Shown here piece by piece: positions 1 to 64,000 of a stretch of DNA of 64,000 nucleotides. The DNA is from Pseudomonas triclosanedens. GTDB taxonomy: Bacteria > Pseudomonadota > Gammaproteobacteria > Pseudomonadales > Pseudomonadaceae. Every line of letters starts with the position of its first letter. The first letter of the stretch is position 1. A model generated the notes under the pieces. The model made no database searches. It had not been told where the DNA came from and saw nothing but the letters and a program-made list of their open reading frames with translations. The position numbers and the translations under genes were made by a program. The stretch spans positions 806,001 to 870,000 of the forward strand of contig NZ_CP113432.1 of NCBI RefSeq assembly GCF_026686735.1. The letters are read 5' to 3'.

Positions 1-1876
<1,876 letters not shown>

Positions 1877-1913
1877 TCAGCCTGCGCCAGTGGGAGTCCT
1901 ACTGGCGCGAGAA

Positions 1914-1942
1914 TGAACAGGGCCTCTTGCGAGGCCCTGTTC
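1914..1942. terminator. Hairpin between convergent ydcF-like gene and lnt
   Basis: AACAGGGCCTC and GAGGCCCTGTT form an 11-bp stem around a TTGC loop between two convergent genes. No long U tract follows on either strand, so it is an imperfect bidirectional terminator candidate. Confidence 0.6.
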
Positions 1943-1949
1943 GTGGGAA

Positions 1950-3482
1950 TCAGCCGAACAGCCGGCGCTCTTCCGGATGCGTCCGGCGGCGTACCAGCGC
2001 CCAGACCAGCAACACTGTGCCAAGTGTCGCCAGCGGCCAGACGCGCCACTTCAGATACGGCGTCAGGCCCTGCATCGGCACCACTTCGCCGTGCAGCACA
2101 CCTTGCTGGAACTGTGGAATCTGCACAGCGAGGTTGCCGTGCGGATCGATCAGCGCGGTGACGCCGTTGTTGGTGCCGCGGATCATCCAGCGGCCAGCTT
2201 CGAGGGCGCGCATCTGGGCCATCTGCAGATGCTGCAGGGGGCCGATGGACGTGCCGAACCAGGCGTCGTTGCTGATGGTAAGCAGCAGTTGGCTCTGTGC
2301 CGCCAGGCCGGCGGCGAATTCCGGGTAAACCACTTCGTAGCAGATGTACGGCGCTATGGCGTAACCCTTGGCTTTGAGCAGCGGCTGGTCCGCCGGGCCG
2401 CGGGCAAAATCGGACATGGGCAGGTCGAAGAAGGCGATCAGGCCGCGCAGTACGTCCTGCATCGGCACGTACTCGCCAAAAGGCACCAGCTTCTGTTTCA
2501 GGTAGTCGCCGCTGCCTTCGCCGACCACGGTGATGCCGTTGTAGTAGCGCACGCCGTCGGCACTCTTCTGGCGCACCGGCACACCGGTGATCAGCGCTGC
2601 CTTCCTGGCGGTGGCGACCCCGTTGATCATGCCCAGGTAGTTGGTGGCCTGATCCTTCAGGACGGGGACGGCGGTTTCCGGCCAGACGATGAGGTCGACA
2701 TCGCTCTGCGCCGCAGTCAGGTCGCGGTACAGCTCCAGTTGGTGGGTGATCGCTTTCGGATCCCACTTCATTTCCTGGGCGATGTTGCCCTGCAGCGCCG
2801 CCACCTTCAGTGGTGCGCCGGCCGGGGTGGTCCAGGCGTGCCCCTTGTAGGCGATGCCGACTGCCCAGGGCGCCGCCAGCAGCACGAGGCCGATGATCAG
2901 CCGCGCAGGGCGCAGGGTAAGGGCGGGGAAGTTGATGATCAGCGCCGCGCTCAGAGCGATGCTGAACGAGACCAGCCATACGCCACCCAGCGGCGCCAGC
3001 CCGGCCAGCGGGCCGTGCAGTTGGCTGTAGCCGGCGTAGAGCCAGGGGAAGCCGGTGAGGAACCAACTGCGGAACAGCTCCAGCACGACCCATAGCGCGG
3101 CGAATGCGAGTGCATCGCTGATCGGCGCGTTATTGCGCCGGAACAGGTGTGCCCAGACCCAGGCGGGCAGGGCGAAGAAGAAGGCGACGCCGGCGCTGAA
3201 GCCGATCACCAGGAAGGCCGCCAGCGGGCCGGAGGCACCGCCGAAATCGTGGATGCTGAAGTAGATCCAGCTGGTGCCGGCAATGAAGGCGCCGAAGCCG
3301 TACCACCAGCCGCGCCACAGTGCGGAGCCGGGTGTGGTGCCGCGCAGGCCGAGATAGAACAGGGCGAGAGACAGCAGCGCCAGCGGCCAGTAGCCGAACG
3401 GAGCCAGGGCCAGTGGGGTGAGCGCGCCAGCGACGAGTGCCAGCAGATGGCCTGGCAGGCCGGGACGTGTGATCCAGCGCAT
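1950..3482 (-). CDS. lnt: Apolipoprotein N-acyltransferase
   Basis: Adds the third acyl chain to the N-terminal cysteine of lipoproteins in the inner membrane, the last maturation step before Lol export. 510 residues, normal length. Several N-terminal membrane helices (residues about 10-210) precede a nitrilase-type periplasmic domain. The catalytic triad is visible: Glu269 in IVWPET, Lys331 in KQKLVPFGEYVP, and Cys381 in YICYEVVYPE. One more hydrophobic helix follows near residue 490. The ATG at 3482 begins MRWITRPGLPG. It lies downstream of corC on the same strand with a 205-base gap holding a palindrome. Confidence 0.97.
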   Translation of the reverse strand: MRWITRPGLPGHLLALVAGALTPLALAPFGYWPLALLSLALFYLGLRGTTPGSALWRGWWYGFGAFIAGTSWIYFSIHDFGGASGPLAAFLVIGFSAGVAFFFALPAWVWAHLFRRNNAPISDALAFAALWVVLELFRSWFLTGFPWLYAGYSQLHGPLAGLAPLGGVWLVSFSIALSAALIINFPALTLRPARLIIGLVLLAAPWAVGIAYKGHAWTTPAGAPLKVAALQGNIAQEMKWDPKAITHQLELYRDLTAAQSDVDLIVWPETAVPVLKDQATNYLGMINGVATARKAALITGVPVRQKSADGVRYYNGITVVGEGSGDYLKQKLVPFGEYVPMQDVLRGLIAFFDLPMSDFARGPADQPLLKAKGYAIAPYICYEVVYPEFAAGLAAQSQLLLTISNDAWFGTSIGPLQHLQMAQMRALEAGRWMIRGTNNGVTALIDPHGNLAVQIPQFQQGVLHGEVVPMQGLTPYLKWRVWPLATLGTVLLVWALVRRRTHPEERRLFG

Positions 3483-3649
3483 CGGGAATCCTTGAACCGG
3501 TTGAGCGATGCGCAAGAGTAATGGAGAGACGAACGGTAGGCTATGGGGATGCGGGCCAAAAGCCATGAGTCGTCTGCGGCGGAATGTTGCGGTACTGAGC
3601 CGGTGCCAGGCCCGGTGCGAGCTCTTTCTGGCGAGCGGGGACCGGGAGG

Positions 3650-3679
3650 TCCCTGCCCTGCGCATGCGCAGGGCAGGGA
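3650..3679. terminator. 30-base perfect palindrome downstream of corC
   Basis: TCCCTGCCCTGCGC is followed directly by its reverse complement, centred on GCATGC, nine bases past the corC stop. It can form a very stable hairpin but has no U run on either strand. It may stabilise the corC mRNA 3' end or attenuate read-through into lnt. Confidence 0.5.
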
Positions 3680-3687
3680 GCGGTGCA

Positions 3688-4527
3688 TCAGTCCTGCAGT
3701 GGGGTCAGACGCAGGAGGTGCAGGCGGCGGCTGTCGGCATTGAGCACACGGAAGCGAAAACCGCCCAGCTCGGTGGTTTCGTTGCGCTTGGGCAGGTGGC
3801 CGAAGGCACTCATGACTACACCGCCGATGGTGTCGAATTCTTCATCGGAGAATTCGGCGCCGAAGAAGTCGTTGAAGGCTTCCACCGGGGTCAGTGCCTT
3901 GACGATGAAGTCGCCGCTGGGCAATGGCTTGATGTAGCTGTCTTCCTCGACGTCGTGCTCGTCCTCGATGTCGCCGACGATCTGCTCCAGCACGTCCTCG
4001 ATGGTAACCAGGCCCGCCACGCCGCCGTATTCGTCGATGACAATGGCCATGTGGTTGCGATTGGCACGGAACTCGCGCAGCAGCACATTCAGTCGCTTGG
4101 ACTCCGGCACGAAGGTCGCCGGGCGCAGCAGGTCTCTGATGTTGAAGGCATGGTTCTGGTCGTGGAGGATCAGCGGCAGCAGATCCTTGGCCAGCAGGAC
4201 GCCCATGATGTCGTCCAGACTCTCTCCGATCACCGGATAGCGCGAGTGAGCGGCATCGATGATGGCGGGGAGAAAGTCTCGGGGAGTTTGCGTCGATTTG
4301 ATGGAGATCATCTGCGAACGCGGGACCATGATGTCCCGTACTTGCAGGTCGGCGACCTGAATCGCCCCCTCGACGATGGACAGCGCCTCGCTGTCGAGCA
4401 GCTTGTTGTCGTGGGCTTCGCGCAGCAGCTCCAGCAGCTCCTGGCGGTTTCTCGGCTCATGGGCAAAAGCCTGGGTGATCTTGTCCAACCACGACTTGTG
4501 CCCATTGCTCGATCGGTCTTCGCTCAT
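3688..4527 (-). CDS. corC: CorC/YbeX family CBS-domain protein
   Basis: 279-residue cytosolic protein linked to Mg/Co efflux and, in E. coli YbeX, to ribosome metabolism. Order: N-terminal charged helices; a CBS pair at about residues 65-195, with MVPRSQM opening the first and IDEYGGVAGLVTIEDVLE closing the second; and a C-terminal CorC_HlyC domain from about 205 (DFIVKALTPVEAFNDFF...IGGVVMSAFGHLPKRNE). It sits immediately downstream of ybeY and the phoH-like gene, the usual order, and is probably co-transcribed with them. Ends with LLRLTPLQD. Confidence 0.93.
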   Translation of the reverse strand: MSEDRSSNGHKSWLDKITQAFAHEPRNRQELLELLREAHDNKLLDSEALSIVEGAIQVADLQVRDIMVPRSQMISIKSTQTPRDFLPAIIDAAHSRYPVIGESLDDIMGVLLAKDLLPLILHDQNHAFNIRDLLRPATFVPESKRLNVLLREFRANRNHMAIVIDEYGGVAGLVTIEDVLEQIVGDIEDEHDVEEDSYIKPLPSGDFIVKALTPVEAFNDFFGAEFSDEEFDTIGGVVMSAFGHLPKRNETTELGGFRFRVLNADSRRLHLLRLTPLQD

Positions 4528-4547
4528 CTTTCCTTGCTCAGTGGCTT

Positions 4548-5009
4548 TTATTCTTCATCGGCCGCGTATGGGTCCGGGTGACCCAGTTCGGCCAGCAACT
4601 CTCGTTCCAGGTTTTCCATTTCTTCGGCTTCGGCGTCTTCGATGTGATCGTAGCCGAGCAGATGCAGGCAACCGTGGATGACGAGATGGGCCCAGTGGGC
4701 CTCGGGGGATTTGCCCTGCTCGGCGGCTTCGCGGGTGACCACGGGTGCGCAGATCACCAGGTCGCCGAGCAGTGGGATGTCCAGGAGTTCGTCGGGCACG
4801 TCGGCAGGGAAGGACAGGACGTTGGTGGCGTAGTCCTTGTGCCGCCAGGTGCGATTGAGCTCGCGTCCTTCCGGTTCGTCGACCAGGCGGATGGTCAGTT
4901 CCGAGTCGTTCTGGCGCTGGCGCAGGGCCAGTTCGCACCAGCGGCGGAAGTCGGCTTCGCCCGGCAGGCCGCTCGCCTCGGAGGCGAGCTGCAGGTCCAG
5001 TTCAAGCAT
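4548..5009 (-). CDS. ybeY: Endoribonuclease / rRNA maturation factor YbeY
   Basis: Zinc-dependent single-strand endoribonuclease needed for 16S rRNA 3' maturation and ribosome quality control. 153 residues, standard length. The zinc site [11 protein letters not shown] gives His112, His116 and His122; upstream NVLSFPAD is also conserved. The ATG at 5009 lies inside the end of the phoH-like gene (8-base overlap), which argues for translational coupling. Open frame continues upstream of this ATG, but this start matches the family N-terminus MLELDLQ. corC follows 20 bases downstream. Confidence 0.95.
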
Positions 5010-5997
5010 TCTTGCCGCCTTCGTTGCCGTGCAGGCGATTTTCGTAGGCCTCGTAGGCATCGACGATGCGCTGCACCAGTGGGTGGCGTACGACATCCTT
5101 GGACTTGAAATGGGTGAAGCTGATGCCGGGTACGTCGCGCAGCACTTCCATCACATGCTTGAGGCCCGAGCGGGTGCCGCGCGGCAGGTCGACCTGGGTT
5201 ACGTCGCCAGTGATCACCGCGGTGGAGCCGAAGCCGATGCGCGTGAGGAACATCTTCATCTGCTCGATGGTGGTGTTCTGGCTTTCGTCGAGGATGATGA
5301 AGCTGTTGTTCAGTGTGCGGCCGCGCATGTAGGCCAGCGGCGCGACTTCGATGACCTGCCGTTCGATCAGCTTGGCCACGGTTTCGAAACCGAGCATCTC
5401 GTACAGCGCGTCGTACAGAGGGCGCAGGTAGGGGTCGATCTTTTGCGACAGGTCGCCAGGCAGGAAGCCGAGCTTCTCGCCAGCCTCGACCGCCGGGCGC
5501 ACCAGCAGGATGCGGCGGATCTGCTCGCGCTCCAGGGCATCCACGGCGCAAGCCACCGCCAGGTAGGTCTTGCCGGTGCCTGCCGGGCCGATGCCGAAGT
5601 TGATGTCGTGATCGAGGATCGACTTCACGTAGCGCTGCTGGTTGGCGCCGCGGGGGCGGATGTGCGCCTTGCGGGTCTTCAGCGTCACCAGCGGGGCGGC
5701 GGGCTCGGCGGCCAGGTCTTCCAGGCCGGACTCCTGCAGGAACAGATGAACCATGTCCGGGGTCAGCTCGGTGCCGCTCTGTGCCTCGCGGTAGAGGCGC
5801 TGCAGAAGGTTTTCGGCCGCCTGGGTGCGCAAGGGATCACCGACCAGTTCGAACTGGTTGCCGCGGTTGCGGATCTCGATGTCCAGGCGTTTCTCGATCT
5901 GGTGCAGATGCTCGTCGAACTGCCCGCACAGATTGGCGAAGCTGCGAGCATCGAAGGGTTCCAGGATGAAGCGGTGAATATCCAGAGGGGCGTTCAA
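5002..5997 (-). CDS. ybeZ: PhoH-like ATPase (YbeZ)
   Basis: 331-residue cytosolic P-loop NTPase that partners YbeY in RNA metabolism. An N-terminal KH-like region (to about residue 110) precedes the PhoH domain with Walker A GPAGTGKT at 137-144 and Walker B region [13 protein letters not shown]. The later [10 protein letters not shown] and [19 protein letters not shown] are typical of PhoH. It overlaps ybeY by 8 bases. Miscalled in many genomes as a phosphate-starvation protein; nothing here suggests Pho regulation. Confidence 0.94.
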
Positions 5998-6054
5998 GGT
6001 GCTGTCTAAGTCGCCGTGTTGCTAAAAGGGAATGGCCGAAGGATAACTCCAGTA

Positions 6055-6077
6055 GCCCGAGTGCGAAAGCTCGGGCG
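6055..6077. terminator. Hairpin between miaB and the phoH-like gene
   Basis: GCCCGAG and CTCGGGC form a 7-bp stem around a GTGCGAAAG-type loop in the 92-base gap after miaB. There is no U tract, so read-through into ybeZ-ybeY-corC is plausible. Confidence 0.45.
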
Positions 6078-6089
6078 CCGGGGCGGGCT

Positions 6090-7430
6090 TCAGTGGCGGG
6101 TTTCATCCACGAGATGGGCGCGCAGCGAGTTGGGCAGCGCCTCGTAGATTTCCACATCGACGAACTGGCCGATCAGGCGCGGATTGTCACTGCGGAAATT
6201 GACCACGCGGTTGTTCTCCGTGCGGCCCTGGAGTTGGCCGGGGTCGCGCTTGGAGTAGTCGGTCACGAGGATGCGTTGCACCGTGCCGACCATCCTCCGG
6301 CTGATCTCGAAACCCTGCTGTTGCAGGCGGCTGTTGAGAATCAGCAGGCGTTGCTTCTTCACTTCCTCGGGGGTGTCGTCCACCAGGTCGGCGGCCGGGG
6401 TACCCGGACGCGAGCTGTAGATGAAGGTGAAGGAGTAGTCGAAGCCGACATCTTCCACCAGCTTCATGGTCTGCTCGAAGTCCTTGTCGGTCTCGCCGGG
6501 GAAGCCGACGATGAAGTCCGAACTGATGCAGATGTCCGGCACTGCGGCCTTCAGCTTGCGGATGCGCGACTTGAATTCCAGCGCGGTGTGGTTGCGTTTC
6601 ATCGCTGCGAGAATGCGGTCGGAGCCCGCTTGTACCGGCAGGTGGACGAACTTCACCAGTTGCGGCACTTCGGCGTGCGCGGCGATCAGTGCGTCGGAAA
6701 ATTCCAGCGGGTGTGAGGTGGTGTAGCGGATGCGCTCGATGCCATCGACCTCGGCGACCACGCGGATCAGCTCGGCGAAGTCGGCGATGCGGCCGTCGTG
6801 GGTTGCGCCGCGGTAGCCGTTGACGTTCTGGCCCAGCAGGGTGACTTCCTTGACGCCGTTCTCGGCCAGGTGGATCACCTCGGCCAGTACGTCGTCGAAC
6901 GGTCGGCTGACTTCCTCGCCCCGGGTGTAGGGAACCACGCAGAAGGTGCAGTACTTGCTGCAGCCTTCCATCACCGAGACGAAGGCGGTCGGGCCATTCA
7001 CCTGTGGCTCGGGCAGGCGGTCGAACTTCTCGATTTCCGGGAACGATACGTCCACCTGCGGCTTGCGGGTGGTGCGGGCGGCGTCGATCATTTCCGGCAG
7101 GCGATGCAGGGTTTGCGGCCCGAACACCACATCGACGTAGGGCGCTCGCTCGCGGATCGCCGCGCCTTCCTGGCTGGCCACGCAGCCGCCGACGCCTATC
7201 ACCAGGTTCGGATTCTGCTGCTTGAGCGCGCGCCAGGCGCCCAGCTCGGAGAAGACTTTCTCCTGGGCTTTTTCGCGAATCGAGCAGGTATTTAGCAGGA
7301 TCACGTCGGCTTCTTCAGGCTTCTCAGTGATTTCCAGGGCCTGATGTTCACCCAGCAGATCAGCCATGCGCGAACTGTCGTACTCGTTCATCTGGCAGCC
7401 GTGGGTCTGGATGAAAAGCTTCTTGGCCAT
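6090..7430 (-). CDS. miaB: tRNA-2-methylthio-N6-isopentenyladenosine synthase
   Basis: Radical-SAM methylthiotransferase that converts i6A37 to ms2i6A37 in tRNAs reading U-starting codons. 446 residues. The N-terminal MTTase domain holds the auxiliary-cluster cysteines Cys12, Cys49 and Cys83. The radical-SAM motif CSKYCTFC gives Cys157, Cys161 and Cys164. A C-terminal TRAM domain follows (about residues 375-440, [21 protein letters not shown]). The N-terminus [19 protein letters not shown] is diagnostic. First gene of the run miaB–ybeZ–ybeY–corC–lnt on the minus strand. Confidence 0.97.
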
Positions 7431-7566
7431 CGGGTATTTGTGGGTTGGTTAAAAAATGACCGCGCATTATATGCTTCGAAGCACGCATCTGCCAGCGGCT
7501 GCGAGTTAACCACGGCCGCCTGTGCTATGCTGCGTGCCCTTTTTGCAAAGCTGTCATCCTTCGTTC

Positions 7567-7899
7567 ATGAGCAAGCGCGAGAACCCGATCTACAAGGTGG
7601 TCTTCCTCAATCAGGGCCAGGTGTACGAGATGTACGCCAAGCAGATCTACCAGAGCGATCTGTGGGGCTTCCTGGAAATCGAGGAGTTCGTCTTCGGCGA
7701 GCGCACCCAGGTAGTGGTCGACCCCAGCGAGGAAAAGCTCAAGGCGCAGTTCGACGGCGTTATCCGCAGCTTCGTGCCGCTGCACTCGATCATTCGCATT
7801 GATGAAGTCGAGCGCCTGGGCACGGCCAAGATCAGTGAAGCCAAGCCCAGCGGCAATGTGATGCCGTTCCCCATGCCGATGCCAGGCAAGGACAACTGA
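7567..7899 (+). CDS. DUF1820 family protein
   Basis: 110-residue soluble protein of unknown function, common next to miaB in Pseudomonas. Sequence runs NPIYKVVFLNQGQVYEMYAKQIYQSDLWGFLEIEEFVFGER, then VVDPSEEKLKAQFDGV and HSIIRIDEV, the DUF1820 pattern. It has no signal peptide or membrane segment, and the tail is rich in Met and Pro (GNVMPFPMPMPG). Start at ATG 7567 after CATCCTTCGTTC; the ribosome site is weak. Divergent from miaB; the gap contains a GCGCATTATATGC-like promoter region. Confidence 0.85.
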   Translation: MSKRENPIYKVVFLNQGQVYEMYAKQIYQSDLWGFLEIEEFVFGERTQVVVDPSEEKLKAQFDGVIRSFVPLHSIIRIDEVERLGTAKISEAKPSGNVMPFPMPMPGKDN

Positions 7900-7954
7900 C
7901 CTGTCGCTGCGCCTTGCGAGTGCGTGGCTGCGACCAGCCGCACTGGCGGTTGCG

Positions 7955-8389
7955 TTGCTGACGGCGAGTTGCTGGTTGATCTTCGGCAATTCCCCGCAGC
8001 GCGGCATTCCCGATCCCGCGTCGCTGCAATCGGCGACAGGGCGCGTCACCTGGCTCGAGACTTCGAAGGGCGGGCTCTCGTTCCGTCTGAACGGCCATGA
8101 TCCGCGCTTTGTCTATGCCGCCAGTTGGGGCGAGTTTCCACGCGTGCTCTCGCACTTGCAGTCCGCCGCTCCGATCACGGTGTACTTCGCTCAGCCGTCG
8201 GAACGCGGCGGCGTCGCGGTGTGGAAGCTGGTCGCGCCGAATGTCAGCGTGCGTTCGTTCGAGGATATCGCCGAGCGCCGCAGGCGTGACAACTACCTGG
8301 CATTCCCGTTGGGACTGCTCTGCGCGGTAGGGGCGCTGTACTTCTTCGACAGTGCCTGGCGCCGCTACGAGGAGCGGTCAGCCGCCTAG
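7955..8389 (+). CDS. Small predicted membrane protein, unknown function
   Basis: At least 144 residues; not recognised. A hydrophobic N-terminal segment (LLTASCWLIFG) and a C-terminal membrane segment (YLAFPLGLLCAVGALYFFDSAW) flank a soluble middle (TGRVTWLETSKGGLSFRL...ITVYFAQPSERGGVAVWKL) that looks like a small beta-rich extracytoplasmic domain. The start is uncertain. TTG 7955 is the only usual start codon in frame, but the frame is open back to the previous stop at 7899 and reads hydrophobic residues upstream, so a CTG or other rare start near 7901 is possible. It overlaps the Sel1 gene tail by four bases, convergently. Confidence 0.6.
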   Translation: MLTASCWLIFGNSPQRGIPDPASLQSATGRVTWLETSKGGLSFRLNGHDPRFVYAASWGEFPRVLSHLQSAAPITVYFAQPSERGGVAVWKLVAPNVSVRSFEDIAERRRRDNYLAFPLGLLCAVGALYFFDSAWRRYEERSAA

Positions 8390-8931
8390 GGCAGCGGCGA
8401 GAACGGCGTGTTGCCGGCGGTCTGCAGTTCGATCAGGTAGTTGCGGAAGATCTGGCCGAGCACCTTGGTGGCGATATCCAGCTCGTCCTTGTTCATCTGC
8501 TCGGCGACCAGGTCGGCGCTGTCCATCGCATCTTCGGCGCCATTGACCGCCGCCATCTTCAATACGATGTACGCCTGCACGTTGTTGGCCTTCACGCCTT
8601 CGCCACGGAAGAACATGGTGCCCAGACGCAGTTGCGCGTTGGCGTGGCCTTGCAGCGAGGCTTTCTCGAACCAGTGCAGTGCGGCCTGGAAGTCGCGCGG
8701 GGCGCGCTCGCCGGTGTAGAAGAAGTCGCCCAGTTCGTACTGTGCTTCCGCGTCACCGCCGTTGGCGGCCTGCTGGCAACTGGCCAGGGCCTGTTGCAGC
8801 TGTTCCGGAACGGTATTGAGCGTGCAGCGCCCGGTCGCCGGAATCAGCAGCGAATTGCCACCTGCCTGAGTCAACAGGGGAAAGGTGAGCAACAGGCAGC
8901 CGAGCAGCAAATTACGACCGGAGCGGTACAT
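8386..8931 (-). CDS. Secreted Sel1-repeat protein
   Basis: 181 residues. A signal peptide (MYRSGRNLLLGCLLLTFPLLTQAGG, cleavage near residue 23) is followed by two to three Sel1-like repeats: EAQYELGDFFYTGERAPRDFQAALHWFEKAS, then NAQLRLGTMFFRGEGVKANNVQAYIVLKMAA. Such helical repeats mediate protein contacts; no partner is evident. Probably periplasmic. Convergent with the preceding plus-strand gene, and separated from hemL by a 215-base gap containing the hemL terminator. Confidence 0.82.
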   Translation of the reverse strand: MYRSGRNLLLGCLLLTFPLLTQAGGNSLLIPATGRCTLNTVPEQLQQALASCQQAANGGDAEAQYELGDFFYTGERAPRDFQAALHWFEKASLQGHANAQLRLGTMFFRGEGVKANNVQAYIVLKMAAVNGAEDAMDSADLVAEQMNKDELDIATKVLGQIFRNYLIELQTAGNTPFSPLP

Positions 8932-9115
8932 GGGGAGAAACGGCCTCCAGAATCGGGGCGGGTAAAACCCGGCCAGCGAAATGCGCCGGCTTTCACATTA
9001 TGAAATAAGCCGACGCCTCCTTACAAAGTCTTTACCTTCTTTTCTGTTTTTTAGCTGGAAATGACGGCTGCGGAGGGGGCGAGTGTAACGGGGGAATAAA
9101 GGCAAGGCTGGGCGG

Positions 9116-9137
9116 AAGGCGCCCGACCGGGCGCCTT
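9116..9137 (-). terminator. Hairpin terminator after hemL
   Basis: AAGGCGCCCGACCGGGCGCCTT forms an 8- to 10-bp GC stem nine bases past the hemL stop. The U tract is short. Confidence 0.65.
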
Positions 9138-9146
9138 CGCGGGGGC

Positions 9147-10433
9147 TTACTTGAGAGCGGCGAAAGCGCGCTCGGCGGCATCGAGGGTCAGCTTCAGCTC
9201 GGTTTCGCCGTGGGCGATGGAGGTGAAGCCGGCCTCGAACGCGCTTGGCGCCAGGTATACACCGCCGTCCAGCATCAGGTGGAAGAAGCGCTTGAAGCGT
9301 TCCACATCGCTGCCCATTACGTCTTCGAAGGTGACGATATCGTCGGCCCCGGTGAAGTACAGGCCGAACATGGCGGCGCCCGCCTGGGTGGTCACGAAGG
9401 GCACGCCGGCGGCGTCAGCGCGCTCTTGCAGACCCTGCAGCATGCGGCTGGTGTAGGTGGTCAGCTCGTCGTGGAAGCCGGGACGGCTGATCAGGCGCAG
9501 GGTGGTCAGTCCGGCGGCCATCGCCAGCGGGTTGCCCGACAGGGTGCCTGCCTGGTAGACGGGGCCGAGCGGGGAAATCTGCTCCATGATTTCGCGCTTG
9601 CCGCCGAAGGCGCCCACCGGCATGCCGCCGCCGATGATCTTGCCGAAGGTCGACAGGTCCGGGGTGATGCCGTAATGGGCCTGGGCGCCGCCCAGGGCGA
9701 CGCGGAAGCCGGTCATCACCTCATCGAAGATCAGCACGACGCCGTGCTGGTCGCACAGGCGGCGCAGGCCTTCGAGGAAGCCCGGTGCGGGCGGAACGCA
9801 GTTCATGTTGCCGGCGACCGGTTCGACGATGATGCACGCCACTTCCTTGCCGACTTCGGAGAGGGTCTTCTCGACGGCGGCGATGTCGTTGAACGGCAGG
9901 GTCAGGGTGTGCTTGGCGAAGGCCGCCGGCACGCCCGGGGAGTTCGGTACGCCGAAGGTCAGGGCGCCGGAGCCGGCCTTCACCAGCAGGCTGTCGGAGT
10001 GGCCGTGGTAGCAGCCTTCGAACTTGATGATGCTGTCGCGGCCGGTGTAGCCACGGGCCAGGCGGATGGCGCTCATGGTGGCTTCGGTGCCGGAGCTGAC
10101 CATGCGCACCATGTCCATCGACGGCACCAGGGAGCAGACCAGGTCGGCCATTTCCACTTCCAGAGCGGTCGGAGCGCCGTAGGACAGGCCGTGGTCGAGC
10201 TGTTTGCGAACGGCGTCGAGCACGTCCGGGTGGCTGTGGCCGAGGATCATCGGGCCCCAGGAGCCGACGTAGTCGACATAGCGCTTGTCATCCTCGTCCA
10301 CGACGTAGGCGCCTTCCGCGTGCTTGAAGAACAGCGGGGTGCCGCCGACGCTCTTGAACGCGCGCACCGGCGAGTTCACGCCACCGGGGATGTGTTTCTG
10401 GGCATTGGCGAAAAGCGTTTCGGAACGGGACAT
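9147..10433 (-). CDS. hemL: Glutamate-1-semialdehyde 2,1-aminomutase
   Basis: PLP enzyme that makes 5-aminolevulinate in the C5 haem pathway. 428 residues. The PLP lysine is Lys265 in [19 protein letters not shown] supplies the Asp contacting the cofactor nitrogen, and [18 protein letters not shown] is the phosphate-binding region. The ATG at 10433 ([24 protein letters not shown]) is the family start; the frame stays open upstream into the thiE end but without conservation. It follows thiE and thiD on the same strand. Confidence 0.97.
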
Positions 10434-10476
10434 GTGTACCTCGCGAAGCTGTCGGGTGCCGGGCGCGCGGGCGCGC

Positions 10477-11109
10477 TCAGCGGGTTTCGAAGAGTTGGCT
10501 GAAGGCGCGGGCACGCTGCTCGACCTGTGCCGGCGTATCGGCGGCGAACAAGGCGTGGATCACGGCGATCAGGTCGGCGCCGCGAGCGATCAGCTCGGGC
10601 GCGTTGTCGAGGGTGACGCCGCCAATGGCGACGCGCGGAACCTGCGGGAAGCGCTCGCGCGCCTGCTCCAGCAGTTCGACGCTGGCGGATGGCGCGCCGG
10701 GTTTGGTCTGGGAATTGAAGAAGCGGCCGAAAGCGACGTAGCTGGCGCCCTCGGCGACGGCCTGTTGGGCCAGCTCCAGGCTGGCGTGACAGGTGCCGCC
10801 GACCACCGCCTGGCGGCCGAGCAGGGCGCGGGCGGCCGCCAGCGAGCCGTCAGTCTGCCCGAGGTGTACGCCGACGCCCAGGCGCGCGGCCAGTTCGGCG
10901 TCGTCGTTGATGAGCAGCGTGGCGCCGAAGCGCTCGCACAGTTCCCGCAGTGCCTCGGCTTCGCGCAGGCGGCGCGAGGCGTCGGTGGACTTGTCTCGAT
11001 ACTGCAGCAGGCGTGCACCGCCTTTCAGGGCGGCTTCGACGTAGGGCAGCAGGCGGCCGCCGTCGAGCAGTTGGCTGTCGGTGATGGCGTAGAGTCCGCG
11101 CAGTTTCAT
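10477..11109 (-). CDS. thiE: Thiamine-phosphate synthase
   Basis: Joins HMP-PP and thiazole phosphate to give thiamine phosphate. 210 residues in a TIM-barrel. Visible are [10 protein letters not shown] near the substrate site, [22 protein letters not shown], and [28 protein letters not shown], all ThiE hallmarks, then [27 protein letters not shown]. The ATG at 11109 ([12 protein letters not shown]) is preferred over a GTG one codon earlier. It lies between thiD and hemL, spaced 28 and 43 bases, consistent with one operon. Confidence 0.96.
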
Positions 11110-11137
11110 CACAACCTCGGTTTCTGAAGCGGTTGGT

Positions 11138-11935
11138 TCAGGAGCAGAAATCCAGCGGCAGGCGTCGCGGAACGTACTGGCCGTGGCCGGGAGCTTCCGC
11201 GTCGCGCAGGGTGCGCCAGGTGTAGTCGAGGGCGCTGCGCACGGCGCTTACCAGTTCCTCGCCGAGGGCCAGGCGGCCGGCGAGGGTGCTCGCCAGTGTG
11301 CAGCCCGAGCCGTGGTAGCTGCCCGGCAGGCGCTGGCAGGTAAACGTGTGGCGCTGGCCGTCGCGGGTATACAGACGATTGTGTACTTCGGATTCGTCGC
11401 CGTGGCCGCCGGTGATCAGCAGAGCCTGGATATAAGGCAGCAGCTTTTCCGCGCATTCGTCGGCGCTGCCTTCGGGCAGTTCGGCGAGGATGCGCGCTTC
11501 GGGCAGGTTCGGCGTGGCTACCGCGGCAATCGGCAGCAGCCGCTCGCGCATGGCATAGCCGACGTCGTCCTTGCCCAGCGAACCGCCGCCGCCGGCACGC
11601 AGCACCGGGTCGCAGACCAGCGGAACACCTGGCAGGGACTGCATGATCTCGACCACGGTGTCGACCATCTGCACCGAGCCGAGCATGCCCAGCTTGACCG
11701 CGGCTACCGGCAGGTCGGCGATCACGGCGTTGGCCTGTGCCAGCACCCACTCGCGATCGAGCACGCGGAAGTCGGAAACGTTGACGGTATCCTGAACGGT
11801 CAGCGCGGTGACGGTCGGCGCGGCGTGGCAGCCTTGGGCGATCAGGGCTTCGATATCGGCCTGCAGGCCGGCACCGCCACTGGGATCGTGGCCGGACAGG
11901 CAGAGCACTACGGGACGGGAGGCAGGTGTTTTCAT
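11138..11935 (-). CDS. thiD: Hydroxymethylpyrimidine / phosphomethylpyrimidine kinase
   Basis: Phosphorylates HMP and HMP-P for thiamine synthesis. 265 residues, ribokinase-like fold. The N-terminal [21 protein letters not shown] and AVKLGMLGS are ThiD signatures; the anion-hole/catalytic region is [17 protein letters not shown], with the expected Cys in place of the ribokinase Asp region. First gene of thiD–thiE–hemL on the minus strand; the 199-base gap to ladS holds divergent promoters. I see no TPP riboswitch there. Confidence 0.95.
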
Positions 11936-12134
11936 GGCGCGGGAGCTTATCACTAAACCGCGGCCGTGGCCCGATCGAGCGGACTGCCCGGTCAAACCTT
12001 ATCCGAAGGGTCCGATGCCACGCGCCGCAAGGCCTGTGCTAGAGTTCGCCGATTCCAACACGACGCCTCCGGGGCACGCCAGAACGGGAGATGGGGCTCC
12101 CCGGCGCCGCCGCCAGGAGGTACTGCGGGGCACC

Positions 12135-14525
12135 ATGCGGCACTGGCTGGTCTTTCTGATTCTTTTCATTCTCTCGCCAGTGGCGAGCGCCATCAGCTTC
12201 GACGAGCACGTCGGGCAACTGCCGCTGGGACGGGCAATGGATGTCTTCGAAGATGTCCGGGGCAGTGCCGATATCTCGGAGATCGTCTCGCCCGCGCTGG
12301 CCGCCAGCTTTCGCCGACATGAACACGACGTTTTGAATGCGGGCTATTCGCGCTCGGTGTTCTGGCTGCGCCTCGACCTCGACTACAGCCCCCAGGCGTC
12401 CAGCGATCCCGCCAACTGGCTGCTGGAACTGGCCTACCCGCCGCTGGACAAGCTCGACCTCTACCTGCCCGACGGCAAGGGCGGCTACCGCCTGGCCCAG
12501 CGCACTGGCGATACGCTGCCGTTCGCCAGCCGGCCGATTCGCCAGAACAACTACCTTTTCGACCTCAAGCTGGAGCCGGGCAAGCCGCTGCGCGTCTATC
12601 TGCGCCTGGAAAGCCAGGGTTCGATCCAGGCGCCGCTGACCCTCTGGTCGCCCAAGGCCTACCTCGAGGAGCAGCCGGGCCGCATCTATGTGCTGGGCAT
12701 CATCTACGGCGTGCTGCTGGTGATGCTGATCTACAACCTGTTCATCTTCCTCAGCGTCCGCGATACCAGCTACCTCTATTACATCCTCTACATCGCCTCG
12801 TTCGGCCTCTATCAGATATCGGTCAACGGGGCCGGCATCGAGTACTTCTGGCCCAACAGCCCCTGGTGGGCGAACGCCGCCACGCCGTTCCTGATCGGTT
12901 CCGCCGGCCTGTTCGGCTGCCAGTTCGCCCGCAGCTTCCTGCACACCCGCGAGCACAGCCTGTGGATCGACCGCCTGCTGCTGGTGCTGATGGGCGTCGG
13001 TGCGCTGGTGATGACCCTGGCGCTGACCGTCAGCTATGCCATCGCCCTGCGTCTGGCCACCTACCTCGCGCTCGCCTTCACCGTGGTGATCTTCACCGCC
13101 GGCGTCCTCGCCTGGCTGCGCGGCATGCGCGTGGCGCGCTACTTCATCTTCGCCTGGAGCGCCTTCCTGCTCGGCGGCATCGTCAACACCCTGATGGTGC
13201 TGGGCCTGCTGCCCAACGTTTTCCTCACCATGTACGCCAGCCAGATCGGCTCGGCGCTGGAAGTGGGATTGCTGTCGCTGGCGCTGGCCGACCGCATCAA
13301 CGCCATGAAGGAAGAGCGCACGCGCATCCTGCAGGAAACCAGCCGCAAGCTGGAACAACTGAACCTGGAACTGGCCAGCAGCAACCGCCTGAAAGACGAA
13401 TTCCTCGCCACCGTCACCCACGAACTGCGTACCCCGATGAGCGGCGTGATCGGCTCGCTGGAACTGATGCAGACGGTGCCGATGGACATCGAGCTGGCGC
13501 AGTATCACAAGACCGCCACTGGCTCTGCGCGCGACATGATGCGCATGGTCAACGACATCCTCGCGTTGATCGAACTGCAAGCCGGCAAGCTCTACCCTCG
13601 CCGCGAACCGTTCAGTCTGCGCGGGCTGTGCGACGGGCTGCGCGCCCAGTACGCGCCGCGTGCCGAGGAGCGCGGCCTGCGTTTCGACCTGCAACTGGAC
13701 GAGAGCCTGCCCGATACACTCGAGGGTGATGCCGGCAAGCTGGCGCAAGCCCTGGGGTACCTGCTGGACAACGCGATCAAATTCACCCACCAGGGCGGTG
13801 TCAGCCTGCGCGTGGGCGGCGTCGCCAACCCCGAGGGGCTGCTGCTGCGCCTGGAGGTTAGGGATAGCGGCATCGGCTTCGCCACGCCGCCGGACGGCGC
13901 GCTCTACCAGCGTTTCTACCAGTTGGACGGCTCGCTTACCCGCGAGTACGGCGGCCTCGGCATCGGCCTTGCCCTTTGCCGCAAACTGGTCAGCCTGCTG
14001 GGCGGCGAACTGACCCACGACTCGATGCCGGGGCAGGGCAGCAACTTCAGCCTGACCCTGCAGGTCGGCCAGCCGGTGCAGAGCATCGCGCCGCCGCCGC
14101 GCCGCGCGGGCGGTCAGGCGCTGCGGGGCCCGGAGCAGTGCACCGTGCTGGTGGTGGAGGACAACGCCATCAACCAGTTGGTGATTCGCGGCATGCTGCT
14201 CAAGCTCGGTTACCGTGTGCGCACCGCCGACAATGGTGCCGAAGCCATCGAGCTGCTGCGCCGCGAGCCTGTCGACGCGGTACTGCTCGATTGCCAGATG
14301 CCGATCATGGACGGCTTCGCTACCTGCCGGGCGATCCGCACCCTGCCACGCTGTGACGACCTGCCGGTACTGGCGATCACCGCCCACAGCCACAGTGGCG
14401 ACCGTGAGCGCTGCCTTGCAGCAGGCATGAGCGACTACCTGGCCAAACCGGTGAAGTTCGAGGCGCTGCAAACCCTGCTGCACGATTGGCTGCTATGCCA
14501 GCCGGGGCTGTCCAGCCGCTCCTAG
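12135..14525 (+). CDS. ladS: LadS-type hybrid sensor histidine kinase
   Basis: Inner-membrane sensor kinase that in P. aeruginosa feeds phosphate into the GacS/GacA–Rsm cascade and promotes biofilm over acute virulence. 796 residues, close to PAO1 LadS. Order: signal peptide (MRHWLVFLILFILSPVASA); periplasmic 7TMR-DISMED2 domain to about 180; seven membrane helices about 185-390; short coiled coil (RILQETSRKLEQLNLELASSNRLK); HisKA with His429 in THELRTPMSG; HATPase (YLLDNAIKFTH, YGGLGIGLALCRKL); receiver with Asp719 in AVLLDCQMPIMDG. There is no HPt domain. The start 12135 is chosen because the signal peptide begins there; upstream open frame lacks one. Confidence 0.95.
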   Translation: MRHWLVFLILFILSPVASAISFDEHVGQLPLGRAMDVFEDVRGSADISEIVSPALAASFRRHEHDVLNAGYSRSVFWLRLDLDYSPQASSDPANWLLELAYPPLDKLDLYLPDGKGGYRLAQRTGDTLPFASRPIRQNNYLFDLKLEPGKPLRVYLRLESQGSIQAPLTLWSPKAYLEEQPGRIYVLGIIYGVLLVMLIYNLFIFLSVRDTSYLYYILYIASFGLYQISVNGAGIEYFWPNSPWWANAATPFLIGSAGLFGCQFARSFLHTREHSLWIDRLLLVLMGVGALVMTLALTVSYAIALRLATYLALAFTVVIFTAGVLAWLRGMRVARYFIFAWSAFLLGGIVNTLMVLGLLPNVFLTMYASQIGSALEVGLLSLALADRINAMKEERTRILQETSRKLEQLNLELASSNRLKDEFLATVTHELRTPMSGVIGSLELMQTVPMDIELAQYHKTATGSARDMMRMVNDILALIELQAGKLYPRREPFSLRGLCDGLRAQYAPRAEERGLRFDLQLDESLPDTLEGDAGKLAQALGYLLDNAIKFTHQGGVSLRVGGVANPEGLLLRLEVRDSGIGFATPPDGALYQRFYQLDGSLTREYGGLGIGLALCRKLVSLLGGELTHDSMPGQGSNFSLTLQVGQPVQSIAPPPRRAGGQALRGPEQCTVLVVEDNAINQLVIRGMLLKLGYRVRTADNGAEAIELLRREPVDAVLLDCQMPIMDGFATCRAIRTLPRCDDLPVLAITAHSHSGDRERCLAAGMSDYLAKPVKFEALQTLLHDWLLCQPGLSSRS

Positions 14526-14681
14526 GGCGGGGCTCTCCGCACTCTTTCCCGGTCTTGCGAAAGCACATGGCGCAATCGAGGAGAGCGAACCGATAGCCAT
14601 CTATCCATCGTGACATTCGATGGGTGCCGCAATTCGCCGGCCTGCCAAGTACAGTTCCGCCTCGTTTGTCCCGGCGCAACG

Positions 14682-14716
14682 AAAAACGCCGCGGTGCCTG
14701 ATGGCATCGCGGCGTT
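14682..14716 (-). terminator. Rho-independent terminator of ilvE
   Basis: Read on the minus strand, AACGCCGCG and CGCGGCGTT pair around a TGCCATCAGGCA extension, followed by TTTTTCG, 24 bases past the ilvE stop. Confidence 0.85.
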
Positions 14717-14739
14717 CGTTCTTGCCGGGGCGGTCAGTT

Positions 14740-15759
14740 TCAGACCTTGACGATCCAGCCTTCCGGGCCTTCCACGTCACCCTTCTGGATGCCGGTCAGC
14801 TCCTCATAGAGGCGGCGGGTCACCGGGCCGACGTCTTCGCGGCTGAAGAACACGTGCAGGTTGCCCTTGTACTGGATGCCGCCGATCGGCGTGATCACAG
14901 CGGCAGTACCGCATGCGCCAGCTTCCTTGAAGCGCGCCAGGTTATCGATCTCCACATCGCCTTCGATCACCTTCAGGCCCAGGCGGTCAGCCGCCAGTTG
15001 CATCAGCGACAGGCGGGTGATGCCCGGCAGCACCGAGCTGGAGCGCGGAGTGACGAACTCGTTGTCATGGGTGATGGCGAAGAAGTTGGCCGAACCCACT
15101 TCCTCGATGCGGCTGTGGGTGGCCGGGTCGAGGTAGATGCAATCGGCGAAACCGTCTTTCTTGGCCTGGGCGCCCGGCATCAGGCTGGCGGCATAGTTGC
15201 CACCGACCTTGGCGGCGCCGGTGCCGTTGGGGGCGGCGCGGTCGTAGGTGGAAATCACGAAGTCGTGGGGCTTCATGCCGCCCTTGAAGTAGGCGCCGAC
15301 CGGGATGCAGAACACCGAGAAGATGAATTCCGGGGCCGGACGCACACCGATATTGTCGCCAACGCCGATCACGAACGGGCGCAGGTACAGGGCGCCGCCG
15401 GAACCATACGGCGGAATGAAGCGCTCGTTGGCGCGCACGACCTGTTTGCAGGCATCGATGAACTGCTCTTCGGACACCTGCGGCATCAGCACGCGAGCAC
15501 AACTGCGCGCCATGCGCGCGGCGTTCTGGTCCGGGCGGAACAGATTGATCGAGCCGTCCTTGCAGCGATAGGCCTTCAGGCCTTCGAAGCACTGCTGGCC
15601 GTAGTGCAGGGCCGAGGAGCCTTCGCTGATGTGCAGGACGTTGTCTTCGGTCAGCTTGCCGTCGTCCCACAGACCATCGCGCCAATGGGAGATGTAGCGG
15701 AAGTCGGTCTTGATGTAATCGAATCCGAGCGCGCCCCAATCGATGTCTTTTTGTTCCAT
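14740..15759 (-). CDS. ilvE: Branched-chain amino-acid aminotransferase (long type)
   Basis: PLP aminotransferase for the last step of leucine, isoleucine and valine synthesis and the first step of their breakdown. 339 residues, the longer form related to eukaryotic BCATs rather than the ~307-residue enterobacterial type. Fold-type IV; the PLP lysine is Lys184 in GAAKVGGNYAAS, and RIEEVGSANFFAI is the conserved substrate-side motif. The ATG at 15759 sits behind GAGGCGA. The frame remains open about 360 bases upstream but that part shows no family similarity. It sits between ladS and tetR, genes that, as I recall, are adjacent in PAO1. Confidence 0.93.
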   Translation of the reverse strand: MEQKDIDWGALGFDYIKTDFRYISHWRDGLWDDGKLTEDNVLHISEGSSALHYGQQCFEGLKAYRCKDGSINLFRPDQNAARMARSCARVLMPQVSEEQFIDACKQVVRANERFIPPYGSGGALYLRPFVIGVGDNIGVRPAPEFIFSVFCIPVGAYFKGGMKPHDFVISTYDRAAPNGTGAAKVGGNYAASLMPGAQAKKDGFADCIYLDPATHSRIEEVGSANFFAITHDNEFVTPRSSSVLPGITRLSLMQLAADRLGLKVIEGDVEIDNLARFKEAGACGTAAVITPIGGIQYKGNLHVFFSREDVGPVTRRLYEELTGIQKGDVEGPEGWIVKV

Positions 15760-16153
15760 GATCGCCTCATTCAACGGGATTACCTGCGGCGTGTCGCATG
15801 CCTGGCGCGGCAGGCGAGCATTCTGGCAGATGATTTGCGGAACCTGGCGGCGGGCTCGGCCGGAATCGACCAGGATTCGGCTGCGCGGCGGGAACGGCGT
15901 TCTCCACCCGATGGTCGCCACCAGGGCTCCACCAAGACTTGCCATGATACCGGCGATATTCGCGGCTGTCGGCACTCGCCGGTGAATATCCGTGCCATCA
16001 GTCGTATACAGAACCGGGCGACATTGGCGCGTGTGGTCTTCCAGCATGCCCGCTCGCCTGTCCGAATACCCCGTGCCGCTGGCGCTTATGCCTCTTTGGT
16101 CAAGCAATGAAGCATGATTCACTGCTTGGAGAGGGTGAATCCGGATTCATACT
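15760..16153. other. 394-base intergenic region between ilvE and tetR
   Basis: Holds the divergent promoters of ilvE and the TetR gene. The right end carries two inverted repeats described separately. The rest is GC-rich with no recognisable gene, RNA or repeat; the frame open on the minus strand is an upstream extension of ilvE without a better start. Confidence 0.6.
16101..16149. promoter_or_regulatory. Two candidate TetR operators before tetR–aidB
   Basis: First site, 16101-16128: CAAGCAATGAAGCA followed by TGATTCACTGCTTG, a 28-base imperfect palindrome matching at 24 of 28 positions. Second site, 16136-16149: TGAATCCGGATTCA, a perfect 14-base palindrome ending four bases before the tetR ATG. 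Both sit where an autoregulating TetR repressor would bind. Confidence 0.6.
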
Positions 16154-16807
16154 ATGGTCTACCGCCAAACCGAAGCGCGTGTGCAGAAGGACGGAGAGCT
16201 GCGCGAGCGCATCCTCAAGCTCGCACTGGGCCGCGTGGCGGACGCCGGCTTCGCGGCGCTGACCATGCAGACCCTGGCCGACGATGCCGGTATCGCCACC
16301 GGCAGCCTGTACCGGCATTTCCGCGGCAAGGGCGAACTGGCCGCCGAAGTCTTTTCCCGCGCCAGCCAGCGCGAAGTCGATGCCCTGGCGGAGGTGCTGG
16401 CCACGCCAGCCAGCGCCACTGCGCGGCTGAGCGATGGCCTGCGCCAGTTCGCCGCCCGCGCCTGGGACAGCCGGCAACTGGCCTTCGCGCTGATCGCCGA
16501 GCCGGTCGACCCGGAAGTCGACGAGCAGCGCCTGGTCTACCGTGAGGCCTATGCCGCGCTGTTCGTGCAGTTGCTGGAGCAGGGCATCGCCCACGGCGAG
16601 TTCCCCTCCCAGCCCGTGCACCTGATCGCCGCCTGCCTGGTGGGCGCGATCGCCGAAGCCCTCGTCGGGCCGCTTTCACCGCCGGCGCGCGCTGGCCGCG
16701 ATGCCGGCCTGTCCAACCCTTCGCTGGAAGATGTCAGCGATGCTCTCGTCCACTTCTGCCTGCGCGCCGTCGGTGCGCCACTGCCTGTCCCGGAGGATCA
16801 GCCATGA
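16154..16807 (+). CDS. TetR-family transcriptional regulator
   Basis: 217 residues. The N-terminal HTH is clear: ILKLALGRVADAGFAALTMQTLADDAGIATGSLYRHFRGKGELAAEVF (about residues 20-67). The C-terminal ligand domain is helical and unrecognised. The stop overlaps the aidB start in ATGA, so the pair is translationally coupled and the regulator probably controls aidB and itself through palindromes just upstream. The ATG at 16154 has no strong Shine-Dalgarno sequence; initiation may be weak, consistent with a low-abundance repressor. Ligand is unknown; an acyl-CoA or fatty-acid signal is a guess from the neighbour. Confidence 0.88.
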   Translation: MVYRQTEARVQKDGELRERILKLALGRVADAGFAALTMQTLADDAGIATGSLYRHFRGKGELAAEVFSRASQREVDALAEVLATPASATARLSDGLRQFAARAWDSRQLAFALIAEPVDPEVDEQRLVYREAYAALFVQLLEQGIAHGEFPSQPVHLIAACLVGAIAEALVGPLSPPARAGRDAGLSNPSLEDVSDALVHFCLRAVGAPLPVPEDQP

Positions 16808-18453
16808 GCCTGCACCAGTACGCCGAAACCCACGAAGTGACCAACCAGGTGCCGCCGCTGGATGGCGCCAACCTCTACCGAATCGATCTGCCGTTGCAGG
16901 AATGGGTGCGCCGCTACGAAGGCGGCTGGGCCGAGCAGAAGCTCGATGCCTATGGCGCCCTGGCCGGTGGCCCGCTGATGGCGGCCGGCTTCCTGGCCAA
17001 CGAGAACAAACCGGTATTCAAGTCTCACGACCGCTACGGCCATCGCATCGACCTGGTGGAATTCCATCCGGCGTATCACGAACTGATGCGTGCCTCCATT
17101 GAAGCCGGCATCCCGTCGATGCCCTGGACCGATCCCCGCGCGGGCGCCCAGGTCGCCCGCGCGGGGTTGAGCTACCTGCACAGCCAGGCCGAGGCCGGCA
17201 CCGGCTGCCCGCTGACCATGACCTTCGCCAGCGTTCCCGCGCTGCGCCTGCAGCCGGATGTCGCCGAGAAGTGGCTGCCGAAAATACTCTCCACCCAGTA
17301 CGACCCGCGCAACCTGCCGATGGAGCAGAAGGCCGGCGTCACCATCGGCATGGCCATGACCGAGAAACAGGGTGGTACCGACGTGCGCGCCAACACCACC
17401 CGCGCCTACCCGGCAGGCATTCCCGGCCCGGGCCAGGCGTATGAACTGGTCGGCCACAAGTGGTTCTGCTCGGCGCCCATGTGCGACGCCTTCCTCACCC
17501 TGGCCTACACCGACAAGGGCCTGACCTGCTTCCTGCTGCCGCGCCACCGTCCGGACGGCAGCCGCAACGAGTTCTATGTCCAGCGCCTGAAGAACAAGCT
17601 CGGCAACTGGTCCAACGCCTCCAGCGAAGTCGAATATCGCGGCGCGCTGGCCTGGATGGTCGGCGAAGAAGGCCGAGGCGTGCCCACCATCATCGAAATG
17701 GTGGCGCTGACCCGCTTCGACTGCATGATCGGCTCCAGTTCCCTGATGCGCCAGGCGCTGACCCAGGCCGCGCACCACTGCGCCTACCGCCAGGTCGGCG
17801 GCCGCGTGCTGGCCGAGCAGCCGCTGATGCAGAACGTACTGGCCGACCTTGCGCTGGAAAGCGAATCCGCGCTGGCCCTGACCATGCGCATGGGCCGAGC
17901 ACTGGACCGCCAGCACGACGAGCAGGAAGACAAGTTCGCCCGCCTGGTCACTGCCGTGGGCAAGTACTGGATCTGCAAGCGCGCCCCCGCGATGATCAAC
18001 GAAGCCGCCGAATGCCTGGGCGGCGCCGGCTACGTCGAGGACACCATCCTCCCGCGGCTATACCGCGAGGCGCCGGTCAACTCCACCTGGGAAGGCTCCG
18101 GCAACGTGCAGTGCCTGGACGTATTGCGCGCACTGTCCAAGGAGCCGGGTGTGCTCGATGCGCTGTTCGCCGAACTGGGCGACGGCCACGGCGACGCGCG
18201 GCTGGCTTCGTTCATCGGCAACCTCAAGGCATCCTTCGCCGACACCCAGGACATCCAGTACCGCGCCCGCCAGCTCACCGAAAACGTCGCCGTCGCCCTG
18301 CAGGCCAAGCTCCTGCTGGAAGCCGGAAACTCGGTGGTTTCCGACGCCTTCATCGCCAGCCGCCTGGTCGACGGCGGCCGCGTCTACGGTACCCTGCCAC
18401 GCGGGGTGGAAGCGGCCGCACTGGTAGCTCGCTCCACGCCGCATCTGGCATGA
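16804..18453 (+). CDS. aidB: AidB-like acyl-CoA dehydrogenase family flavoprotein
   Basis: 549 residues, as in E. coli AidB (541), longer than ordinary acyl-CoA dehydrogenases (~380). Order: N-terminal AidB-specific region to about 175 (NQVPPLDGANLYRIDLPLQEW), FAD/acyl-CoA dehydrogenase core (GIGMAMTEKQGGTDVRANTT-like stretch, then GHKWFCSAPMCDAFLTLAY), then the C-terminal helical part with ECLGGAGYVEDTILPRLYREAPVNSTWEGSGNV-like signature. AidB binds FAD and DNA and is implicated in alkylation protection; the enzymatic role is unclear. It lacks an Ada-type neighbour here and is paired with a TetR gene instead. CRISPR leader 1 begins directly after its stop. Confidence 0.88.
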   Translation: MSLHQYAETHEVTNQVPPLDGANLYRIDLPLQEWVRRYEGGWAEQKLDAYGALAGGPLMAAGFLANENKPVFKSHDRYGHRIDLVEFHPAYHELMRASIEAGIPSMPWTDPRAGAQVARAGLSYLHSQAEAGTGCPLTMTFASVPALRLQPDVAEKWLPKILSTQYDPRNLPMEQKAGVTIGMAMTEKQGGTDVRANTTRAYPAGIPGPGQAYELVGHKWFCSAPMCDAFLTLAYTDKGLTCFLLPRHRPDGSRNEFYVQRLKNKLGNWSNASSEVEYRGALAWMVGEEGRGVPTIIEMVALTRFDCMIGSSSLMRQALTQAAHHCAYRQVGGRVLAEQPLMQNVLADLALESESALALTMRMGRALDRQHDEQEDKFARLVTAVGKYWICKRAPAMINEAAECLGGAGYVEDTILPRLYREAPVNSTWEGSGNVQCLDVLRALSKEPGVLDALFAELGDGHGDARLASFIGNLKASFADTQDIQYRARQLTENVAVALQAKLLLEAGNSVVSDAFIASRLVDGGRVYGTLPRGVEAAALVARSTPHLA

Positions 18454-18516
18454 GGAAAAATCGGTAGAAATTTTCGGCTTGAAAAATAGGTTATAGATCA
18501 ATAGGTTGCTGGAAGT
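18454..18516 (+). promoter_or_regulatory. Leader of CRISPR array 1 with IHF-like site
   Basis: The A/T-rich 63 bases between the aidB stop and the first repeat. Its last part, GATCAATAGGTTGCTGGAAG plus T, is nearly identical to the leader of array 2. ATCAATAGGTTG at 18497-18508 fits the IHF consensus WATCAANNNNTTR except for the first base, eight bases before the repeat. Confidence 0.8.
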
Positions 18517-18911
18517 GTGTTCCCCGCGTGAGCTGGGATGAACCGTTGCGGTCGACGCCCGTCACGGCGCGGAATGTGTGTTCCCCGCGTGAGCGGGGAT
18601 GAACCGCTCACGAATAAACGAATCAGCCATGCAATCCTGTGTTCCCCACGTGAGCGGGGATGAACCGGCTCCCGCATAAAAATCACCCCATCTGCCGTTG
18701 TGTTCCCCGCGTGAGCGAGGATGAACCGCACTTCCATCGCGGGTTCTGATGGTTTACTTCGTGTTCCCCGCGTGAGCGGGGATGAGCCGGATTTGCAGGC
18801 CGCAACGGGGGCTTGGCTTGCGTGTTCCCCGCGTGAGCGGGGATGAACCGATCATGACGATGATCGTCCTCACGCCGTACCTGTGTTCCCCGCCCGAGCG
18901 GGGATCAACCA
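18517..18911 (+). CRISPR. CRISPR array 1, type I-E-like, 7 repeats / 6 spacers
   Basis: 29-base repeats start at 18517, 18578, 18639, 18700, 18761, 18822 and 18883, separated by six spacers of exactly 32 bases. Core stem-loop is CCCCGC-GTGA-GCGGGG, preceded by GTGTT and followed by ATGAACCG, the I-E pattern also known from E. coli. Variation: repeat 1 has GCTGGG, repeat 3 CCCCAC, repeat 4 GCGAGG, repeat 5 ATGAGCCG; the last repeat has loop CCGA and ends ATCAACCA. The degenerate end lies distal to the leader, fixing transcription left to right. No cas gene lies in the window. Confidence 0.97.
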
Positions 18912-18959
18912 GACGGCCCGCGCCTCCGGGCAAACGCGCCGCTATCCGCACTTGCAACG

Positions 18960-19021
18960 GTGGAATCTGTCATAAGGTTTCCCAGCCCTTCCGCTCGTCC
19001 AGCCGGCGTGGAATCTGTCAT
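18960..19021. repeat. Two 14-base direct repeats upstream of amn
   Basis: GTGGAATCTGTCAT occurs at 18960-18973 and again at 19008-19021, 48 bases apart, in the 168-base gap between CRISPR array 1 and amn. Spacing is four to five helical turns, so a regulator-binding pair is possible. Confidence 0.55.
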
Positions 19022-19079
19022 CCCTTTCTTTGACGGATGCAGGCAAGATGGAGCTGATCGTTCAGACAGGATGCCCACC

Positions 19080-20555
19080 ATGACTCTCGAGACTGGCGAC
19101 GAGTTCTACGTCGCCGAGACCGCCGAAGAGGCCGTCGATCGACTGGCCGCGCTGCATGAGCGCGCCACCGGCGCCCTGAGCCAGGCGCTCAGGCGCTATC
19201 TGAAGGAGCGCATCGTTCCCGATGCCGAGCAGCGCGCCCAGTTCCGCTATCCGCTGCTGCGGGTGACCTACCTGTGCCAGGGCGAGGTGCCGTCCACCAC
19301 GCGCGCCTACGCCAAGGTCCAGGTGCCTGGCACCTACGCGGTGACCATCACCCACCCCAAGGCCTTCCGCAAATATCTGCTCGAACAACTGCGCCCGCTG
19401 ATGGACGATTTCACCGTGCGGGTGGAAGTCGGTGTCAGCGAGCAGAACATCCCTTATCCCTATGTAGTGGAAGGCGGCGATGAGCTGGGCGGCTCGGGCG
19501 TGACTGCCGCCGAGCTGGCGCGGGTATTCCCCAGCACCGACCTGTCGGCCACCTCCGATGGCATCGCCGACGGCCTTTACGAATGGGAAGGCGCCGACCC
19601 GATGCCGCTGGCGCTGTTCGACGCGGCGCGTACCGACTTTTCCCTGCGCCGCCTGGTGCACTACACCGGCAGCGACTGGCGCCACGTGCAGCCGTGGATC
19701 CTGCTGACCAACTACCACCGCTACGTCGACCAGTTCATCCATCTGGGCCTCGAACGCCTGCGCGACGACCCGCGCTTCGTGCGCATGGTCCTGCCGGGCA
19801 ACGTGGTGATCGAGCGCGGCATCGACGAAGGCGAGGCCAACTCCATCGTCGCCAGCGTCGAATGGCACCGCTTCCAGATGCCGGCCTACCACCTGATCGC
19901 CGAGGATGGCGACGGCGTGACGCTGGTGAACATCGGCGTCGGCCCGTCCAACGCGAAGAACATCACCGACCACCTGGCCGTGCTGCGACCGCACTGCTGG
20001 CTGATGGTCGGCCACTGCGGCGGCCTGCGTCAGTCGCAGACCATCGGCGACTACGTGCTGGCCCACGCCTACATGCGCCGCGACGGTATTCTCGACCGCG
20101 TGCTGCCGCCGCACATCCCGATTCCGGCGCTGGCCGAAGTACAGGTGGCATTGCAGGAAGCCGCGGCGCTGGTCACCGGCGAGCGCGGCGAGCAGCTCAA
20201 GCGCCGCCTGCGCACCGGCACCGTGCTGACCTACGACGACCGCAACTGGGAGCTGCACTGGGCCCAGGAGCGTCCGCTGATCAACCTGGCGCGGGCCATC
20301 GCGGTGGACATGGAAAGCGGCACCATTGCCGCCCAGGGTTATCGCTTGCGGGTGCCCTACGGCACGCTGCTGTGCGTATCCGACAAGCCGCTGCACAGCG
20401 AGATCAAGTTGCCCGGTGCGGCCACGGCGTTCTATCAGCGGGCAGTGAGCCAGCACCTGTCGATCGGCATCGCCGCCGTCGACCTGCTGCGCACTCAGCT
20501 CAACTCGCTGCATTCGCGCAAGTTGCGCAGCTTCGACGAGCCGCCGTTCCGCTGA
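19080..20555 (+). CDS. amn: AMP nucleosidase
   Basis: Hydrolyses AMP to adenine and ribose 5-phosphate, lowering AMP pools. 491 residues, near E. coli Amn (484). An N-terminal Amn-specific domain (RFQYPLLRVTYLCQGEVPSTTRAYAKVQ-like stretch, about residues 50-160) precedes a nucleoside-phosphorylase fold with MVGHCGGLRQSQTIGDYVLA and AVDMESGTIAAQGYRLRVPYGTLLCVSDKPLH-type motifs. The ATG at 19080 is preferred because AGACAGGA lies at the right distance; an ATG at 19071 is too close to it. The gene separates the two CRISPR arrays together with deoC and the SEC-C gene. Confidence 0.95.
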   Translation: MTLETGDEFYVAETAEEAVDRLAALHERATGALSQALRRYLKERIVPDAEQRAQFRYPLLRVTYLCQGEVPSTTRAYAKVQVPGTYAVTITHPKAFRKYLLEQLRPLMDDFTVRVEVGVSEQNIPYPYVVEGGDELGGSGVTAAELARVFPSTDLSATSDGIADGLYEWEGADPMPLALFDAARTDFSLRRLVHYTGSDWRHVQPWILLTNYHRYVDQFIHLGLERLRDDPRFVRMVLPGNVVIERGIDEGEANSIVASVEWHRFQMPAYHLIAEDGDGVTLVNIGVGPSNAKNITDHLAVLRPHCWLMVGHCGGLRQSQTIGDYVLAHAYMRRDGILDRVLPPHIPIPALAEVQVALQEAAALVTGERGEQLKRRLRTGTVLTYDDRNWELHWAQERPLINLARAIAVDMESGTIAAQGYRLRVPYGTLLCVSDKPLHSEIKLPGAATAFYQRAVSQHLSIGIAAVDLLRTQLNSLHSRKLRSFDEPPFR

Positions 20556-20636
20556 TCTGTGGCATGGCGCGGGCCGCCTGCCGGGGCGATGGTGTCGCCC
20601 TGGCCGCATGATGAGAGCCGATGGAGAGCGTTGCCG

Positions 20637-21413
20637 ATGATCGATCCTCGCAAGACCCCGGCGGGCCGTGTGCTCGCCTTGCTCGACCTGACCTCACTGA
20701 ACGAGGCGGACAACCTGCAGAGCACCGTCGATCTCTGCCGCCGCGCGCTGACGCCTTACGGTGAAGTCGCGGCAGTGTGTGTCTGGCCGAAGCTGGCGCA
20801 CGTTGCCCGGCGCACCCTCAACACCCTGGGTGGGCGTTCGGTCAAGGTGGCCAGCGTGTGCAACTTCCCCACTGGCGATGCTCCGCTGGCCGATGTGGTG
20901 GAAGAGGTGCGCAAGACGCTCGCCGAAGGCGCCGACGAGATCGACCTGGTCTACCCCTGGCGCAAGCTCAAGGCCGGCGGCGAGCCCGGCGCGGTGGAGT
21001 TGATCCGCGCCTGCAAGACGCTGTGCGGGCCGTACCACCGGCTGAAGGTGATCCTCGAAACCGGCGAACTGGCTGACCCCGAACTGATCCGCAGGGCATG
21101 CCGCGATGCCATCGCCGGTGGCGCCGATTTCCTCAAGACCAGCACCGGCAAGGCGTCGGTCAATGCCACGCCCGAGGCGGTGCAGGTGATGCTGGAGTGC
21201 ATCGGGGAGGCGGGGAGCAAGGTGGGACTGAAAGTTTCCGGCGGGCTGCGTACCCTGGCCGACGCGCAGCGCTACCGGGCGCTGGTCGAGGAACGCTTCG
21301 GTGCCGCCTGGATTACGCCGGAGCACCTGCGTTTCGGCGCCTCCGCGTTACTCGACGACCTGCTGCGCGAGCTGGGCGGCGAAGCCCGCCCGGTCTCCAC
21401 ACGGGACTATTGA
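20637..21413 (+). CDS. deoC: Deoxyribose-phosphate aldolase
   Basis: Cleaves 2-deoxyribose 5-phosphate to glyceraldehyde 3-phosphate and acetaldehyde. 258 residues. The Schiff-base lysine is Lys167 in FLKTSTGKA and the second catalytic lysine is Lys199 in GLKVSGGLRT, as in E. coli DeoC. The acid pair is in EIDLVYPWRKLKAGG. ATG 20637 has GGAGAG about ten bases upstream. Placed 81 bases after amn on the same strand, so the two may form a nucleotide-salvage unit; no deoA, deoB or deoD is nearby. Confidence 0.94.
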   Translation: MIDPRKTPAGRVLALLDLTSLNEADNLQSTVDLCRRALTPYGEVAAVCVWPKLAHVARRTLNTLGGRSVKVASVCNFPTGDAPLADVVEEVRKTLAEGADEIDLVYPWRKLKAGGEPGAVELIRACKTLCGPYHRLKVILETGELADPELIRRACRDAIAGGADFLKTSTGKASVNATPEAVQVMLECIGEAGSKVGLKVSGGLRTLADAQRYRALVEERFGAAWITPEHLRFGASALLDDLLRELGGEARPVSTRDY

Positions 21414-21518
21414 ACCCACGCGTTGACGCTGCGTGGGGCGGGCCTAGAATGCTCGCCTCGCGCCTAAGGGGCGCTTCTCCGGTCGGACTTTCGCCGACCC
21501 CTTTCTGCTGGTGATCCC

Positions 21519-22082
21519 ATGTCCTTTCGTGTCCCCACGCACCTGACCAACCCGCTGCGCCGCTTTGCCCGCCGCCTGGTGGACAACGGCACGCCGGAAG
21601 TCGCCGCGCCGCTGCCGCTTCCCGATGGCCTGGCCGGTGAGCCCTGGTATTCGGTGGGCCGGGCGGTGGATGGCCTGGGCGGCGAGCGCGTCGATGGCTG
21701 GTGTCTCGAAGAATGGCCGGGGCTGGCGCTGCGTGCGCACTTCAGCGCCTGCTGGCGCGATGCCCGGGGACGACTGTGGAACGTGTTGCCGGGTGCCACG
21801 GCCATCGCCTTCCTGCCCGATCCGAAGCGCCGCTACGAAGGCGTGCCGCTGCCGGAACACTTCCACGCCCTGGAGCGCGATGAGCTGCTGGAAGACTACC
21901 TCTGGCTCCGCCGCGAACTGGCCCGCCACCAACTCGACGACGAGCGCCGCGAAGTCCGCCAGAGCATGTGCCTGCGCCTGGAAAGCTGGCTGGAGCTGGG
22001 TGGCCGTGGCGACAAACCGTGCCCCTGCAACAGCGGCAAGCGCTACCGTGGTTGCTGCAGCAGGCGGGTCCGGGAGAACTAG
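21519..22082 (+). CDS. SEC-C zinc-motif protein, otherwise unknown
   Basis: 187 residues. The C-terminus ends in a SEC-C metal-binding motif, PCPCNSGKRYRGCC (Cys-x-Cys, then Cys-Cys), the element found at the SecA tail where it binds zinc and SecB or the ribosome. The N-terminal 150 residues (RRFARRLVDNG...WYSVGRAVDGLGGERVDGWCLEEWPG) are not recognised; a helical stretch (LEDYLWLRRELARHQLDDERREVRQ) precedes the motif. No membrane segment or signal peptide. Its stop abuts the leader of CRISPR array 2, so transcription from here could run into the array. Confidence 0.8.
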   Translation: MSFRVPTHLTNPLRRFARRLVDNGTPEVAAPLPLPDGLAGEPWYSVGRAVDGLGGERVDGWCLEEWPGLALRAHFSACWRDARGRLWNVLPGATAIAFLPDPKRRYEGVPLPEHFHALERDELLEDYLWLRRELARHQLDDERREVRQSMCLRLESWLELGGRGDKPCPCNSGKRYRGCCSRRVREN

Positions 22083-22154
22083 AAATTCACGCCGTTTTCC
22101 GGTGGAAACCGAAGGCTTGAAAAAGAGGCGGAGGATCAATAGGTTACTGGAAGT
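22083..22154 (+). promoter_or_regulatory. Leader of CRISPR array 2 with IHF-like site
   Basis: 72 bases between the SEC-C stop and the first repeat. Like leader 1 it has GGCTTGAAAAA followed by GATCAATAGGTTACTGGAAG plus T; only one base of the last 21 differs. ATCAATAGGTTA at 22135-22146 is the IHF-like site, again eight bases before the repeat. Confidence 0.8.
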
Positions 22155-22797
22155 GTGTTCCCCACGGGTGTGGGGATGAACCGCTGCGCATGCGTGAACC
22201 GACCGTTGCCGACATGTGTTCCCCACGGGTGTGGGGATGAACCGGTGGTGGAGCAGATGATTGACGCCAACCCCGGGTGTTCCCCACGGGTGTGGGGATG
22301 AACCGGGTTAGGGGTGGAGGAGGATTCGAAGCGCTTCGTGTTCCCCACGGGTGTGGGGATGAACCGGCGAACGACGACCGTGTTCCGCGTGCCGTCAGGT
22401 GTTCCCCACGGGTGTGGGGATGAACCGCGACAGGTAGCAGCGCCGACCGTCAGTTGGCCGTGTTCCCCACGGGTGTGGGGATGAACCGCTCGACCTGAAC
22501 AGCATGGCCAGACTCTTCTGGTGTTCCCCACGGGTGTGGGGATGAACCGGTTCGCGTGGAGGCGCGTGGAGCGCCCAGCAGGTGTTCCCCACGGGTGTGG
22601 GGATGAACCAGTTCCAGCGCTTCATCGAGGCGCAACCGGAGAGTGTTCCCCACGGGTGTGGGGGGGGGGAGCCATCGTGGTGACGGCTCGGCAGGTGGTG
22701 GACGTTGTGTTCCCCACAAACGTGGGGATGACCCCGGACCAGGGGGCGAAACTGCGCAGCCAACCCCCGGGTTCCCCGCCCTGGCGGGGATGAATCA
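22155..22797 (+). CRISPR. CRISPR array 2, type I-E-like, 11 repeats / 10 spacers
   Basis: Repeats start at 22155, 22216, 22277, 22338, 22399, 22460, 22521, 22582, 22643, 22707 and 22769. The first seven are identical, with core CCCCAC-GGGT-GTGGGG flanked by GTGTT and ATGAACCG; the eighth ends ACCA. Spacers are 32 bases (the last about 33). Repeat 9 has a run of ten or more G in place of GGGGAT, with a 3-base gain. Repeat 10 has loop AAAC and repeat 11 has core CCCCGC-CCTG-GCGGGG and starts GGGTT. Degeneration at the right end fixes the leader at the left. No cas gene is in the window. Confidence 0.97.
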
Positions 22798-22850
22798 GGT
22801 ATCCCGCCGCAGCGGTGGAGAACCGCGTCCTGTTTTCCACCTCGGCATTG

Positions 22851-23897
22851 CTACGGCGCCACTCCCGGCAGTTTCGGTACGAGCCATTGTTCTCCCGGCT
22901 TCGGCGCGCGGAAGCGTTCCGCTGCCACGCCGTGCTGCTGCAAGGCGGCAGCGAGGTCGGCGAGTGGGGTGAACTGGCCCTCGTCGCTGAGGCGGAAGGT
23001 GCCGAAGTGGATCGCCATGCTGCAGTGCGAGTCGAGCTGTTGGTGGGCCTGCACAGCGTCGTCGGGGTTCATGTGGTGGTGGCGCATGAACCAGCGCGGT
23101 TCGTAGGCGCCGATGGGCAGGGCGGCGAAACGCATCGGGCCGAAGCGCTGGCGTATCAGCGCGAATTCCGGGCCCAGGCCGGTATCGCCGGGAAACAGCA
23201 CCGGGCCGTCCGGTGATTCCAGCACGAAACCCAGCCACAGCGTGCGATTGGTATCGCTGCGCGAGCGTGCCGACCAGTGTTGCGCCGGTACGCCGGTCAG
23301 CAGCATGCCTTCGTGCAGCGGCAGGCTCTGCCACCAGTCGATTTCCACGATGTCGGCGAAACCGCAGGCGCGGATCAGCTCGCCGTTGCCCAGACCGGTC
23401 ACGACCTTGGCGGACGGGAAGCGTCGCGCCAGCGCGTTCAGGCTACCGATATCCAGGTGGTCGTAGTGGTTATGGCTGACCAGGATCAGGTTGATCGGCG
23501 GCAGTTCGTCCAGGGCCAGCCCCGGCGGGTGAATGCGCTTGGGGCCGACGAAGCTGAACGGGCTGGTGCGCTGACACCACAGCGGGTCGGTGAGGATGTT
23601 CAGCCCACGGTGCTGGATCAGCAGGGTGGCGTGGTTGATATAGGTGACGCGCAATTCGTCGCCCGAGACGCGCGCTGGCGTTTCCGGTCGGGCTTCGCGG
23701 CCAGGCTGGGGCTGCCAGGCCGGCTGACGGCCTCGTTCGCGCTGCCATTTGAGGAAGGCGCGCAGGCCGTGGTGCGGTCGGCGGTCGAGATTGTGGAAAC
23801 GCTGGCCATCGAAGTGTGCGGTCTGCGGGCCGCGGTGGCGGGCACCGAGACGGCCACTGAGGTTGAGCAGGGTGATCAGCCAGGAGGGGCGGCTCAT
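22851..23897 (-). CDS. MBL-fold metal-dependent hydrolase (NAPE-PLD / UlaG-like)
   Basis: 348 residues. The metallo-beta-lactamase signature HNHYDHLD is present, preceded by [22 protein letters not shown] and followed by [11 protein letters not shown] and MAIHFGTF, which supply the remaining metal ligands. This arrangement is that of the N-acyl-phosphatidylethanolamine phospholipase D-like family; the bacterial substrate is unknown. An arginine-rich N-terminus (about residues 20-65) lacks a clear signal peptide. The start [11 protein letters not shown] at 23897 is preferred to an ATG ten codons upstream. Ends 53 bases from the end of CRISPR array 2, convergently. Confidence 0.85.
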
Positions 23898-23983
23898 GGA
23901 AGTGCTCTTGCGGTGGGGACTTGGCACAACCTAGCATGCCGGCATTCGCCACACCCCTATCCTCGGTTACCAGTCGTTTCGCC

Positions 23984-24610
23984 ATGTCCCGTCCGCCTCG
24001 TCCCGCTTCCCGCCGTCCTGCCACTCGGCCCTCGCCACGTCGCGTGGCGAAGGCGCCACCCGCGCAACCCAAGCTGATCCTGCTGAACAAACCGTTCGAC
24101 GTGCTGACCCAATTCAATGACAGCGAGGGCCGCACGACGCTCAAGGATTTCGTCGATGTTCCCGGCGTGTACCCGGCCGGTCGGCTGGATCGCGATAGCG
24201 AGGGCCTGCTGCTGCTGACCAACGATGGCCGCCTGCAGGCGCGCATCGCCGACCCGCGGCACAAACTGCCGAAGACCTATTGGGTTCAGGTGGAGGGCGA
24301 GCCGAACGAGGAACAGCTCGATCGGCTGCGCAAAGGCGTGCAGCTCAACGATGGCACGACGCTGCCGGCCGAGGCGCGCTTGCTGGACGAGCCGCAATTG
24401 TGGGAACGCAATCCGCCAGTGCGTTTCCGCAAGTCGGTGCCTACGGCCTGGCTGGAGCTGGTGATCCGCGAAGGGCGCAATCGCCAGGTGAGGCGAATGA
24501 CGGCAGCCGTCGGCCTGCCAACCCTGCGCCTGGTGCGCGTGCGGATCGGGCCGTGGGGCCTGGATGGCCTGCTGCCGGGGGAGTGGCGGGAAGTCAGCCC
24601 CGAACTCTGA
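23984..24610 (+). CDS. rluE: 23S rRNA pseudouridine synthase, RsuA/RluE family
   Basis: 208 residues. Catalytic aspartate is Asp69 in [17 protein letters not shown]; later [11 protein letters not shown], and [29 protein letters not shown] close the family pattern. There is no N-terminal S4 domain, as in RluE, which modifies U2457 of 23S rRNA; specificity is inferred from that. An Arg/Pro-rich N-terminus ([23 protein letters not shown]) may help bind RNA. In-frame ATGs at 23921 and 23936 are alternatives, and none has a strong ribosome site. Divergent from the MBL gene. Confidence 0.87.
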
Positions 24611-24637
24611 GATTCGGGGCGCTCGCAGGCGAAGGCG

Positions 24638-24841
24638 TCAGAAGCCGCCTTCCAGCCCTGCGACGACGAAGGACTTGATCAGGAAGCCGAGTACACCAAG
24701 GCCCAGTGCGAAGAACAGCACCATCGTGCCCATGCGGCCCGCCTTGGACTTCTTGGCGAGGTCCCAGACGATGAAGGCCATGAACAGGATCAGGGCGGTG
24801 ACCAGCCCATACATCATCCAGTCTTCGAAACTCTCGTTCAT
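24638..24841 (-). CDS. DUF2788 small membrane protein
   Basis: 67 residues with two membrane helices (about 11-28, YGLVTALILFMAFIVWDLA, and 39-60, MVLFFALGLGVLGFLIKS), separated by a basic turn KKSKAGRMG. This is the DUF2788 pattern; function unknown. It is convergent with rluE. Upstream, at about 24905-24925, CGCGCATTATACGCATC probably belongs to its promoter. Confidence 0.8.
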   Translation of the reverse strand: MNESFEDWMMYGLVTALILFMAFIVWDLAKKSKAGRMGTMVLFFALGLGVLGFLIKSFVVAGLEGGF

Positions 24842-25084
24842 TGCTGCTCCTGCCCGGTGCGGAAAGTGCCCGTGGGGCGCCGGGACTGACGGTGGTGGTA
24901 GAGAAGGCGCGCATTATACGCATCTGGATGTTTGTTGATCAGATGTGTTCATTAATTGATCAGTTATTGCCGTAACAGGGCGGCTTGCCGGGGAAGATCG
25001 CGCTACGTGGCTTCCGGTAGGAGATTTTCGGGGCCGGACATGCGGTCGGAACGCCTGGAGTGCGCCGTTATGTCGCAGGCTGGA

Positions 25085-25564
25085 TCAGACTCGCAGGTGG
25101 TCCAGCGGCAGCTCGGTACTGGCCATGACGTTGCGCAGCACGAAGCTGGAGCGCACGCTGGTGACCCCTTCGATACGGGTCAGGGTGCCCAGCAGGAAGT
25201 GCTGGTAATGCTCCATGTCCGGCACCATCACCTTGAGCTGGTAATCCGCGTCCATACCGGTTACCAGGCTGCACTCAAGGACTTCCGGGCACTTGCCGAT
25301 CACCTGCTGGAAGTGCTCGAAGCGTTCCGGGGTGTGGCGGTCCATGCCGATCAGGACGAAGGCGGTGAGGCTCAGGCCAAGTTTCTTGCTGTCGAGCAGC
25401 GCGACCTGACGGACGATGTAGCCGTCGTCTTCCAACTGCTTCACCCGCCGCGAGCAGGGTGAGGGCGACAGGCCGATGCGTTCGGCCAGCTCCTGATTGG
25501 AGATGCGCGCGTCGCGTTGCAGTTCGGCAAGAATGCGCAGGTCGTAGCGGTCCAGCTTGTCCAT
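25085..25564 (-). CDS. Lrp/AsnC-family transcriptional regulator
   Basis: 159 residues. N-terminal winged HTH: LDRYDLRILAELQRDARISNQELAERIGLSPSPCSRRVKQLEDDGYI (residues 3-49), then the RAM ligand domain (LGLSLTAFVLIGMD...CSLVTGMDADYQLKVMVPDMEHYQHFL). Members of this length form octamers and sense an amino acid. No adjacent amino-acid pathway gene is co-oriented, so the target is unknown. The ATG at 25564 begins MDKLDRYD. The 439-base region in front of it is described separately. Confidence 0.9.
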   Translation of the reverse strand: MDKLDRYDLRILAELQRDARISNQELAERIGLSPSPCSRRVKQLEDDGYIVRQVALLDSKKLGLSLTAFVLIGMDRHTPERFEHFQQVIGKCPEVLECSLVTGMDADYQLKVMVPDMEHYQHFLLGTLTRIEGVTSVRSSFVLRNVMASTELPLDHLRV

Positions 25565-26003
25565 GAAAGCCTCTGTTTTCTATTGAATTGCGCTTTTTGC
25601 GTAATTTGTAGAGATTTGTTGCTCAGGTGGTGCCTGCGTGAGCAATCTTAGCAATCATTTCCCTCCCTTGTCGCCGTACTATTTCTCCCAGATTCACGGC
25701 CCGGACACTACGTCCCCAGCGATCCGCCCAATCAGGCGCTTCGCGGCCCGCCGATCCCACCGGATCGTGCCGGCCCCCGGGCTACGCACTGCCCAGAAGG
25801 CGGAGCGAGGTGAGCCGGCGCCAACAGCGACGAGCAGGACGAGATTCCCGAAGGGAGGCTGACGAGCCTCCCTTTTTTCTTGCCCGCAATTTCTCCCCCA
25901 TCTTTACCCTGTCTTTACTCAGCGCCTTGCAATACGGGGGCTGCGCCGTGGTCTATGGCAATATCGCATCACTGTATTCGGCCTTGGCCGAAGTGAGGAA
26001 TCC
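25565..26003. other. 439-base gene-free region with candidate small RNA
   Basis: Lies between the divergent lrp and DUF6515 genes. The left part is AT-rich (TTTTTGCGTAATTTGTAGAG) and suits promoters. The middle (about 25690-25850) is GC-rich with short inverted repeats. It ends in a strong plus-strand terminator at 25853-25881 that terminates no recognisable gene, which is why I suspect a small RNA transcribed rightwards. A 74-codon GTG-start frame here looks non-coding. Confidence 0.4.
25853..25881 (+). terminator. Orphan rho-independent terminator
   Basis: AAGGGAGGCT and AGCCTCCCTT pair around GACG, followed by TTTTCTT. It lies 123 bases before the DUF6515 start, with no upstream gene on this strand. 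Confidence 0.85.
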
Positions 26004-27038
26004 ATGAAGTCGGGCATCTGGCGGCTCGCCGGGAGCGCGCTGCTCTCGCTGGCAATCTCCGGGCAGGCGGCCGTTGCCGCCAGCTTTGGCGGTGCGGATA
26101 TTCAGGGCGGGCCGAGCCAAGGAGGGCAGAGCCAGCATCAGGGGCAGGGCGGTCAGGGCCGGCCGGGTGGCCACGGCGGCGACTCCGGCGGCGGCAAGTT
26201 CGGCTCTCAGGATGTGCACGGCGGCGGTGGCTGGCAGGGCCGTCCCCCAGGCAACAATGGCGGACAATGGCAGGGCCGTCCGCCAGGTGGCAACGATGGC
26301 CAGTGGCACGGCGGCTCGCCGGGCAACAACGGCGGGCAATGGCAAGGCCGCCCGCCGGGAGGTGGTTCGGGGAACCAGTGGCAGGGCAATAACGGCGGCC
26401 AGGGACAGAATCGCCCGCCGGCCGATCGTGACGATCACGGCAAGTTTGGCTCCCACGAAATCCAGCGACCACCGCCCGGTGGCTGGCAGGGGCGTCCGCC
26501 GGCCAATCACGGCAACTGGGGGCCGCATCCGTCCTACTGGCGGCCGGGATATGTCGTGAACACGGTGCCGCCGGGGCACTATCGCGTGCCATACCGGGGG
26601 GCGGACTACTTCTTCAACGATGGCTACTGGTATCGCCCCTACGGCTCGCGCTACGTGGTGGTGGCGCCGCCCTACGGCGTTCGGGTGCGCTACCTCCCGT
26701 CCTATGCCGAGCAGGTGTGGATCGGCAGTGTCGGCTACTTCCTGGTGGCCGGCACCTATTACCTGTGGCAGGCCGGCTCGCAGGACTATGAAGTGGTGGC
26801 ACCGCCAGTCGCGCAGCCGGCGATGGCGCAGGCGGGCTATGACGTGGTCGCCTATCCGATCTACGGCCAGGGGCCGGACCAGCAGAGCCGCGACAGGTAC
26901 GAGTGCCATCGCTGGGCGGCAGAGCAGAGCGGTTTCGATCCGGCCTCGGTGAGCTACGCGCCGCCGGCCGATGTCGCCGACAACTATCGCCGCGCCCTGG
27001 GGGCGTGCCTGAGCGGGCGCGGCTACAGCATCAACTGA
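26004..27038 (+). CDS. Secreted Gly/Pro/Gln-rich DUF6515 protein
   Basis: 344 residues. Signal peptide (MKSGIWRLAGSALLSLAISGQAAVAA, cleavage near 26). Residues 27-170 are low complexity with tandem WQGRPPG-type units; three FG-x-x-[DE]-[IV]-[QH] motifs recur at 28-34, 66-72 and 148-154. Residues about 180-280 are Tyr-rich (GHYRVPYRGADYFFNDGYWYRPYGSRYVVVAPPYGV), the DUF6515 signature. The C-terminal RYECHRWAAEQSGFDP...YRRALGACLSGRGYSIN is a second conserved block with two cysteines. Likely periplasmic or surface exposed; role unknown. Convergent with fieF with an 8-base overlap. Confidence 0.85.
   Translation: MKSGIWRLAGSALLSLAISGQAAVAASFGGADIQGGPSQGGQSQHQGQGGQGRPGGHGGDSGGGKFGSQDVHGGGGWQGRPPGNNGGQWQGRPPGGNDGQWHGGSPGNNGGQWQGRPPGGGSGNQWQGNNGGQGQNRPPADRDDHGKFGSHEIQRPPPGGWQGRPPANHGNWGPHPSYWRPGYVVNTVPPGHYRVPYRGADYFFNDGYWYRPYGSRYVVVAPPYGVRVRYLPSYAEQVWIGSVGYFLVAGTYYLWQAGSQDYEVVAPPVAQPAMAQAGYDVVAYPIYGQGPDQQSRDRYECHRWAAEQSGFDPASVSYAPPADVADNYRRALGACLSGRGYSIN
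26232..26400 (+). repeat. In-gene tandem repeat coding WQGRPPG units
   Basis: GGCAGGGCCGTCCGCC-like units repeat about every 36-42 bases, giving WQGRPPGNN, WQGRPPGGN, WHGGSPGNN, WQGRPPGGG and WQGNNGG. In frame, so length change would not break the gene. Confidence 0.8.
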
Positions 27039-27927
27039 TGGTCTCTTTGCCCACTACTTCCTGCGGGTCGGCGTGCACCAGCACATCGGCCCGCGGGAAT
27101 TCCCGGTGAATCGCCAGCACCGCTTCGTCGCAGAGCTGATGGGCCTTCGACAGCGGCAGTTCGCCGGGCAGCTCAAGGTGCAACTGGACGAACCAGTGGG
27201 TTCCGGAAATCCGCGTGCGCAAGTCGTGGACACCGAGTACGCCGGGTACGCTGCGCACCAGTTCGAGCATGCGGGTGCTGACGTCGGGCGGCAGCTCTTC
27301 GTCCATCAGCACGGCAATCGACTCGCGGGCGATCTGGAAGGCGCTCCAGAGAATATAGAGAGCGATCCCGAGGCCGAAGATGGCATCCATCTGCTGCCAG
27401 CCGAATTGCGCCAGCACCAGCGCCACCAGGATGCTGCTGTTGAGCAGCAGGTCCGAGCGATAGTGCAGCGAGTCGGCGCGCACGGCGGTGGAGCCGGTGA
27501 TCTTCACCACATAGGCCTGCACCATCAGCAGCGCGCAGGTCAGCACCAGGGACAGCAGCATGACCGCGATGCCCAGGCCGGCGGCTTCCACGGGCGTCGG
27601 ATGCTGCAGGCGATCCACCGCCTGGGCACCGACCAGTACCGCGCTCACCGCGATGAACAGCGCCTGGGCCAGCCCCGACAGCGACTCCGCCTTGCCGTGG
27701 CCGTAGCGGTGATCGTCGTCCGCTGGGCGGATGGCGTAGTGCACCGCCAGCAGGTTGAGGAACGAGGCGGCGCCATCCATCAGGGAATCGGTGAGGCCAG
27801 CCAGCAGGCTGACCGAACCGCTCATCCACCAGGCGATGGCCTTGGTCACGATCAGGGTGAGGGCTACGCCGAGCGACGCGAAGGTCGCCAGTCGCAGCAA
27901 TTGGGAGTGGCTGGCGTGGGTGATCAT
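27031..27927 (-). CDS. fieF: Cation diffusion facilitator, FieF-like metal exporter
   Basis: Inner-membrane proton-coupled exporter of Zn/Fe-type cations. 298 residues, as E. coli FieF (300). Six membrane helices over residues 10-210; metal-site motifs LTDSLMDG (Asp-x3-Asp) in helix 2 and HYRSD (His-x3-Asp) in helix 5 are intact, with the basic HRYGHGKAESL between. The C-terminal cytoplasmic domain carries HWFVQLHLELPG and HADP. The ATG overlaps the dinB-like stop in ATGA, so it is coupled to that gene. Confidence 0.92.
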   Translation of the reverse strand: MITHASHSQLLRLATFASLGVALTLIVTKAIAWWMSGSVSLLAGLTDSLMDGAASFLNLLAVHYAIRPADDDHRYGHGKAESLSGLAQALFIAVSAVLVGAQAVDRLQHPTPVEAAGLGIAVMLLSLVLTCALLMVQAYVVKITGSTAVRADSLHYRSDLLLNSSILVALVLAQFGWQQMDAIFGLGIALYILWSAFQIARESIAVLMDEELPPDVSTRMLELVRSVPGVLGVHDLRTRISGTHWFVQLHLELPGELPLSKAHQLCDEAVLAIHREFPRADVLVHADPQEVVGKETIS

Positions 27928-28436
27928 GTGTCCATGCGGTCGGGCAGGAAATAGATGTAGTCGAGCAGCGGTGCCTTCTGGCCGAGGGCGGTGAGCGCCG
28001 CGCTCATCTGGCCGCGGTGGTGAGTGCCGTGGTTGACCAGGTGCTGGACGATGTTGGCCAGGCTCTGGCGATGTTCCTGGCCGGCCATGTTGCGGTAGTC
28101 CAGTTGCACGCCGAGGGTGGCGTCGGTCTGCTTGCTCAACCACAGGCGCCAGGCATCGGCGCCTTCATTGATGAATGCCTCGAGCCCGGCGCGATCCGGG
28201 GCGGCCTCGGCGTCGAGGCGTTCGAACTGCCAGGGCTCGCGCTGCACACGGGCGAGCCAGATGCGATCGACCACCGCCAGGTGGTTGAGGGTGCCGTGCA
28301 GGCTGCCGAAGAACAGCCCGCGCGGCGCCCGGTAGGCCTCTTCATCCAGGGGAGCCAGGGCCTCCAGGATGCGTTCGTAGGCCCACTGGTGGTACGCCAG
28401 GAGTTGTTGAAGGTGTGAAGCGAGAGCGCCGTGCAT
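27924..28436 (-). CDS. DinB-family four-helix metalloprotein
   Basis: 170 residues. The DinB/YfiT fold is shown by three spaced histidines: HGTLNHL (about residue 47-51), HLVNHGTHHRGQ near 140 (His-x3-His), and an N-terminal YHQWAYERILEAL helix. DinB proteins bind divalent metal and several are thiol-dependent transferases (bacillithiol, mycothiol, glutathione); the substrate here is unknown. It overlaps fieF by four bases, and the lipoprotein gene ends one base upstream, so all three are one unit. Linking a metal-binding DinB with a metal exporter is suggestive only. Confidence 0.87.
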   Translation of the reverse strand: MHGALASHLQQLLAYHQWAYERILEALAPLDEEAYRAPRGLFFGSLHGTLNHLAVVDRIWLARVQREPWQFERLDAEAAPDRAGLEAFINEGADAWRLWLSKQTDATLGVQLDYRNMAGQEHRQSLANIVQHLVNHGTHHRGQMSAALTALGQKAPLLDYIYFLPDRMDT

Positions 28437-28437
28437 A

Positions 28438-28854
28438 TCAGGCCTCCGGGCGCAGGCCCAGGCTGGCGAGTTGTTGGAGGCTGCCGCTGCGCTGGATAAG
28501 ACGCGGATCGTCCAGCGGCAGGCTGCGGCCGGTTTCACGCTCGAGGATCGCCTTGAGTTTAGCCTTATCGACGGTGCCGTCTTCACTCACCGCGTCCTTG
28601 AGCTTTTCCGGGGCGACCGAATACTTCGCATCGGGCAGGTAGATCGCGCCGGTGGCGAAGTCTACGCCGAAGGCGATCAGCCCCGGGATGATGTAGAACA
28701 ACAGACCGATGGCGTCGAAGGCGACGATGGCCGGGTCGATGCGGCCGTCGATCTGGCCGCGGCGATCCGGATAGAACAGGGTGCCGCAGGCCGTCAGTTG
28801 GCTGAACAGGGTGGCGCACAGAACCGCGCAGGACACACGAGTGGCGAGACGCAT
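28438..28854 (-). CDS. YceK/YidQ-like lipoprotein
   Basis: 138 residues. Lipobox LTAC at 20-23 after a hydrophobic leader (ATRVSCAVLCATLFSQ). The mature N-terminus CGTLFYPDRRGQIDGRIDPAIVAFDAIGLLFYIIPGLIAFGVDFATGAIYLP matches the YceK/YidQ family and includes one hydrophobic, possibly membrane-inserted, stretch. The C-terminal 55 residues are soluble. Function unknown. First gene of the lipoprotein–dinB–fieF run. A Gly follows the Cys, so outer-membrane sorting is expected. Confidence 0.8.
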   Translation of the reverse strand: MRLATRVSCAVLCATLFSQLTACGTLFYPDRRGQIDGRIDPAIVAFDAIGLLFYIIPGLIAFGVDFATGAIYLPDAKYSVAPEKLKDAVSEDGTVDKAKLKAILERETGRSLPLDDPRLIQRSGSLQQLASLGLRPEA

Positions 28855-29046
28855 GGAAAACCTCCGGGAGGATGATGCGAGTAACTATATCAACGAGCCG
28901 GCGAGTGCTGCTGGCAGATTCGCACCATGCAGCGCGCTCGTTGCTTCTATGACTACTGAGTAGCACTTGCGGTTCGCCCGTTATAATCGCCGCCCCCCGC
29001 GTCCGCCGGGTTACCGCCATATGAAGCTTGAATCTCAGGAGCCGGC

Positions 29047-31578
29047 ATGAACGCCCTTCCCATCGACAGCGTCCTCCCCGAGCTGCGCCAGGCGCTGGCC
29101 GGCCGCCACGAGGCCGTGCTGGAGGCGCCGCCCGGCGCGGGCAAGACCACCCGCGTGCCGCTGGCGCTGCTGGGCGAGCCGTGGCTGGCCGGGCAGTCGA
29201 TCCTGATGCTGGAGCCGCGCCGCCTGGCCGCCCGTGCCGCCGCCGAAAGGCTGGCCGCCGAGTTGGGCGAGAAGGTTGGCGAAACGGTGGGCTATCGCAT
29301 CCGCCTGGACAGCAGGATTGGCCCGAAGACCCGCATCGAGGTGGTCACCGAGGGCATCCTTGCCCGCCGCCTGCAGGATGACCCGGCGCTGGAAGGCGTT
29401 GGCCTGGTGATCTTCGACGAATTCCACGAGCGCAGCCTGGACGCCGACCTGGCCCTGGCGCTGACCTTGAACGGCCGCGCGCTGCTGCGGGACGAACCGC
29501 CGCTGAAGGTGCTGGTGATGTCCGCCACGCTGGAAGGCGAGCGCCTGTCCGCGCTGCTGGGCGACGCGCCCGTGGTGCGCAGCGAGGGCCGCATGTTCCC
29601 GGTGGACATCCGCTGGGGCCGGCCTTGGCAGGCCGGCGAGTTCATCGAGCCACGCGTGGTGCAGACGGTGCTGCAGGCGCTGGCCGACGAGAGCGGCAGC
29701 CTGCTGGTGTTTCTGCCCGGCCAGGCGGAGATTCGCCGGGTGGCCGAGCAACTGGGCGATGCGCTCGCCGGCCGCCCTGACATCCTCGTCTGCCCGCTGC
29801 ATGGCGAACTCGATCTCGACGCCCAGCGCGCCGCCATCGAGCCGGCGCCGGCGGGCAAGCGCAAGGTGGTGCTGGCGACCAACATCGCCGAGACCAGCCT
29901 GACCATCGACGGCGTGCGCGTGGTGGTGGACGCTGGCCTCGCGCGGGTGCCGCGCTTCGACCCGGGCAGCGGCATGACGCGCCTGGACACCCAGCGCATC
30001 TCCCGCGCATCCGCCACCCAGCGTGCCGGCCGCGCGGGGCGTCTGGAGCCGGGCGCGTGCTACCGGCTGTGGTCCGAGGCGCAACACGATCAATTGCCCG
30101 CCTACGGCACGGCGGAAATTCTCCAGGCCGATCTTGCCGGGCTGGCCCTGCAACTGGCGCGCTGGGGCGTAGCCCCGCAGGAGCTGGCCTGGCTCGACCT
30201 GCCGCCGGCCGCAGCCTACGCCCAGGCCCAGGACCTGCTGGAGCGCCTCGGCGCGCTGGCATCCCGTGCCGGCGGCGGCAACCTGACGGCCCACGGCCAG
30301 GCGATGGCGGAGTTGCCGGCGCATCCGCGTATCGCCCATCTGCTGCTGCGTGGCCATGCGCTGGGGCTGGGCCAGTTGGCCTGCGATCTTGCCGCGTTGC
30401 TCGGCGAGCGCGACATCCTGCGCGGCAACGATGCCGACCTGCACCACCGCCTCGCCCTGCTGGCTGGCGAGCAAGGCGGCGGGCGCGCCAGCCGTGGCTC
30501 GGTACAGCGCGTGCGGCAGTTGTCGCGGCAGTTCAAGGGCTACCTGCGCGGCCCAGCTCGCGAACCGGTCGCCGACCCCGATCATCCGCGCTGGCTCGGT
30601 GGCCTGCTGGCGTTCGCCTACCCGGACCGCATCGCCCGCCAGCGCCGTGCCGGTGGTGGTGAGTACCGTCTGGCCAATGGCCGCGCCGCGCTGTTCGGCG
30701 AGCCGGACGCGCTGATGAAGGAGCCCTGGCTGGTGATCGCCGACCTTGGCAGCCGCCAGGGCCAGCGCGAGGAGCGCATCTATCTCGCGGCGGCGCTGGA
30801 GCCGGTGCTGTTCGACTCCATTCTCGCCGAGCAGGTCAGCGTGCATGACGAGCTGGACTGGGACGAGCGCGAGGGCGTGCTGCGTGCCGAGCGCCAGCGC
30901 AAGGTCGGTGAGCTGGTGCTGTCCAGCGAAGCGCTGCCCAACCTCGATGCCGATGCCCGTAGCCGCGCGCTGCTTGGGCTGGTGCGGCGCAAGGGCCTGG
31001 AGCTGCTGCCGTGGACGCCGGAGTTGCGCCAGTGGCAGGCTCGGGTCGCCTTGCTGCGACGGCTCGATCTGCAGAGCAAGGGCGAAAGCGAATGGCCGGA
31101 CGTCAGCGACGCGGCGCTGCTGGCTTCGCTGGAAGACTGGCTGCTGCCGTACCTTGGCAAGGTCTCGCGGCTGGCGCATTTCGCCAATCTGGAGCTGGCC
31201 GGCATGCTTCATGCCGTGCTGCCGTGGCCGTTGCCGCAGCGGCTGGACGAGCTGGCGCCGCGTAGCTTGCAGGTGCCATCCGGCTCGAACATCCGCCTGG
31301 ACTACACCGAGTTTCCGCCGGTGCTTGCCGTTCGCCTGCAGGAGCTGTTCGGCCTCGCCGACACGCCGCGCGTCGCCGGTGGCAGGGTCGCGGTGAAGCT
31401 GCATCTGCTGTCGCCAGCGCAGCGCCCGGTGCAGGTGACCCAGGACCTGGCCAACTTCTGGCGCAGCACCTACGCCGAGGTGAAGAAGGATCTCAAGGGG
31501 CGCTACCCCAAGCACTACTGGCCAGACGATCCGCTGATCGCCGAGCCGACGGCGCGGGCGAAGCCGCGCAAGGGCTGA
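29047..31578 (+). CDS. hrpB: ATP-dependent helicase HrpB
   Basis: DEAH-type superfamily 2 RNA helicase of 843 residues. Motifs: I GAGKTTRVPL (about 31-40), II DEFHERSLDADLAL, III MSATLEGERLSALL, V TNIAETSLTIDGVRVVVDAG, VI QRAGRAGRLEPG. Then the HA2 and OB regions and the HrpB C-terminal domain (SNIRLDYTEFPPVLAVRLQELFG), ending with WPDDPLIAEPTARAKPRKG, a typical HrpB tail. The ATG at 29047 lies behind AGGAG. Its role in bacteria is not settled; E. coli HrpB is dispensable. Confidence 0.95.
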   Translation: MNALPIDSVLPELRQALAGRHEAVLEAPPGAGKTTRVPLALLGEPWLAGQSILMLEPRRLAARAAAERLAAELGEKVGETVGYRIRLDSRIGPKTRIEVVTEGILARRLQDDPALEGVGLVIFDEFHERSLDADLALALTLNGRALLRDEPPLKVLVMSATLEGERLSALLGDAPVVRSEGRMFPVDIRWGRPWQAGEFIEPRVVQTVLQALADESGSLLVFLPGQAEIRRVAEQLGDALAGRPDILVCPLHGELDLDAQRAAIEPAPAGKRKVVLATNIAETSLTIDGVRVVVDAGLARVPRFDPGSGMTRLDTQRISRASATQRAGRAGRLEPGACYRLWSEAQHDQLPAYGTAEILQADLAGLALQLARWGVAPQELAWLDLPPAAAYAQAQDLLERLGALASRAGGGNLTAHGQAMAELPAHPRIAHLLLRGHALGLGQLACDLAALLGERDILRGNDADLHHRLALLAGEQGGGRASRGSVQRVRQLSRQFKGYLRGPAREPVADPDHPRWLGGLLAFAYPDRIARQRRAGGGEYRLANGRAALFGEPDALMKEPWLVIADLGSRQGQREERIYLAAALEPVLFDSILAEQVSVHDELDWDEREGVLRAERQRKVGELVLSSEALPNLDADARSRALLGLVRRKGLELLPWTPELRQWQARVALLRRLDLQSKGESEWPDVSDAALLASLEDWLLPYLGKVSRLAHFANLELAGMLHAVLPWPLPQRLDELAPRSLQVPSGSNIRLDYTEFPPVLAVRLQELFGLADTPRVAGGRVAVKLHLLSPAQRPVQVTQDLANFWRSTYAEVKKDLKGRYPKHYWPDDPLIAEPTARAKPRKG

Positions 31579-31655
31579 CCGCCAGCGAGTGCCTGTGCGC
31601 AGGGGGCAAACGCCATCCTGTGCCGGGCTTCGATTTGTGCCGGCTCCGGCCGGTG

Positions 31656-32420
31656 CTACGGCAATTCCATTTCGTAGCCCGCCGCCTTCAACTCATCGTA
31701 GGCGTGGTCGAGCTGCGCGCGCAGCGCTTCGGCATCCGGGGCGCGGCGGGAAACGATCAGCTTGGTCGGCACGCTGTACAACCGGTCGAAGGCCAACGGC
31801 GCCATCTGCAATTCGCGGCGCGCCTGCTCCACCGGTGTCTGGTAGTCGATCAGGTAGTCGCCTCGCCCGCGTTCGAGCATCTGCAACGCCGCCACGTGGG
31901 TGCTGGTGCGGTGCTGTTCCAGCTTCAGTTGCGGGTCCTCCAGCAGGTCGGTGATGGGTTTCCAGTAGCTGTAGCCGCTGATCAGGATCACCCGTTTGCC
32001 GGCCAGTCCCTGGGGCAGTGGCGGGGAGGGGTGCGATGGCAGGCGATAGAGGTTGAGGTCGACATGGCCGAGCACGCGCTCGCATTCCAGTGTGCTGTCC
32101 GCCAGTTCAGCCTTGCCCGGCGCGCCGGCCCAGAGTTGCACGCTGCCATCCTGCAGGCCGAGGTACAGCCGCGCGCTGGGCAGCGAGCGGAACTCCGCTC
32201 GATAGCCGGCCTTGAGCAGGATGCGCCGGACTATTTCGGCGCCGCTGCCGCGCGTGGTGCCGTCGGGGGCGGTGTAGGTGTACGGCGGGAATTCGTAGTA
32301 GCCGACGCTCAGGGCCGGGAGCGGCCTTGGCAGGCGGTCGGCCAGGGTGGGCTTGCCACTGGCGCTGGCGTGTAGGCAGAACAGTGCGGCGATCAGCCAG
32401 GCGATACGGCGAAAGGGCAT
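31656..32420 (-). CDS. Periplasmic amino-acid-binding-like protein (SBP_bac_3)
   Basis: 254 residues with an N-terminal signal peptide (MPFRRIAWLIAALFCLHASASG). The mature part has the solute-binding fold: LSVGYYEFPPYTYTAPDGTTRGSGAEIVRRILLKAGY, then RVILISGYSYWKPITDLLEDP and a hinge region. No permease or ATPase lies nearby, so it is an orphan, as many such Pseudomonas proteins are. It may serve in sensing or as a helper for a distant transporter. The ATG at 32420 starts the signal peptide; an earlier in-frame ATG adds 16 unneeded residues. Confidence 0.8.
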   Translation of the reverse strand: MPFRRIAWLIAALFCLHASASGKPTLADRLPRPLPALSVGYYEFPPYTYTAPDGTTRGSGAEIVRRILLKAGYRAEFRSLPSARLYLGLQDGSVQLWAGAPGKAELADSTLECERVLGHVDLNLYRLPSHPSPPLPQGLAGKRVILISGYSYWKPITDLLEDPQLKLEQHRTSTHVAALQMLERGRGDYLIDYQTPVEQARRELQMAPLAFDRLYSVPTKLIVSRRAPDAEALRAQLDHAYDELKAAGYEMELP

Positions 32421-32523
32421 GGAGACCTGCGGGAGTGTTGTCGTTTTTTTACGCGGCGGGCGGAGCATGCGGCGAGCTCCGTGTGCTTGTCCAGCCTCGC
32501 CCGGCGCCCGCGTGCGGCATTGC

Positions 32524-33606
32524 TCAATGCGGCAGCAGGAAGCGCCCGGTGAGCGGCAGGTGATTGGAGATGCGCAGGGTGTCGTTGCTCCGTACGCCGG
32601 CTTCGATACGGCTCAGGCGCGGGCTGTAGATCAGGTAGTCGAGGGTGCGGTCGGGCTTGTGCACGCGGGGGTCGTTGGGAAAGTGGGTGTACCAGTTCTC
32701 CTGCTCGGCGCCGCTGGACTCCTGCACCGCCGGGATCATCGGGAAGCGTGCCGCCAGCAGGTTAAGCTCGCTGTTGGCGCGGTACGGCGCGCGCAGCACT
32801 TCCGGCAGGTAGGGATACTGGCCCAGCGGCAGCAGGCCGAGGTCGCCGCCAAGCAGCCAGGGCTGGCCGGCGCGTTGCAGGCTGCTCAGGTGCAGCTCCA
32901 GGGCGTCCACCTGGCGTTGCGGCGTGTCATCGCCGTTGGGGCGCTCCAGGCGGGTGTTGATCACGGTGAGCTTGCCGCCGCCACGAATCGGCAGCTCGCT
33001 CTGCAGGAGCGCCGGCTGCGGGGCGAACAGGCGCAGCAGCGGGATCGACGCGCGCTGCGGCAGGGCGAGGCGCTCGCCCGAGGTGATCTGGAAGCGGCTG
33101 AAGGTCACCAGCTTGCGCCCGGCGCTGCCGAACACGTGGGGATTGGGGTCGAAGCGAGCCTTCCAGTCGAAGGCGGCGGTGGAGCAGGGATAGAGGTCGG
33201 CAAGGCGTGCGCCGATCAGTGCCTGCTGGTCCTGCTCGCCGGTTGCCGCGGCGCCGTCGTCGACTTCCTGCAGCAGGACGATGTCCGGCGTTTCATCACG
33301 GATCACCCGCACCACTTCGTCGAGGGTGTAGGCGAGGTCTTCGGCGCTGGGCTTGTCGTCCGGGCCAGTGGTATCGGGCAGGTCGTCCCAGAAGATGTAG
33401 CGCTTGCCCGCCAGGTACTGGACGTTCCAGGTCATCACCTTCAGCGCCTGCCCCGGCTGCAGCAGCGCTGCCGGCGCGCGGCACTGCGCGGCGACGGCTT
33501 CGCGTCCGGCGGGGTGCCAGGCCAGCAGCCAGGCCGCCGCGGTGGCAGCGAGGAGCAGGACGATGAGCAGGATGAACAGAATGCGTCGCGGCTGGGACAG
33601 GTTCAT
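32524..33606 (-). CDS. Membrane-anchored endonuclease/exonuclease/phosphatase-family protein
   Basis: 360 residues. One N-terminal membrane segment (ILFILLIVLLLAATAAAWLLAW) anchors an EEP domain: VMTWNVQYLAG, DIVLLQEVDDG (metal Glu), VINTRLERPNGDD, LLGGDLGLLP, TLDYLIYSP. The final catalytic motif reads SNHLP where most members have SDHxP, so one Asp is replaced by Asn; activity may be altered. The usual GGDFN is GGDLG. Substrate unknown; periplasmic lipid phosphodiesterases and nucleases share this fold. Confidence 0.8.
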   Translation of the reverse strand: MNLSQPRRILFILLIVLLLAATAAAWLLAWHPAGREAVAAQCRAPAALLQPGQALKVMTWNVQYLAGKRYIFWDDLPDTTGPDDKPSAEDLAYTLDEVVRVIRDETPDIVLLQEVDDGAAATGEQDQQALIGARLADLYPCSTAAFDWKARFDPNPHVFGSAGRKLVTFSRFQITSGERLALPQRASIPLLRLFAPQPALLQSELPIRGGGKLTVINTRLERPNGDDTPQRQVDALELHLSSLQRAGQPWLLGGDLGLLPLGQYPYLPEVLRAPYRANSELNLLAARFPMIPAVQESSGAEQENWYTHFPNDPRVHKPDRTLDYLIYSPRLSRIEAGVRSNDTLRISNHLPLTGRFLLPH

Positions 33607-33731
33607 GGAGTTCTGGGGCTATCCTTGGTCTGGCGAGAGGATAGTGTCTGTGACCGCGCTTTTCACCTGTGCGTTTCCCTCGCGAAGCATCCTGCAACCT
33701 TGTGGCGCGCCCGCGCCGGGAGGTTCGTCCC

Positions 33732-33971
33732 ATGAGCGCAGCGCTGATCGACCGGCGCGGACCCTGCCCGGTAGCGGTACGCCCCGGCGAAGATTACCTC
33801 TGGTGCCCTTGTGGATGCAGTACCAGTCAGCCTTTCTGCGGCGGTTCGCACAAGGGTGCGGGCCTCGTGCCGTTCAGGTTTCACGCTGAGCGCGATGAGC
33901 CGCTGTACTTCTGTGGCTGCAAGCGGATCCACACGCCGCCCTGCTGCGACGGTACCCACGAATCCCTGTAG
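33732..33971 (+). CDS. CDGSH iron-sulfur domain protein
   Basis: 79 residues with two tandem CDGSH [2Fe-2S] motifs: CGCSTSQPFCGGSH and CGCKRIHTPPCCDGTH, each giving the Cys3His ligand set. This is the double-motif bacterial form (mitoNEET-related), a soluble electron or cluster carrier. ATG 33732 (MSAALIDRRGPCPVAV) is chosen; the frame is open upstream but the domain begins here. The SDR gene follows after nine bases, likely co-transcribed. Confidence 0.92.
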   Translation: MSAALIDRRGPCPVAVRPGEDYLWCPCGCSTSQPFCGGSHKGAGLVPFRFHAERDEPLYFCGCKRIHTPPCCDGTHESL

Positions 33972-33980
33972 GAGACCGGC

Positions 33981-34817
33981 ATGCCTCGCAAACTGTTCGC
34001 CCATCAGGTCTATCGACACAAGGTCGTACTGATCACCGGCGGTTGCTCGGGCATCGGCCGGGCGCTCGTTCTGCGCTTTGCCCAGGCCGGCGCGCATCTG
34101 GTGATCCTCGATCTCGATCAGTCGGCGCTGGACAGCCTGGTTCAGCATCTGCATGGGCACCTCAACGTCGAGGCGCTCGGCCTGCGCTGCGACATCACCG
34201 ATGCAGAGGCGGTACGCCGCAGCGTGAACCTGGCGGTCGAGCGCTTCGGCGGTATCGATGTGCTGGTGAACAACGCCGGCATCACCCATCGCAGCCTGTT
34301 CGCCGATACTGACCTTGCGGTGTTCCAGCGAGTCATGGCGGTGAACTTCTACGGCGCGCTGCACTGCACGCAGGCGGTGTTGCCCAGCCTGCTGGCGCGG
34401 CGGGGGCAGATCGTCGTCCTCAGCTCACTGACCGGCTTCGCGCCGTTGCTCTACCGCAGCGCCTACAACGCCAGCAAACATGCACTGCATGGCTTGTTCG
34501 ACACGCTGCGCATGGAGATCGACGGCAGTGGCGTGGCGGTGATGCTGGCCTGCCCCGGTTTCACTGCCACCGACCTGCGCAAGAACGCGCTGGTCGGCGA
34601 TGGCTCGGTGATCCGCCAGCCGGCGCTGGTGCTGGGTGCGGAGGTCGCGTCGCCGCGCGATGTGGCGGAAGCGATCTACCAGGGCGCGGCCCGCCGGCGG
34701 CGGCTGCTGGTACTGTCCAACGTCAACTGGCAGGCGCGCATTCTCGCCCGGTTCTTTCCGCGGCTGTTCGAGAAGCTGCTGGTGCCTAAGATGTCGGGGC
34801 TCAAGCCGGGCCACTAG
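33981..34817 (+). CDS. Short-chain dehydrogenase/reductase
   Basis: 278 residues, classical SDR. Cofactor motif TGGCSGIG (about 19-26), NNAG (about 92-95), catalytic Ser in VLSSLTG, and Tyr-x3-Lys in YNASK. Asp at the end of beta-2 (ILDLDQS) favours NAD(H). The C-terminal tail (RILARFFPRLFEKLLVPKMSG) is amphipathic and may touch the membrane. Start codon lies behind TAGGAGACC. Substrate unknown. Confidence 0.9.
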   Translation: MPRKLFAHQVYRHKVVLITGGCSGIGRALVLRFAQAGAHLVILDLDQSALDSLVQHLHGHLNVEALGLRCDITDAEAVRRSVNLAVERFGGIDVLVNNAGITHRSLFADTDLAVFQRVMAVNFYGALHCTQAVLPSLLARRGQIVVLSSLTGFAPLLYRSAYNASKHALHGLFDTLRMEIDGSGVAVMLACPGFTATDLRKNALVGDGSVIRQPALVLGAEVASPRDVAEAIYQGAARRRRLLVLSNVNWQARILARFFPRLFEKLLVPKMSGLKPGH

Positions 34818-34901
34818 CTCTTCGCGGGGCGCGCAGGGAAGCGAGGTCGAAGCCATCTGCAGGATGGGCGTCGTACGCTTCCCCTGTGCGCCTGCGCTGC
34901 G

Positions 34902-35342
34902 TCAGTGCGAGTGTGAATCGTGGGCGTGGCCTGCCAGCTCCATGTCCCAGAACGATGCCTCGATCTTGTGCCCGTCCAGGTCGCGGACGAAGCAGCCATA
35001 GTACGGGTCGCCATACAGCGGGCGAGGGCCTGGCGCACCATCGTCGGTGGCACCGGCGGCGATGGCTGCCTGGTAGAAGGCGTCCACCGCTTCGCGGGTG
35101 TTGGCAATGAAGCCGAAATGGGTGCCGTTGCCGACGCTGGCGGGGCGGCCGTCGATGGGAGTCTGCAGCCAGAACTCGGGAAACTCGCGGCCATAGGCCA
35201 CCGCGCCGGGGTGCTCCATGATCTGCGTGCAGCCAAGGGTGGGCAGCACCGCGTCGTAGAACGCCTTGGCGCGAGCGAAGTCATTGGTGCCGATGGAAAT
35301 GTGCGAGATGCAGCTGGGCGGATAGCTTGGTTGGTCGCTCAC
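34902..35342 (-). CDS. VOC-family (glyoxalase-like) protein
   Basis: 146 residues. Two beta-alpha-beta-beta-beta modules of the vicinal oxygen chelate fold: ISHISIGTNDFARAKAFYDAVLPTLG opens the first, THFGFIANTREAVDAFYQAAIAAGA the second, and YYGCFVRDLDGHKIEASFWD ends with a probable metal Glu. The C-terminus is His-rich (HAHDSHSH). Enzymatic class cannot be told from sequence. Confidence 0.86.
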   Translation of the reverse strand: MSDQPSYPPSCISHISIGTNDFARAKAFYDAVLPTLGCTQIMEHPGAVAYGREFPEFWLQTPIDGRPASVGNGTHFGFIANTREAVDAFYQAAIAAGATDDGAPGPRPLYGDPYYGCFVRDLDGHKIEASFWDMELAGHAHDSHSH

Positions 35343-35430
35343 GGGAGTCTCCGGTGCAAGGCAGAAGACTCCAGCGTAGAAGACAGGTGTATGCCGCGCC
35401 GGCGAAAGTGTTGCGGCGTGCTGCGGTGCC

Positions 35431-36081
35431 TCAGGCTTCGGGCTCCGGGGCGAGGATGAAGATGCGGTAGGCCGCCACCGTCAGCATCAACTGGAAGAAC
35501 CCGCTGGCCGAATGCAGGACCACGCCCAGCGCGGGCGAGTCCTCGGCGGTCTGGCTGATCCAGCCCTCGACCAGCCATACCGGCGCGAGGATCGCCAGCG
35601 CAGTGGTCAACAGCAGGAAGAAGTGCCCGGTGGTCAGGCGGTAGCTTTCCCGCATGGCGTCGATCGGTGTGTGCCCGCGCTGCACCAGGAGAAACTCGGA
35701 AAAGGCCATCTTGATCATGATGAAGAGGCCCGGCAGCACCATCAGCGACAGGCCGACCAGGATCAACAGGGAACTCAGCGCCGACAGCAGTGCGAACGCC
35801 GGCCACAGCCGCAGCGCTGCGTTCCACAGTTCGCGCACGCCACGCTCGCGGCCTTCGCCCCGGTCGATGAGGAAGAGGATCAGGCTGGCGGTGTACAGCG
35901 GATAGAACACCAGGCCGGCAGCCATGCCCCAGGGCGCGAAGTTCTGCGACCCGGCCGCGACGTCGATCTGCCGCTGGACCAGCGTTTCCACGACGATCCA
36001 CGGCAGGCACAACGGCAGCAGGGTGCCGATGTGTCGGGAAAAGAAGAACCAGGTGTCGCGCAGGATCGAGATGGGATTCAT
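35431..36081 (-). CDS. YciC-like polytopic membrane protein
   Basis: 216 residues with about five or six hydrophobic helices (TLLPLCLPWIVVETLV, GMAAGLVFYPLYTASLILFLI, WPAFALLSALSSLLILVGLSLMVLPGLFIMIKMAFSEFLL, FFLLLTTALAILAPVWLVEGW, a C-terminal one). The N-terminus ISILRDTWFFFSRHIG and the central GLFIMIKMAFSEFLLV fit the YciC family. Function unknown. MPMNPIS allows a start two codons earlier; neither has a ribosome site. Confidence 0.75.
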   Translation of the reverse strand: MNPISILRDTWFFFSRHIGTLLPLCLPWIVVETLVQRQIDVAAGSQNFAPWGMAAGLVFYPLYTASLILFLIDRGEGRERGVRELWNAALRLWPAFALLSALSSLLILVGLSLMVLPGLFIMIKMAFSEFLLVQRGHTPIDAMRESYRLTTGHFFLLLTTALAILAPVWLVEGWISQTAEDSPALGVVLHSASGFFQLMLTVAAYRIFILAPEPEA

Positions 36082-36160
36082 CGGCATGGGAGAAGGATCG
36101 AAGGCCCTCGACTCTAACTTAAGCAAACCTTCAGTTGAAGGTAGGACATTTCAACTGCCG

Positions 36161-36188
36161 GAACTTGTTTTTCACCGGCCCGATCCAA
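36161..36188 (+). promoter_or_regulatory. Candidate AlgU (sigma-E type) promoter
   Basis: GAACTT, a 17-base spacer, then TCCAA, which fits the AlgU consensus (GAACTT-N16/17-TCTGA or TCCAA). It lies 36 bases before the DUF2076 start. Confidence 0.45.
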
Positions 36189-36224
36189 TCTTTCGTCGAA
36201 CACCACGCTCACTCGAGGCCTGTC

Positions 36225-36920
36225 ATGAATTCCGAAGAGCAATCCCTGATCGATGGTCTGTTCAGCCGCCTGCGCGATGCCGAGCAGCAGACGGCGCAGC
36301 GCGACGCGCAGGCCGAGGCGCAGATCAACAGGCATCTGGTCCGGCAGCCCGCCGCGCCGTACTACATGGCCCAGGCGCTGTTGATCCAGGAGGCGGCGAT
36401 CAAGCGCCTGGACCAGCGCCTCAAGGAACTGGAGGCGCAAGCCCAGGAGCCGCGGCCCAGCAGCGGCGGTTTCCTCGCTGGCCTGTTCGGCGGCGGCCAG
36501 CGTGACGAGCCGCGCGCCGCCCAGCCGCAGCAGCGCCCCGATGGCTGGGGCCAGACGCGCTTCTCCCAGCCCGGCGGCAGTGGCGGCTATGCGAGCAACC
36601 CCAATGATTTCCGTCCAGCCCAACCGGCCCAGGCTGCCCCGCAGGGCGGCGGCTTCATGCGCGGTGCGCTGCAGACCGCCGCTGGTGTCGCCGGTGGCGT
36701 GATGGTGGCGGACCTGCTGACCAGCATGTTCCACCACAGCCAGCCGCAGGAAATCGTCGAGGTGATCCAGGAACCGTTGCAACAGGAACCGTCGAATTTC
36801 GACGATTCGCTGCAGGGCGGCGACCGCTACGCCGACAACGGCTTTACCGATACCGGCTACGACGATGGCGGCTTCAATGACGACCCCGGGTTCTTCGACG
36901 ACGGCGACATGTTCAGTTGA
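36225..36920 (+). CDS. DUF2076 family protein
   Basis: 231 residues. N-terminal helical region EQSLIDGLFSRLRDAEQQTAQRDAQAEAQINRHLVRQPAAPYYMAQALLIQE with a predicted coiled coil to about 75 is the DUF2076 signature. Low-complexity Gly/Gln/Pro segments follow, then a hydrophobic glycine-rich stretch (GGGFMRGALQTAAGVAGGVMVADLLTSMF), then an acidic Asp/Gly-rich tail. Probably a periplasmic or envelope-associated stress protein; function unknown. A possible AlgU promoter just upstream would fit envelope stress. Confidence 0.85.
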   Translation: MNSEEQSLIDGLFSRLRDAEQQTAQRDAQAEAQINRHLVRQPAAPYYMAQALLIQEAAIKRLDQRLKELEAQAQEPRPSSGGFLAGLFGGGQRDEPRAAQPQQRPDGWGQTRFSQPGGSGGYASNPNDFRPAQPAQAAPQGGGFMRGALQTAAGVAGGVMVADLLTSMFHHSQPQEIVEVIQEPLQQEPSNFDDSLQGGDRYADNGFTDTGYDDGGFNDDPGFFDDGDMFS

Positions 36921-36992
36921 TCCGGTAGCACTGGCGGGGGGCGGGCGCACTGTCGATAATGCGCCCCCGCCGATACCGCCCCGGAGCCACCG

Positions 36993-37469
36993 TTGAAGAC
37001 CATCGCCCTGTTCGCCGACGTGCAGAACCTCTACTACACCGTGCGTCAGGCCTATGGCTGTCACTTCAACTACGCCGCGCTGTGGGCTGCGCTCAGCGGC
37101 CAGGGCAGCATCGTCCAGGCATACGCCTACGCCATCGACCGTGGTGACGCGAAGCAGCAGCAGTTCCAGCAGATCCTGCGCAACCTCGGCTTCACCGTGA
37201 AGCTCAAACCCTATATCCAGCGCAGCGATGGCTCGGCCAAGGGCGACTGGGACGTCGGCATCACCATCGACATCCTCGACGCCGCGCCCAAGGTGGATGA
37301 GATCGTCCTGCTTTCCGGCGATGGCGACTTCGACCTGCTGCTCGAACGTGTACGTGCCGGCGGCACCGAGGCTGCCGCCTACGGGGTGCCGGGCCTCACC
37401 GCCCAGGCGCTGATCCGCGCCGCCAGCCGCTATGTCCCCATCGAAGGCTCGCTGCTGCTGCGCCACTGA
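36993..37469 (+). CDS. NYN-domain (LabA/DUF88-like) putative RNase
   Basis: 158 residues, a PIN-like NYN domain throughout. Acidic residues are in place: Asp9 in LFADVQNLYY, DWDVGITIDIL, and LLSGDGDFDLLLE. The family includes nucleases acting on RNA. The start is TTG 36993, behind CGGAGCC; no ATG would keep the essential LFADVQN strand, so the rare start is well supported. The rhlE gene starts 49 bases later, so an RNA-processing pair is possible. Confidence 0.88.
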   Translation: MKTIALFADVQNLYYTVRQAYGCHFNYAALWAALSGQGSIVQAYAYAIDRGDAKQQQFQQILRNLGFTVKLKPYIQRSDGSAKGDWDVGITIDILDAAPKVDEIVLLSGDGDFDLLLERVRAGGTEAAAYGVPGLTAQALIRAASRYVPIEGSLLLRH

Positions 37470-37518
37470 TCCCAGCGGCTACAATGCCGCCCATTCCGAA
37501 CTCTATTGCGAGCGCTCC

Positions 37519-38913
37519 ATGACCTTCGCCTCCCTCGGCCTGATCGAACCTCTGCTGCGTGCCCTCGACGGCCTTGGCTATCGCACGCCAACGCCGGTCC
37601 AGGCCCAGGCCATTCCCGCGGTGCTCAAAGGCCGCGACCTGCTCGCCGCTGCGCAGACCGGAACCGGCAAGACCGCTGGCTTCGCCCTGCCGCTGCTACA
37701 GACGCTGCTGCAGGAAGGCCCGCAGGTGGCGAGCAACTCGATCCGCGCGCTGGTGCTGGTACCGACCCGCGAGCTGGCCGAGCAGGTGCATGAAAGTTTC
37801 CGCGCGTACGGCCAGCACCTGCCGTTGCGCACCGCCGTGGCTTACGGCGGGGTGAGCATCAACCCGCAGATGATGAAGCTGCGCAAGGGCGTCGACGTGC
37901 TGGTCGCGACGCCAGGCCGGCTGCTCGACCTGTACCGGCAGAACGCCCTGAAATTCGCCCAGTTGCAGGTGCTGGTACTGGACGAAGCCGACCGCATGCT
38001 CGACCTGGGGTTCGCCCGCGAGCTGGACGAGGTGTTTGCCGCGCTGCCCAAGCGCCGGCAGACCCTGCTGTTCTCCGCGACATTCTCCGATGCGATCCGC
38101 CAGATGGCGCGCAATCTCCTGCGTGATCCGGCAGCCATCGACGTGGCGCCGCGCAACACCGCCGCCAGAACGGTGAAGCAGCACCTGGTCACCGTGGACA
38201 AGAAGCGCAAGGCCGAACTGTTCCTGCACCTGCTGCGCGAACAGGGCTGGCGCCAGGCACTGGTGTTCGCCAAGACCCGCAAGGGTGTCGATGAACTGGT
38301 GGGCCTGTTGCAGGCCGAAGGCATCGCCGCCGACTCGATCCACGGCGACAAGCCGCAGCCGGCCCGCTTGCGTGCCTTGGCGCGGTTCAAGGCCGGCGAG
38401 GTGGATTTCCTGGTCGCCACCGACGTGGCGGCGCGCGGCCTGGACATCCAGGAGATGCCACTGGTGGTCAACTTCGACCTGCCCATCGTCCCCGAGGACT
38501 ATGTGCACCGCATCGGTCGTACTGGCCGTGCCGGCGCGAGCGGGCAGGCTATTTCGCTGGTCTGCGCGGACGAGGTTCAGCAACTGGCAGCCATCGAGAC
38601 ACTGATCGGCCAGACCCTGAAGCGCCACGAGGAAGATGGCTTCGAGGCCGAGCACCGCGTACCGACCACTGCGCCGGGCGGCCAGGTGCTGAAGAAGCCC
38701 AAGAAGCCCAAGAAGCCCAAGCAGCCCAAGGTTCCCGACGGCAAGCCGGGCAAGGTGCACCTGGGCTCGCTGCTGGACGACAAGCCGCAGGTGAAGGCGG
38801 TGCGCAAGGCACCCGGATTCGGCCTGGGCGGTGGCAAACCAGCAGGCGGAAAGCCCGCGGGCGGCAGGCCGGGCGCTGGCAAGCCGGCTGGCAGGAAGAA
38901 GCCGAGGGCCTGA
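37519..38913 (+). CDS. rhlE: DEAD-box RNA helicase, RhlE type
   Basis: 464 residues. Motifs: Q motif (TPVQAQAIP), I AQTGTGKT, Ia PTRELAEQ, II DEAD in LVLDEADRMLDLGF, III SATFS, V ARGLDI, VI HRIGRTGRAG. The C-terminal tail from about 385 is basic and repetitive: KKPKKPKKPKQPK followed by GGKPAGGKPAGGRPGAGKPAGRKKPRA, a likely RNA-binding extension. Start ATG 37519 (MTFASLGLIEPLLRAL) agrees with the family. RhlE acts in mRNA turnover and ribosome biogenesis. Confidence 0.93.
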   Translation: MTFASLGLIEPLLRALDGLGYRTPTPVQAQAIPAVLKGRDLLAAAQTGTGKTAGFALPLLQTLLQEGPQVASNSIRALVLVPTRELAEQVHESFRAYGQHLPLRTAVAYGGVSINPQMMKLRKGVDVLVATPGRLLDLYRQNALKFAQLQVLVLDEADRMLDLGFARELDEVFAALPKRRQTLLFSATFSDAIRQMARNLLRDPAAIDVAPRNTAARTVKQHLVTVDKKRKAELFLHLLREQGWRQALVFAKTRKGVDELVGLLQAEGIAADSIHGDKPQPARLRALARFKAGEVDFLVATDVAARGLDIQEMPLVVNFDLPIVPEDYVHRIGRTGRAGASGQAISLVCADEVQQLAAIETLIGQTLKRHEEDGFEAEHRVPTTAPGGQVLKKPKKPKKPKQPKVPDGKPGKVHLGSLLDDKPQVKAVRKAPGFGLGGGKPAGGKPAGGRPGAGKPAGRKKPRA

Positions 38914-39014
38914 ACGCGGCCCCGGGCGGGCCGCCATCGACGCAGGCGGCGCCATTTAAGGCTGCCGGGCGAGTCCAGGTGCCCGGCGATGCGGCGGCAA
39001 AGCCCGGATCGAAC

Positions 39015-39620
39015 TCACAGCGGGCGCTGCATGTAGCGATGATCGGCCACGCTGGGCAGATGAGAAGGCCGCTCGATCTGCACGCGAAAGCCGAGACGTT
39101 CATAGAGTGCCTGGGCCTTCGGATTGGCCGCCGAGACATCCAGCGCCGCCATCGATACCCCGGCGCGCCGGCCGCGTTGCAGCAGGTGATCGATCAACTG
39201 GCTGCCCAGCCCTTCGCCGCGCAGTTCCGGCGTGACACCCAGGTGCGCGAGGTACAGCGTGCGGCGTGGTGGAGGGCAGATGATGCGCTCCAGTTGCAGG
39301 CCGCGCCGGATGACCGGTAGCGAGCCGGCGCCGAAGAAGCCGAGGATCTGCCGGCTGGCCGCGAGCAGGTAGCCCAGGTTCTGCTCGCCGCCGAACACCG
39401 TGCCAGCCGCGACCACGCGGCCGTCCAGCTCACCGACCCAGTGCTGGCGCCAGCCGAACTGACCGCTGCCCTGTGCGAAGGCGTAGCGCAGGAAGTCCTG
39501 GGCGTTGTTGCGGCCGGGGCGGGCGAAGGCATAGTCGAATGCCTCGGGGCCGGAGCTGTAGATCAGCGGCACGGCGGCGTCGACATCGGCGGGGCGGGCG
39601 GGGCGGAAGGTCAGTGGCAT
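39015..39620 (-). CDS. GNAT-family N-acetyltransferase
   Basis: 201 residues. Acetyl-CoA site is in LAHLGVTPELRGEGLGSQLIDHLLQRGRRAG (motif A, R-x2-G-x-G-S), followed by MAALDVSAANPKAQALYERLGFRVQIE (motif B). N-terminal half (FRPARPADVDAAVPLIYSSGPEAFDYAF) is common in a Pseudomonas subgroup. Substrate unknown. Confidence 0.9.
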   Translation of the reverse strand: MPLTFRPARPADVDAAVPLIYSSGPEAFDYAFARPGRNNAQDFLRYAFAQGSGQFGWRQHWVGELDGRVVAAGTVFGGEQNLGYLLAASRQILGFFGAGSLPVIRRGLQLERIICPPPRRTLYLAHLGVTPELRGEGLGSQLIDHLLQRGRRAGVSMAALDVSAANPKAQALYERLGFRVQIERPSHLPSVADHRYMQRPL

Positions 39621-39679
39621 GCAGATGACTCCTGGGTGGGAGTCTGAAATCTAGCACTATGGTGCCATTTTGGCAGCGC

Positions 39680-40924
39680 TCAATCTCGCGCGCCTTGCAG
39701 CCAGCGCAGCGCCCCAAGGCCAGCCGCGCGCCCACAGGCGAAGCAGGCGGTGAGCAGGTAGCCGCCGGTTGGCGCTTCCCAGTCGAGCATTTCGCCGGCG
39801 CAGAACACGCCGGGCACGGCGTTCAGCATCAGGTGTTCGTCCAGTGCTTCGAAGCGCACGCCGCCGGCGCTGCTGATGGCTTCATCCAGTGGGCGCGGAC
39901 GCACGACACGCAACGGCAGCGCCTTGATTGTCGCGGCCAGGCGTGCCGGATCGGCGTAGTCCTCGGCATTGGACAGCTCGCGCAACAGCCCGGCGCGCAC
40001 ACCGTCCAGTCCGAGCCGGCCACGCAGATGGTTGGCCACGGACTTCGAGCCGCGTGGCTGGGCGATGGCCTTGGCCACCTGTTCCGGGCTGCGGCCGGGC
40101 AGCAGGTCCAGGTACAGCGTGGCGCTGCCGCTGGCATTGATGCGCTCGCGGAGTGCCGCGGACAGCGCGTAGATCAGGCTGCCCTCGATTCCCCCGGCGG
40201 TCACCACGAACTCGCCCTGGCGCGGCGCCTTGTCGTCCAGCGAGATGGCGACTGGCTTGACCGGCGAGCCGGCGAACTTGTCGCGGAAGAAATCGCTCCA
40301 GCCCTCCACCTCGAAGCCGCAGTTGGCGGGCTGCAACGGCGCGATGTCGACGCCGCGTTGCTGCAGCAGCGGCACCCATGCGCCGTCTGAGCCCAGGCGC
40401 TGCCAACTGCCGCCGCCGAGCGCGAGTACCAGCACGTCGGCGTTTACCCGCCGCTGCCCTTCGGGGCCATCGACCAGTACTGCGCCGTCGGCATCCCAGC
40501 CACGCCAGCGGTGCCGGGTATGCAGGACCACGCCGGTGTCGCGCAGGCGCTTGAGCCAGGCGCGCAATAGCGGGGCGGCCTTCATGTCAGTGGGAAACAC
40601 GCGGCCGGAGGTGCCGACGAAGGTGTCGATGCCCAGGCCGTGAATCCAGCTTCGCAGGGCCCGGCTGTCGAAGGCGTCGATCAGCGGCTCCAGGGTGCCG
40701 GCGCGCTCGCCGTAGCGCGACAGGAAGGGCTCGCGTTCTTCCGAGTGAGTGATGTTCATGCCGCCGACGCCGGCCAGCAGGAACTTGCGGCCAACCGAGG
40801 GCATGGCGTCGAACACCTCGACCCGGACGCCAGCGGCGGCCAGCACCTCCGCCGCCATCAGGCCGGCGGGGCCGCCACCGATGATGGCGGCGGAACGGGA
40901 AGCGAGCGGAGCGGCGTCGGGCAT
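39680..40924 (-). CDS. BaiN/HI0933-like FAD oxidoreductase (TIGR03862 type)
   Basis: 414 residues. FAD Rossmann motif IIGGGPAGLMAAEVLAAAGVRVEVFDAMPS at 14-43, then GRKFLLAGVGGMNITHSE, the hallmark of this family. The second FAD segment is VFCAGEMLDWEAPTGGYLLTACFACGRAAG near the C-terminus. No partner gene is adjacent. Physiological substrate unknown; BaiN acts on bile-acid intermediates, but that role is not expected here. The ATG at 40924 (MPDAAPLASRSAAI) is chosen over an upstream extension. Confidence 0.9.
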   Translation of the reverse strand: MPDAAPLASRSAAIIGGGPAGLMAAEVLAAAGVRVEVFDAMPSVGRKFLLAGVGGMNITHSEEREPFLSRYGERAGTLEPLIDAFDSRALRSWIHGLGIDTFVGTSGRVFPTDMKAAPLLRAWLKRLRDTGVVLHTRHRWRGWDADGAVLVDGPEGQRRVNADVLVLALGGGSWQRLGSDGAWVPLLQQRGVDIAPLQPANCGFEVEGWSDFFRDKFAGSPVKPVAISLDDKAPRQGEFVVTAGGIEGSLIYALSAALRERINASGSATLYLDLLPGRSPEQVAKAIAQPRGSKSVANHLRGRLGLDGVRAGLLRELSNAEDYADPARLAATIKALPLRVVRPRPLDEAISSAGGVRFEALDEHLMLNAVPGVFCAGEMLDWEAPTGGYLLTACFACGRAAGLGALRWLQGARD

Positions 40925-41126
40925 ATCGGTCGGTCTGGGGAAAGAAAATGGGGGCGTAATTCTAGCGCAGCGCCCGAGTTTGCCGGCGAGGGAATTTTCC
41001 ACCGGCTATCGGCGCGCCATCAGGGAGATCGGGTGGATTCGTACAGCTGAATAGGTACTTTCTGATATTGGTGAAAATGCCTATCCATCAGCATTTCCGG
41101 ACTTGGTTTTTCAGGCCGGAACGCTG

Positions 41127-41627
41127 ATGAAAGTTCGTGATTACCTCCGCTCCCATGAAGCCCTGTTGCGTGTCGAGGGTAGCGATACCCGTGTACGCGT
41201 GAGCGGGCTGGACATCGTTATACGCAGTATCCCCAGCGACAACATTCGCGCACTCCTGAACGAGGCGGTGGCGCACATGCTGGTTCGCCTGGAGAAGAAT
41301 CTCCGGCGCTCGCGGCTGAGGTTCGAGCAGAACAAGCTGGAACAGTTGTCCTTGCGCATCGCCCTGCACAACCTCTACATCTACACGGCCTGGGGGCGCT
41401 ACGTGAATATCTGGCGCGGCGGGCCGGGAGAGCTGCACGCCACCGAGTTGCTCAAGTGCCAGGTTCCTGAGCAGGTCATGCGCTATTGCCAGCGGCACTA
41501 CGAGCAGGACTCCCGCAAACGGGCCGCTGCGCTGCTGGGCTATTCGGAAAAGGAACTGGCGCGCTGGGAAGCGCAGCGCCTGCCGCTGCGGATGTGCATG
41601 AACAACTCGCGCTATCGGTCCAACTGA
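41127..41627 (+). CDS. Uncharacterised 166-residue protein
   Basis: Not recognised. Soluble and basic; the middle is helical and Leu/Arg-rich (NEAVAHMLVRLEKNLRRSRLRFEQNKLEQLSLRIALHNLYIYTAWG), suggesting a coiled coil or RNA/protein binding helix. The end KRAAALLGYSEKELARWEAQRLP could be a small helix-turn-helix-like unit. Two cysteines. The ATG at 41127 follows GGAACG; the upstream ATG 41103 lacks a site. The last 16 bases overlap the end of the HDAC-like gene on the other strand, and codon usage resembles neighbours, so it is likely a real gene. Divergent from the FAD oxidoreductase across an AT-rich gap. Confidence 0.65.
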   Translation: MKVRDYLRSHEALLRVEGSDTRVRVSGLDIVIRSIPSDNIRALLNEAVAHMLVRLEKNLRRSRLRFEQNKLEQLSLRIALHNLYIYTAWGRYVNIWRGGPGELHATELLKCQVPEQVMRYCQRHYEQDSRKRAAALLGYSEKELARWEAQRLPLRMCMNNSRYRSN

Positions 41628-42535
41628 AATTCGCGCGCGACCTTCGCGGCGCTGTAGTGCAGGATTCCGTGGCGCCGCGCGAGGGCGTGGCGGTCCTTGT
41701 CGTAGCCGCCACCGATGACGCCCACCACCGGGATGCCAGCACGCAGGCAGCGGCGGATGACGTGTTCATCCCGCGCGGCCAGTCCCGCATCGGTGAGCTG
41801 CAGATAGCCCAGGGCATCGTCCTTGTGCACATCGACGCCGGCGTCGTAGAGCACGATGTCCGGCTGGTACAGCGGCAGCAGGTAGTCCAGCGCTTCCTCG
41901 ACCACCTTCAGATACTCGGCATCGCCCAGGTGCAGCGGCAGGGGAATGTCCCAGTCGCTGTGGGCCTTGCGCGCCGGGAAGTTCTTCTCGCAGTGCAGCG
42001 ACACTGTGATCGCATCCGGCACGTTCTCCAGGATGCGCGCGGTACCGTCTCCCTGGTGCACGTCGCAGTCGAAGATCAGCACCCGCTGGGCCATGCCGCT
42101 TTCCAGCAGATAGAGGCTGATGACCGCCAGGTCGTTGAAGATGCAGAAGCCCGAGGCGTGATCATGGTGCGCATGGTGCGTACCGCCGGCCAGGTGGCAG
42201 GCCAGGCCGTGCCGCAGGGCGAGCTCGGCGCTCAGCAGTGAACCACCCACGGCACGCACCGTGCGCCGCGCAAGGGCTTCGCTCCAGGGCAGGCCGAGGC
42301 GCCGCAGTTCTTCGCGGCTCATATCGCCGTCGCAATAACGCTCGATGTAACCCCGGTCGTGGGCCAGGGCGAGGATATCCACAGGGCAGAGTTCCGGGCG
42401 CAGCAGGTCGGCATCGCTCGTCAATCCGCTGTCCACCAGATGGTCGCGCAGCAGGCGGAACTTCTCCATCGGGAAGCGATGATTGTCCGGGAACGGCGGG
42501 CTGTAGTCGTCGTGGTAGACCAGGGGCAGCGGCAT
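41612..42535 (-). CDS. Histone-deacetylase-family zinc hydrolase
   Basis: 307 residues, arginase/deacetylase fold. Charge-relay and zinc motifs: HHAHHDHASGFCIFNDLA, then DCDVHQGDGTA (zinc Asp and His) and YDAGVDVHKDD (zinc Asp); GVIGGGYDKD closes the site. Bacterial members deacetylate small amines or proteins (AcuC, acetylpolyamine amidohydrolases); the ~300-residue type here is closest to class IV-like proteins. Start MPLPLVYHDDY at 42535. Tail overlaps the unknown gene on the other strand. Confidence 0.9.
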   Translation of the reverse strand: MPLPLVYHDDYSPPFPDNHRFPMEKFRLLRDHLVDSGLTSDADLLRPELCPVDILALAHDRGYIERYCDGDMSREELRRLGLPWSEALARRTVRAVGGSLLSAELALRHGLACHLAGGTHHAHHDHASGFCIFNDLAVISLYLLESGMAQRVLIFDCDVHQGDGTARILENVPDAITVSLHCEKNFPARKAHSDWDIPLPLHLGDAEYLKVVEEALDYLLPLYQPDIVLYDAGVDVHKDDALGYLQLTDAGLAARDEHVIRRCLRAGIPVVGVIGGGYDKDRHALARRHGILHYSAAKVAREFQLDR

Positions 42536-42592
42536 GGCGTCGGTGTGGCGAGGAGATGGGCCACAGGGTACGTCGACGATGGGCGTGGACGA

Positions 42593-42622
42593 AAGGGCCG
42601 GCATTGCGCCGGCCCTTTTTGT
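42593..42622. terminator. Terminator hairpin between MFS and HDAC-like genes
   Basis: AAAGGGCCGGC and GCCGGCCCTTT pair around ATTGC, with T5 on the plus strand and a weaker T tract on the minus. It lies three bases past the MFS stop and so ends that transcript. Confidence 0.75.
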
Positions 42623-42624
42623 AT

Positions 42625-43833
42625 TCAGCTCTCGCTGGAGATCGCCGCATTGCGGCGCTCGCCGCGTCGGCTGGTGGCTACCGCGACCGACCACAGCACG
42701 AAGCCGCCGATGGCCAGCAGGCTGCCGACCCAGCCCGGTGAAGTCCAGCCGTAGCCGGCTGCCAGGGCGAGGCCGCCAAGGTACGGGCCGAGCGCGTTGG
42801 CGAAGTTGAACGCCGAGTGGTTCAGCGCCGCGGCCAGGCCCTGGGCGTCCTCGGCGACATCCATCAGTCGGGTCTGCAATACGGTGCCCAGGGCGCCGCC
42901 GAAGCCGACGAAGAACACGCAGATCGAGATGCTCCAGATATTTCCGGCGGTGAACGGGAAAATCGCCAGCACCACCGCGCTCCACACCAGCAGGCCGCCC
43001 GCCGTGGGCATCACGGCGCGGTCGGCGAGCACCGGGATGAACAGGTTGCCCAGGGTCATGCCGATACCGAACACCGCCATGACCAGCGGCACGATGCCTG
43101 GCGAAACCTGTGTGACCGCGCCGAGGATGTCGGCCAGGTAGGTGTAGACCGCGAACAGACCGCCGAAGCCGATGGCGCCGATGCCCAGCGTCAGCCAGAC
43201 CTGACCGCGCTTCAAGGCGCCCAGTTCGCGCAACGGGCTGGAGCCCGGCTCGGCTGGCGAGCAGGGCGCGAACAGGCGCACGCAGAACATGGTGGCGACG
43301 CCGAGGGCGGCAACCAGAGCGAAGCTCCAGCGCCAGCCCACCGCCTGGCTCAGCCAGTTGGCCAGCGGCACGCCGATGATGGTGGCGACCGTGAGGCCGA
43401 GGAACATCCGTCCGACCGCCACCGTACGCCGATGCGGCGGTACTACCGAGGCGGCGACCAGCGCGGCGATGCCGAAGTAGGCGCCGTGGGGCAGGCCGCT
43501 GATGAAGCGGAACAGCAGCATCCAGTGATAGGTCGGCGCCAGTGCGCTGAGGCCGTTGCCGATGGCGAATAGGCCCATCAGCAGTATCAGCAGGGTGCGG
43601 CGCGGCAGGCGTGCGCCGAGGGTTGCCAGCAGCGGTGCGCCGACCACCACGCCCAGGGCGTAGGCGCTGATCACGTGGCCGGCGGTCGGGGCGTCGATGC
43701 CCAGCGCCGGGGCGAAGTAGGGCAGCAGGCTCATGGTGGCGAATTCGGTGGTGCCGATGGCGAAGCCGCCGACGGCAAGCGCGAAAAGCACCAGGGCCGC
43801 ACCGCGTTGCGGTCCGGTGGTGGAGGTCGTCAT
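42625..43833 (-). CDS. MFS transporter, DHA1 (AraJ/YdhP-like) family
   Basis: 402 residues, twelve membrane helices. N-terminal FAIGTTEFATMSLLPYFAPALGI and the loop 2-3 motif LGARLPRRTLL; motif C-like GLTVATIIGVPLANWL in helix 5. These match the sugar-efflux / drug:H+ DHA1 subgroup. Substrate unknown. ATG 43833 begins MTTSTTGPQRGAALVLFALAVGG; the longer frame upstream is not supported. Divergent from the GNAT operon. Confidence 0.9.
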   Translation of the reverse strand: MTTSTTGPQRGAALVLFALAVGGFAIGTTEFATMSLLPYFAPALGIDAPTAGHVISAYALGVVVGAPLLATLGARLPRRTLLILLMGLFAIGNGLSALAPTYHWMLLFRFISGLPHGAYFGIAALVAASVVPPHRRTVAVGRMFLGLTVATIIGVPLANWLSQAVGWRWSFALVAALGVATMFCVRLFAPCSPAEPGSSPLRELGALKRGQVWLTLGIGAIGFGGLFAVYTYLADILGAVTQVSPGIVPLVMAVFGIGMTLGNLFIPVLADRAVMPTAGGLLVWSAVVLAIFPFTAGNIWSISICVFFVGFGGALGTVLQTRLMDVAEDAQGLAAALNHSAFNFANALGPYLGGLALAAGYGWTSPGWVGSLLAIGGFVLWSVAVATSRRGERRNAAISSES

Positions 43834-44040
43834 TGGTTTTCCTTGGTCTTTTGAGGTGCGCCGTGCGGCGCGGCTGTCTGCTGGAGCACGGTCAAGGCAG
43901 TGACCGACAGCGAAGGTGCGACAAAAATACCAGAAGCGGAGCGTGCTGTGCTGAAACGATTGCGCGCCCGGACAGGCTGCAACGGCCGGATCGGGCAACG
44001 GGTATCATGGTTCCCTCCGACGAACTGCGACGGCGCGCCG

Positions 44041-44592
44041 ATGACTTTTCCCTGCCTGACCACCGAACGCCTGCTCCTGCGCCCCTGGCGTGCCGATGAC
44101 CTGCCGGCCTTCGCCGCGATGAACGCCGATCCCGAGGTGATGCGCCACTTCCCTGGCTGCATGAGCCGGGAGGAAAGCGACCTGCTGGCCGGCCGTATCC
44201 TCGTGCACGTCGACACCTACGGCTTCGGCCAATGGGTGATCGAACGCCGGGAGGACGGTGCCTTCATCGGCGTGCTCGGCCTGCAATGGATCCCTTTCGA
44301 GGCCTCGTTCACCCCGGCTGTTGAAATCGGCTGGCGTCTGCACGCCGCCTACTGGCGGCAGGGCTATGCGCTGGAGGCGGCGCGCGCGGCGCTGGGGTTC
44401 GCCTTCGAGACGCTGGCGCTGGACGAGGTCCTGGCGTTCACCGTGCCGGCCAACCTGCCGTCCCAGGGCTTGATGCAGCGGTTGGGGATGCGTCGGGATG
44501 TTCACGGGGACTTCGAGCATCCGAACCTGCCGGAAGGCCACGCGCTGCGGCCCCATGTGCTCTATCGACTGCGCCGGGAAGACTGGGCATGA
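44041..44592 (+). CDS. RimJ-like GNAT acetyltransferase
   Basis: 183 residues. Begins MTFPCLTTERLLLRPWRADDLPAFAAMNADPEVMRHFPG, the RimJ/RimL-type start; acetyl-CoA region EIGWRLHAAYWRQGYALEAARAALGFAF and NLPSQGLMQRLGMRRD. This type acetylates ribosomal N-termini or small molecules. Its stop overlaps the next start in ATGA, so it heads an overlapping operon. A longer frame from 43900 is rejected because the conserved start is here. Confidence 0.9.
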   Translation: MTFPCLTTERLLLRPWRADDLPAFAAMNADPEVMRHFPGCMSREESDLLAGRILVHVDTYGFGQWVIERREDGAFIGVLGLQWIPFEASFTPAVEIGWRLHAAYWRQGYALEAARAALGFAFETLALDEVLAFTVPANLPSQGLMQRLGMRRDVHGDFEHPNLPEGHALRPHVLYRLRREDWA

Positions 44593-46205
44593 ACCCGGTG
44601 GACGGCGTACGCGCCTACCATGAGCTCAGCCGGCATCTTCCCGAGCGCTTCGCTCCGGGGCCGGGCCGGCTCGACTGGGCGACCCAGCCGGCGCCCTTTC
44701 GCCGTTATGCCGGCGCGCGCTGCATCGAACTGCTGCATCGGCCGCAGGAGGAGTCGCCCGGCTACGACGACGTCTTCTCCGGCCCGCTCGGCAGTGCCGC
44801 GCCGATAGGCCTGGCCAGCGTTTCGCAACTGCTCTACGACAGCCTGGCGCTGTCGGCCTGGAAGGAGTCCCAGGGCAATCGCTGGGCGCTGCGGGTGAAT
44901 CCGTCGAGCGGCAATCTGCACCCGACCGAGGCCTATCTGCTGCTGCCCTCCGGGACTGTGGATAACGCTGCGCTGCTGGCGCACTACAGCGCTGATGAGC
45001 ATGTTCTGGAGATACGCGCCGAGCTGCCGGCAGAGTTGGCGGAGCAGTTCGACGCAGCCCTGCCTGCCGACGGCTGCCTGCTCGCGCTGGCCAGCATTCC
45101 CTGGCGCGAAGCCTGGAAGTACGGCGAGCGCGCCTATCGCTACTGCAATCATGACCTGGGCCACGCGCTGGCTTGCCTGAGCATCGCTGCCGCGATCCAG
45201 GGCTGGGACGTGCGTCTGTTGCGCGGTGTCGCCGAGGCACGGCTGGATGCAGTGTTCGGTCTCGATCGCGAAGGGTTCTGCGAGCAGGAGTGCGTGGATG
45301 CCTTGCTGTGGATCGGTCCGGCACAGGCCGCCGAGTTTCCCTTGCCCAGCGCGCTGCTCGACGGCCTCGCCGAACTGCCGTTGAGCGGCGCGCCCAACCG
45401 GCTGTCGCGCGAGTATCGTCACTGGCCGGAGCTGGAGCGGGTTCGGGCGATCTGCCGGGCTCCGGCGCTGCCCGCTGCCGGCTGGGCTGCCGGGCAGGCC
45501 GTGGAGCGCTCGTGCGAGCTCGAAAACCCTGGCCTGCCGCTGCGTCCGATCCTGCATCGCCGCCGCAGCGCGCAGTCGATGGATGGACGCAGCGGGATCC
45601 TGGCCGAGTTGCTGTATGCCTGGTTGCGCCGCCTGCTGCCGGAGCGTTCGCCGGTTCCTTTCGCCTGTAGCGGTGAGCCTGCGCGGGTCGATCTGCTGCT
45701 GTTCGTTCACCGTGTCCAGGGACTGGCACCGGGGCTCTATTGGCTGGGCCGCAGCGGTCGTGAGGCGGGTGGCCTGCGCGAGGACTTTCAGTGGCAGGCG
45801 GTCGCTGCGTCGGGTCTGCCGTTGTATCGCCTGCTGGAGGGAGATGCCCGCGGGCTGTCGGCCTTCCTGTCTTGCGGGCAGGACATCGCCAGCGACGGCT
45901 GCGTCGCCTTTGCCATGCTGGCCGATCTCGACGCCGCGCTGGCAGAGGGCGCCTGGACCTATCCGCGGCTGTACTGGGAGTGCGGGCAAATCGGCCAGTT
46001 GCTCTACCTGGAGGCTGAGGCGGCGGGGCTTTCCGGCACTGGCATCGGCTGCTATTTCGACCCGGCGGTAGAGCAATTGCTCGGCGATGGTTCGGACCGC
46101 CCGGTCAGCCTCTATCATTTCACCATTGGCCGCGCGGTATGGGACACTCGCCTGAGCAGCCTCCCCGCCTACCCGGCGCCGCGTCGCCCCCCATTCGAGC
46201 AGTAG
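44589..46205 (+). CDS. Tandem nitroreductase-fold protein (SagB/ThcOx-like)
   Basis: 538 residues with two nitroreductase-like halves. The first (about 65-245) has VNPSSGNLHPTEAYLLLP, the NxHPTEAY signature of SagB-type dehydrogenases, and YRYCNHDLGHALACLSIAAAIQGW. The second (about 315-520) has HRRRSAQSMDG, the FMN-binding Arg-Ser motif, GLAPGLYWL, and YWECGQIGQLLYLEAEAAGLSGTGIGCYF. SagB enzymes oxidise azolines in peptide natural products, but there is no YcaO or precursor gene here, so a different FMN oxidoreductase role is likely. Overlaps the GNAT gene by four bases and precedes tesB by 20. Confidence 0.85.
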   Translation: MNPVDGVRAYHELSRHLPERFAPGPGRLDWATQPAPFRRYAGARCIELLHRPQEESPGYDDVFSGPLGSAAPIGLASVSQLLYDSLALSAWKESQGNRWALRVNPSSGNLHPTEAYLLLPSGTVDNAALLAHYSADEHVLEIRAELPAELAEQFDAALPADGCLLALASIPWREAWKYGERAYRYCNHDLGHALACLSIAAAIQGWDVRLLRGVAEARLDAVFGLDREGFCEQECVDALLWIGPAQAAEFPLPSALLDGLAELPLSGAPNRLSREYRHWPELERVRAICRAPALPAAGWAAGQAVERSCELENPGLPLRPILHRRRSAQSMDGRSGILAELLYAWLRRLLPERSPVPFACSGEPARVDLLLFVHRVQGLAPGLYWLGRSGREAGGLREDFQWQAVAASGLPLYRLLEGDARGLSAFLSCGQDIASDGCVAFAMLADLDAALAEGAWTYPRLYWECGQIGQLLYLEAEAAGLSGTGIGCYFDPAVEQLLGDGSDRPVSLYHFTIGRAVWDTRLSSLPAYPAPRRPPFEQ

Positions 46206-46225
46206 AGTTTCTTCGAGGAAAGCGC

Positions 46226-47095
46226 ATGACCCAGATTCTGGACAACCTGGTGGCTCTGTTGAGCCTGGAACCCATCGAGGAGAACCTGTTTCGCGGCATG
46301 AGCCAGGACCTCGGGTTCCGCCAGCTCTATGGCGGGCAGGTACTCGGGCAAGCGCTTTCGGCAGCCAGCCAGACGGTGGACCCGGCACGCCACGTACACT
46401 CGATGCACGGCTACTTCCTGCGTCCGGGCGATGCCAGCAAGCCCGTCGTCTACCAGGTCGATCGCGTGCGCGACGGCGGCACTTTCAGCACCCGCCGTGT
46501 CACCGCGATCCAGAAGGGCCAGCCGATCTTCGCCCTGAGCACCTCGTTCCAGTACGACGAGGAAGGCTTCCAGCACCAGATTCCGATGCCCGAGGTGGTC
46601 GGCCCGGAAAACCTGCCCACCGACCAGGAGCTCAAGCAGCGCAGCGCCGCGCAGTTCCCCGAACGCATCCGCGACAAGCTGCTGTATCCCAAGCCCATCG
46701 AGATTCGCCCGGTCACCGAGAACGACCCGTACGACCCCGAAGTCGGCGAGCCGATCAAGTACCTCTGGCTGCGCGCCGACGGCAAGCTGCCGGACGTCCC
46801 GGCACTGCACAAATACCTGCTGGCCTATGCCTCCGATTTCGGCTTCCTCACCACCTCGCTGCTGCCTCACGGGCGTTCGGTGTGGCAGAAGGACATGCAG
46901 GTCGCCACCATCGATCATTCCGTGTGGTTCCACCGCGACCTGCGCGCGGACGAGTGGCTGCTCTACGCCATCGACAGCCCGTGGGCCGGCAACGGTCGCG
47001 GCTTCGTGCGCGGCAGCATCTTCAACCGCGATGGCCAACTGGTTGCCTCGGCGACCCAGGAAGGGCTGATCCGCAAGCGCGAGGACTGGGCGTGA
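46226..47095 (+). CDS. tesB: Acyl-CoA thioesterase II
   Basis: Hydrolyses medium- and long-chain acyl-CoA. 289 residues, double hot-dog fold as E. coli TesB (286). First half: FRQLYGGQVLGQALSAASQTV, HSMHGYFLRPGD; second half: DFGFLTTSLLPHG and ATIDHSVWFHRDLRADEWLLYAIDSPWAGNGRGFVRGSIF, with the catalytic Asp in IDHS. Start ATG 46226 behind GAGGAAAG. Its stop overlaps the next start in GTGA. Confidence 0.95.
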   Translation: MTQILDNLVALLSLEPIEENLFRGMSQDLGFRQLYGGQVLGQALSAASQTVDPARHVHSMHGYFLRPGDASKPVVYQVDRVRDGGTFSTRRVTAIQKGQPIFALSTSFQYDEEGFQHQIPMPEVVGPENLPTDQELKQRSAAQFPERIRDKLLYPKPIEIRPVTENDPYDPEVGEPIKYLWLRADGKLPDVPALHKYLLAYASDFGFLTTSLLPHGRSVWQKDMQVATIDHSVWFHRDLRADEWLLYAIDSPWAGNGRGFVRGSIFNRDGQLVASATQEGLIRKREDWA

Positions 47096-47691
47096 CGCTT
47101 GCCGAGATCCGCCACTGGGTGTTCGACATGGACGGCACCCTGACCCTGGCGGTGCATGACTTCCCGGCAATCAAGCGGGCGCTGGGCATCCCCCAGGAGG
47201 ACGACATTCTCAGGCATCTGGCCGCGCTGCCTGAGGCCGAGTCGGCGGCCAAGCATGCCTGGCTGCTGGAGCACGAGCGCGAGCTGGCGGTGGCCTCCAC
47301 GGCGGCGCCCGGCGCGGTGGCGCTGATCCGTGCGCTGCACGATGCGGGGTATCGCCTGGGCATACTCACCCGCAACGCCCATGAATTGGCGCTGGTCACC
47401 CTGGCGGCGATCGGTGTTGCCGATTGCTTCCACACCGAAGACATCCTCGGACGCGGCGAAGCCGACCCCAAGCCCAGCCCCGACGGGTTGTTGCGCCTCG
47501 CAGCACGCTGGGGCGTCGCGCCTGAACGCATGCTGATGGTCGGCGACTACCACTTCGACCTCGAATGCGCCCGAGCCGCCGGAGTGCACAGCGCGCTGGT
47601 CAACCTGCCGGAAAACCCCTGGCCCGAACTGACCGACTGGCACGCGCGCGATTGCGCGGAGCTGGGACGGATGGCGGGCGTTCTGGTCTAG
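47092..47691 (+). CDS. HAD-family hydrolase (phosphatase-like)
   Basis: 199 residues. HAD motif I DMDGTL near residue 13, motif II TRNAHE, Lys in ADPKPSPDGLL, motif III MVGDYHFDLECARAAG. Small cap domain, so a phosphoglycolate-phosphatase-like enzyme; substrate unknown. Start is GTG 47092, overlapping the tesB stop (GTGA), which fixes the start. Last gene of the four-gene run GNAT–nitroreductase–tesB–HAD. Confidence 0.9.
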   Translation: MTLAEIRHWVFDMDGTLTLAVHDFPAIKRALGIPQEDDILRHLAALPEAESAAKHAWLLEHERELAVASTAAPGAVALIRALHDAGYRLGILTRNAHELALVTLAAIGVADCFHTEDILGRGEADPKPSPDGLLRLAARWGVAPERMLMVGDYHFDLECARAAGVHSALVNLPENPWPELTDWHARDCAELGRMAGVLV

Positions 47692-47718
47692 GCTGCAACA
47701 GCTATCGAGTTGGCGCGC

Positions 47719-47803
47719 CGCAGGATGGGCGGCGCGCAGCGCTACCCATCAATGGGGTCACAGGCTGCTCGATGGGTATCGCTGTGCTCCACGCCATCCT
47801 ACG
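47719..47803. repeat. Inverted-repeat element, copy A
   Basis: Left arm GCAGGATGGG...GCTACCCATC (47720-47750) and right arm GATGGGTATC...CATCCTACG (47771-47803) are imperfect reverse complements around a 20-base centre. Same family as copies B and C. Lies in the 227-base gap between the HAD and btuB ends, which holds nothing else I recognise. Confidence 0.85.
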
Positions 47804-47918
47804 ACCTGCCAAGGTGTGAATCTGGCTTGAGCGGGTGTCGCCCCCGCAGGAGCAGAGTCCTCCGGGGCGCGCGACCGATGCGCTCGATGTTCTTCTCTCC
47901 CGTGGCGTGTCGCTTGCG

Positions 47919-49790
47919 TTACAGCTCTGGCGTCCAGGTTACCGCCAGCAGCGCGGTTCGACCGGCCTCGCGGTAGGGGCGGGCTTCGCCGGTGAAGTCC
48001 ATCGGGCTGGTCGGGCGCATGTAGTCGCCCAGGGTGTAGTCGCGGTCCAGCGCGTTATCCAGCTTCAGGTCCCAGCGAAGTTCCGGGGTGCTCTGCCAAC
48101 TGGTGCGCAGGTCGAGTACGCCGTAGCCGGAGAGTTGCCGGGTGTTCTTCGCATCGTCGTAGCGTTGGCTGACTGCGCGCCAGGAGCCGCCGACGCCGAA
48201 TGGGCCGAATTGCCGGTCGAGATCCAGGCTCAGGGTGCGGCGTGCGCGGTAGGGCAGGGTGTGGCCGCTGTCGCGGTCGCGTGGGTCGATCAGGCTCAGG
48301 CCGAGGTTGGCGTGCCAGCCCAGCACCTGGCGGGCGATGTTCGCTTCGAAGCCGTCGATGCGCGCCTTGGCGATGTTCTCGGTCTGCTGGGTGTCGTTGT
48401 CCCAGGTGATCATGTCGTCGACTTCGGTGCGGTACAGCGAGGCTTCGAGGTGGGTGCCGGAAAAATCGCCGCGCCATTGCAGCTCGTAGGTCTTCGAGGT
48501 CTCCGCCTTCAGGTCGGGGTTGCCGGCGCCGGGGTAGTAGAGGTCGCTGAAGGTCGGCGCGCGGAAGCCTTCGCCATAGCTGGCAATCCAGCTCTGGCTG
48601 TCGCCCACCGGCAGGGTGAAGGCGGCGTTCCAACTGTTCTGGCTGCCGTAGATCTGGTTGTCGTCGTGGCGCAGGCCAAGCTCGGTGGCGAAGTCCTCGC
48701 CCTTGAAACTGTGCTGGGCGAAGAAGGCGTGGTTCTCGCGCTGATCTTCGGCGAAGACGGTCGTGCCCTCGACGCGGTCCTCGTACCAGTCGGCGCCCAG
48801 GGCGAGCTGGTTGGCTGCGTCCAGTTGCAGCCGGTTGAGCCAGCCGGCGGAGTGGCGGGTGGTTTCCAGCGTGCCGTTGTTCCAGCTGTCGGCGGCGCCC
48901 AGCGCCTTGTTGCGGTCGAAGCTGCGGCCCAGTTCCAGGCGGCTGTTCCAGATATCGGTGAGCTGACCGTCGAGGTAGGCGCTGTAGCTGCTGACGCGGA
49001 ATTCGTCGCGGGGCGAGCCCGGTTCGAAGTTATAGGCGTCGTCGTATTCCTTCTTGCCGCGCTGGTCGTTGAGGTTGAGCCCGGCCTTCCAGTCGTCGCT
49101 GAAGTGGTGGTCGAGGTTCAGGTGCACGGCCTTGTTGCGCTGGGCGTCGTGGTCGCTGTCGGCCCCGACGTTGTCGCTGGTGCGGTCCCAGCCAGCGCTT
49201 TCGTCGAGGCTGCCGCCGAGGTTGAAGGTGGTGCGCTCGTCACCGCCCGCCAGCGCCAGGCTGCGCTCGAAGGTATGGTGGCTGCCGGCTGCCAGGCGGA
49301 CTTCCGGGTGCAGGCCTGCCTTGCCGCGGCGGGTGAAGATCTGGATCACCCCGCCGATGGCGTCGGCGCCGTACAGCGAGGAGCGCGGGCCGCGCGTCAC
49401 TTCCACACGCTCGACGTTGTCGATGTTCAGGTAGTCCAGGCGCGCGATGCCGGTGCTGGCCGAGGCCACGCGCTGGCCATCCACCAGCACCAGGGTCTGG
49501 GCGGTGCTGGTGCCGCGCACGGAGTAGGAGATCACCCCGCCGGAGCTGCCCATCTGCACGCCGGGCACGCGGGCGAGCAGCTCGGGCACGCTGCGTACCT
49601 GCAGGCGTTCGATGTCCTTGTGGGTGAACACGCTGTTGGCCGAGGTAGCCTGGAAGCGCGGCTGGGCCTGGCGGCCGGAGGTGATCACCAGCGCCGGCAA
49701 GGCGTAGATGTCGTCGGATAGTGCTGTGGCATCGGCGGCGGCCATGCCGGGGAGCAGGCTGGCGGCCAGCGCGAGTCGGGTGAATTTCAT
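47919..49790 (-). CDS. btuB: TonB-dependent vitamin B12 receptor
   Basis: Outer-membrane cobalamin receptor, 623 residues. Signal peptide (MKFTRLALAASLLPGMAAA), TonB box near LPALVITSG (31-39), plug domain (FTHKDIERLQVRSVPELLARVPGVQ, VRGTSTAQTLVLVDGQRV, SLYGADAIGGVIQIFTRR), then a 22-strand barrel ending in a beta signal (ALLAVTWTPEL). The cobalamin riboswitch immediately upstream supports the B12 assignment over other substrates. Ends near an inverted-repeat element. Confidence 0.95.
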   Translation of the reverse strand: MKFTRLALAASLLPGMAAADATALSDDIYALPALVITSGRQAQPRFQATSANSVFTHKDIERLQVRSVPELLARVPGVQMGSSGGVISYSVRGTSTAQTLVLVDGQRVASASTGIARLDYLNIDNVERVEVTRGPRSSLYGADAIGGVIQIFTRRGKAGLHPEVRLAAGSHHTFERSLALAGGDERTTFNLGGSLDESAGWDRTSDNVGADSDHDAQRNKAVHLNLDHHFSDDWKAGLNLNDQRGKKEYDDAYNFEPGSPRDEFRVSSYSAYLDGQLTDIWNSRLELGRSFDRNKALGAADSWNNGTLETTRHSAGWLNRLQLDAANQLALGADWYEDRVEGTTVFAEDQRENHAFFAQHSFKGEDFATELGLRHDDNQIYGSQNSWNAAFTLPVGDSQSWIASYGEGFRAPTFSDLYYPGAGNPDLKAETSKTYELQWRGDFSGTHLEASLYRTEVDDMITWDNDTQQTENIAKARIDGFEANIARQVLGWHANLGLSLIDPRDRDSGHTLPYRARRTLSLDLDRQFGPFGVGGSWRAVSQRYDDAKNTRQLSGYGVLDLRTSWQSTPELRWDLKLDNALDRDYTLGDYMRPTSPMDFTGEARPYREAGRTALLAVTWTPEL

Positions 49791-49879
49791 CGAGCGTCCT
49801 CAAAAGCGGTTGGATGACTTTCGAGGAGGGCGTGGGCAAGGGCGGACCGGCCGCGCTTGACGGTGCGGCCCTCCGCAAC

Positions 49880-50046
49880 ACCTGTCGGGGCGTGTCGAGG
49901 GCGGTCTCCGGGCTGCCGACACCCACGACTGCGGCCTTCCCATGCAATGCACAGTGGCGGTACGCAGTGCGGCAGGCCCTGGGCCTGCGGTCGGTTACCG
50001 TTGCGGGGGCAGCGCAGGTCTTTCACCTGCTTCCCGTTACCTCGAA
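49880..50046 (-). promoter_or_regulatory. Cobalamin riboswitch upstream of btuB
   Basis: On the minus strand the conserved B12 box GCTGCCCCCGCAACGGTAA is present, preceded by GAGGTAACGGGAAGCAGGTG and followed near the 3' end by AGCCCGGAGACC, all in the expected order. About 90 bases separate it from the btuB start; GAGGGCCGC and nearby GCGGCC could form the expression hairpin. Confidence 0.93.
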
Positions 50047-50048
50047 CG

Positions 50049-50078
50049 AAAACGGGCGCACCTTAGTCGGTGCGCCCG
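50049..50078 (-). terminator. Rho-independent terminator of dxs
   Basis: GGGCGCACC and GGTGCGCCC pair around GACTAA, followed by GTTTTCG on the minus strand, about 40 bases past the dxs stop and just before the riboswitch. Confidence 0.8.
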
Positions 50079-50118
50079 TCGCTGGCAATACTCCGGAGGA
50101 GGGATGCGCCGATCGGTG

Positions 50119-52026
50119 TCAGCGGTTGCCCAGCGCTTCCAGTCGTGCGCGTACGGAAGCTTCGATACCGGCGGCATCCAGCCCGCACTCGGCGAGCATC
50201 TGCGCCGGTTTGGCATGCTCGACGTAGTAGTCCGGCAGGCCCAGGTGCAGGATCGGCCGCTGGATGTTCTCGCGGGCGAGGAATTCGCTGACGGCAGCGC
50301 CAGCTCCACCCATCACCGAGTTCTCTTCGATGGTTACCAGCAGTTCGTGGCTGGCGGCGAGCTGGCGCACCAGTTCTTCATCCAGCGGTTTGACGAAGCG
50401 CATGTCGGCGACCGTGGCATCGAACTGCTCGGCCACTTTAAGCGCCTCGGACAACTGCACGCCGAATACCAGGAAGGCGACCTTGCCGGCCTTGCCTTCG
50501 CGGCGCACCACGCCCTTGCCGATTTCCACCGGCTGCAACTCCTGCTCGATGGCTGCGTTGGGGCCGGTGCCGCGCGGGTAGCGCACCGCCGCCGGGCCTT
50601 CGAAGTGATGGCCGGTGGTGAGCAGCTTGCGCAGTTCGTTCTCGTCGCTGGGCGTCATCACCAGCATGCCGGGGATGCAGCGCAGGTAGGAGAGGTCGAA
50701 GCTGCCGGCATGGGTCGGGCCGTCTTCGCCGACGAGACCGGCGCGGTCGATGGCGAACAGCACGTCGAGGTTCTGCACCGCGACGTCGTGGATCAGTTGG
50801 TCGTAGCCGCGTTGCAGGAAGGTGGAGTAGATCGCCACCACCGGCTTGGCGCCGTCGCAGGCCATGCCGGCCGCGAGAGTCACGGCATGCTGCTCGGCGA
50901 TGGCAACATCGAAGTAACGCTCCGGGAACCTGTCGGCGAAGGCCACCAGGTCGGAGCCTTCCTTCATTGCCGGCGTGATGCCGACCAGACGCGGGTCTTG
51001 CGCGGCCATGTCGCACAGCCACTGGCCGAACACGCTGGAGTACTTCGGTCCGCCGGCTTTTTTCGGCGCGGCGTTGGCTGCGCCCTCGGGCTCCAGCTTG
51101 GTGATGGCGTGGTAGCCGATCGGGTCGATCTCCGCCGGGGCGAAGCCCTTGCCCTTCTTGGTCACCACGTGCAGGAACTGCGGGCCCTTGAGGTCGCGCA
51201 TGTTGCGCAGGGTGGCGATCAGGGTCGGCAGGTCATGGCCATCGATCGGGCCGATGTAGTTCCAGCCCAGTTCCTCGAACAGTGTGCCGGGGACCAGCAT
51301 GCCCTTGGCGTATTCTTCGGTACGGCGGGCGATTTCCCAGGCGCCGGGCAGGCGCGAGAGCACCTTCTTGCTGCCTTCGCGCATGCTGCTGTAAGTGCGG
51401 CTGGAGAGAATCTTGGCCAGGTAGTTGGACAGGCCGCCGACGTTGTTCGAGATCGACATGTCGTTGTCGTTGAGCACCACCAGCATGTCGGCCTTGACTT
51501 CCGACGCGTGGTTGAGCGCCTCGAAGGCCATGCCGGCGGTCAGCGCGCCATCGCCGATCACCGCTACCGACTTGCGGCTGGAGCCCTGCATGCGGGCCGC
51601 GATGGCCATGCCCAGGGCGGCGCTGATGGAGGTGCTGGAGTGGCCGACGCCGAAGGTGTCGTACTCGCTTTCCGAGCGGCGCGGGAAGGCGGCCAGGCCG
51701 TCCTTCTGGCGCAGGCTGCCCATGCGTTCGCGGCGCCCGGTAAGGATCTTGTGCGGATAGGCCTGGTGGCCGACGTCCCATACCAGGCGGTCGTCTGGCG
51801 TATCGAAGACGTAGTGCAGGGCAATGGTCAGCTCGACCACTCCCAGCCCTGCGCCGAAGTGACCGCCGGTCTGGCCAACACTATAGAGCAGGTACTGGCG
51901 CAGCTCGTCAGCGAGGGTCAGCAGCTCCGCTTCGCCCAGCCGGCGCAGTTCGACCGGCGTGCTGGCGCGGTCGAGCAGGGGCGTGGCAGGGCGCTCGCGG
52001 GGAATCTCGTGGAACGTCGTGGGCAT
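50119..52026 (-). CDS. dxs: 1-deoxy-D-xylulose-5-phosphate synthase
   Basis: Thiamine-diphosphate enzyme that starts the MEP isoprenoid pathway from pyruvate and glyceraldehyde 3-phosphate. 635 residues (E. coli 620). The ThDP motif is [18 protein letters not shown]...[13 protein letters not shown]; the second domain has [21 protein letters not shown] and [13 protein letters not shown] with the catalytic Glu. Start [19 protein letters not shown] at 52026; the frame is open far upstream but without similarity. Unlike many genomes, ispA and xseB are not adjacent here. Confidence 0.96.
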
Positions 52027-52282
52027 CAGGCTGATCGTTATTGGAAGGCAAAGATGCGGCAGTTTACCCGAAGCGCCGGATTGGCCCAAGCAACGCAGGG
52101 CCAATCCTTGGGCTGACCGGATGGTCGGAAGCCTGCTGCCCGGCTGTGCCGAAATCGTCGTCGGTACTGCCGATTGCACGCAAGCGGTACGGGGCCTCAG
52201 CGGCCACTGTAGATACGTTGCCCGATGGGCGGCGGATTGCCGCAGCGCGTGGAAACGATTGGTATGGATTGAGGAGGATTGC

Positions 52283-53287
52283 GTGACTCGATTGTCCCTG
52301 GACGAACTGCGTGAATTGTCGGTGGCGATCCTGCGCCACAACGGTTTCAGCGAGCCGCACGTACAGGCGGTGACCGACACCGTGCTGGCCGGCGAGCGCG
52401 ACGGGTGTACTTCTCACGGCGTATGGCGATTGCTTGGCTGCATTCACACGGTGCGCGCCGGCAAGGTGGTGCCCGATGCCGTGCCGGAGCTGTCGGAACC
52501 CGCGCCGGCACTGGTGCGGGTGGACGCCAGGGGGGGCTTTTCGCAATGCGCCTTCGACCTCGGCCTGCCGAAGCTGGTGGAGAAGGCGCGCAGTCAGGGG
52601 CTTGCCGCGCTGGCGATCAACCACTGCGTGCATTTTTCTGCGTTGTGGGTGGAGATCGAGCGGATCACTGCCCACGGCCTGGTCGCCCTGGCGGTCACTC
52701 CGGCCCAGGCCTATGTGGCGCCGGCGGGAGGAACCCGGCCTCTGTTCGGCACCAACCCCATTGCCTTCGGCTGGCCGCGTGGGGCGGGCGATCCGTATGT
52801 CTTCGATTTCGCCACCACGGTGGTGGCGCGCGGCGAGATCCAGTTGCACGAACGCGAGGGCAAGGAAATTCCGCTGGGCTGGGGCATCGATGCCCAGGGC
52901 AACCCGAGCACCGACCCGGGCGCGGTGCTCGACGGCGCCATGCTGACCTTCGGTGGGCACAAGGGCTCGGCGCTGGCGACCATGGTCGAGCTGATCGCCG
53001 GCCCCTTGATCGGTGACCTGACCAGCGCCGAAGCCTCCGTCTTCGATGAGGGGACGAAGTCCTCGCCCTATCACGGCGAGTTGCTGATCGCCTTCGACCC
53101 GGCACGGTTCCTCGGTGCGGATGCGCCACGGCATCTGGCGCGGGCCGAGACACTGTTCGAGTCCATCGTCGGCATGGGCGCACGCCTGCCATCGCAGCGC
53201 CGCTTTGCGGCGCGCCGCCGCAGCCTTGCCGAGGGCGTGGAGATCAGCGATTCGCTGTATGCCGATTTGCGCGCGCTGCTCGAATAG
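52283..53287 (+). CDS. Ldh2-family reductase, likely delta1-piperideine/pyrroline-2-carboxylate reductase
   Basis: 334 residues, malate/L-sulfolactate/ureidoglycolate dehydrogenase fold. Motifs: [25 protein letters not shown] (catalytic His), [51 protein letters not shown]. Members beside hydroxyproline clusters reduce delta1-pyrroline-2-carboxylate to L-proline with NADPH (DpkA type). Start is GTG 52283 behind GAGGAGG. Convergent with the minus-strand island genes; it would take the product of the aconitase-X dehydratase. Exact substrate is inferred from context. Confidence 0.85.
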
Positions 53288-53344
53288 TGGTGCTCCCTGT
53301 CGGCGTGCTGCCGGGGCGGTCAGAAAACTTGTGCTGGCAGGTCC

Positions 53345-53427
53345 GCAGGATGGGGGAGCGTAGCGATACCCATCGAGCGGCGTACGAACATGGCTGATGG
53401 GTATTGCTGCGCTCCACCCATCCTACG
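53345..53427. repeat. Inverted-repeat element, copy B
   Basis: Left arm GCAGGATGGG...GATACCCATC (53345-53374) and right arm GATGGGTATT...CATCCTACG (53396-53427). Followed by a 32-base flank beginning GCTGCGGCTCG that reappears after copy C. Confidence 0.88.
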
Positions 53428-53571
53428 GCTGCGGCTCGTGTCGATTCCGGCATGGGATGTTTGCGTGGTGGTGGACTTTGTCCGCGATTGCCTCGTTGTG
53501 GATCCGATCGAGGAAGACGTCTGCTTCTATGAGCGCAACCCCGAGCCGCAGAGGCATTGCCTTGGCACGTT

Positions 53572-53646
53572 CGTAGGATGGTGTGGAGCGTAGCGATACC
53601 CATCGAGCGGCGCGTGAATCTGTTGATGGGTATCACCCATCCTACG
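53572..53646. repeat. Inverted-repeat element, copy C (right arm shortened)
   Basis: Left arm CGTAGGATGG...GATACCCATC (53572-53604); right arm 53625-53646 reads GATGGGTATCACCCATCC and lacks ten bases present in copy B. The flank after it (53647-53678) matches the copy B flank at all but a few positions. Confidence 0.88.
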
Positions 53647-53694
53647 GCTGCGGCTCGCGTTGATTCCGGTACGGGATGCTCGGGGTACGTGGAT

Positions 53695-53721
53695 AAAAAA
53701 GCCCCGGCGCAAGGCCGGGGC
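53695..53721 (-). terminator. Rho-independent terminator of the semialdehyde dehydrogenase unit
   Basis: On the minus strand GCCCCGGC and GCCGGGGC pair around a short loop, followed by TTTTTT, 51 bases past the stop of the dehydrogenase gene. Confidence 0.9.
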
Positions 53722-53771
53722 TGATCGTCGGTGCGGGACTGGCCGACATTCACTCCCTCACCGACGAACGC

Positions 53772-55349
53772 TCAGCGCGCCAGCGGCTCGCGGGTCATTT
53801 CGCCATCCAGCAGGCGCGCGATGCCCAGCGGGTTGGCGTCCTTGAGCGCATCGGGCAGCAGCGCGTCGGGATAGTTCTGGTAGCACACCGGACGCAGGAA
53901 ACGGTCGATGGCCAGGCTGCCGACCGAGGTGCCGCGTGCGTCGGATGTCGCCGGGTAAGGGCCGCCGTGAACCATCGCGTCGCAGACTTCCACGCCGGTC
54001 GGGTAGCCGTTGAGCAGCAGGCGGCCGGCCTTGCGCTCCAGCAGCGGTACCAGCGCGGCGAAGCGCGACAGGTCGTCGGCCTCGGCGATCAGCGTGGCGG
54101 TGAGCTGGCCGTGCAGGCCGTGCAGGGCGCTGAACAGTTCGGCTTCGTCGGCTACTTCGACCACGATGGTGGCCGGCCCGAAGACTTCTTCCTGCAGCAG
54201 TTCGTCGCCTTCCAGCAACAGGCTGGCGTCGGCCTGGAACAGTTGCGGGCGTGCCTGGCGGCCTTCCTGTGCCAGGCCCGCGAGGTGCCGCACGCCGGTG
54301 TGGGCGCGCAGGCGGGCGAGGCCGTTCTGGTAACTCTTCAGCGTACCGGCGTTGAGCATGGTCTGCGCCGGGCGCTGGCCGATCTCGGCGATCAGGTTGG
54401 CGACGAACAGGCTGAAGTCCGGCGAGGCGATGCCGATCACCAGGCCGGGATTGGTGCAGAACTGGCCGCAGCCGAGCACCACCGAATCGGCCAGCTCACC
54501 GGCGATCTTCTCGCCGCGCGCGTGCAGGGCGGCGGGCAGCACCAGCACGGGATTGATGCTGCTCATCTCGGCGAACACCGGGATCGGTCGGGCGCGCGCG
54601 GCGGCCAGGTCGCACAGTGCGCGACCGCCCTTGAGCGAGCCGGTGAAGCCGACCGCCTGGATCGCCGGATGCTTCACCAGTGCTTCGCCGACGCCGGCAC
54701 CGTAGATCATGTTGAACACGCCAGCCGGCATGCCGGTGGTTTCGGCTGCACGGACGATGGCTTCGGCGACCTGTTCGGCGGTGGCCATGTGGCCGCTGTG
54801 GGCTTTCACCACGACCGGGCAGCCGGCGGCCAGCGCGGCGGCGGTGTCGCCACCGGCGGTGGAGAATGCCAGCGGGAAGTTGCTGGCGCCGAATACCGCC
54901 ACCGGGCCGATGCCGGCGCGGTACTGGCGCAGGTCCGGGCGCGGCAGCGGCTGACGCTCGGGCAGTGCGCGGTCGATGCGCGCGCCGAGGAAGTCGCCAC
55001 GGCGCAGTACCTTGGCGAACAGGCGCATCTGGTTGCTGGTGCGGCTGCGTTCGCCCTGGATGCGCGCGGCGGGCAGGGCGGTTTCGCAGCAGACGGTGGC
55101 GATGAAGTCATCGCCGAGAGCGTCCAGTTCGCTGGCGATGGCGTCGAGGAATTGTGCGCGGCGCTCCGGCGCCAGCGTGCTGTAGGTTGGGAATGCGGCT
55201 TCGGCGGCGCTGGCGGCGGCGTCGATTTCCTCCGCCGTTGCCTGGAGAAATTCCCGGGGCAGGGCTTCGCCGGTGCTGGCGTCGAGGCTCTGCAGGCGGA
55301 TAGTGCCGACGCCGCTGCGGCGGCCGGCGATGAAGTTCTGGGCGGTCAT
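53772..55349 (-). CDS. 2,5-dioxovalerate (alpha-ketoglutarate semialdehyde) dehydrogenase
   Basis: Oxidises alpha-ketoglutarate semialdehyde to alpha-ketoglutarate, the final step of 4-hydroxyproline breakdown. 525 residues, aldehyde dehydrogenase superfamily of the longer KGSADH type. Visible: PVAVFGASNFPLAFSTAGGDTAAALAAGCPVVVKAHSGH (cofactor), VGFTGSLKGGRAL, EMSSINPVLVLP, and catalytic Cys in VLGCGQFCTNPGLV. Start ATG 55349 (MTAQNFIAGRRSG). It lies 71 bases after the DapA-like gene with a hairpin between, and ends at a terminator. Confidence 0.9.
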   Translation of the reverse strand: MTAQNFIAGRRSGVGTIRLQSLDASTGEALPREFLQATAEEIDAAASAAEAAFPTYSTLAPERRAQFLDAIASELDALGDDFIATVCCETALPAARIQGERSRTSNQMRLFAKVLRRGDFLGARIDRALPERQPLPRPDLRQYRAGIGPVAVFGASNFPLAFSTAGGDTAAALAAGCPVVVKAHSGHMATAEQVAEAIVRAAETTGMPAGVFNMIYGAGVGEALVKHPAIQAVGFTGSLKGGRALCDLAAARARPIPVFAEMSSINPVLVLPAALHARGEKIAGELADSVVLGCGQFCTNPGLVIGIASPDFSLFVANLIAEIGQRPAQTMLNAGTLKSYQNGLARLRAHTGVRHLAGLAQEGRQARPQLFQADASLLLEGDELLQEEVFGPATIVVEVADEAELFSALHGLHGQLTATLIAEADDLSRFAALVPLLERKAGRLLLNGYPTGVEVCDAMVHGGPYPATSDARGTSVGSLAIDRFLRPVCYQNYPDALLPDALKDANPLGIARLLDGEMTREPLAR

Positions 55350-55383
55350 GCTGGGGCGTCCTGGTCGGTGCGTTGGCGTTGAC

Positions 55384-55409
55384 GGTCCCCTCTCCTGCTG
55401 GAGAGGGGA
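55384..55409. other. Intergenic hairpin
   Basis: GTCCCCTCTCC and GGAGAGGGGAC pair around TGCT between the DapA-like and dehydrogenase genes. No U tract; perhaps an mRNA processing or stability element that lowers downstream expression. Confidence 0.5.
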
Positions 55410-55420
55410 CGGCGCAGCGA

Positions 55421-56338
55421 TTACAACCCCACGTCCGGCAGTTTTGGCCGGCTGGCCAGCGCCTTGGCCATGATTTTCTCCACGTGCTCGCGGTCCGCAC
55501 CTTGCAGCGCCAGGCGCGGCGGGCGGGTGAGGGCGGTGCCGCGGCCGGCGATCTCTTCGCACAGCTTGATGCACTGCACCAGGTCCGGGCGGGCGTCGAG
55601 GTGGAGGATCGGCATCAGCCATTCGTAGATCGGCATGGCCTCTTCGAAGCGTCCGGCCTTGCACAGGCGGAAGATGGTTTCGCCTTCCTGCGGGAAGACG
55701 TTGGACATCCCTGAGATCCAGCCCTCGGCGCCCACCGCGATGCTCTCCAGGACCACGTCGTCGAGGCCGGCGAAGAGGATGAAGCGGTCGCCCACTTCAT
55801 TGCGCACATCGATGAAGCGGCGGGTGTCGCCGGAGCTGTCCTTGAAGCAGACGATATTCTCGCAGTCGGCCAGGGAGATGAGGATGTCCGGGGTGACGTC
55901 GTTCTTGTAGATCGGCGGGTTGTTGTAGACCATCACCGGCAGGTCGGTGCTGGTGGCCACGCTGCGGAAATGCGCCGCGGTTTCGTGGGGTTTGGAGGAG
56001 TAGACCAGCGCGGGCATCACCATGATGCCGTCGACGCCGACCTTCTGCACTGCCTTGGCCACTTGCGAGGCGCCGTGGCTGGTGAATTCGGCGATGCCAC
56101 AGATCACCGGCACGCGGCCGCCGGAGGCGTCCTTGGCGACTTCGGTGACGGCCATCTTTTCCTCGATGGAGAGTGAGGTGTTCTCGCCCACGCTGCCGCA
56201 CACCACCAGCCCGGACACGCCGTCGCGCACCAGGTTGGAGATCACCTTGTGGGTGGCTTCCAGGTTGACCGAGTAATCGGCGTTGAACTGGGTGGTTACC
56301 GCGGGGAATACGCCACTCCAATTGACCTTCTTGCTCAT
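55421..56338 (-). CDS. DapA-family lyase, likely 1-pyrroline-4-hydroxy-2-carboxylate deaminase
   Basis: 305 residues, DHDPS/NAL fold. Schiff-base lysine Lys166 in NIVCFKDSSGD; Tyr138 in VMVYNNPPIYK. GSVGENTSLSIEEK replaces the DapA GTTGES-type motif, arguing against true DapA. In hydroxyproline clusters this enzyme deaminates pyrroline-4-hydroxy-2-carboxylate to alpha-ketoglutarate semialdehyde, the substrate of the next gene. Start ATG 56338; a perfect 16-base palindrome lies 19 bases upstream. Confidence 0.87.
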   Translation of the reverse strand: MSKKVNWSGVFPAVTTQFNADYSVNLEATHKVISNLVRDGVSGLVVCGSVGENTSLSIEEKMAVTEVAKDASGGRVPVICGIAEFTSHGASQVAKAVQKVGVDGIMVMPALVYSSKPHETAAHFRSVATSTDLPVMVYNNPPIYKNDVTPDILISLADCENIVCFKDSSGDTRRFIDVRNEVGDRFILFAGLDDVVLESIAVGAEGWISGMSNVFPQEGETIFRLCKAGRFEEAMPIYEWLMPILHLDARPDLVQCIKLCEEIAGRGTALTRPPRLALQGADREHVEKIMAKALASRPKLPDVGL

Positions 56339-56356
56339 GTTGCCTCCAATCGTCGT

Positions 56357-56372
56357 ATTTCGTATACGAAAT
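56357..56372. promoter_or_regulatory. CGTATACG operator, copy 1
   Basis: ATTTCGTATACGAAAT, a perfect 16-base palindrome in the 121-base gap before the DapA-like gene. The TCGTATACGA core resembles GntR/FadR-type operators. A near-identical copy precedes the solute-binding protein gene. Confidence 0.75.
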
Positions 56373-56459
56373 GGCTGGGAGATTTCCACTGCATTTCGTC
56401 ATTCGACCCGCCGTGCGAGTCCGTTGGGTGCCGCTACGCGGCGAAAAGGGGTTGGGTTG

Positions 56460-57491
56460 TCAGTAGCCGTTGGGCCAGGTGTCGGAGAGCCGGTAGCCTT
56501 CGGGCCAAGGGTCGTCCGGGTCGAGCAGGTGCTGGTGGGTGCCTGTGATCCATGCGCGGCCTGCGATGCGCGGGTGGATGGCCGGCTTGCCGCCGACTTC
56601 GGTAAGCCCGTCGATGCGGCAGTGGAATTGCGAGCCGATGATCGAGTGGCCGACGAAGCGCTCGCCGTCCTGCAACTGTCCCTTGGCGTGCAGCACCGCC
56701 ATGCGTGCCGAACAACCGGTGCCGCAGGGCGAACGGTCGATCTTGCCGGGGCGGATCACTACGGCGTTGCGGCCGTGCAGCACGCCATCGCGGCGCTCCA
56801 CCGGAGCGGCCAGCTGGCAGAAGGAGATGTGCGCCCAGTCGGGGTTTTGCGGATGGACGAAGCCCAGTTGCTGGTTGGCGGCCTGGGTGATTTTCAGTCC
56901 GGTGGCGACCAGCTCGGCGGCCTCCGAGGCGTGCAGGGTAAAGCCCAGGGCATGGGCATCGGCGATAACGAAGCTGTCGCCGCCATAGGCGGTATCGACC
57001 TGCAGCGAGCCGATGCCGTCCACCTCGATCCAGGCGTCGAGTTTGTCCGCGAAGGAGGGCAGGTTGCGTACTTCCACGCGCTGCACCTTGCCGTCCTTGC
57101 AGTCGGCCACCGCCTCGATCAGCCCGCCGGGGGCTTCCAGGGTCAGGCGCGTCTGCGGTTCCTGCATCGGCAGGATGCCGCTGTCGAGCAGCACGGTGCT
57201 CACGCACAGCGAGTTGGACCCGGACATCGGTGGGGTGTCGGCCGGCTCCATGATGATCCAGGCCATCTGCGCGCGCGGATCCTTCGCCGGCACCAGCAGG
57301 TTCACGTGGCGGAAAACGCCGCCGCGCGGTTCGTTGAGGACGAAGTTGCGCAGCGTGTTGTCGCTGGCGATCCAGCGCGATTGTGCCCACACCGTGTCGC
57401 CCGGCGGCGGGGCGACGCCGCCGACGATGACGTCGCCGACCTCGCCCTCTGCGTGGCAACTGACCACATGGATGATCTTGCTCGAACGCAT
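56460..57491 (-). CDS. Proline-racemase-superfamily enzyme (3-/4-hydroxyproline epimerase type)
   Basis: 343 residues. Proline racemases use two cysteines: MCGHN and DRSPCGTG. Here the first site is Ser90 in PPMSGSNS, the second, Cys256 in DRSPCGTGC, is intact. Ser/Cys members of the superfamily are, as I recall, hydroxyproline 2-epimerases (4- and 3-hydroxyproline) rather than proline racemases; Cys/Thr members are trans-3-hydroxyproline dehydratases. The gene lies 24 bases after the ABC ATPase. Substrate is inferred. Confidence 0.88.
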
Positions 57492-57515
57492 GTCTGTCTC
57501 CCTTTGCGGGCGCCG

Positions 57516-58238
57516 TTACAGCACCGATCTCAAGAAGTCGGCCGTTTCCGGCCGCTGCGGATTGCCGATCACCTGTTCCGGCGCGCCGATCTCGTGGACC
57601 AGACCGTCGCGGAAGAACGCCACGCGGTCGGACACATCGCGGGCGAAGCGGATTTCGTGGGTGACCAGTACCATCGTCATGCCCTCTTCGGCGAGCAGGC
57701 GCATGGTATCGAGCACCTCGCCGACCAGTTGCGGGTCGAGGGCCGAGGTGGCTTCGTCGAACAGCATGTAGTGCGGCGACATGGCCAGTGCGCGGGCGAT
57801 CGCCATGCGCTGCTGCTGGCCGCCGGAGAGCTTGTTGGGGAAGACCTTGAGCTTGTCACCCAGGCCTACGTGCTTGAGCTGCTTCACCGCCATCGCCTCG
57901 GCTTCCTCCTTGCTCTGGCCGAGCACCTTGCGCGGGGCGAGCATCACGTTCTCCAGCACGGTGAGGTGCGGGAAGGCGTTCCACTGCTGGAAGACGATGC
58001 CGATCTTCTGCCGCAACCTGTTCAGGTCGGTGGTCCTGGCGTGCACCTCGGTGCCGTCGACGCGGATGCTGCCCTTCTGGATCGGTTCCAGGCCGTTGAT
58101 GCACATCAGCAGGGTGGATTTGCCCGAGCCAGAGCCGCCGATGATCGACACCACTTCGCCCTTGTTCACGGTCAGGCTTACGCCTTTGACCACTTCCAGG
58201 TCGCCGTAGGATTTGTGCACGTTGTCGATTTCAATCAT
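57516..58238 (-). CDS. Polar amino-acid ABC transporter ATPase
   Basis: 240 residues. Walker A GGSGSGKST (about 34-42), signature LSGGQQQRMAIARALA, Walker B MLFDEATSALD, H-loop LVTHEIRFA. This is the GlnQ/HisP class. It overlaps the upstream permease gene by eight bases (57516-58238 against 58231-58881). With two permeases and a binding protein it forms a complete importer, presumably for hydroxyproline or related imino acids. Confidence 0.95.
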   Translation of the reverse strand: MIEIDNVHKSYGDLEVVKGVSLTVNKGEVVSIIGGSGSGKSTLLMCINGLEPIQKGSIRVDGTEVHARTTDLNRLRQKIGIVFQQWNAFPHLTVLENVMLAPRKVLGQSKEEAEAMAVKQLKHVGLGDKLKVFPNKLSGGQQQRMAIARALAMSPHYMLFDEATSALDPQLVGEVLDTMRLLAEEGMTMVLVTHEIRFARDVSDRVAFFRDGLVHEIGAPEQVIGNPQRPETADFLRSVL

Positions 58239-58881
58239 TTTCCTGCCACCTTCTTTCCAGTCGGGTGCCGAGGCGCGCCACCACCCAGCTCATGAGGTAA
58301 TAGATGACCCCGGCGATGCACAGCACCAGCAGGGGCTCCTGAATGCGCGTGACGATCGTTTGCGATGCCCGCAGCAGCTCGACAATGCCGATCCACATCA
58401 CCAGCGCGGTGTCCTTCATCACCCCCAGCACCAGGTTCAGCCAGCCGGGGAAGGCCACGCGGGCGGCCAGCGGCAGGACGATGTAACGCAGGTCCTGCCA
58501 GTACGAGAGGCCCAGCGAGCGGCTGGCGCGGCGCAGGCTGGGCTGCACGGCGAGGATGCCGCTGCGGATGATTTCGGTGCAGAACGCCGCCGCATAGATG
58601 CCCAGTACCAGGCAGCCGACGGAGAAGGCGCTCCAGTTCAGGCCGACGATGCTCTTGAGCGAGTTGAACAGGACGAACTGGATCAGCAGCGGCACGCTGC
58701 GGAAGATGTCCAGGAACCAGCCCAGCGGAAGCGTGGTGCGCGGCAGGGTGGCGCGCAGCCAGCCCAGCAGCACGCCGGCGAGGGTGCCGATGAGCATCGC
58801 GGCGACGGTCAGCTTGACGGTGACCCAGGCGCCCTGCAGCAGGAACATCAGGTCGTTGATGGTGAAGCTCGTTTCGAACAT
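58231..58881 (-). CDS. Amino-acid ABC transporter permease (second)
   Basis: 216 residues, HisM/GlnP type. About five helices; the EAA loop region is SLRRASRSLGLSYWQDLRYIVLPLAARVAFPGWLNLVLGVMKDTAL. Starts 13 bases after the first permease gene and overlaps the ATPase gene by eight bases, so the three are coupled. Confidence 0.94.
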   Translation of the reverse strand: MFETSFTINDLMFLLQGAWVTVKLTVAAMLIGTLAGVLLGWLRATLPRTTLPLGWFLDIFRSVPLLIQFVLFNSLKSIVGLNWSAFSVGCLVLGIYAAAFCTEIIRSGILAVQPSLRRASRSLGLSYWQDLRYIVLPLAARVAFPGWLNLVLGVMKDTALVMWIGIVELLRASQTIVTRIQEPLLVLCIAGVIYYLMSWVVARLGTRLERRWQEND

Positions 58882-58894
58882 GTGCGCCTCTCCT

Positions 58895-59560
58895 TCAGTA
58901 GCGGAACAGACGCCAGCCCAGCAGGCGGGCGGCCGCCACGATGACCTTGGCGATCAGGTAATAGAGCACCGCAGCCAGGGCGAAGTACTCGAAGGTGCGG
59001 AAGGTGCGCACGTTGTAATCCTGGGTCACGCCGGTGAGGTCGTTGTTCAGCCCCACGACCACCCCCAGCGAGGTCATCAGCACTGCCCAGACCATCTGGT
59101 TGGTGAGCGGGTAGAAGACGATCCGCAGCAGTTGCGGAATGATGATCATCCGGTACGCCTGGAAGGCGCTCATGCCCAGCGAGCGCGCGGCGCGCATCTG
59201 GGTGTCCGGCACGGCTTTCAGACCGCCGCGGAAGTTCTCCGCCAGGTAGCCGGCGTTGTTGAAGGTGATCCCCGCCAGCAGCGCAACCCAGGAGCTGACG
59301 TGCAGGCCGAAGGAGCCCAGGCCGAAATACAGGATGTAGATCTGGAACAGCGACGGTGTGTTGCGCGCGATGGATACCCAGGTGCTGGCGAAGCCGCGCA
59401 GAAGAGGGTTCTTCATCTGCCGCATGACGGTGAGCGCCAGGGCGATAAGCACTCCGAGGATCATCGACAGCGCTGCGGTTTCCAGGGTCACCCAGGCGCC
59501 GGCGAGCATGTCCGGCAGCGCCTTGAAGGCAGTGCGCCAGTGGAAGCTGTAGTTGAACAT
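58895..59560 (-). CDS. Amino-acid ABC transporter permease (first)
   Basis: 221 residues, HisQ type. The EAA loop is QMRAARSLGMSAFQAYRMIIIPQLLRIVFYPLTNQMVWAVLMTSLG. The ATG overlaps the stop of the aconitase-X gene by one base (TGATG), a classical coupling arrangement, so the start at 59560 is firm. Confidence 0.94.
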   Translation of the reverse strand: MFNYSFHWRTAFKALPDMLAGAWVTLETAALSMILGVLIALALTVMRQMKNPLLRGFASTWVSIARNTPSLFQIYILYFGLGSFGLHVSSWVALLAGITFNNAGYLAENFRGGLKAVPDTQMRAARSLGMSAFQAYRMIIIPQLLRIVFYPLTNQMVWAVLMTSLGVVVGLNNDLTGVTQDYNVRTFRTFEYFALAAVLYYLIAKVIVAAARLLGWRLFRY

Positions 59561-61335
59561 CAGCGCACCCCCTCGCTCAGCCAGGCCGGAACCCCGCCAT
59601 CGCCACGCCCGCTGCAGGCAGCCTCGACGCATGCGGCGAGGCTGCCGAAGTGCACCTGGCGGCCTGCCAGGCCGGGACCGTAGTGAGCGTACTTGGCCGA
59701 GTTGGTGATCAGTGTGGTGCAATGCGGCGGGATGATCGGTTCGCCGAGCATGCACCAGCAGGTGTCATTGACCAGCAGGGCGCCGAAGTCCTGCAGCGCC
59801 TGTACGTGGCCCGCCGCGCGCGCCTGTTCCTGCACTGCACGGCCGAGGGTGATGACCAGCGCCACATCGGGATGCTTGCTGCGCCCGGTCAGCAAGGCCA
59901 CGAGCGTCGCGCATTCACTGGCGGAGAAATGCGGGTTGCCCAGGGACACCAGTTGCACTTGCGCCTCCTCCGCGCGATCCAGTTCGTGCCAGGTGGAAAT
60001 CAGGTCCGCCGGTGTGATGCGCAAGTGCTGGCGCGGCGCCTGGCCGCCGAGGGCGGTGGCAGCGTCCGGCGCTTCCGGCGTTACCCCGGCGATATGGAAC
60101 ATCGGCGCCGCCGAGGTGGTGGCGAAGGCCGCGCCGAAGGCTTTCAGTGCGTCGCTGTCCGGTGCCAGCGCCTGCAGGCCGACGACCACCGGAATGCGGC
60201 TGCCGCATAGCGAACCGATGTGGTAGCCGAGCAATGGGTAGAGCGATTCGTCATGCCGCGCCGGCAACTCCACATCCACCCGCAGCGTGGCCAGGCGGCC
60301 TTCGTCGCGGTGGCTGCCGACATTCGGCGCGCGGCCGGTGAGGGCGATGCAGATGTCGAGGTAGTCGGGGTACTTCAGGGTGCGCGCACCGAGCACGCTG
60401 TTGGCGTACACCACGGCGTTGGACTCGGCCCACACCACCTGCTCGCCCAGGCTCGGCGCGCTTTCCAGCAGGTATGGCGCGCAGGTGTAGCTGAGTTGCG
60501 CGCCCATCGCCATGTAGGCGTCGCCCAGCGCACTGGCGGGTTCGCCGAAGTTCTTGTCGACCCCCAGTTCGCGCCAGCGGCGGTGGTCCACCGAGATCGA
60601 GTTGAGTGTCGTCGGTACCCGTACTCGGGCGCCCCAGTCCACCAGTTGGCGGGCGAAGCGCAGACTCGCCGGGCCGGTGTAGATGCAGCCGTCGATGTGC
60701 GCCTGGGTGACGTCCAGCAACTCGCGGGCGCCCTGCAAGTCTGCCATGCGCAGGAGTATCTGCATGGCGGCCTGGGCTGCCTTGCCGTGCCGGCCGTCGA
60801 GCAGCGCGCGGTCGTCGGCGTCCAGCGCCAGCCCTTCGGGCAGCGCGCCGGCATCGCTGGCCATCGTGCCCCGCCAGCCATCGGCGGGGCGTTGGGAATA
60901 AAGCCGTACCACGCCGTCTTCGATACGCGCCCAGCCGCCCTCCGCCAGTTGCTCGAAACCCTCGCGACCCAGGCACAGCACCGGGATCGCCTGGCCGAAC
61001 AGCACCTGCGCCACCAGCACGCCGAGGGTGAGGATTTCATCCGGCTCAGCCAGCAGCAAAGCCGCTGGCGCGTGGCTATTGAGCAGCATTTCCAGCATCA
61101 CGCTGCTGCCGGTGCAGGAGCCGCGCCCGCTGGGGATCGCCAGCACCCGGCCAGGCAGCAGGCTGCCGCTCAGCGGATGGTGGCGGTCGATCACCTCGCC
61201 GCTGAAAGGATCGACGCCACCCCAGAAACTCAGCCCGGTTCCGGCGTACAACAGCGGCCCTTCGGCACTGCCGCCCATCAGGACGCGGCCAGTGTGGCCC
61301 GCGTCCATAACGTCTGATGCGTGCATCGAAGACAT
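59560..61335 (-). CDS. Aconitase-X enzyme, likely cis-3-hydroxy-L-proline dehydratase
   Basis: 591 residues, a fusion of the small swivel domain (DUF126, about 12-150: GRVLMGGSAEGPLLYAGTGLSFWGGVDPFSG, GRGSCTGSSVMLEML) and the large domain (DUF521, about 165-590: MASDAGALPEGL, LSYTCAPYLL, GARTLKYPDYLDICIALTGRAP, VSLGNPHFS). Aconitase X of this type dehydrates cis-3-hydroxy-L-proline to delta1-pyrroline-2-carboxylate. It lies inside the ABC transporter operon, between binding protein and permease. ATG at 61335, 61326 or 61308 are all possible. Confidence 0.88.
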   Translation of the reverse strand: MSSMHASDVMDAGHTGRVLMGGSAEGPLLYAGTGLSFWGGVDPFSGEVIDRHHPLSGSLLPGRVLAIPSGRGSCTGSSVMLEMLLNSHAPAALLLAEPDEILTLGVLVAQVLFGQAIPVLCLGREGFEQLAEGGWARIEDGVVRLYSQRPADGWRGTMASDAGALPEGLALDADDRALLDGRHGKAAQAAMQILLRMADLQGARELLDVTQAHIDGCIYTGPASLRFARQLVDWGARVRVPTTLNSISVDHRRWRELGVDKNFGEPASALGDAYMAMGAQLSYTCAPYLLESAPSLGEQVVWAESNAVVYANSVLGARTLKYPDYLDICIALTGRAPNVGSHRDEGRLATLRVDVELPARHDESLYPLLGYHIGSLCGSRIPVVVGLQALAPDSDALKAFGAAFATTSAAPMFHIAGVTPEAPDAATALGGQAPRQHLRITPADLISTWHELDRAEEAQVQLVSLGNPHFSASECATLVALLTGRSKHPDVALVITLGRAVQEQARAAGHVQALQDFGALLVNDTCWCMLGEPIIPPHCTTLITNSAKYAHYGPGLAGRQVHFGSLAACVEAACSGRGDGGVPAWLSEGVR

Positions 61336-61348
61336 CGTAGGCCCGCCG

Positions 61349-62161
61349 TCAGTAGTACACGTGGGGAACGGTGAGGTCGACCGGGGTGCCGCCGACCCAC
61401 TTCTCGTACAGCTCGGCGTAACGGCCGGTGCGCACCTGCTGGTTGACGAACAGGTTGAGGTAGTTGATCAGGCCGTACTCGCTGCGCTGGGCGGCCAGCG
61501 ACACGTAGTCGATGACGTAGGGTGCGTTACCCGCCACCTTCAGGCCCTTGTACTTGCCGGACTTGAGGGTGGAGGCTGCGACGGTATTGGTGACCACTGT
61601 CGCGTCGATGTGGCCCTGGGCGACGGCGAGGATGGTGTCGTTCTGGGTCTGGTAGGCGCGGAAGCTGCCGTTGCCCCACTTCTTCACATCCTTTTCGAGG
61701 GCGATGGCCTCGTAAGTGCCGCTGGTGTTGCCCACCGGGCGGCCCTTGATGTCGTCGTAGCTGTTGATGCCGGTATCGTCGCGGGTCAGCACCACCATCT
61801 GGAAGGCGAAGTACGGCACGGTCATGCCCACGGTCTTGGCGCGTTCGAGGGTGTCGGAAGTCGAGGCGACGATGACATCGGCGCGACCGGAGACCAGCGC
61901 GGGAATTCGGTCGGGGAAAGGCGTCTCGATCACTTCGGCGGTAACGCCGAGGACTTTCGCCAGGTCGTTGCAATAGTCGACATCGAAGCCGACCGGGTTG
62001 TTCTGTGCATCGCGCGAGCCCATCGGCGGGAAGTCCAGGGTCACCGCGCAGCGCAGTTTCCCGGATTCGATGATGTCGTCGAGTTTGTCGGCCTGGGCCT
62101 GGGTAACGAGGAAGGTACTGGCAACAGCGGTGAGGGCGACGGCGATTCGATTGAATTTCAT
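61349..62161 (-). CDS. Periplasmic amino-acid-binding protein of the ABC importer
   Basis: 270 residues. Signal peptide (MKFNRIAVALTAVASTFLVTQAQA) and an SBP_bac_3 domain: LRCAVTLDFPPMGSRDAQNNPVGFDVDYCNDLAKVLG, DVIVASTSDTLERAKTVGMTVPY, GRPVGNTSGTYE. First gene of the minus-strand operon, 46 bases downstream of a CGTATACG operator. The acnX gene starts 13 bases after its stop. Confidence 0.93.
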   Translation of the reverse strand: MKFNRIAVALTAVASTFLVTQAQADKLDDIIESGKLRCAVTLDFPPMGSRDAQNNPVGFDVDYCNDLAKVLGVTAEVIETPFPDRIPALVSGRADVIVASTSDTLERAKTVGMTVPYFAFQMVVLTRDDTGINSYDDIKGRPVGNTSGTYEAIALEKDVKKWGNGSFRAYQTQNDTILAVAQGHIDATVVTNTVAASTLKSGKYKGLKVAGNAPYVIDYVSLAAQRSEYGLINYLNLFVNQQVRTGRYAELYEKWVGGTPVDLTVPHVYY

Positions 62162-62206
62162 GGGGGCCTCTCTGAGTCTGTGTTGTGCAGTGATTTTGTA
62201 TTAGGG

Positions 62207-62222
62207 ATTTCGTATACGATAT
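62207..62222. promoter_or_regulatory. CGTATACG operator, copy 2
   Basis: ATTTCGTATACGATAT matches the copy before the DapA-like gene at 15 of 16 bases. It lies 46 bases upstream of the binding-protein start, likely overlapping the promoter. Confidence 0.75.
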
Positions 62223-62397
62223 TTTCTAGAGCAAGGCGTATGCCATAAACGGCTTGTGGATGACCGGACGGTCGCAGGCCGCGCAGTTGAGGGGGAACGC
62301 TGGCAATGCAGGTGGAGGTGGGTTGGAGCGTGGCGCCGCGGCTGTTACCAAATGAAGCACGGATGTGTTCCGCTGCCCCGGATGGGGGCGCTCCGTA

Positions 62398-63150
62398 TCA
62401 GCGGGTGGCGATGCGGGACTCGCGGTACTGCGTTGGCGACAAGCCGGTAAGTGCGCGGAACTGGCGGCTGAAGGCGCTGTGGTCGGTATAGCCGCAGCGC
62501 AGGGCGATCTCGGTGATTGGCAGGTCTTCCCCGAGCAGGCGGGTGGCGGCGCCGAGGCGCGCCTTGTGGATCATCTGGCGTGGTGTCAGTTGGAAGATGC
62601 GCTTGCAGTGGCGCTCCAACTGGGCAACGGAGAGGCCGGCCAGTTCGGTCAGCTCGCCGAGATTGATCGGCTTGTCGTAGTGCTCGCGGATATAGGCGTC
62701 CACCGCTGCCAGGCGCTGGTATGCCGGGTGCGTGGACTGCGCCGCCTGCAAATCGCTGGAAATGCCGGCCATGCCGATCACCCGGCCTTCGTCATTGTGC
62801 AGTGCCAGCTTGTGCGTCAGGCACCAGCCGGGCTGACGGCCGGGGTACAGGTGCAGCTCAAGCTGGTCGCTGAGCTGGCCACCGCTCTCCAGCACGCGGC
62901 GGTCCTGCTCGGTGTAGATCGGGCCGAAGCGCGACGGGAAAACGTCCTCGGCGGTACGTCCGAGCAACTCGTTGGCATCCTTCACGCCGCAGCGCCGGGC
63001 AAGGGTCTGGTTGACCAGCACGTAGCGCGCGTCGGTGTCCTTGATGAAAAACACCACGCCGGGCATGGCATCGAGCAGCGGGGCGATCTGCGCGAGGGTG
63101 TTCAGCAGGCTGTCCAGGTCGCGGGCGCCCTGGGGAATCAGGTCGTGCAT
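62398..63150 (-). CDS. PAS–AraC transcriptional regulator (LhpR-like)
   Basis: 250 residues. N-terminal PAS-like domain (about 20-135: AMPGVVFFIKDTDARYVLVNQTLARRCGVKDANELLGRTAEDVFP), then a C-terminal AraC DNA-binding domain (about 148-250: NLGELTELAGLSVAQLERHCKRIFQLTPRQMIHKARL, ITEIALRCGYTDHSAFSRQFRALTGLSPTQYR). Position next to the hydroxyproline operon matches LhpR of P. aeruginosa, an activator responding to hydroxyproline. It reads in the same direction as the operon, 236 bases upstream. Confidence 0.88.
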   Translation of the reverse strand: MHDLIPQGARDLDSLLNTLAQIAPLLDAMPGVVFFIKDTDARYVLVNQTLARRCGVKDANELLGRTAEDVFPSRFGPIYTEQDRRVLESGGQLSDQLELHLYPGRQPGWCLTHKLALHNDEGRVIGMAGISSDLQAAQSTHPAYQRLAAVDAYIREHYDKPINLGELTELAGLSVAQLERHCKRIFQLTPRQMIHKARLGAATRLLGEDLPITEIALRCGYTDHSAFSRQFRALTGLSPTQYRESRIATR

Positions 63151-63332
63151 CGGGAGGCGGGTCTGTTGTCGGAACACGGCTGAGAACCTGTCTACGAGTC
63201 GCTGCGCGTGGGCCGCAGGCGCATATGTGCCTGATCTTCGGGCGTCGCTGGCAAGCTCCTGGACAGACCCTGAAGATACGGGACGCAAAGGTCGGGGGGA
63301 AGCCACGCGCAACCACCGGGCGCGCGTGGGGA

Positions 63333-64000
63333 TCAGTCTTCGGCGAGTTGCAGGAGGGTTTCCACTCGCGCCGGGCTGAACGGCGGGCGCGGTGCGGGCG
63401 CCTGCCAGCCGAACAGTTGCCGTGCCGCCGCGCCGCACACTCGCCCCTGGCAGGCACCCATGCCGCAGCGGCTGGCGAGCTTGGCGGCGGTCCAGTCCGG
63501 CTTGTCGGCGAGTGCCGAGTAGGGCACGTCTTCGCAGCGGCAGACCAGGGTGTCCGGCTGCGCCAGGTGATTGAGTCGCGGGTCGAGGGCGAAATTGCGC
63601 GCGAGCGCGCCGGCGAAGCCCTGCCAACGTTTGCGTTGCGGCCAGAGTTCACGTGCGTGGTGGTGGTCGCCCACCGCCGCGTGACCGGCGATCCGGCCTT
63701 CCACCAGTGCCAGCTCGGAGCCGCCGAAGCCAGTGCATTCGCCCGCCGCGTAGATATCGGTACGGCTGCTCGCCTGCCAGGCATCGACACGGATCGCATC
63801 GTCGTCCACCGCGCATCCCAGCGCCTGGCCGAGCTGGATATTGGGGACCAGGCCGAAACCGCAGGCCAGCCGGTCGCACTCGATCTCCACCAGCTTGCCG
63901 CCCTGGTTCAGACGCACGCCTTCAAGGTGCTCGCTGCCCAGCGCGGCGACCACATGGCTGCCGGCGCGGTAGCCCGGATCGTACAGGCCGAAGGACTGTG
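63333..64000 (-). CDS. FAD/NAD-binding oxidoreductase with [2Fe-2S] site, C-terminal part
   Basis: C-terminal about 220 residues; the gene runs off the window. A FAD-site segment (TDIYAAGECTGFGGSELALVEGRIAGHAA) is followed by a BFD-like cysteine set CRCEDV...CGMGACQGRVC. This pattern is that of the beta subunit of D-hydroxyproline dehydrogenase (LhpB / HcnB-like), which oxidises cis-4-hydroxy-D-proline to pyrroline-4-hydroxy-2-carboxylate, the substrate of the DapA-like gene. A weak hairpin (CCACGCGC / GCGCGTGG, 63303-63329) follows its stop. Confidence 0.85.
   Translation of the reverse strand, partial: QSFGLYDPGYRAGSHVVAALGSEHLEGVRLNQGGKLVEIECDRLACGFGLVPNIQLGQALGCAVDDDAIRVDAWQASSRTDIYAAGECTGFGGSELALVEGRIAGHAAVGDHHHARELWPQRKRWQGFAGALARNFALDPRLNHLAQPDTLVCRCEDVPYSALADKPDWTAAKLASRCGMGACQGRVCGAAARQLFGWQAPAPRPPFSPARVETLLQLAED

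Follow-up and report, generated by a model that had tools for sequence, protein, structure and literature searches.

Arrays 1 and 2 in the window analysed here, a 64,000-nt stretch of the Pseudomonas triclosanedens chromosome, are orphan CRISPR arrays: no cas gene was found with Cas6e, Cas1 and Cas7e profiles in the 6.25-Mb, one-contig genome. Very probably these type I-E arrays differ in ancestry and were left behind when the bacterium lost its cas genes. They lie on either side of a block of genes (Table 1). A base-pair switch distinguishes their repeats, and it follows a pattern that recurs across the repeat class.

Structure and state of the two arrays

Both arrays have the form of type I-E arrays, with 29-nt hairpin repeats of the pattern CCCC-C/G-GGGG, 32-nt spacers, a leader and a 61-nt spacing. 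Array 1 has the repeat consensus GTGTTCCCCGCGTGAGCGGGGATGAACCG; its repeats start every 61 nt from 18517 to 18883, and the terminal one is altered. The repeats of array 2 (consensus GTGTTCCCCACGGGTGTGGGGATGAACCG) start every 61 nt from 22155 to 22643 and then at 22707 and 22769, and repeats 1-8 share an identical 28-nt core. The repeat sequences confirm the stems given in a preliminary description of this DNA, CCCCGC/GCGGGG in array 1 and CCCCAC/GTGGGG in array 2, as well as the two odd repeats that it pointed out: repeat 3 of array 1 (18639), which has CCCCAC/GCGGGG and so an A.C mismatch, and the last repeat of array 2 (22769-22796), which reads CCCCGC-CCTG-GCGGGG. The box GATCAATAGGTTG in the array-1 leader may be IHF-like, with one mismatch to the consensus; the leader box GATCAANNNNTTR, 8 nt ahead of the first repeat, likewise has one mismatch to the IHF consensus and is a possible IHF site.

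Table 1. Positions, in the window, of the arrays, their leaders and the surrounding genes.
Feature	Position	Strand	Evidence and remarks
aidB-like acyl-CoA dehydrogenase	16804..18453	+	Pfam AidB_N and Acyl-CoA_dh; synteny; 3' end anchors the array-1 site
Array-1 leader	18454..18516	+	GATCAATAGGTTG box; kept at the aidB 3' end in relatives
Array 1	18517..18911	+	7 repeats of 29 nt, loop GTGA, G-C at pair 5; 3 stem-broken
amn (AMP nucleosidase)	19080..20555	+	Pfam; found in 25/25 genus genomes searched
deoC-like aldolase	20637..21413	+	Pfam, synteny
Small protein	21519..22082	+	No Pfam match; synteny; C-terminus putatively SEC-C/YchJ-like
Array-2 leader	22083..22154	+	GATCAATAGGTTA box; homologous to the array-1 leader from about 22100
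Array 2	22155..22796	+	11 repeats, loop GGGT, A-T at pair 5; last 3 altered
Array-2 spacer 6	22489..22520	+	Matches a phage large terminase gene at up to 30/32; AAG adjoins the protospacer
Metallo-beta-lactamase-fold hydrolase gene	22851..23927	-	Pfam, synteny; right flank of array 2

The arrays differ in the state of their hairpins. Stems pair in all 11 repeats of array 2, whereas three of the seven repeats of array 1 are broken (Fisher p 0.043). Besides repeat 3, these are the leader-proximal repeat 1 (18517), with C.U at pair 4, and repeat 4 (18700), with C.A at pair 3; the preliminary description left out both. Because the three breaks fall at three different pairs, array 1 appears to be decaying. 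Repeat 3 had been regarded as a half-step mutant between the two stem types, a reading rejected here since unrelated stem breaks also occur in array 1 and its A.C is unpaired. As a caveat, a half-step stage can exist: A.C at pair 5 is the consensus of one array (9/13 repeats) in G080, a Cas6e-bearing genome. Nor is the last repeat of array 2 of the array-1 type, as its loop is CCTG rather than GTGA and its G-C stem is the commonest form, present in 11 of the 20 distinct repeats of the class.

Absence of cas genes

The Cas6e, Cas1 and Cas7e profiles had zero matches in the genome (G000), the one genome of the species searched. The same profiles do give matches in G003 (same genus) and G004, and those for Cas6e and Cas7e in G072, which belongs to another genus. 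A 9-kb query from the cas region of G003 found the two arrays alone in this genome (12 of 355 candidates scored). A complete type I-E system, in the sense of a cas operon with Cas6e, Cas7e and Cas1, was thus not found here, although other strains of the species may still carry cas genes.

Since the three profiles are without a match in a one-contig genome, crRNA processing in this bacterium is unlikely. The preliminary description had concluded from the paired stems that processing is functional; that step is unsupported, given the missing Cas6e, Cas1 and Cas7e and the broken stems in array 1. The case may serve as a warning that conservation of a hairpin is not evidence of present function.

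Covariation at pair 5

The pair-5 switch was examined in 20 distinct repeats. The patterns used to find them kept the other five pairs constant, and pair 5 alone was tested. It is GC in 11 repeats, AU in eight and another combination in one. Three of five measures exceed chance, as a property of the repeat class: 99.2% of cells are paired against 95.5% in shuffles, eight cells are changed on both sides against 3.3, and the covariation score is 0.154 against 0.081, each value being reached by 0/500 shuffles. The pair-count and pair-type measures do not rise above shuffles (418/500 and 500/500 as high) because one pair alone varies. In a search of Gammaproteobacteria, all 11 other genomes of the class with A also had T, among the matches listed. 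A Fisher test of A/G against T/C gave p 5e-8, a value not used as proof because it merges an A-fixed with an unfixed search and ignores relatedness.

Because covariation at pair 5 recurs across the class, selection for pairing in the repeat class is supported. In this respect the preliminary description holds, in that the change from G-C to A-T keeps the hairpin and points to selection for pairing. The switch is genuine but adds one more case to a pattern known for years: compensatory stem changes in structured CRISPR repeat clusters were published in 2007 (Kunin et al., 2007, PMC1896005). It is probably close to neutral, a polymorphism of the repeat class that preserves pairing and would have become fixed before the cas genes disappeared.

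The aidB site in relatives

In G003 the gene order is aidB, array, complete I-E operon, array, amn. Its two arrays differ in repeat type, and the oldest repeat of the downstream array bears the loop of the upstream one, which indicates that repeat turnover inside one locus does happen. An orphan array occupies this position in G021, and a leader with one degenerate repeat is kept in four more of the 25 genus genomes. The array-1 leader is retained next to the 3' end of aidB in G003, in G021 and in the solo leader-repeat scars of G010, G015, G006 and G023. In G019 a repeat-like unit that follows amn was left out of the count, since palindromes of a similar kind are found after aidB in both G019 and G022. 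Across the family, 15 of 34 Cas6e-bearing genomes have cas6e no more than 13 kb from aidB.

A wider reading, offered tentatively and with more doubt than confidence, is that the aidB 3' end is a conserved home of type I-E systems in the family Pseudomonadaceae. Cas operons would be gained and lost there while the leader and first repeat stay behind as a scar, and leader-repeat units could move or be traded between species and give rise to new arrays such as array 2. On that view, solo scars would act as landing pads at which cas genes, once back, could restart immunity. Related species between them show complete loci, orphan arrays and solo scars at this one anchor, so that CRISPR decay and a possible restart could be traced stepwise.

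Ancestry of array 2

In a neighbour-joining tree of 62 columns, the array-2 leader falls in a clade with all aidB-type leaders in 971/1000 bootstraps, and for this reason the two leaders of the window share ancestry. Within that class, the array-2 leader groups with the upstream leader of G003 in 909/1000 bootstraps but with that of array 1 alone in 18/1000. The placement of the array-1 leader is weak (with G021, 31/1000; with G021 and the scars, 44/1000; with array 2 and G003 upstream, 441/1000). Among 398 family genomes, the best non-self match of the array-2 leader by E-value is the G003 upstream array (81% over 84 nt); no donor with the leader and repeat of array 2 together was found in these genomes (two candidates scored per listed genome). 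The exact array-2 repeat occurs in G072 with a complete I-E cas set, and arrays of the array-2 kind alone were seen in the stretch fetched from there. Independent import had been expected to show itself as both repeat types in unrelated loci with their own cas sets; this was found for the array-2 repeat, in G072, and not for the array-1 type.

Array 1 would accordingly be the old, vertically inherited array, whose counterpart in G003 sits just 3' of aidB, upstream of cas3; the cas operon that would have stood between array 1 and amn is gone here, and the repeats of array 1 seem to be decaying. Array 2 lies one gene block downstream; its leader is related to that of array 1 yet distinct, and in another genus its repeat type belongs to a complete I-E system. 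Most likely it is either an import, brought in by recombination from a relative whose leader resembled that of G003, or a sister array of long standing; it would not be a recent daughter of array 1. While Cas proteins were present, transcription from the leader would have been followed by a Cas6e cut at the base of the six-pair hairpin and then by Cascade/Cas3 interference at AAG-flanked targets.

Alternative explanations

The preliminary description derived array 2, within this locus, from an ancestor resembling array 1; array 2 would then be an in-lineage copy of the leader and repeat of array 1 that drifted through a compensatory double change. The arrays do share a leader class and box, lie on the same (+) strand 3.2 kb apart and include a G-C stem in the last array-2 repeat; array 1 is not firmly placed in the leader tree, and G003 offers a precedent for two repeat types at one locus. 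Yet the array-1 leader is 85% identical to that of G021 and 76% to that of array 2, which is closest to G003 (78%), and the leader grouping, the exact repeat in another genus and the CCTG loop likewise speak against a local copy. Derivation within the locus is therefore unsupported and was rejected on the leader grouping; it is kept as an improbable rival.

Slightly less probable still is that the arrays remain processed or used, through Cas proteins from a plasmid or other strains, or in a non-immune function. The identical cores of array-2 repeats 1-8 and the intact stems in all of its 11 repeats also fit recent activity or continuing constraint, and repeats of this type occur near aidB in G122, G223, G275 and G291, genomes without Cas6e or Cas7e. 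Continued use sits poorly with the lack of profile matches, with a broken leader-proximal repeat in array 1 and with four genus relatives that keep a decayed solo repeat alone. By far the least credible proposal is that the two-sided change is a coincidence, uninformative about selection on the hairpin. The A.C consensus of G080 does indicate that the pair is not indispensable, and two covariation measures stay at shuffle level; against this stand the pairing that no shuffle reached and the T that accompanies A in every other listed genome. Two orphan arrays of different ancestry thus remain the preferred reading, and the earlier interpretation as a whole is partly supported.

Comparison with known systems

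The nearest complete loci, in G003 and G072, share with array 1 the anchor at the aidB 3' end; the G003 upstream array has the same leader class, and G072 the exact array-2 repeat. Both carry cas3-cas8e-cas11-cas7-cas5-cas6e-cas1-cas2, none of which was found in the present genome. The cluster 2 / Ecoli (I-E) repeats of Kunin et al. (2007, PMC1896005) are the same kind of structured repeat, and that paper places Ecoli-subtype cas genes near cluster 2 only; here, in contrast, the two arrays that differ by the switch share one genome, where cas genes were not found. In Escherichia and Salmonella, arrays of I-E systems with degraded cas genes keep their chromosomal positions even where cas genes have been lost or exchanged; leaders remain in degraded systems, and terminal repeats degenerate (Touchon and Rocha, 2010, PMC2886076). 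The present arrays resemble them in all three features. CRISPR1 and CRISPR2 of those genera have one common repeat (PMC2886076), whereas two repeat types occur here, at an aidB-amn site in Pseudomonadaceae.

Spacer targets

Spacer 6 of array 2 matched ten viral contigs, which are homologous to one another rather than independent, and AAG adjoins the match in nine of them; the target gene was checked in two of the ten and encodes the large terminase in both. AAG is the type I-E protospacer-adjacent motif. This was the one spacer pattern of four with a viral match; viral matches were absent for the other three (4/10 array-2 spacers and 0/6 array-1 spacers were tried). Searched whole against phage records, array 2 gave one weak 32-nt match, to a tail gene of Klebsiella phage KA2-1 (90.6%, E 0.05), and array 1 matched three unannotated records at 60-80% identity. 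Against plasmids, array 2 matched 40 records (25/40 listed), 39 of them at 60-80% identity.

Type I-E loci at the aidB site

The more useful outcome of this analysis is the aidB site, at which a graded series runs from a full locus through orphan arrays to a solo leader-repeat scar. In all 25 genomes of the genus, aidB (acyl-CoA dehydrogenase-like) is followed by amn (AMP nucleosidase) across a gap of variable length, in G003 across two adjoining stretches; deoC comes next after amn in 23 of them and was not found in G012 and G018. A leader is present at aidB in 7 of the 25, P. triclosanedens (G000) counted. In G003, the gap holds an array with a GTAT loop, a complete I-E operon (Cas3, Cas8e, Cas11e, Cas7e, Cas5e, Cas6e, Cas1e and Cas2e) and an array with an AGGT loop. 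G021, of the same genus, has a GTAT-loop orphan array in the gap, and profile searches of it gave no Cas6e, Cas1 or Cas7e match. Four further genomes retain a leader and one degenerate repeat, the leader box GATCAATAGGTTG being intact in every one. Because the leader is found at aidB in these seven genomes, G003 with a full locus, array 1 is best read as what is left of a locus fixed next to aidB. In the downstream G003 array (L073, oriented 10074-10713; AGGT loop), the repeat farthest from the leader has the GTAT loop of the upstream array, a sign that repeats turn over or are exchanged inside a single locus.

Positions of the two arrays in the window and of solo leader-repeat units in the genus
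Feature	Position	Strand	Location	Genome
Array 1	18517-18911	+	between aidB and amn	G000
Array 2	22155-22796	+	between small SEC-C-like gene and metallo-hydrolase gene	G000
Solo leader + one decayed repeat	L103 oriented 5209-5302		directly after aidB	G010
Solo leader + one decayed repeat	L105 4427-4520		directly after aidB	G015
Solo leader + one decayed repeat	L109 oriented 3130-3223		directly after aidB	G006
Solo leader + one decayed repeat	L113 4526-4619		directly after aidB	G023

Of the 34 Cas6e-bearing genomes of the Pseudomonadaceae, 15 have cas6e on the strand of aidB and 6.7-13.0 kb downstream of it; in 16 aidB is on another contig or far from cas6e, one of these being G236, where aidB is at a contig end and linkage cannot be judged, and 3 have no aidB match at E 1e-150. 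Repeats of the same type also occur near aidB in four genomes without Cas6e or Cas7e, at about 90 nt in G122, G275 and G291 and about 600 nt in G223 (2, 1, 12 and 2 exact repeats, respectively). Judged by gene position, type I-E loci in this family have a conserved place in the chromosome on the 3' side of aidB. A literature search within one library found no paper on type I-E CRISPR at aidB/amn in Pseudomonas.

Decay and probable loss of function

The genome is a single contig of 6,245,384 bases. Profile searches of it for three of the eight Cas proteins of the G003 operon, Cas6e, Cas1 and Cas7e, gave no match, while all three profiles find G003 and G004, and those for Cas6e and Cas7e find G072, from another genus. 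With the 9-kb cas region of G003 as DNA query, the two arrays alone matched among the best 12 of 355 candidates. Cas1 is present in 2 of the 25 genus genomes by profile search. The functional processing claimed in the preliminary description is therefore not supported; arrays 1 and 2 are, from these searches, probably not functional in G000, and conservation of their hairpins is thus most likely a trace of past selection.

The stems, loops and odd repeats of both arrays had been described correctly, as re-reading of the repeats confirmed. Beyond the odd repeat 3, repeats 1 and 4 of array 1, passed over in that description, are also stem-broken, so that array 1 has 3 of 7 stems broken and array 2 has 0 of 11 (Fisher p 0.043). 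In an active array, the leader-proximal repeat is the newest copy and the template for the next one. Since this copy, repeat 1, is itself broken, the growth mode of such arrays argues that array 1 has taken up no new spacers after repeat 1 mutated. All three leader-distal repeats of array 2 are altered, and its repeat 9 (window 22643-22672) has a run of G in place of the 3' part. The stretch from array 1 to amn contains a direct repeat of 14 nt, GTGGAATCTGTCAT, at window 18960-18973 and 19008-19021, which is possibly a scar of the lost cas region.

As to past function, 10 viral contigs agree with spacer 6 of array 2 at 27-30 of its 32 positions, and AAG lies beside the protospacer in 9 of the 10, these contigs being homologous and the search pattern coming from one spacer reading frame, so that the tests are not independent. 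The matched gene is the large terminase in both of the two contigs checked. Three other array-2 spacers gave no viral match in the same pattern search, which covered four in all. Among the features described for Escherichia and Salmonella arrays are fixed sites, cas loss, leaders persisting in degraded systems and degenerate terminal repeats (Touchon and Rocha, 2010; PMC2886076), and in these described respects they behave like the window arrays and their relatives.

Origin of array 2

The leaders of arrays 1 and 2 are of one class, and array 2 had been proposed to derive from an array-1-like ancestor within this locus. A neighbour-joining tree (62 columns, 1000 bootstraps) places the array-2 leader inside the aidB-type class (971/1000) and joins it to the upstream leader of G003 (909/1000); the two window leaders stand alone together in just 18/1000, and a within-locus origin is not supported. 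The tree gives the array-1 leader no firm place: it groups with G021 in 31/1000, with G021 and the scars in 44/1000, and with array 2 and G003 in 441/1000. A BLAST search with the array-2 leader and first repeat matched 10 of 398 family genomes; among the matches listed (best two candidates per genome), the best non-self match by E-value was the upstream G003 array, with 81% over 84 nt; array 1 ranked behind it with 83% over 70 nt, and no direct donor was found. The exact array-2 repeat occurs in both arrays of G072, which flank a complete I-E operon in the neighbourhood of aidB; their leaders are only 43% identical to that of array 2. The SEC-C-like gene upstream of array 2 is found in 16 of 25 genus genomes, and the stretches of the other genomes in this set hold no leader of the aidB-type class at the array-2 position. 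Taken from leader and repeat comparisons, a mosaic produced by recombination with relatives fits array 2 best.

Covariation at stem pair 5

Covariation at the fifth stem pair, G-C in array 1 and A-T in array 2, is real at the level of the repeat class, as searches of the Gammaproteobacteria and of the family and a shuffle test bear out. With A fixed at pair 5 and its partner free, 12 of 369 Gammaproteobacteria genomes matched, and the 11 besides G000 have T at every place listed (the first ones per genome). The family search matched 30 of 398 genomes; in the repeats listed, from 24 of the 30, G pairs with C save in one G102 repeat, and A with T save in G080 and repeat 3 of array 1. Twenty distinct repeats comprise 11 GC, 8 AU and 1 other; for these, three of five covariation measures exceeded all 500 shuffles, and two, counts of pairs or pair types, did not. 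The repeat of G027 differs from that of array 2 solely by the two paired bases, and on repeat sequence these two make a cleaner contrast than arrays 1 and 2 do. Compensatory stem changes are among the findings reported for structured repeat clusters (Kunin et al., 2007; PMC1896005); the switch between arrays 1 and 2 is a real observation of a known phenomenon. A counter-example is G080, with A.C at pair 5 in 9 of 13 repeats of one array and Cas6e in the same genome. The mismatch is in the consensus repeat of that array (L210:4805-5575), and G080 also has a second array, whose repeats are of a different type.
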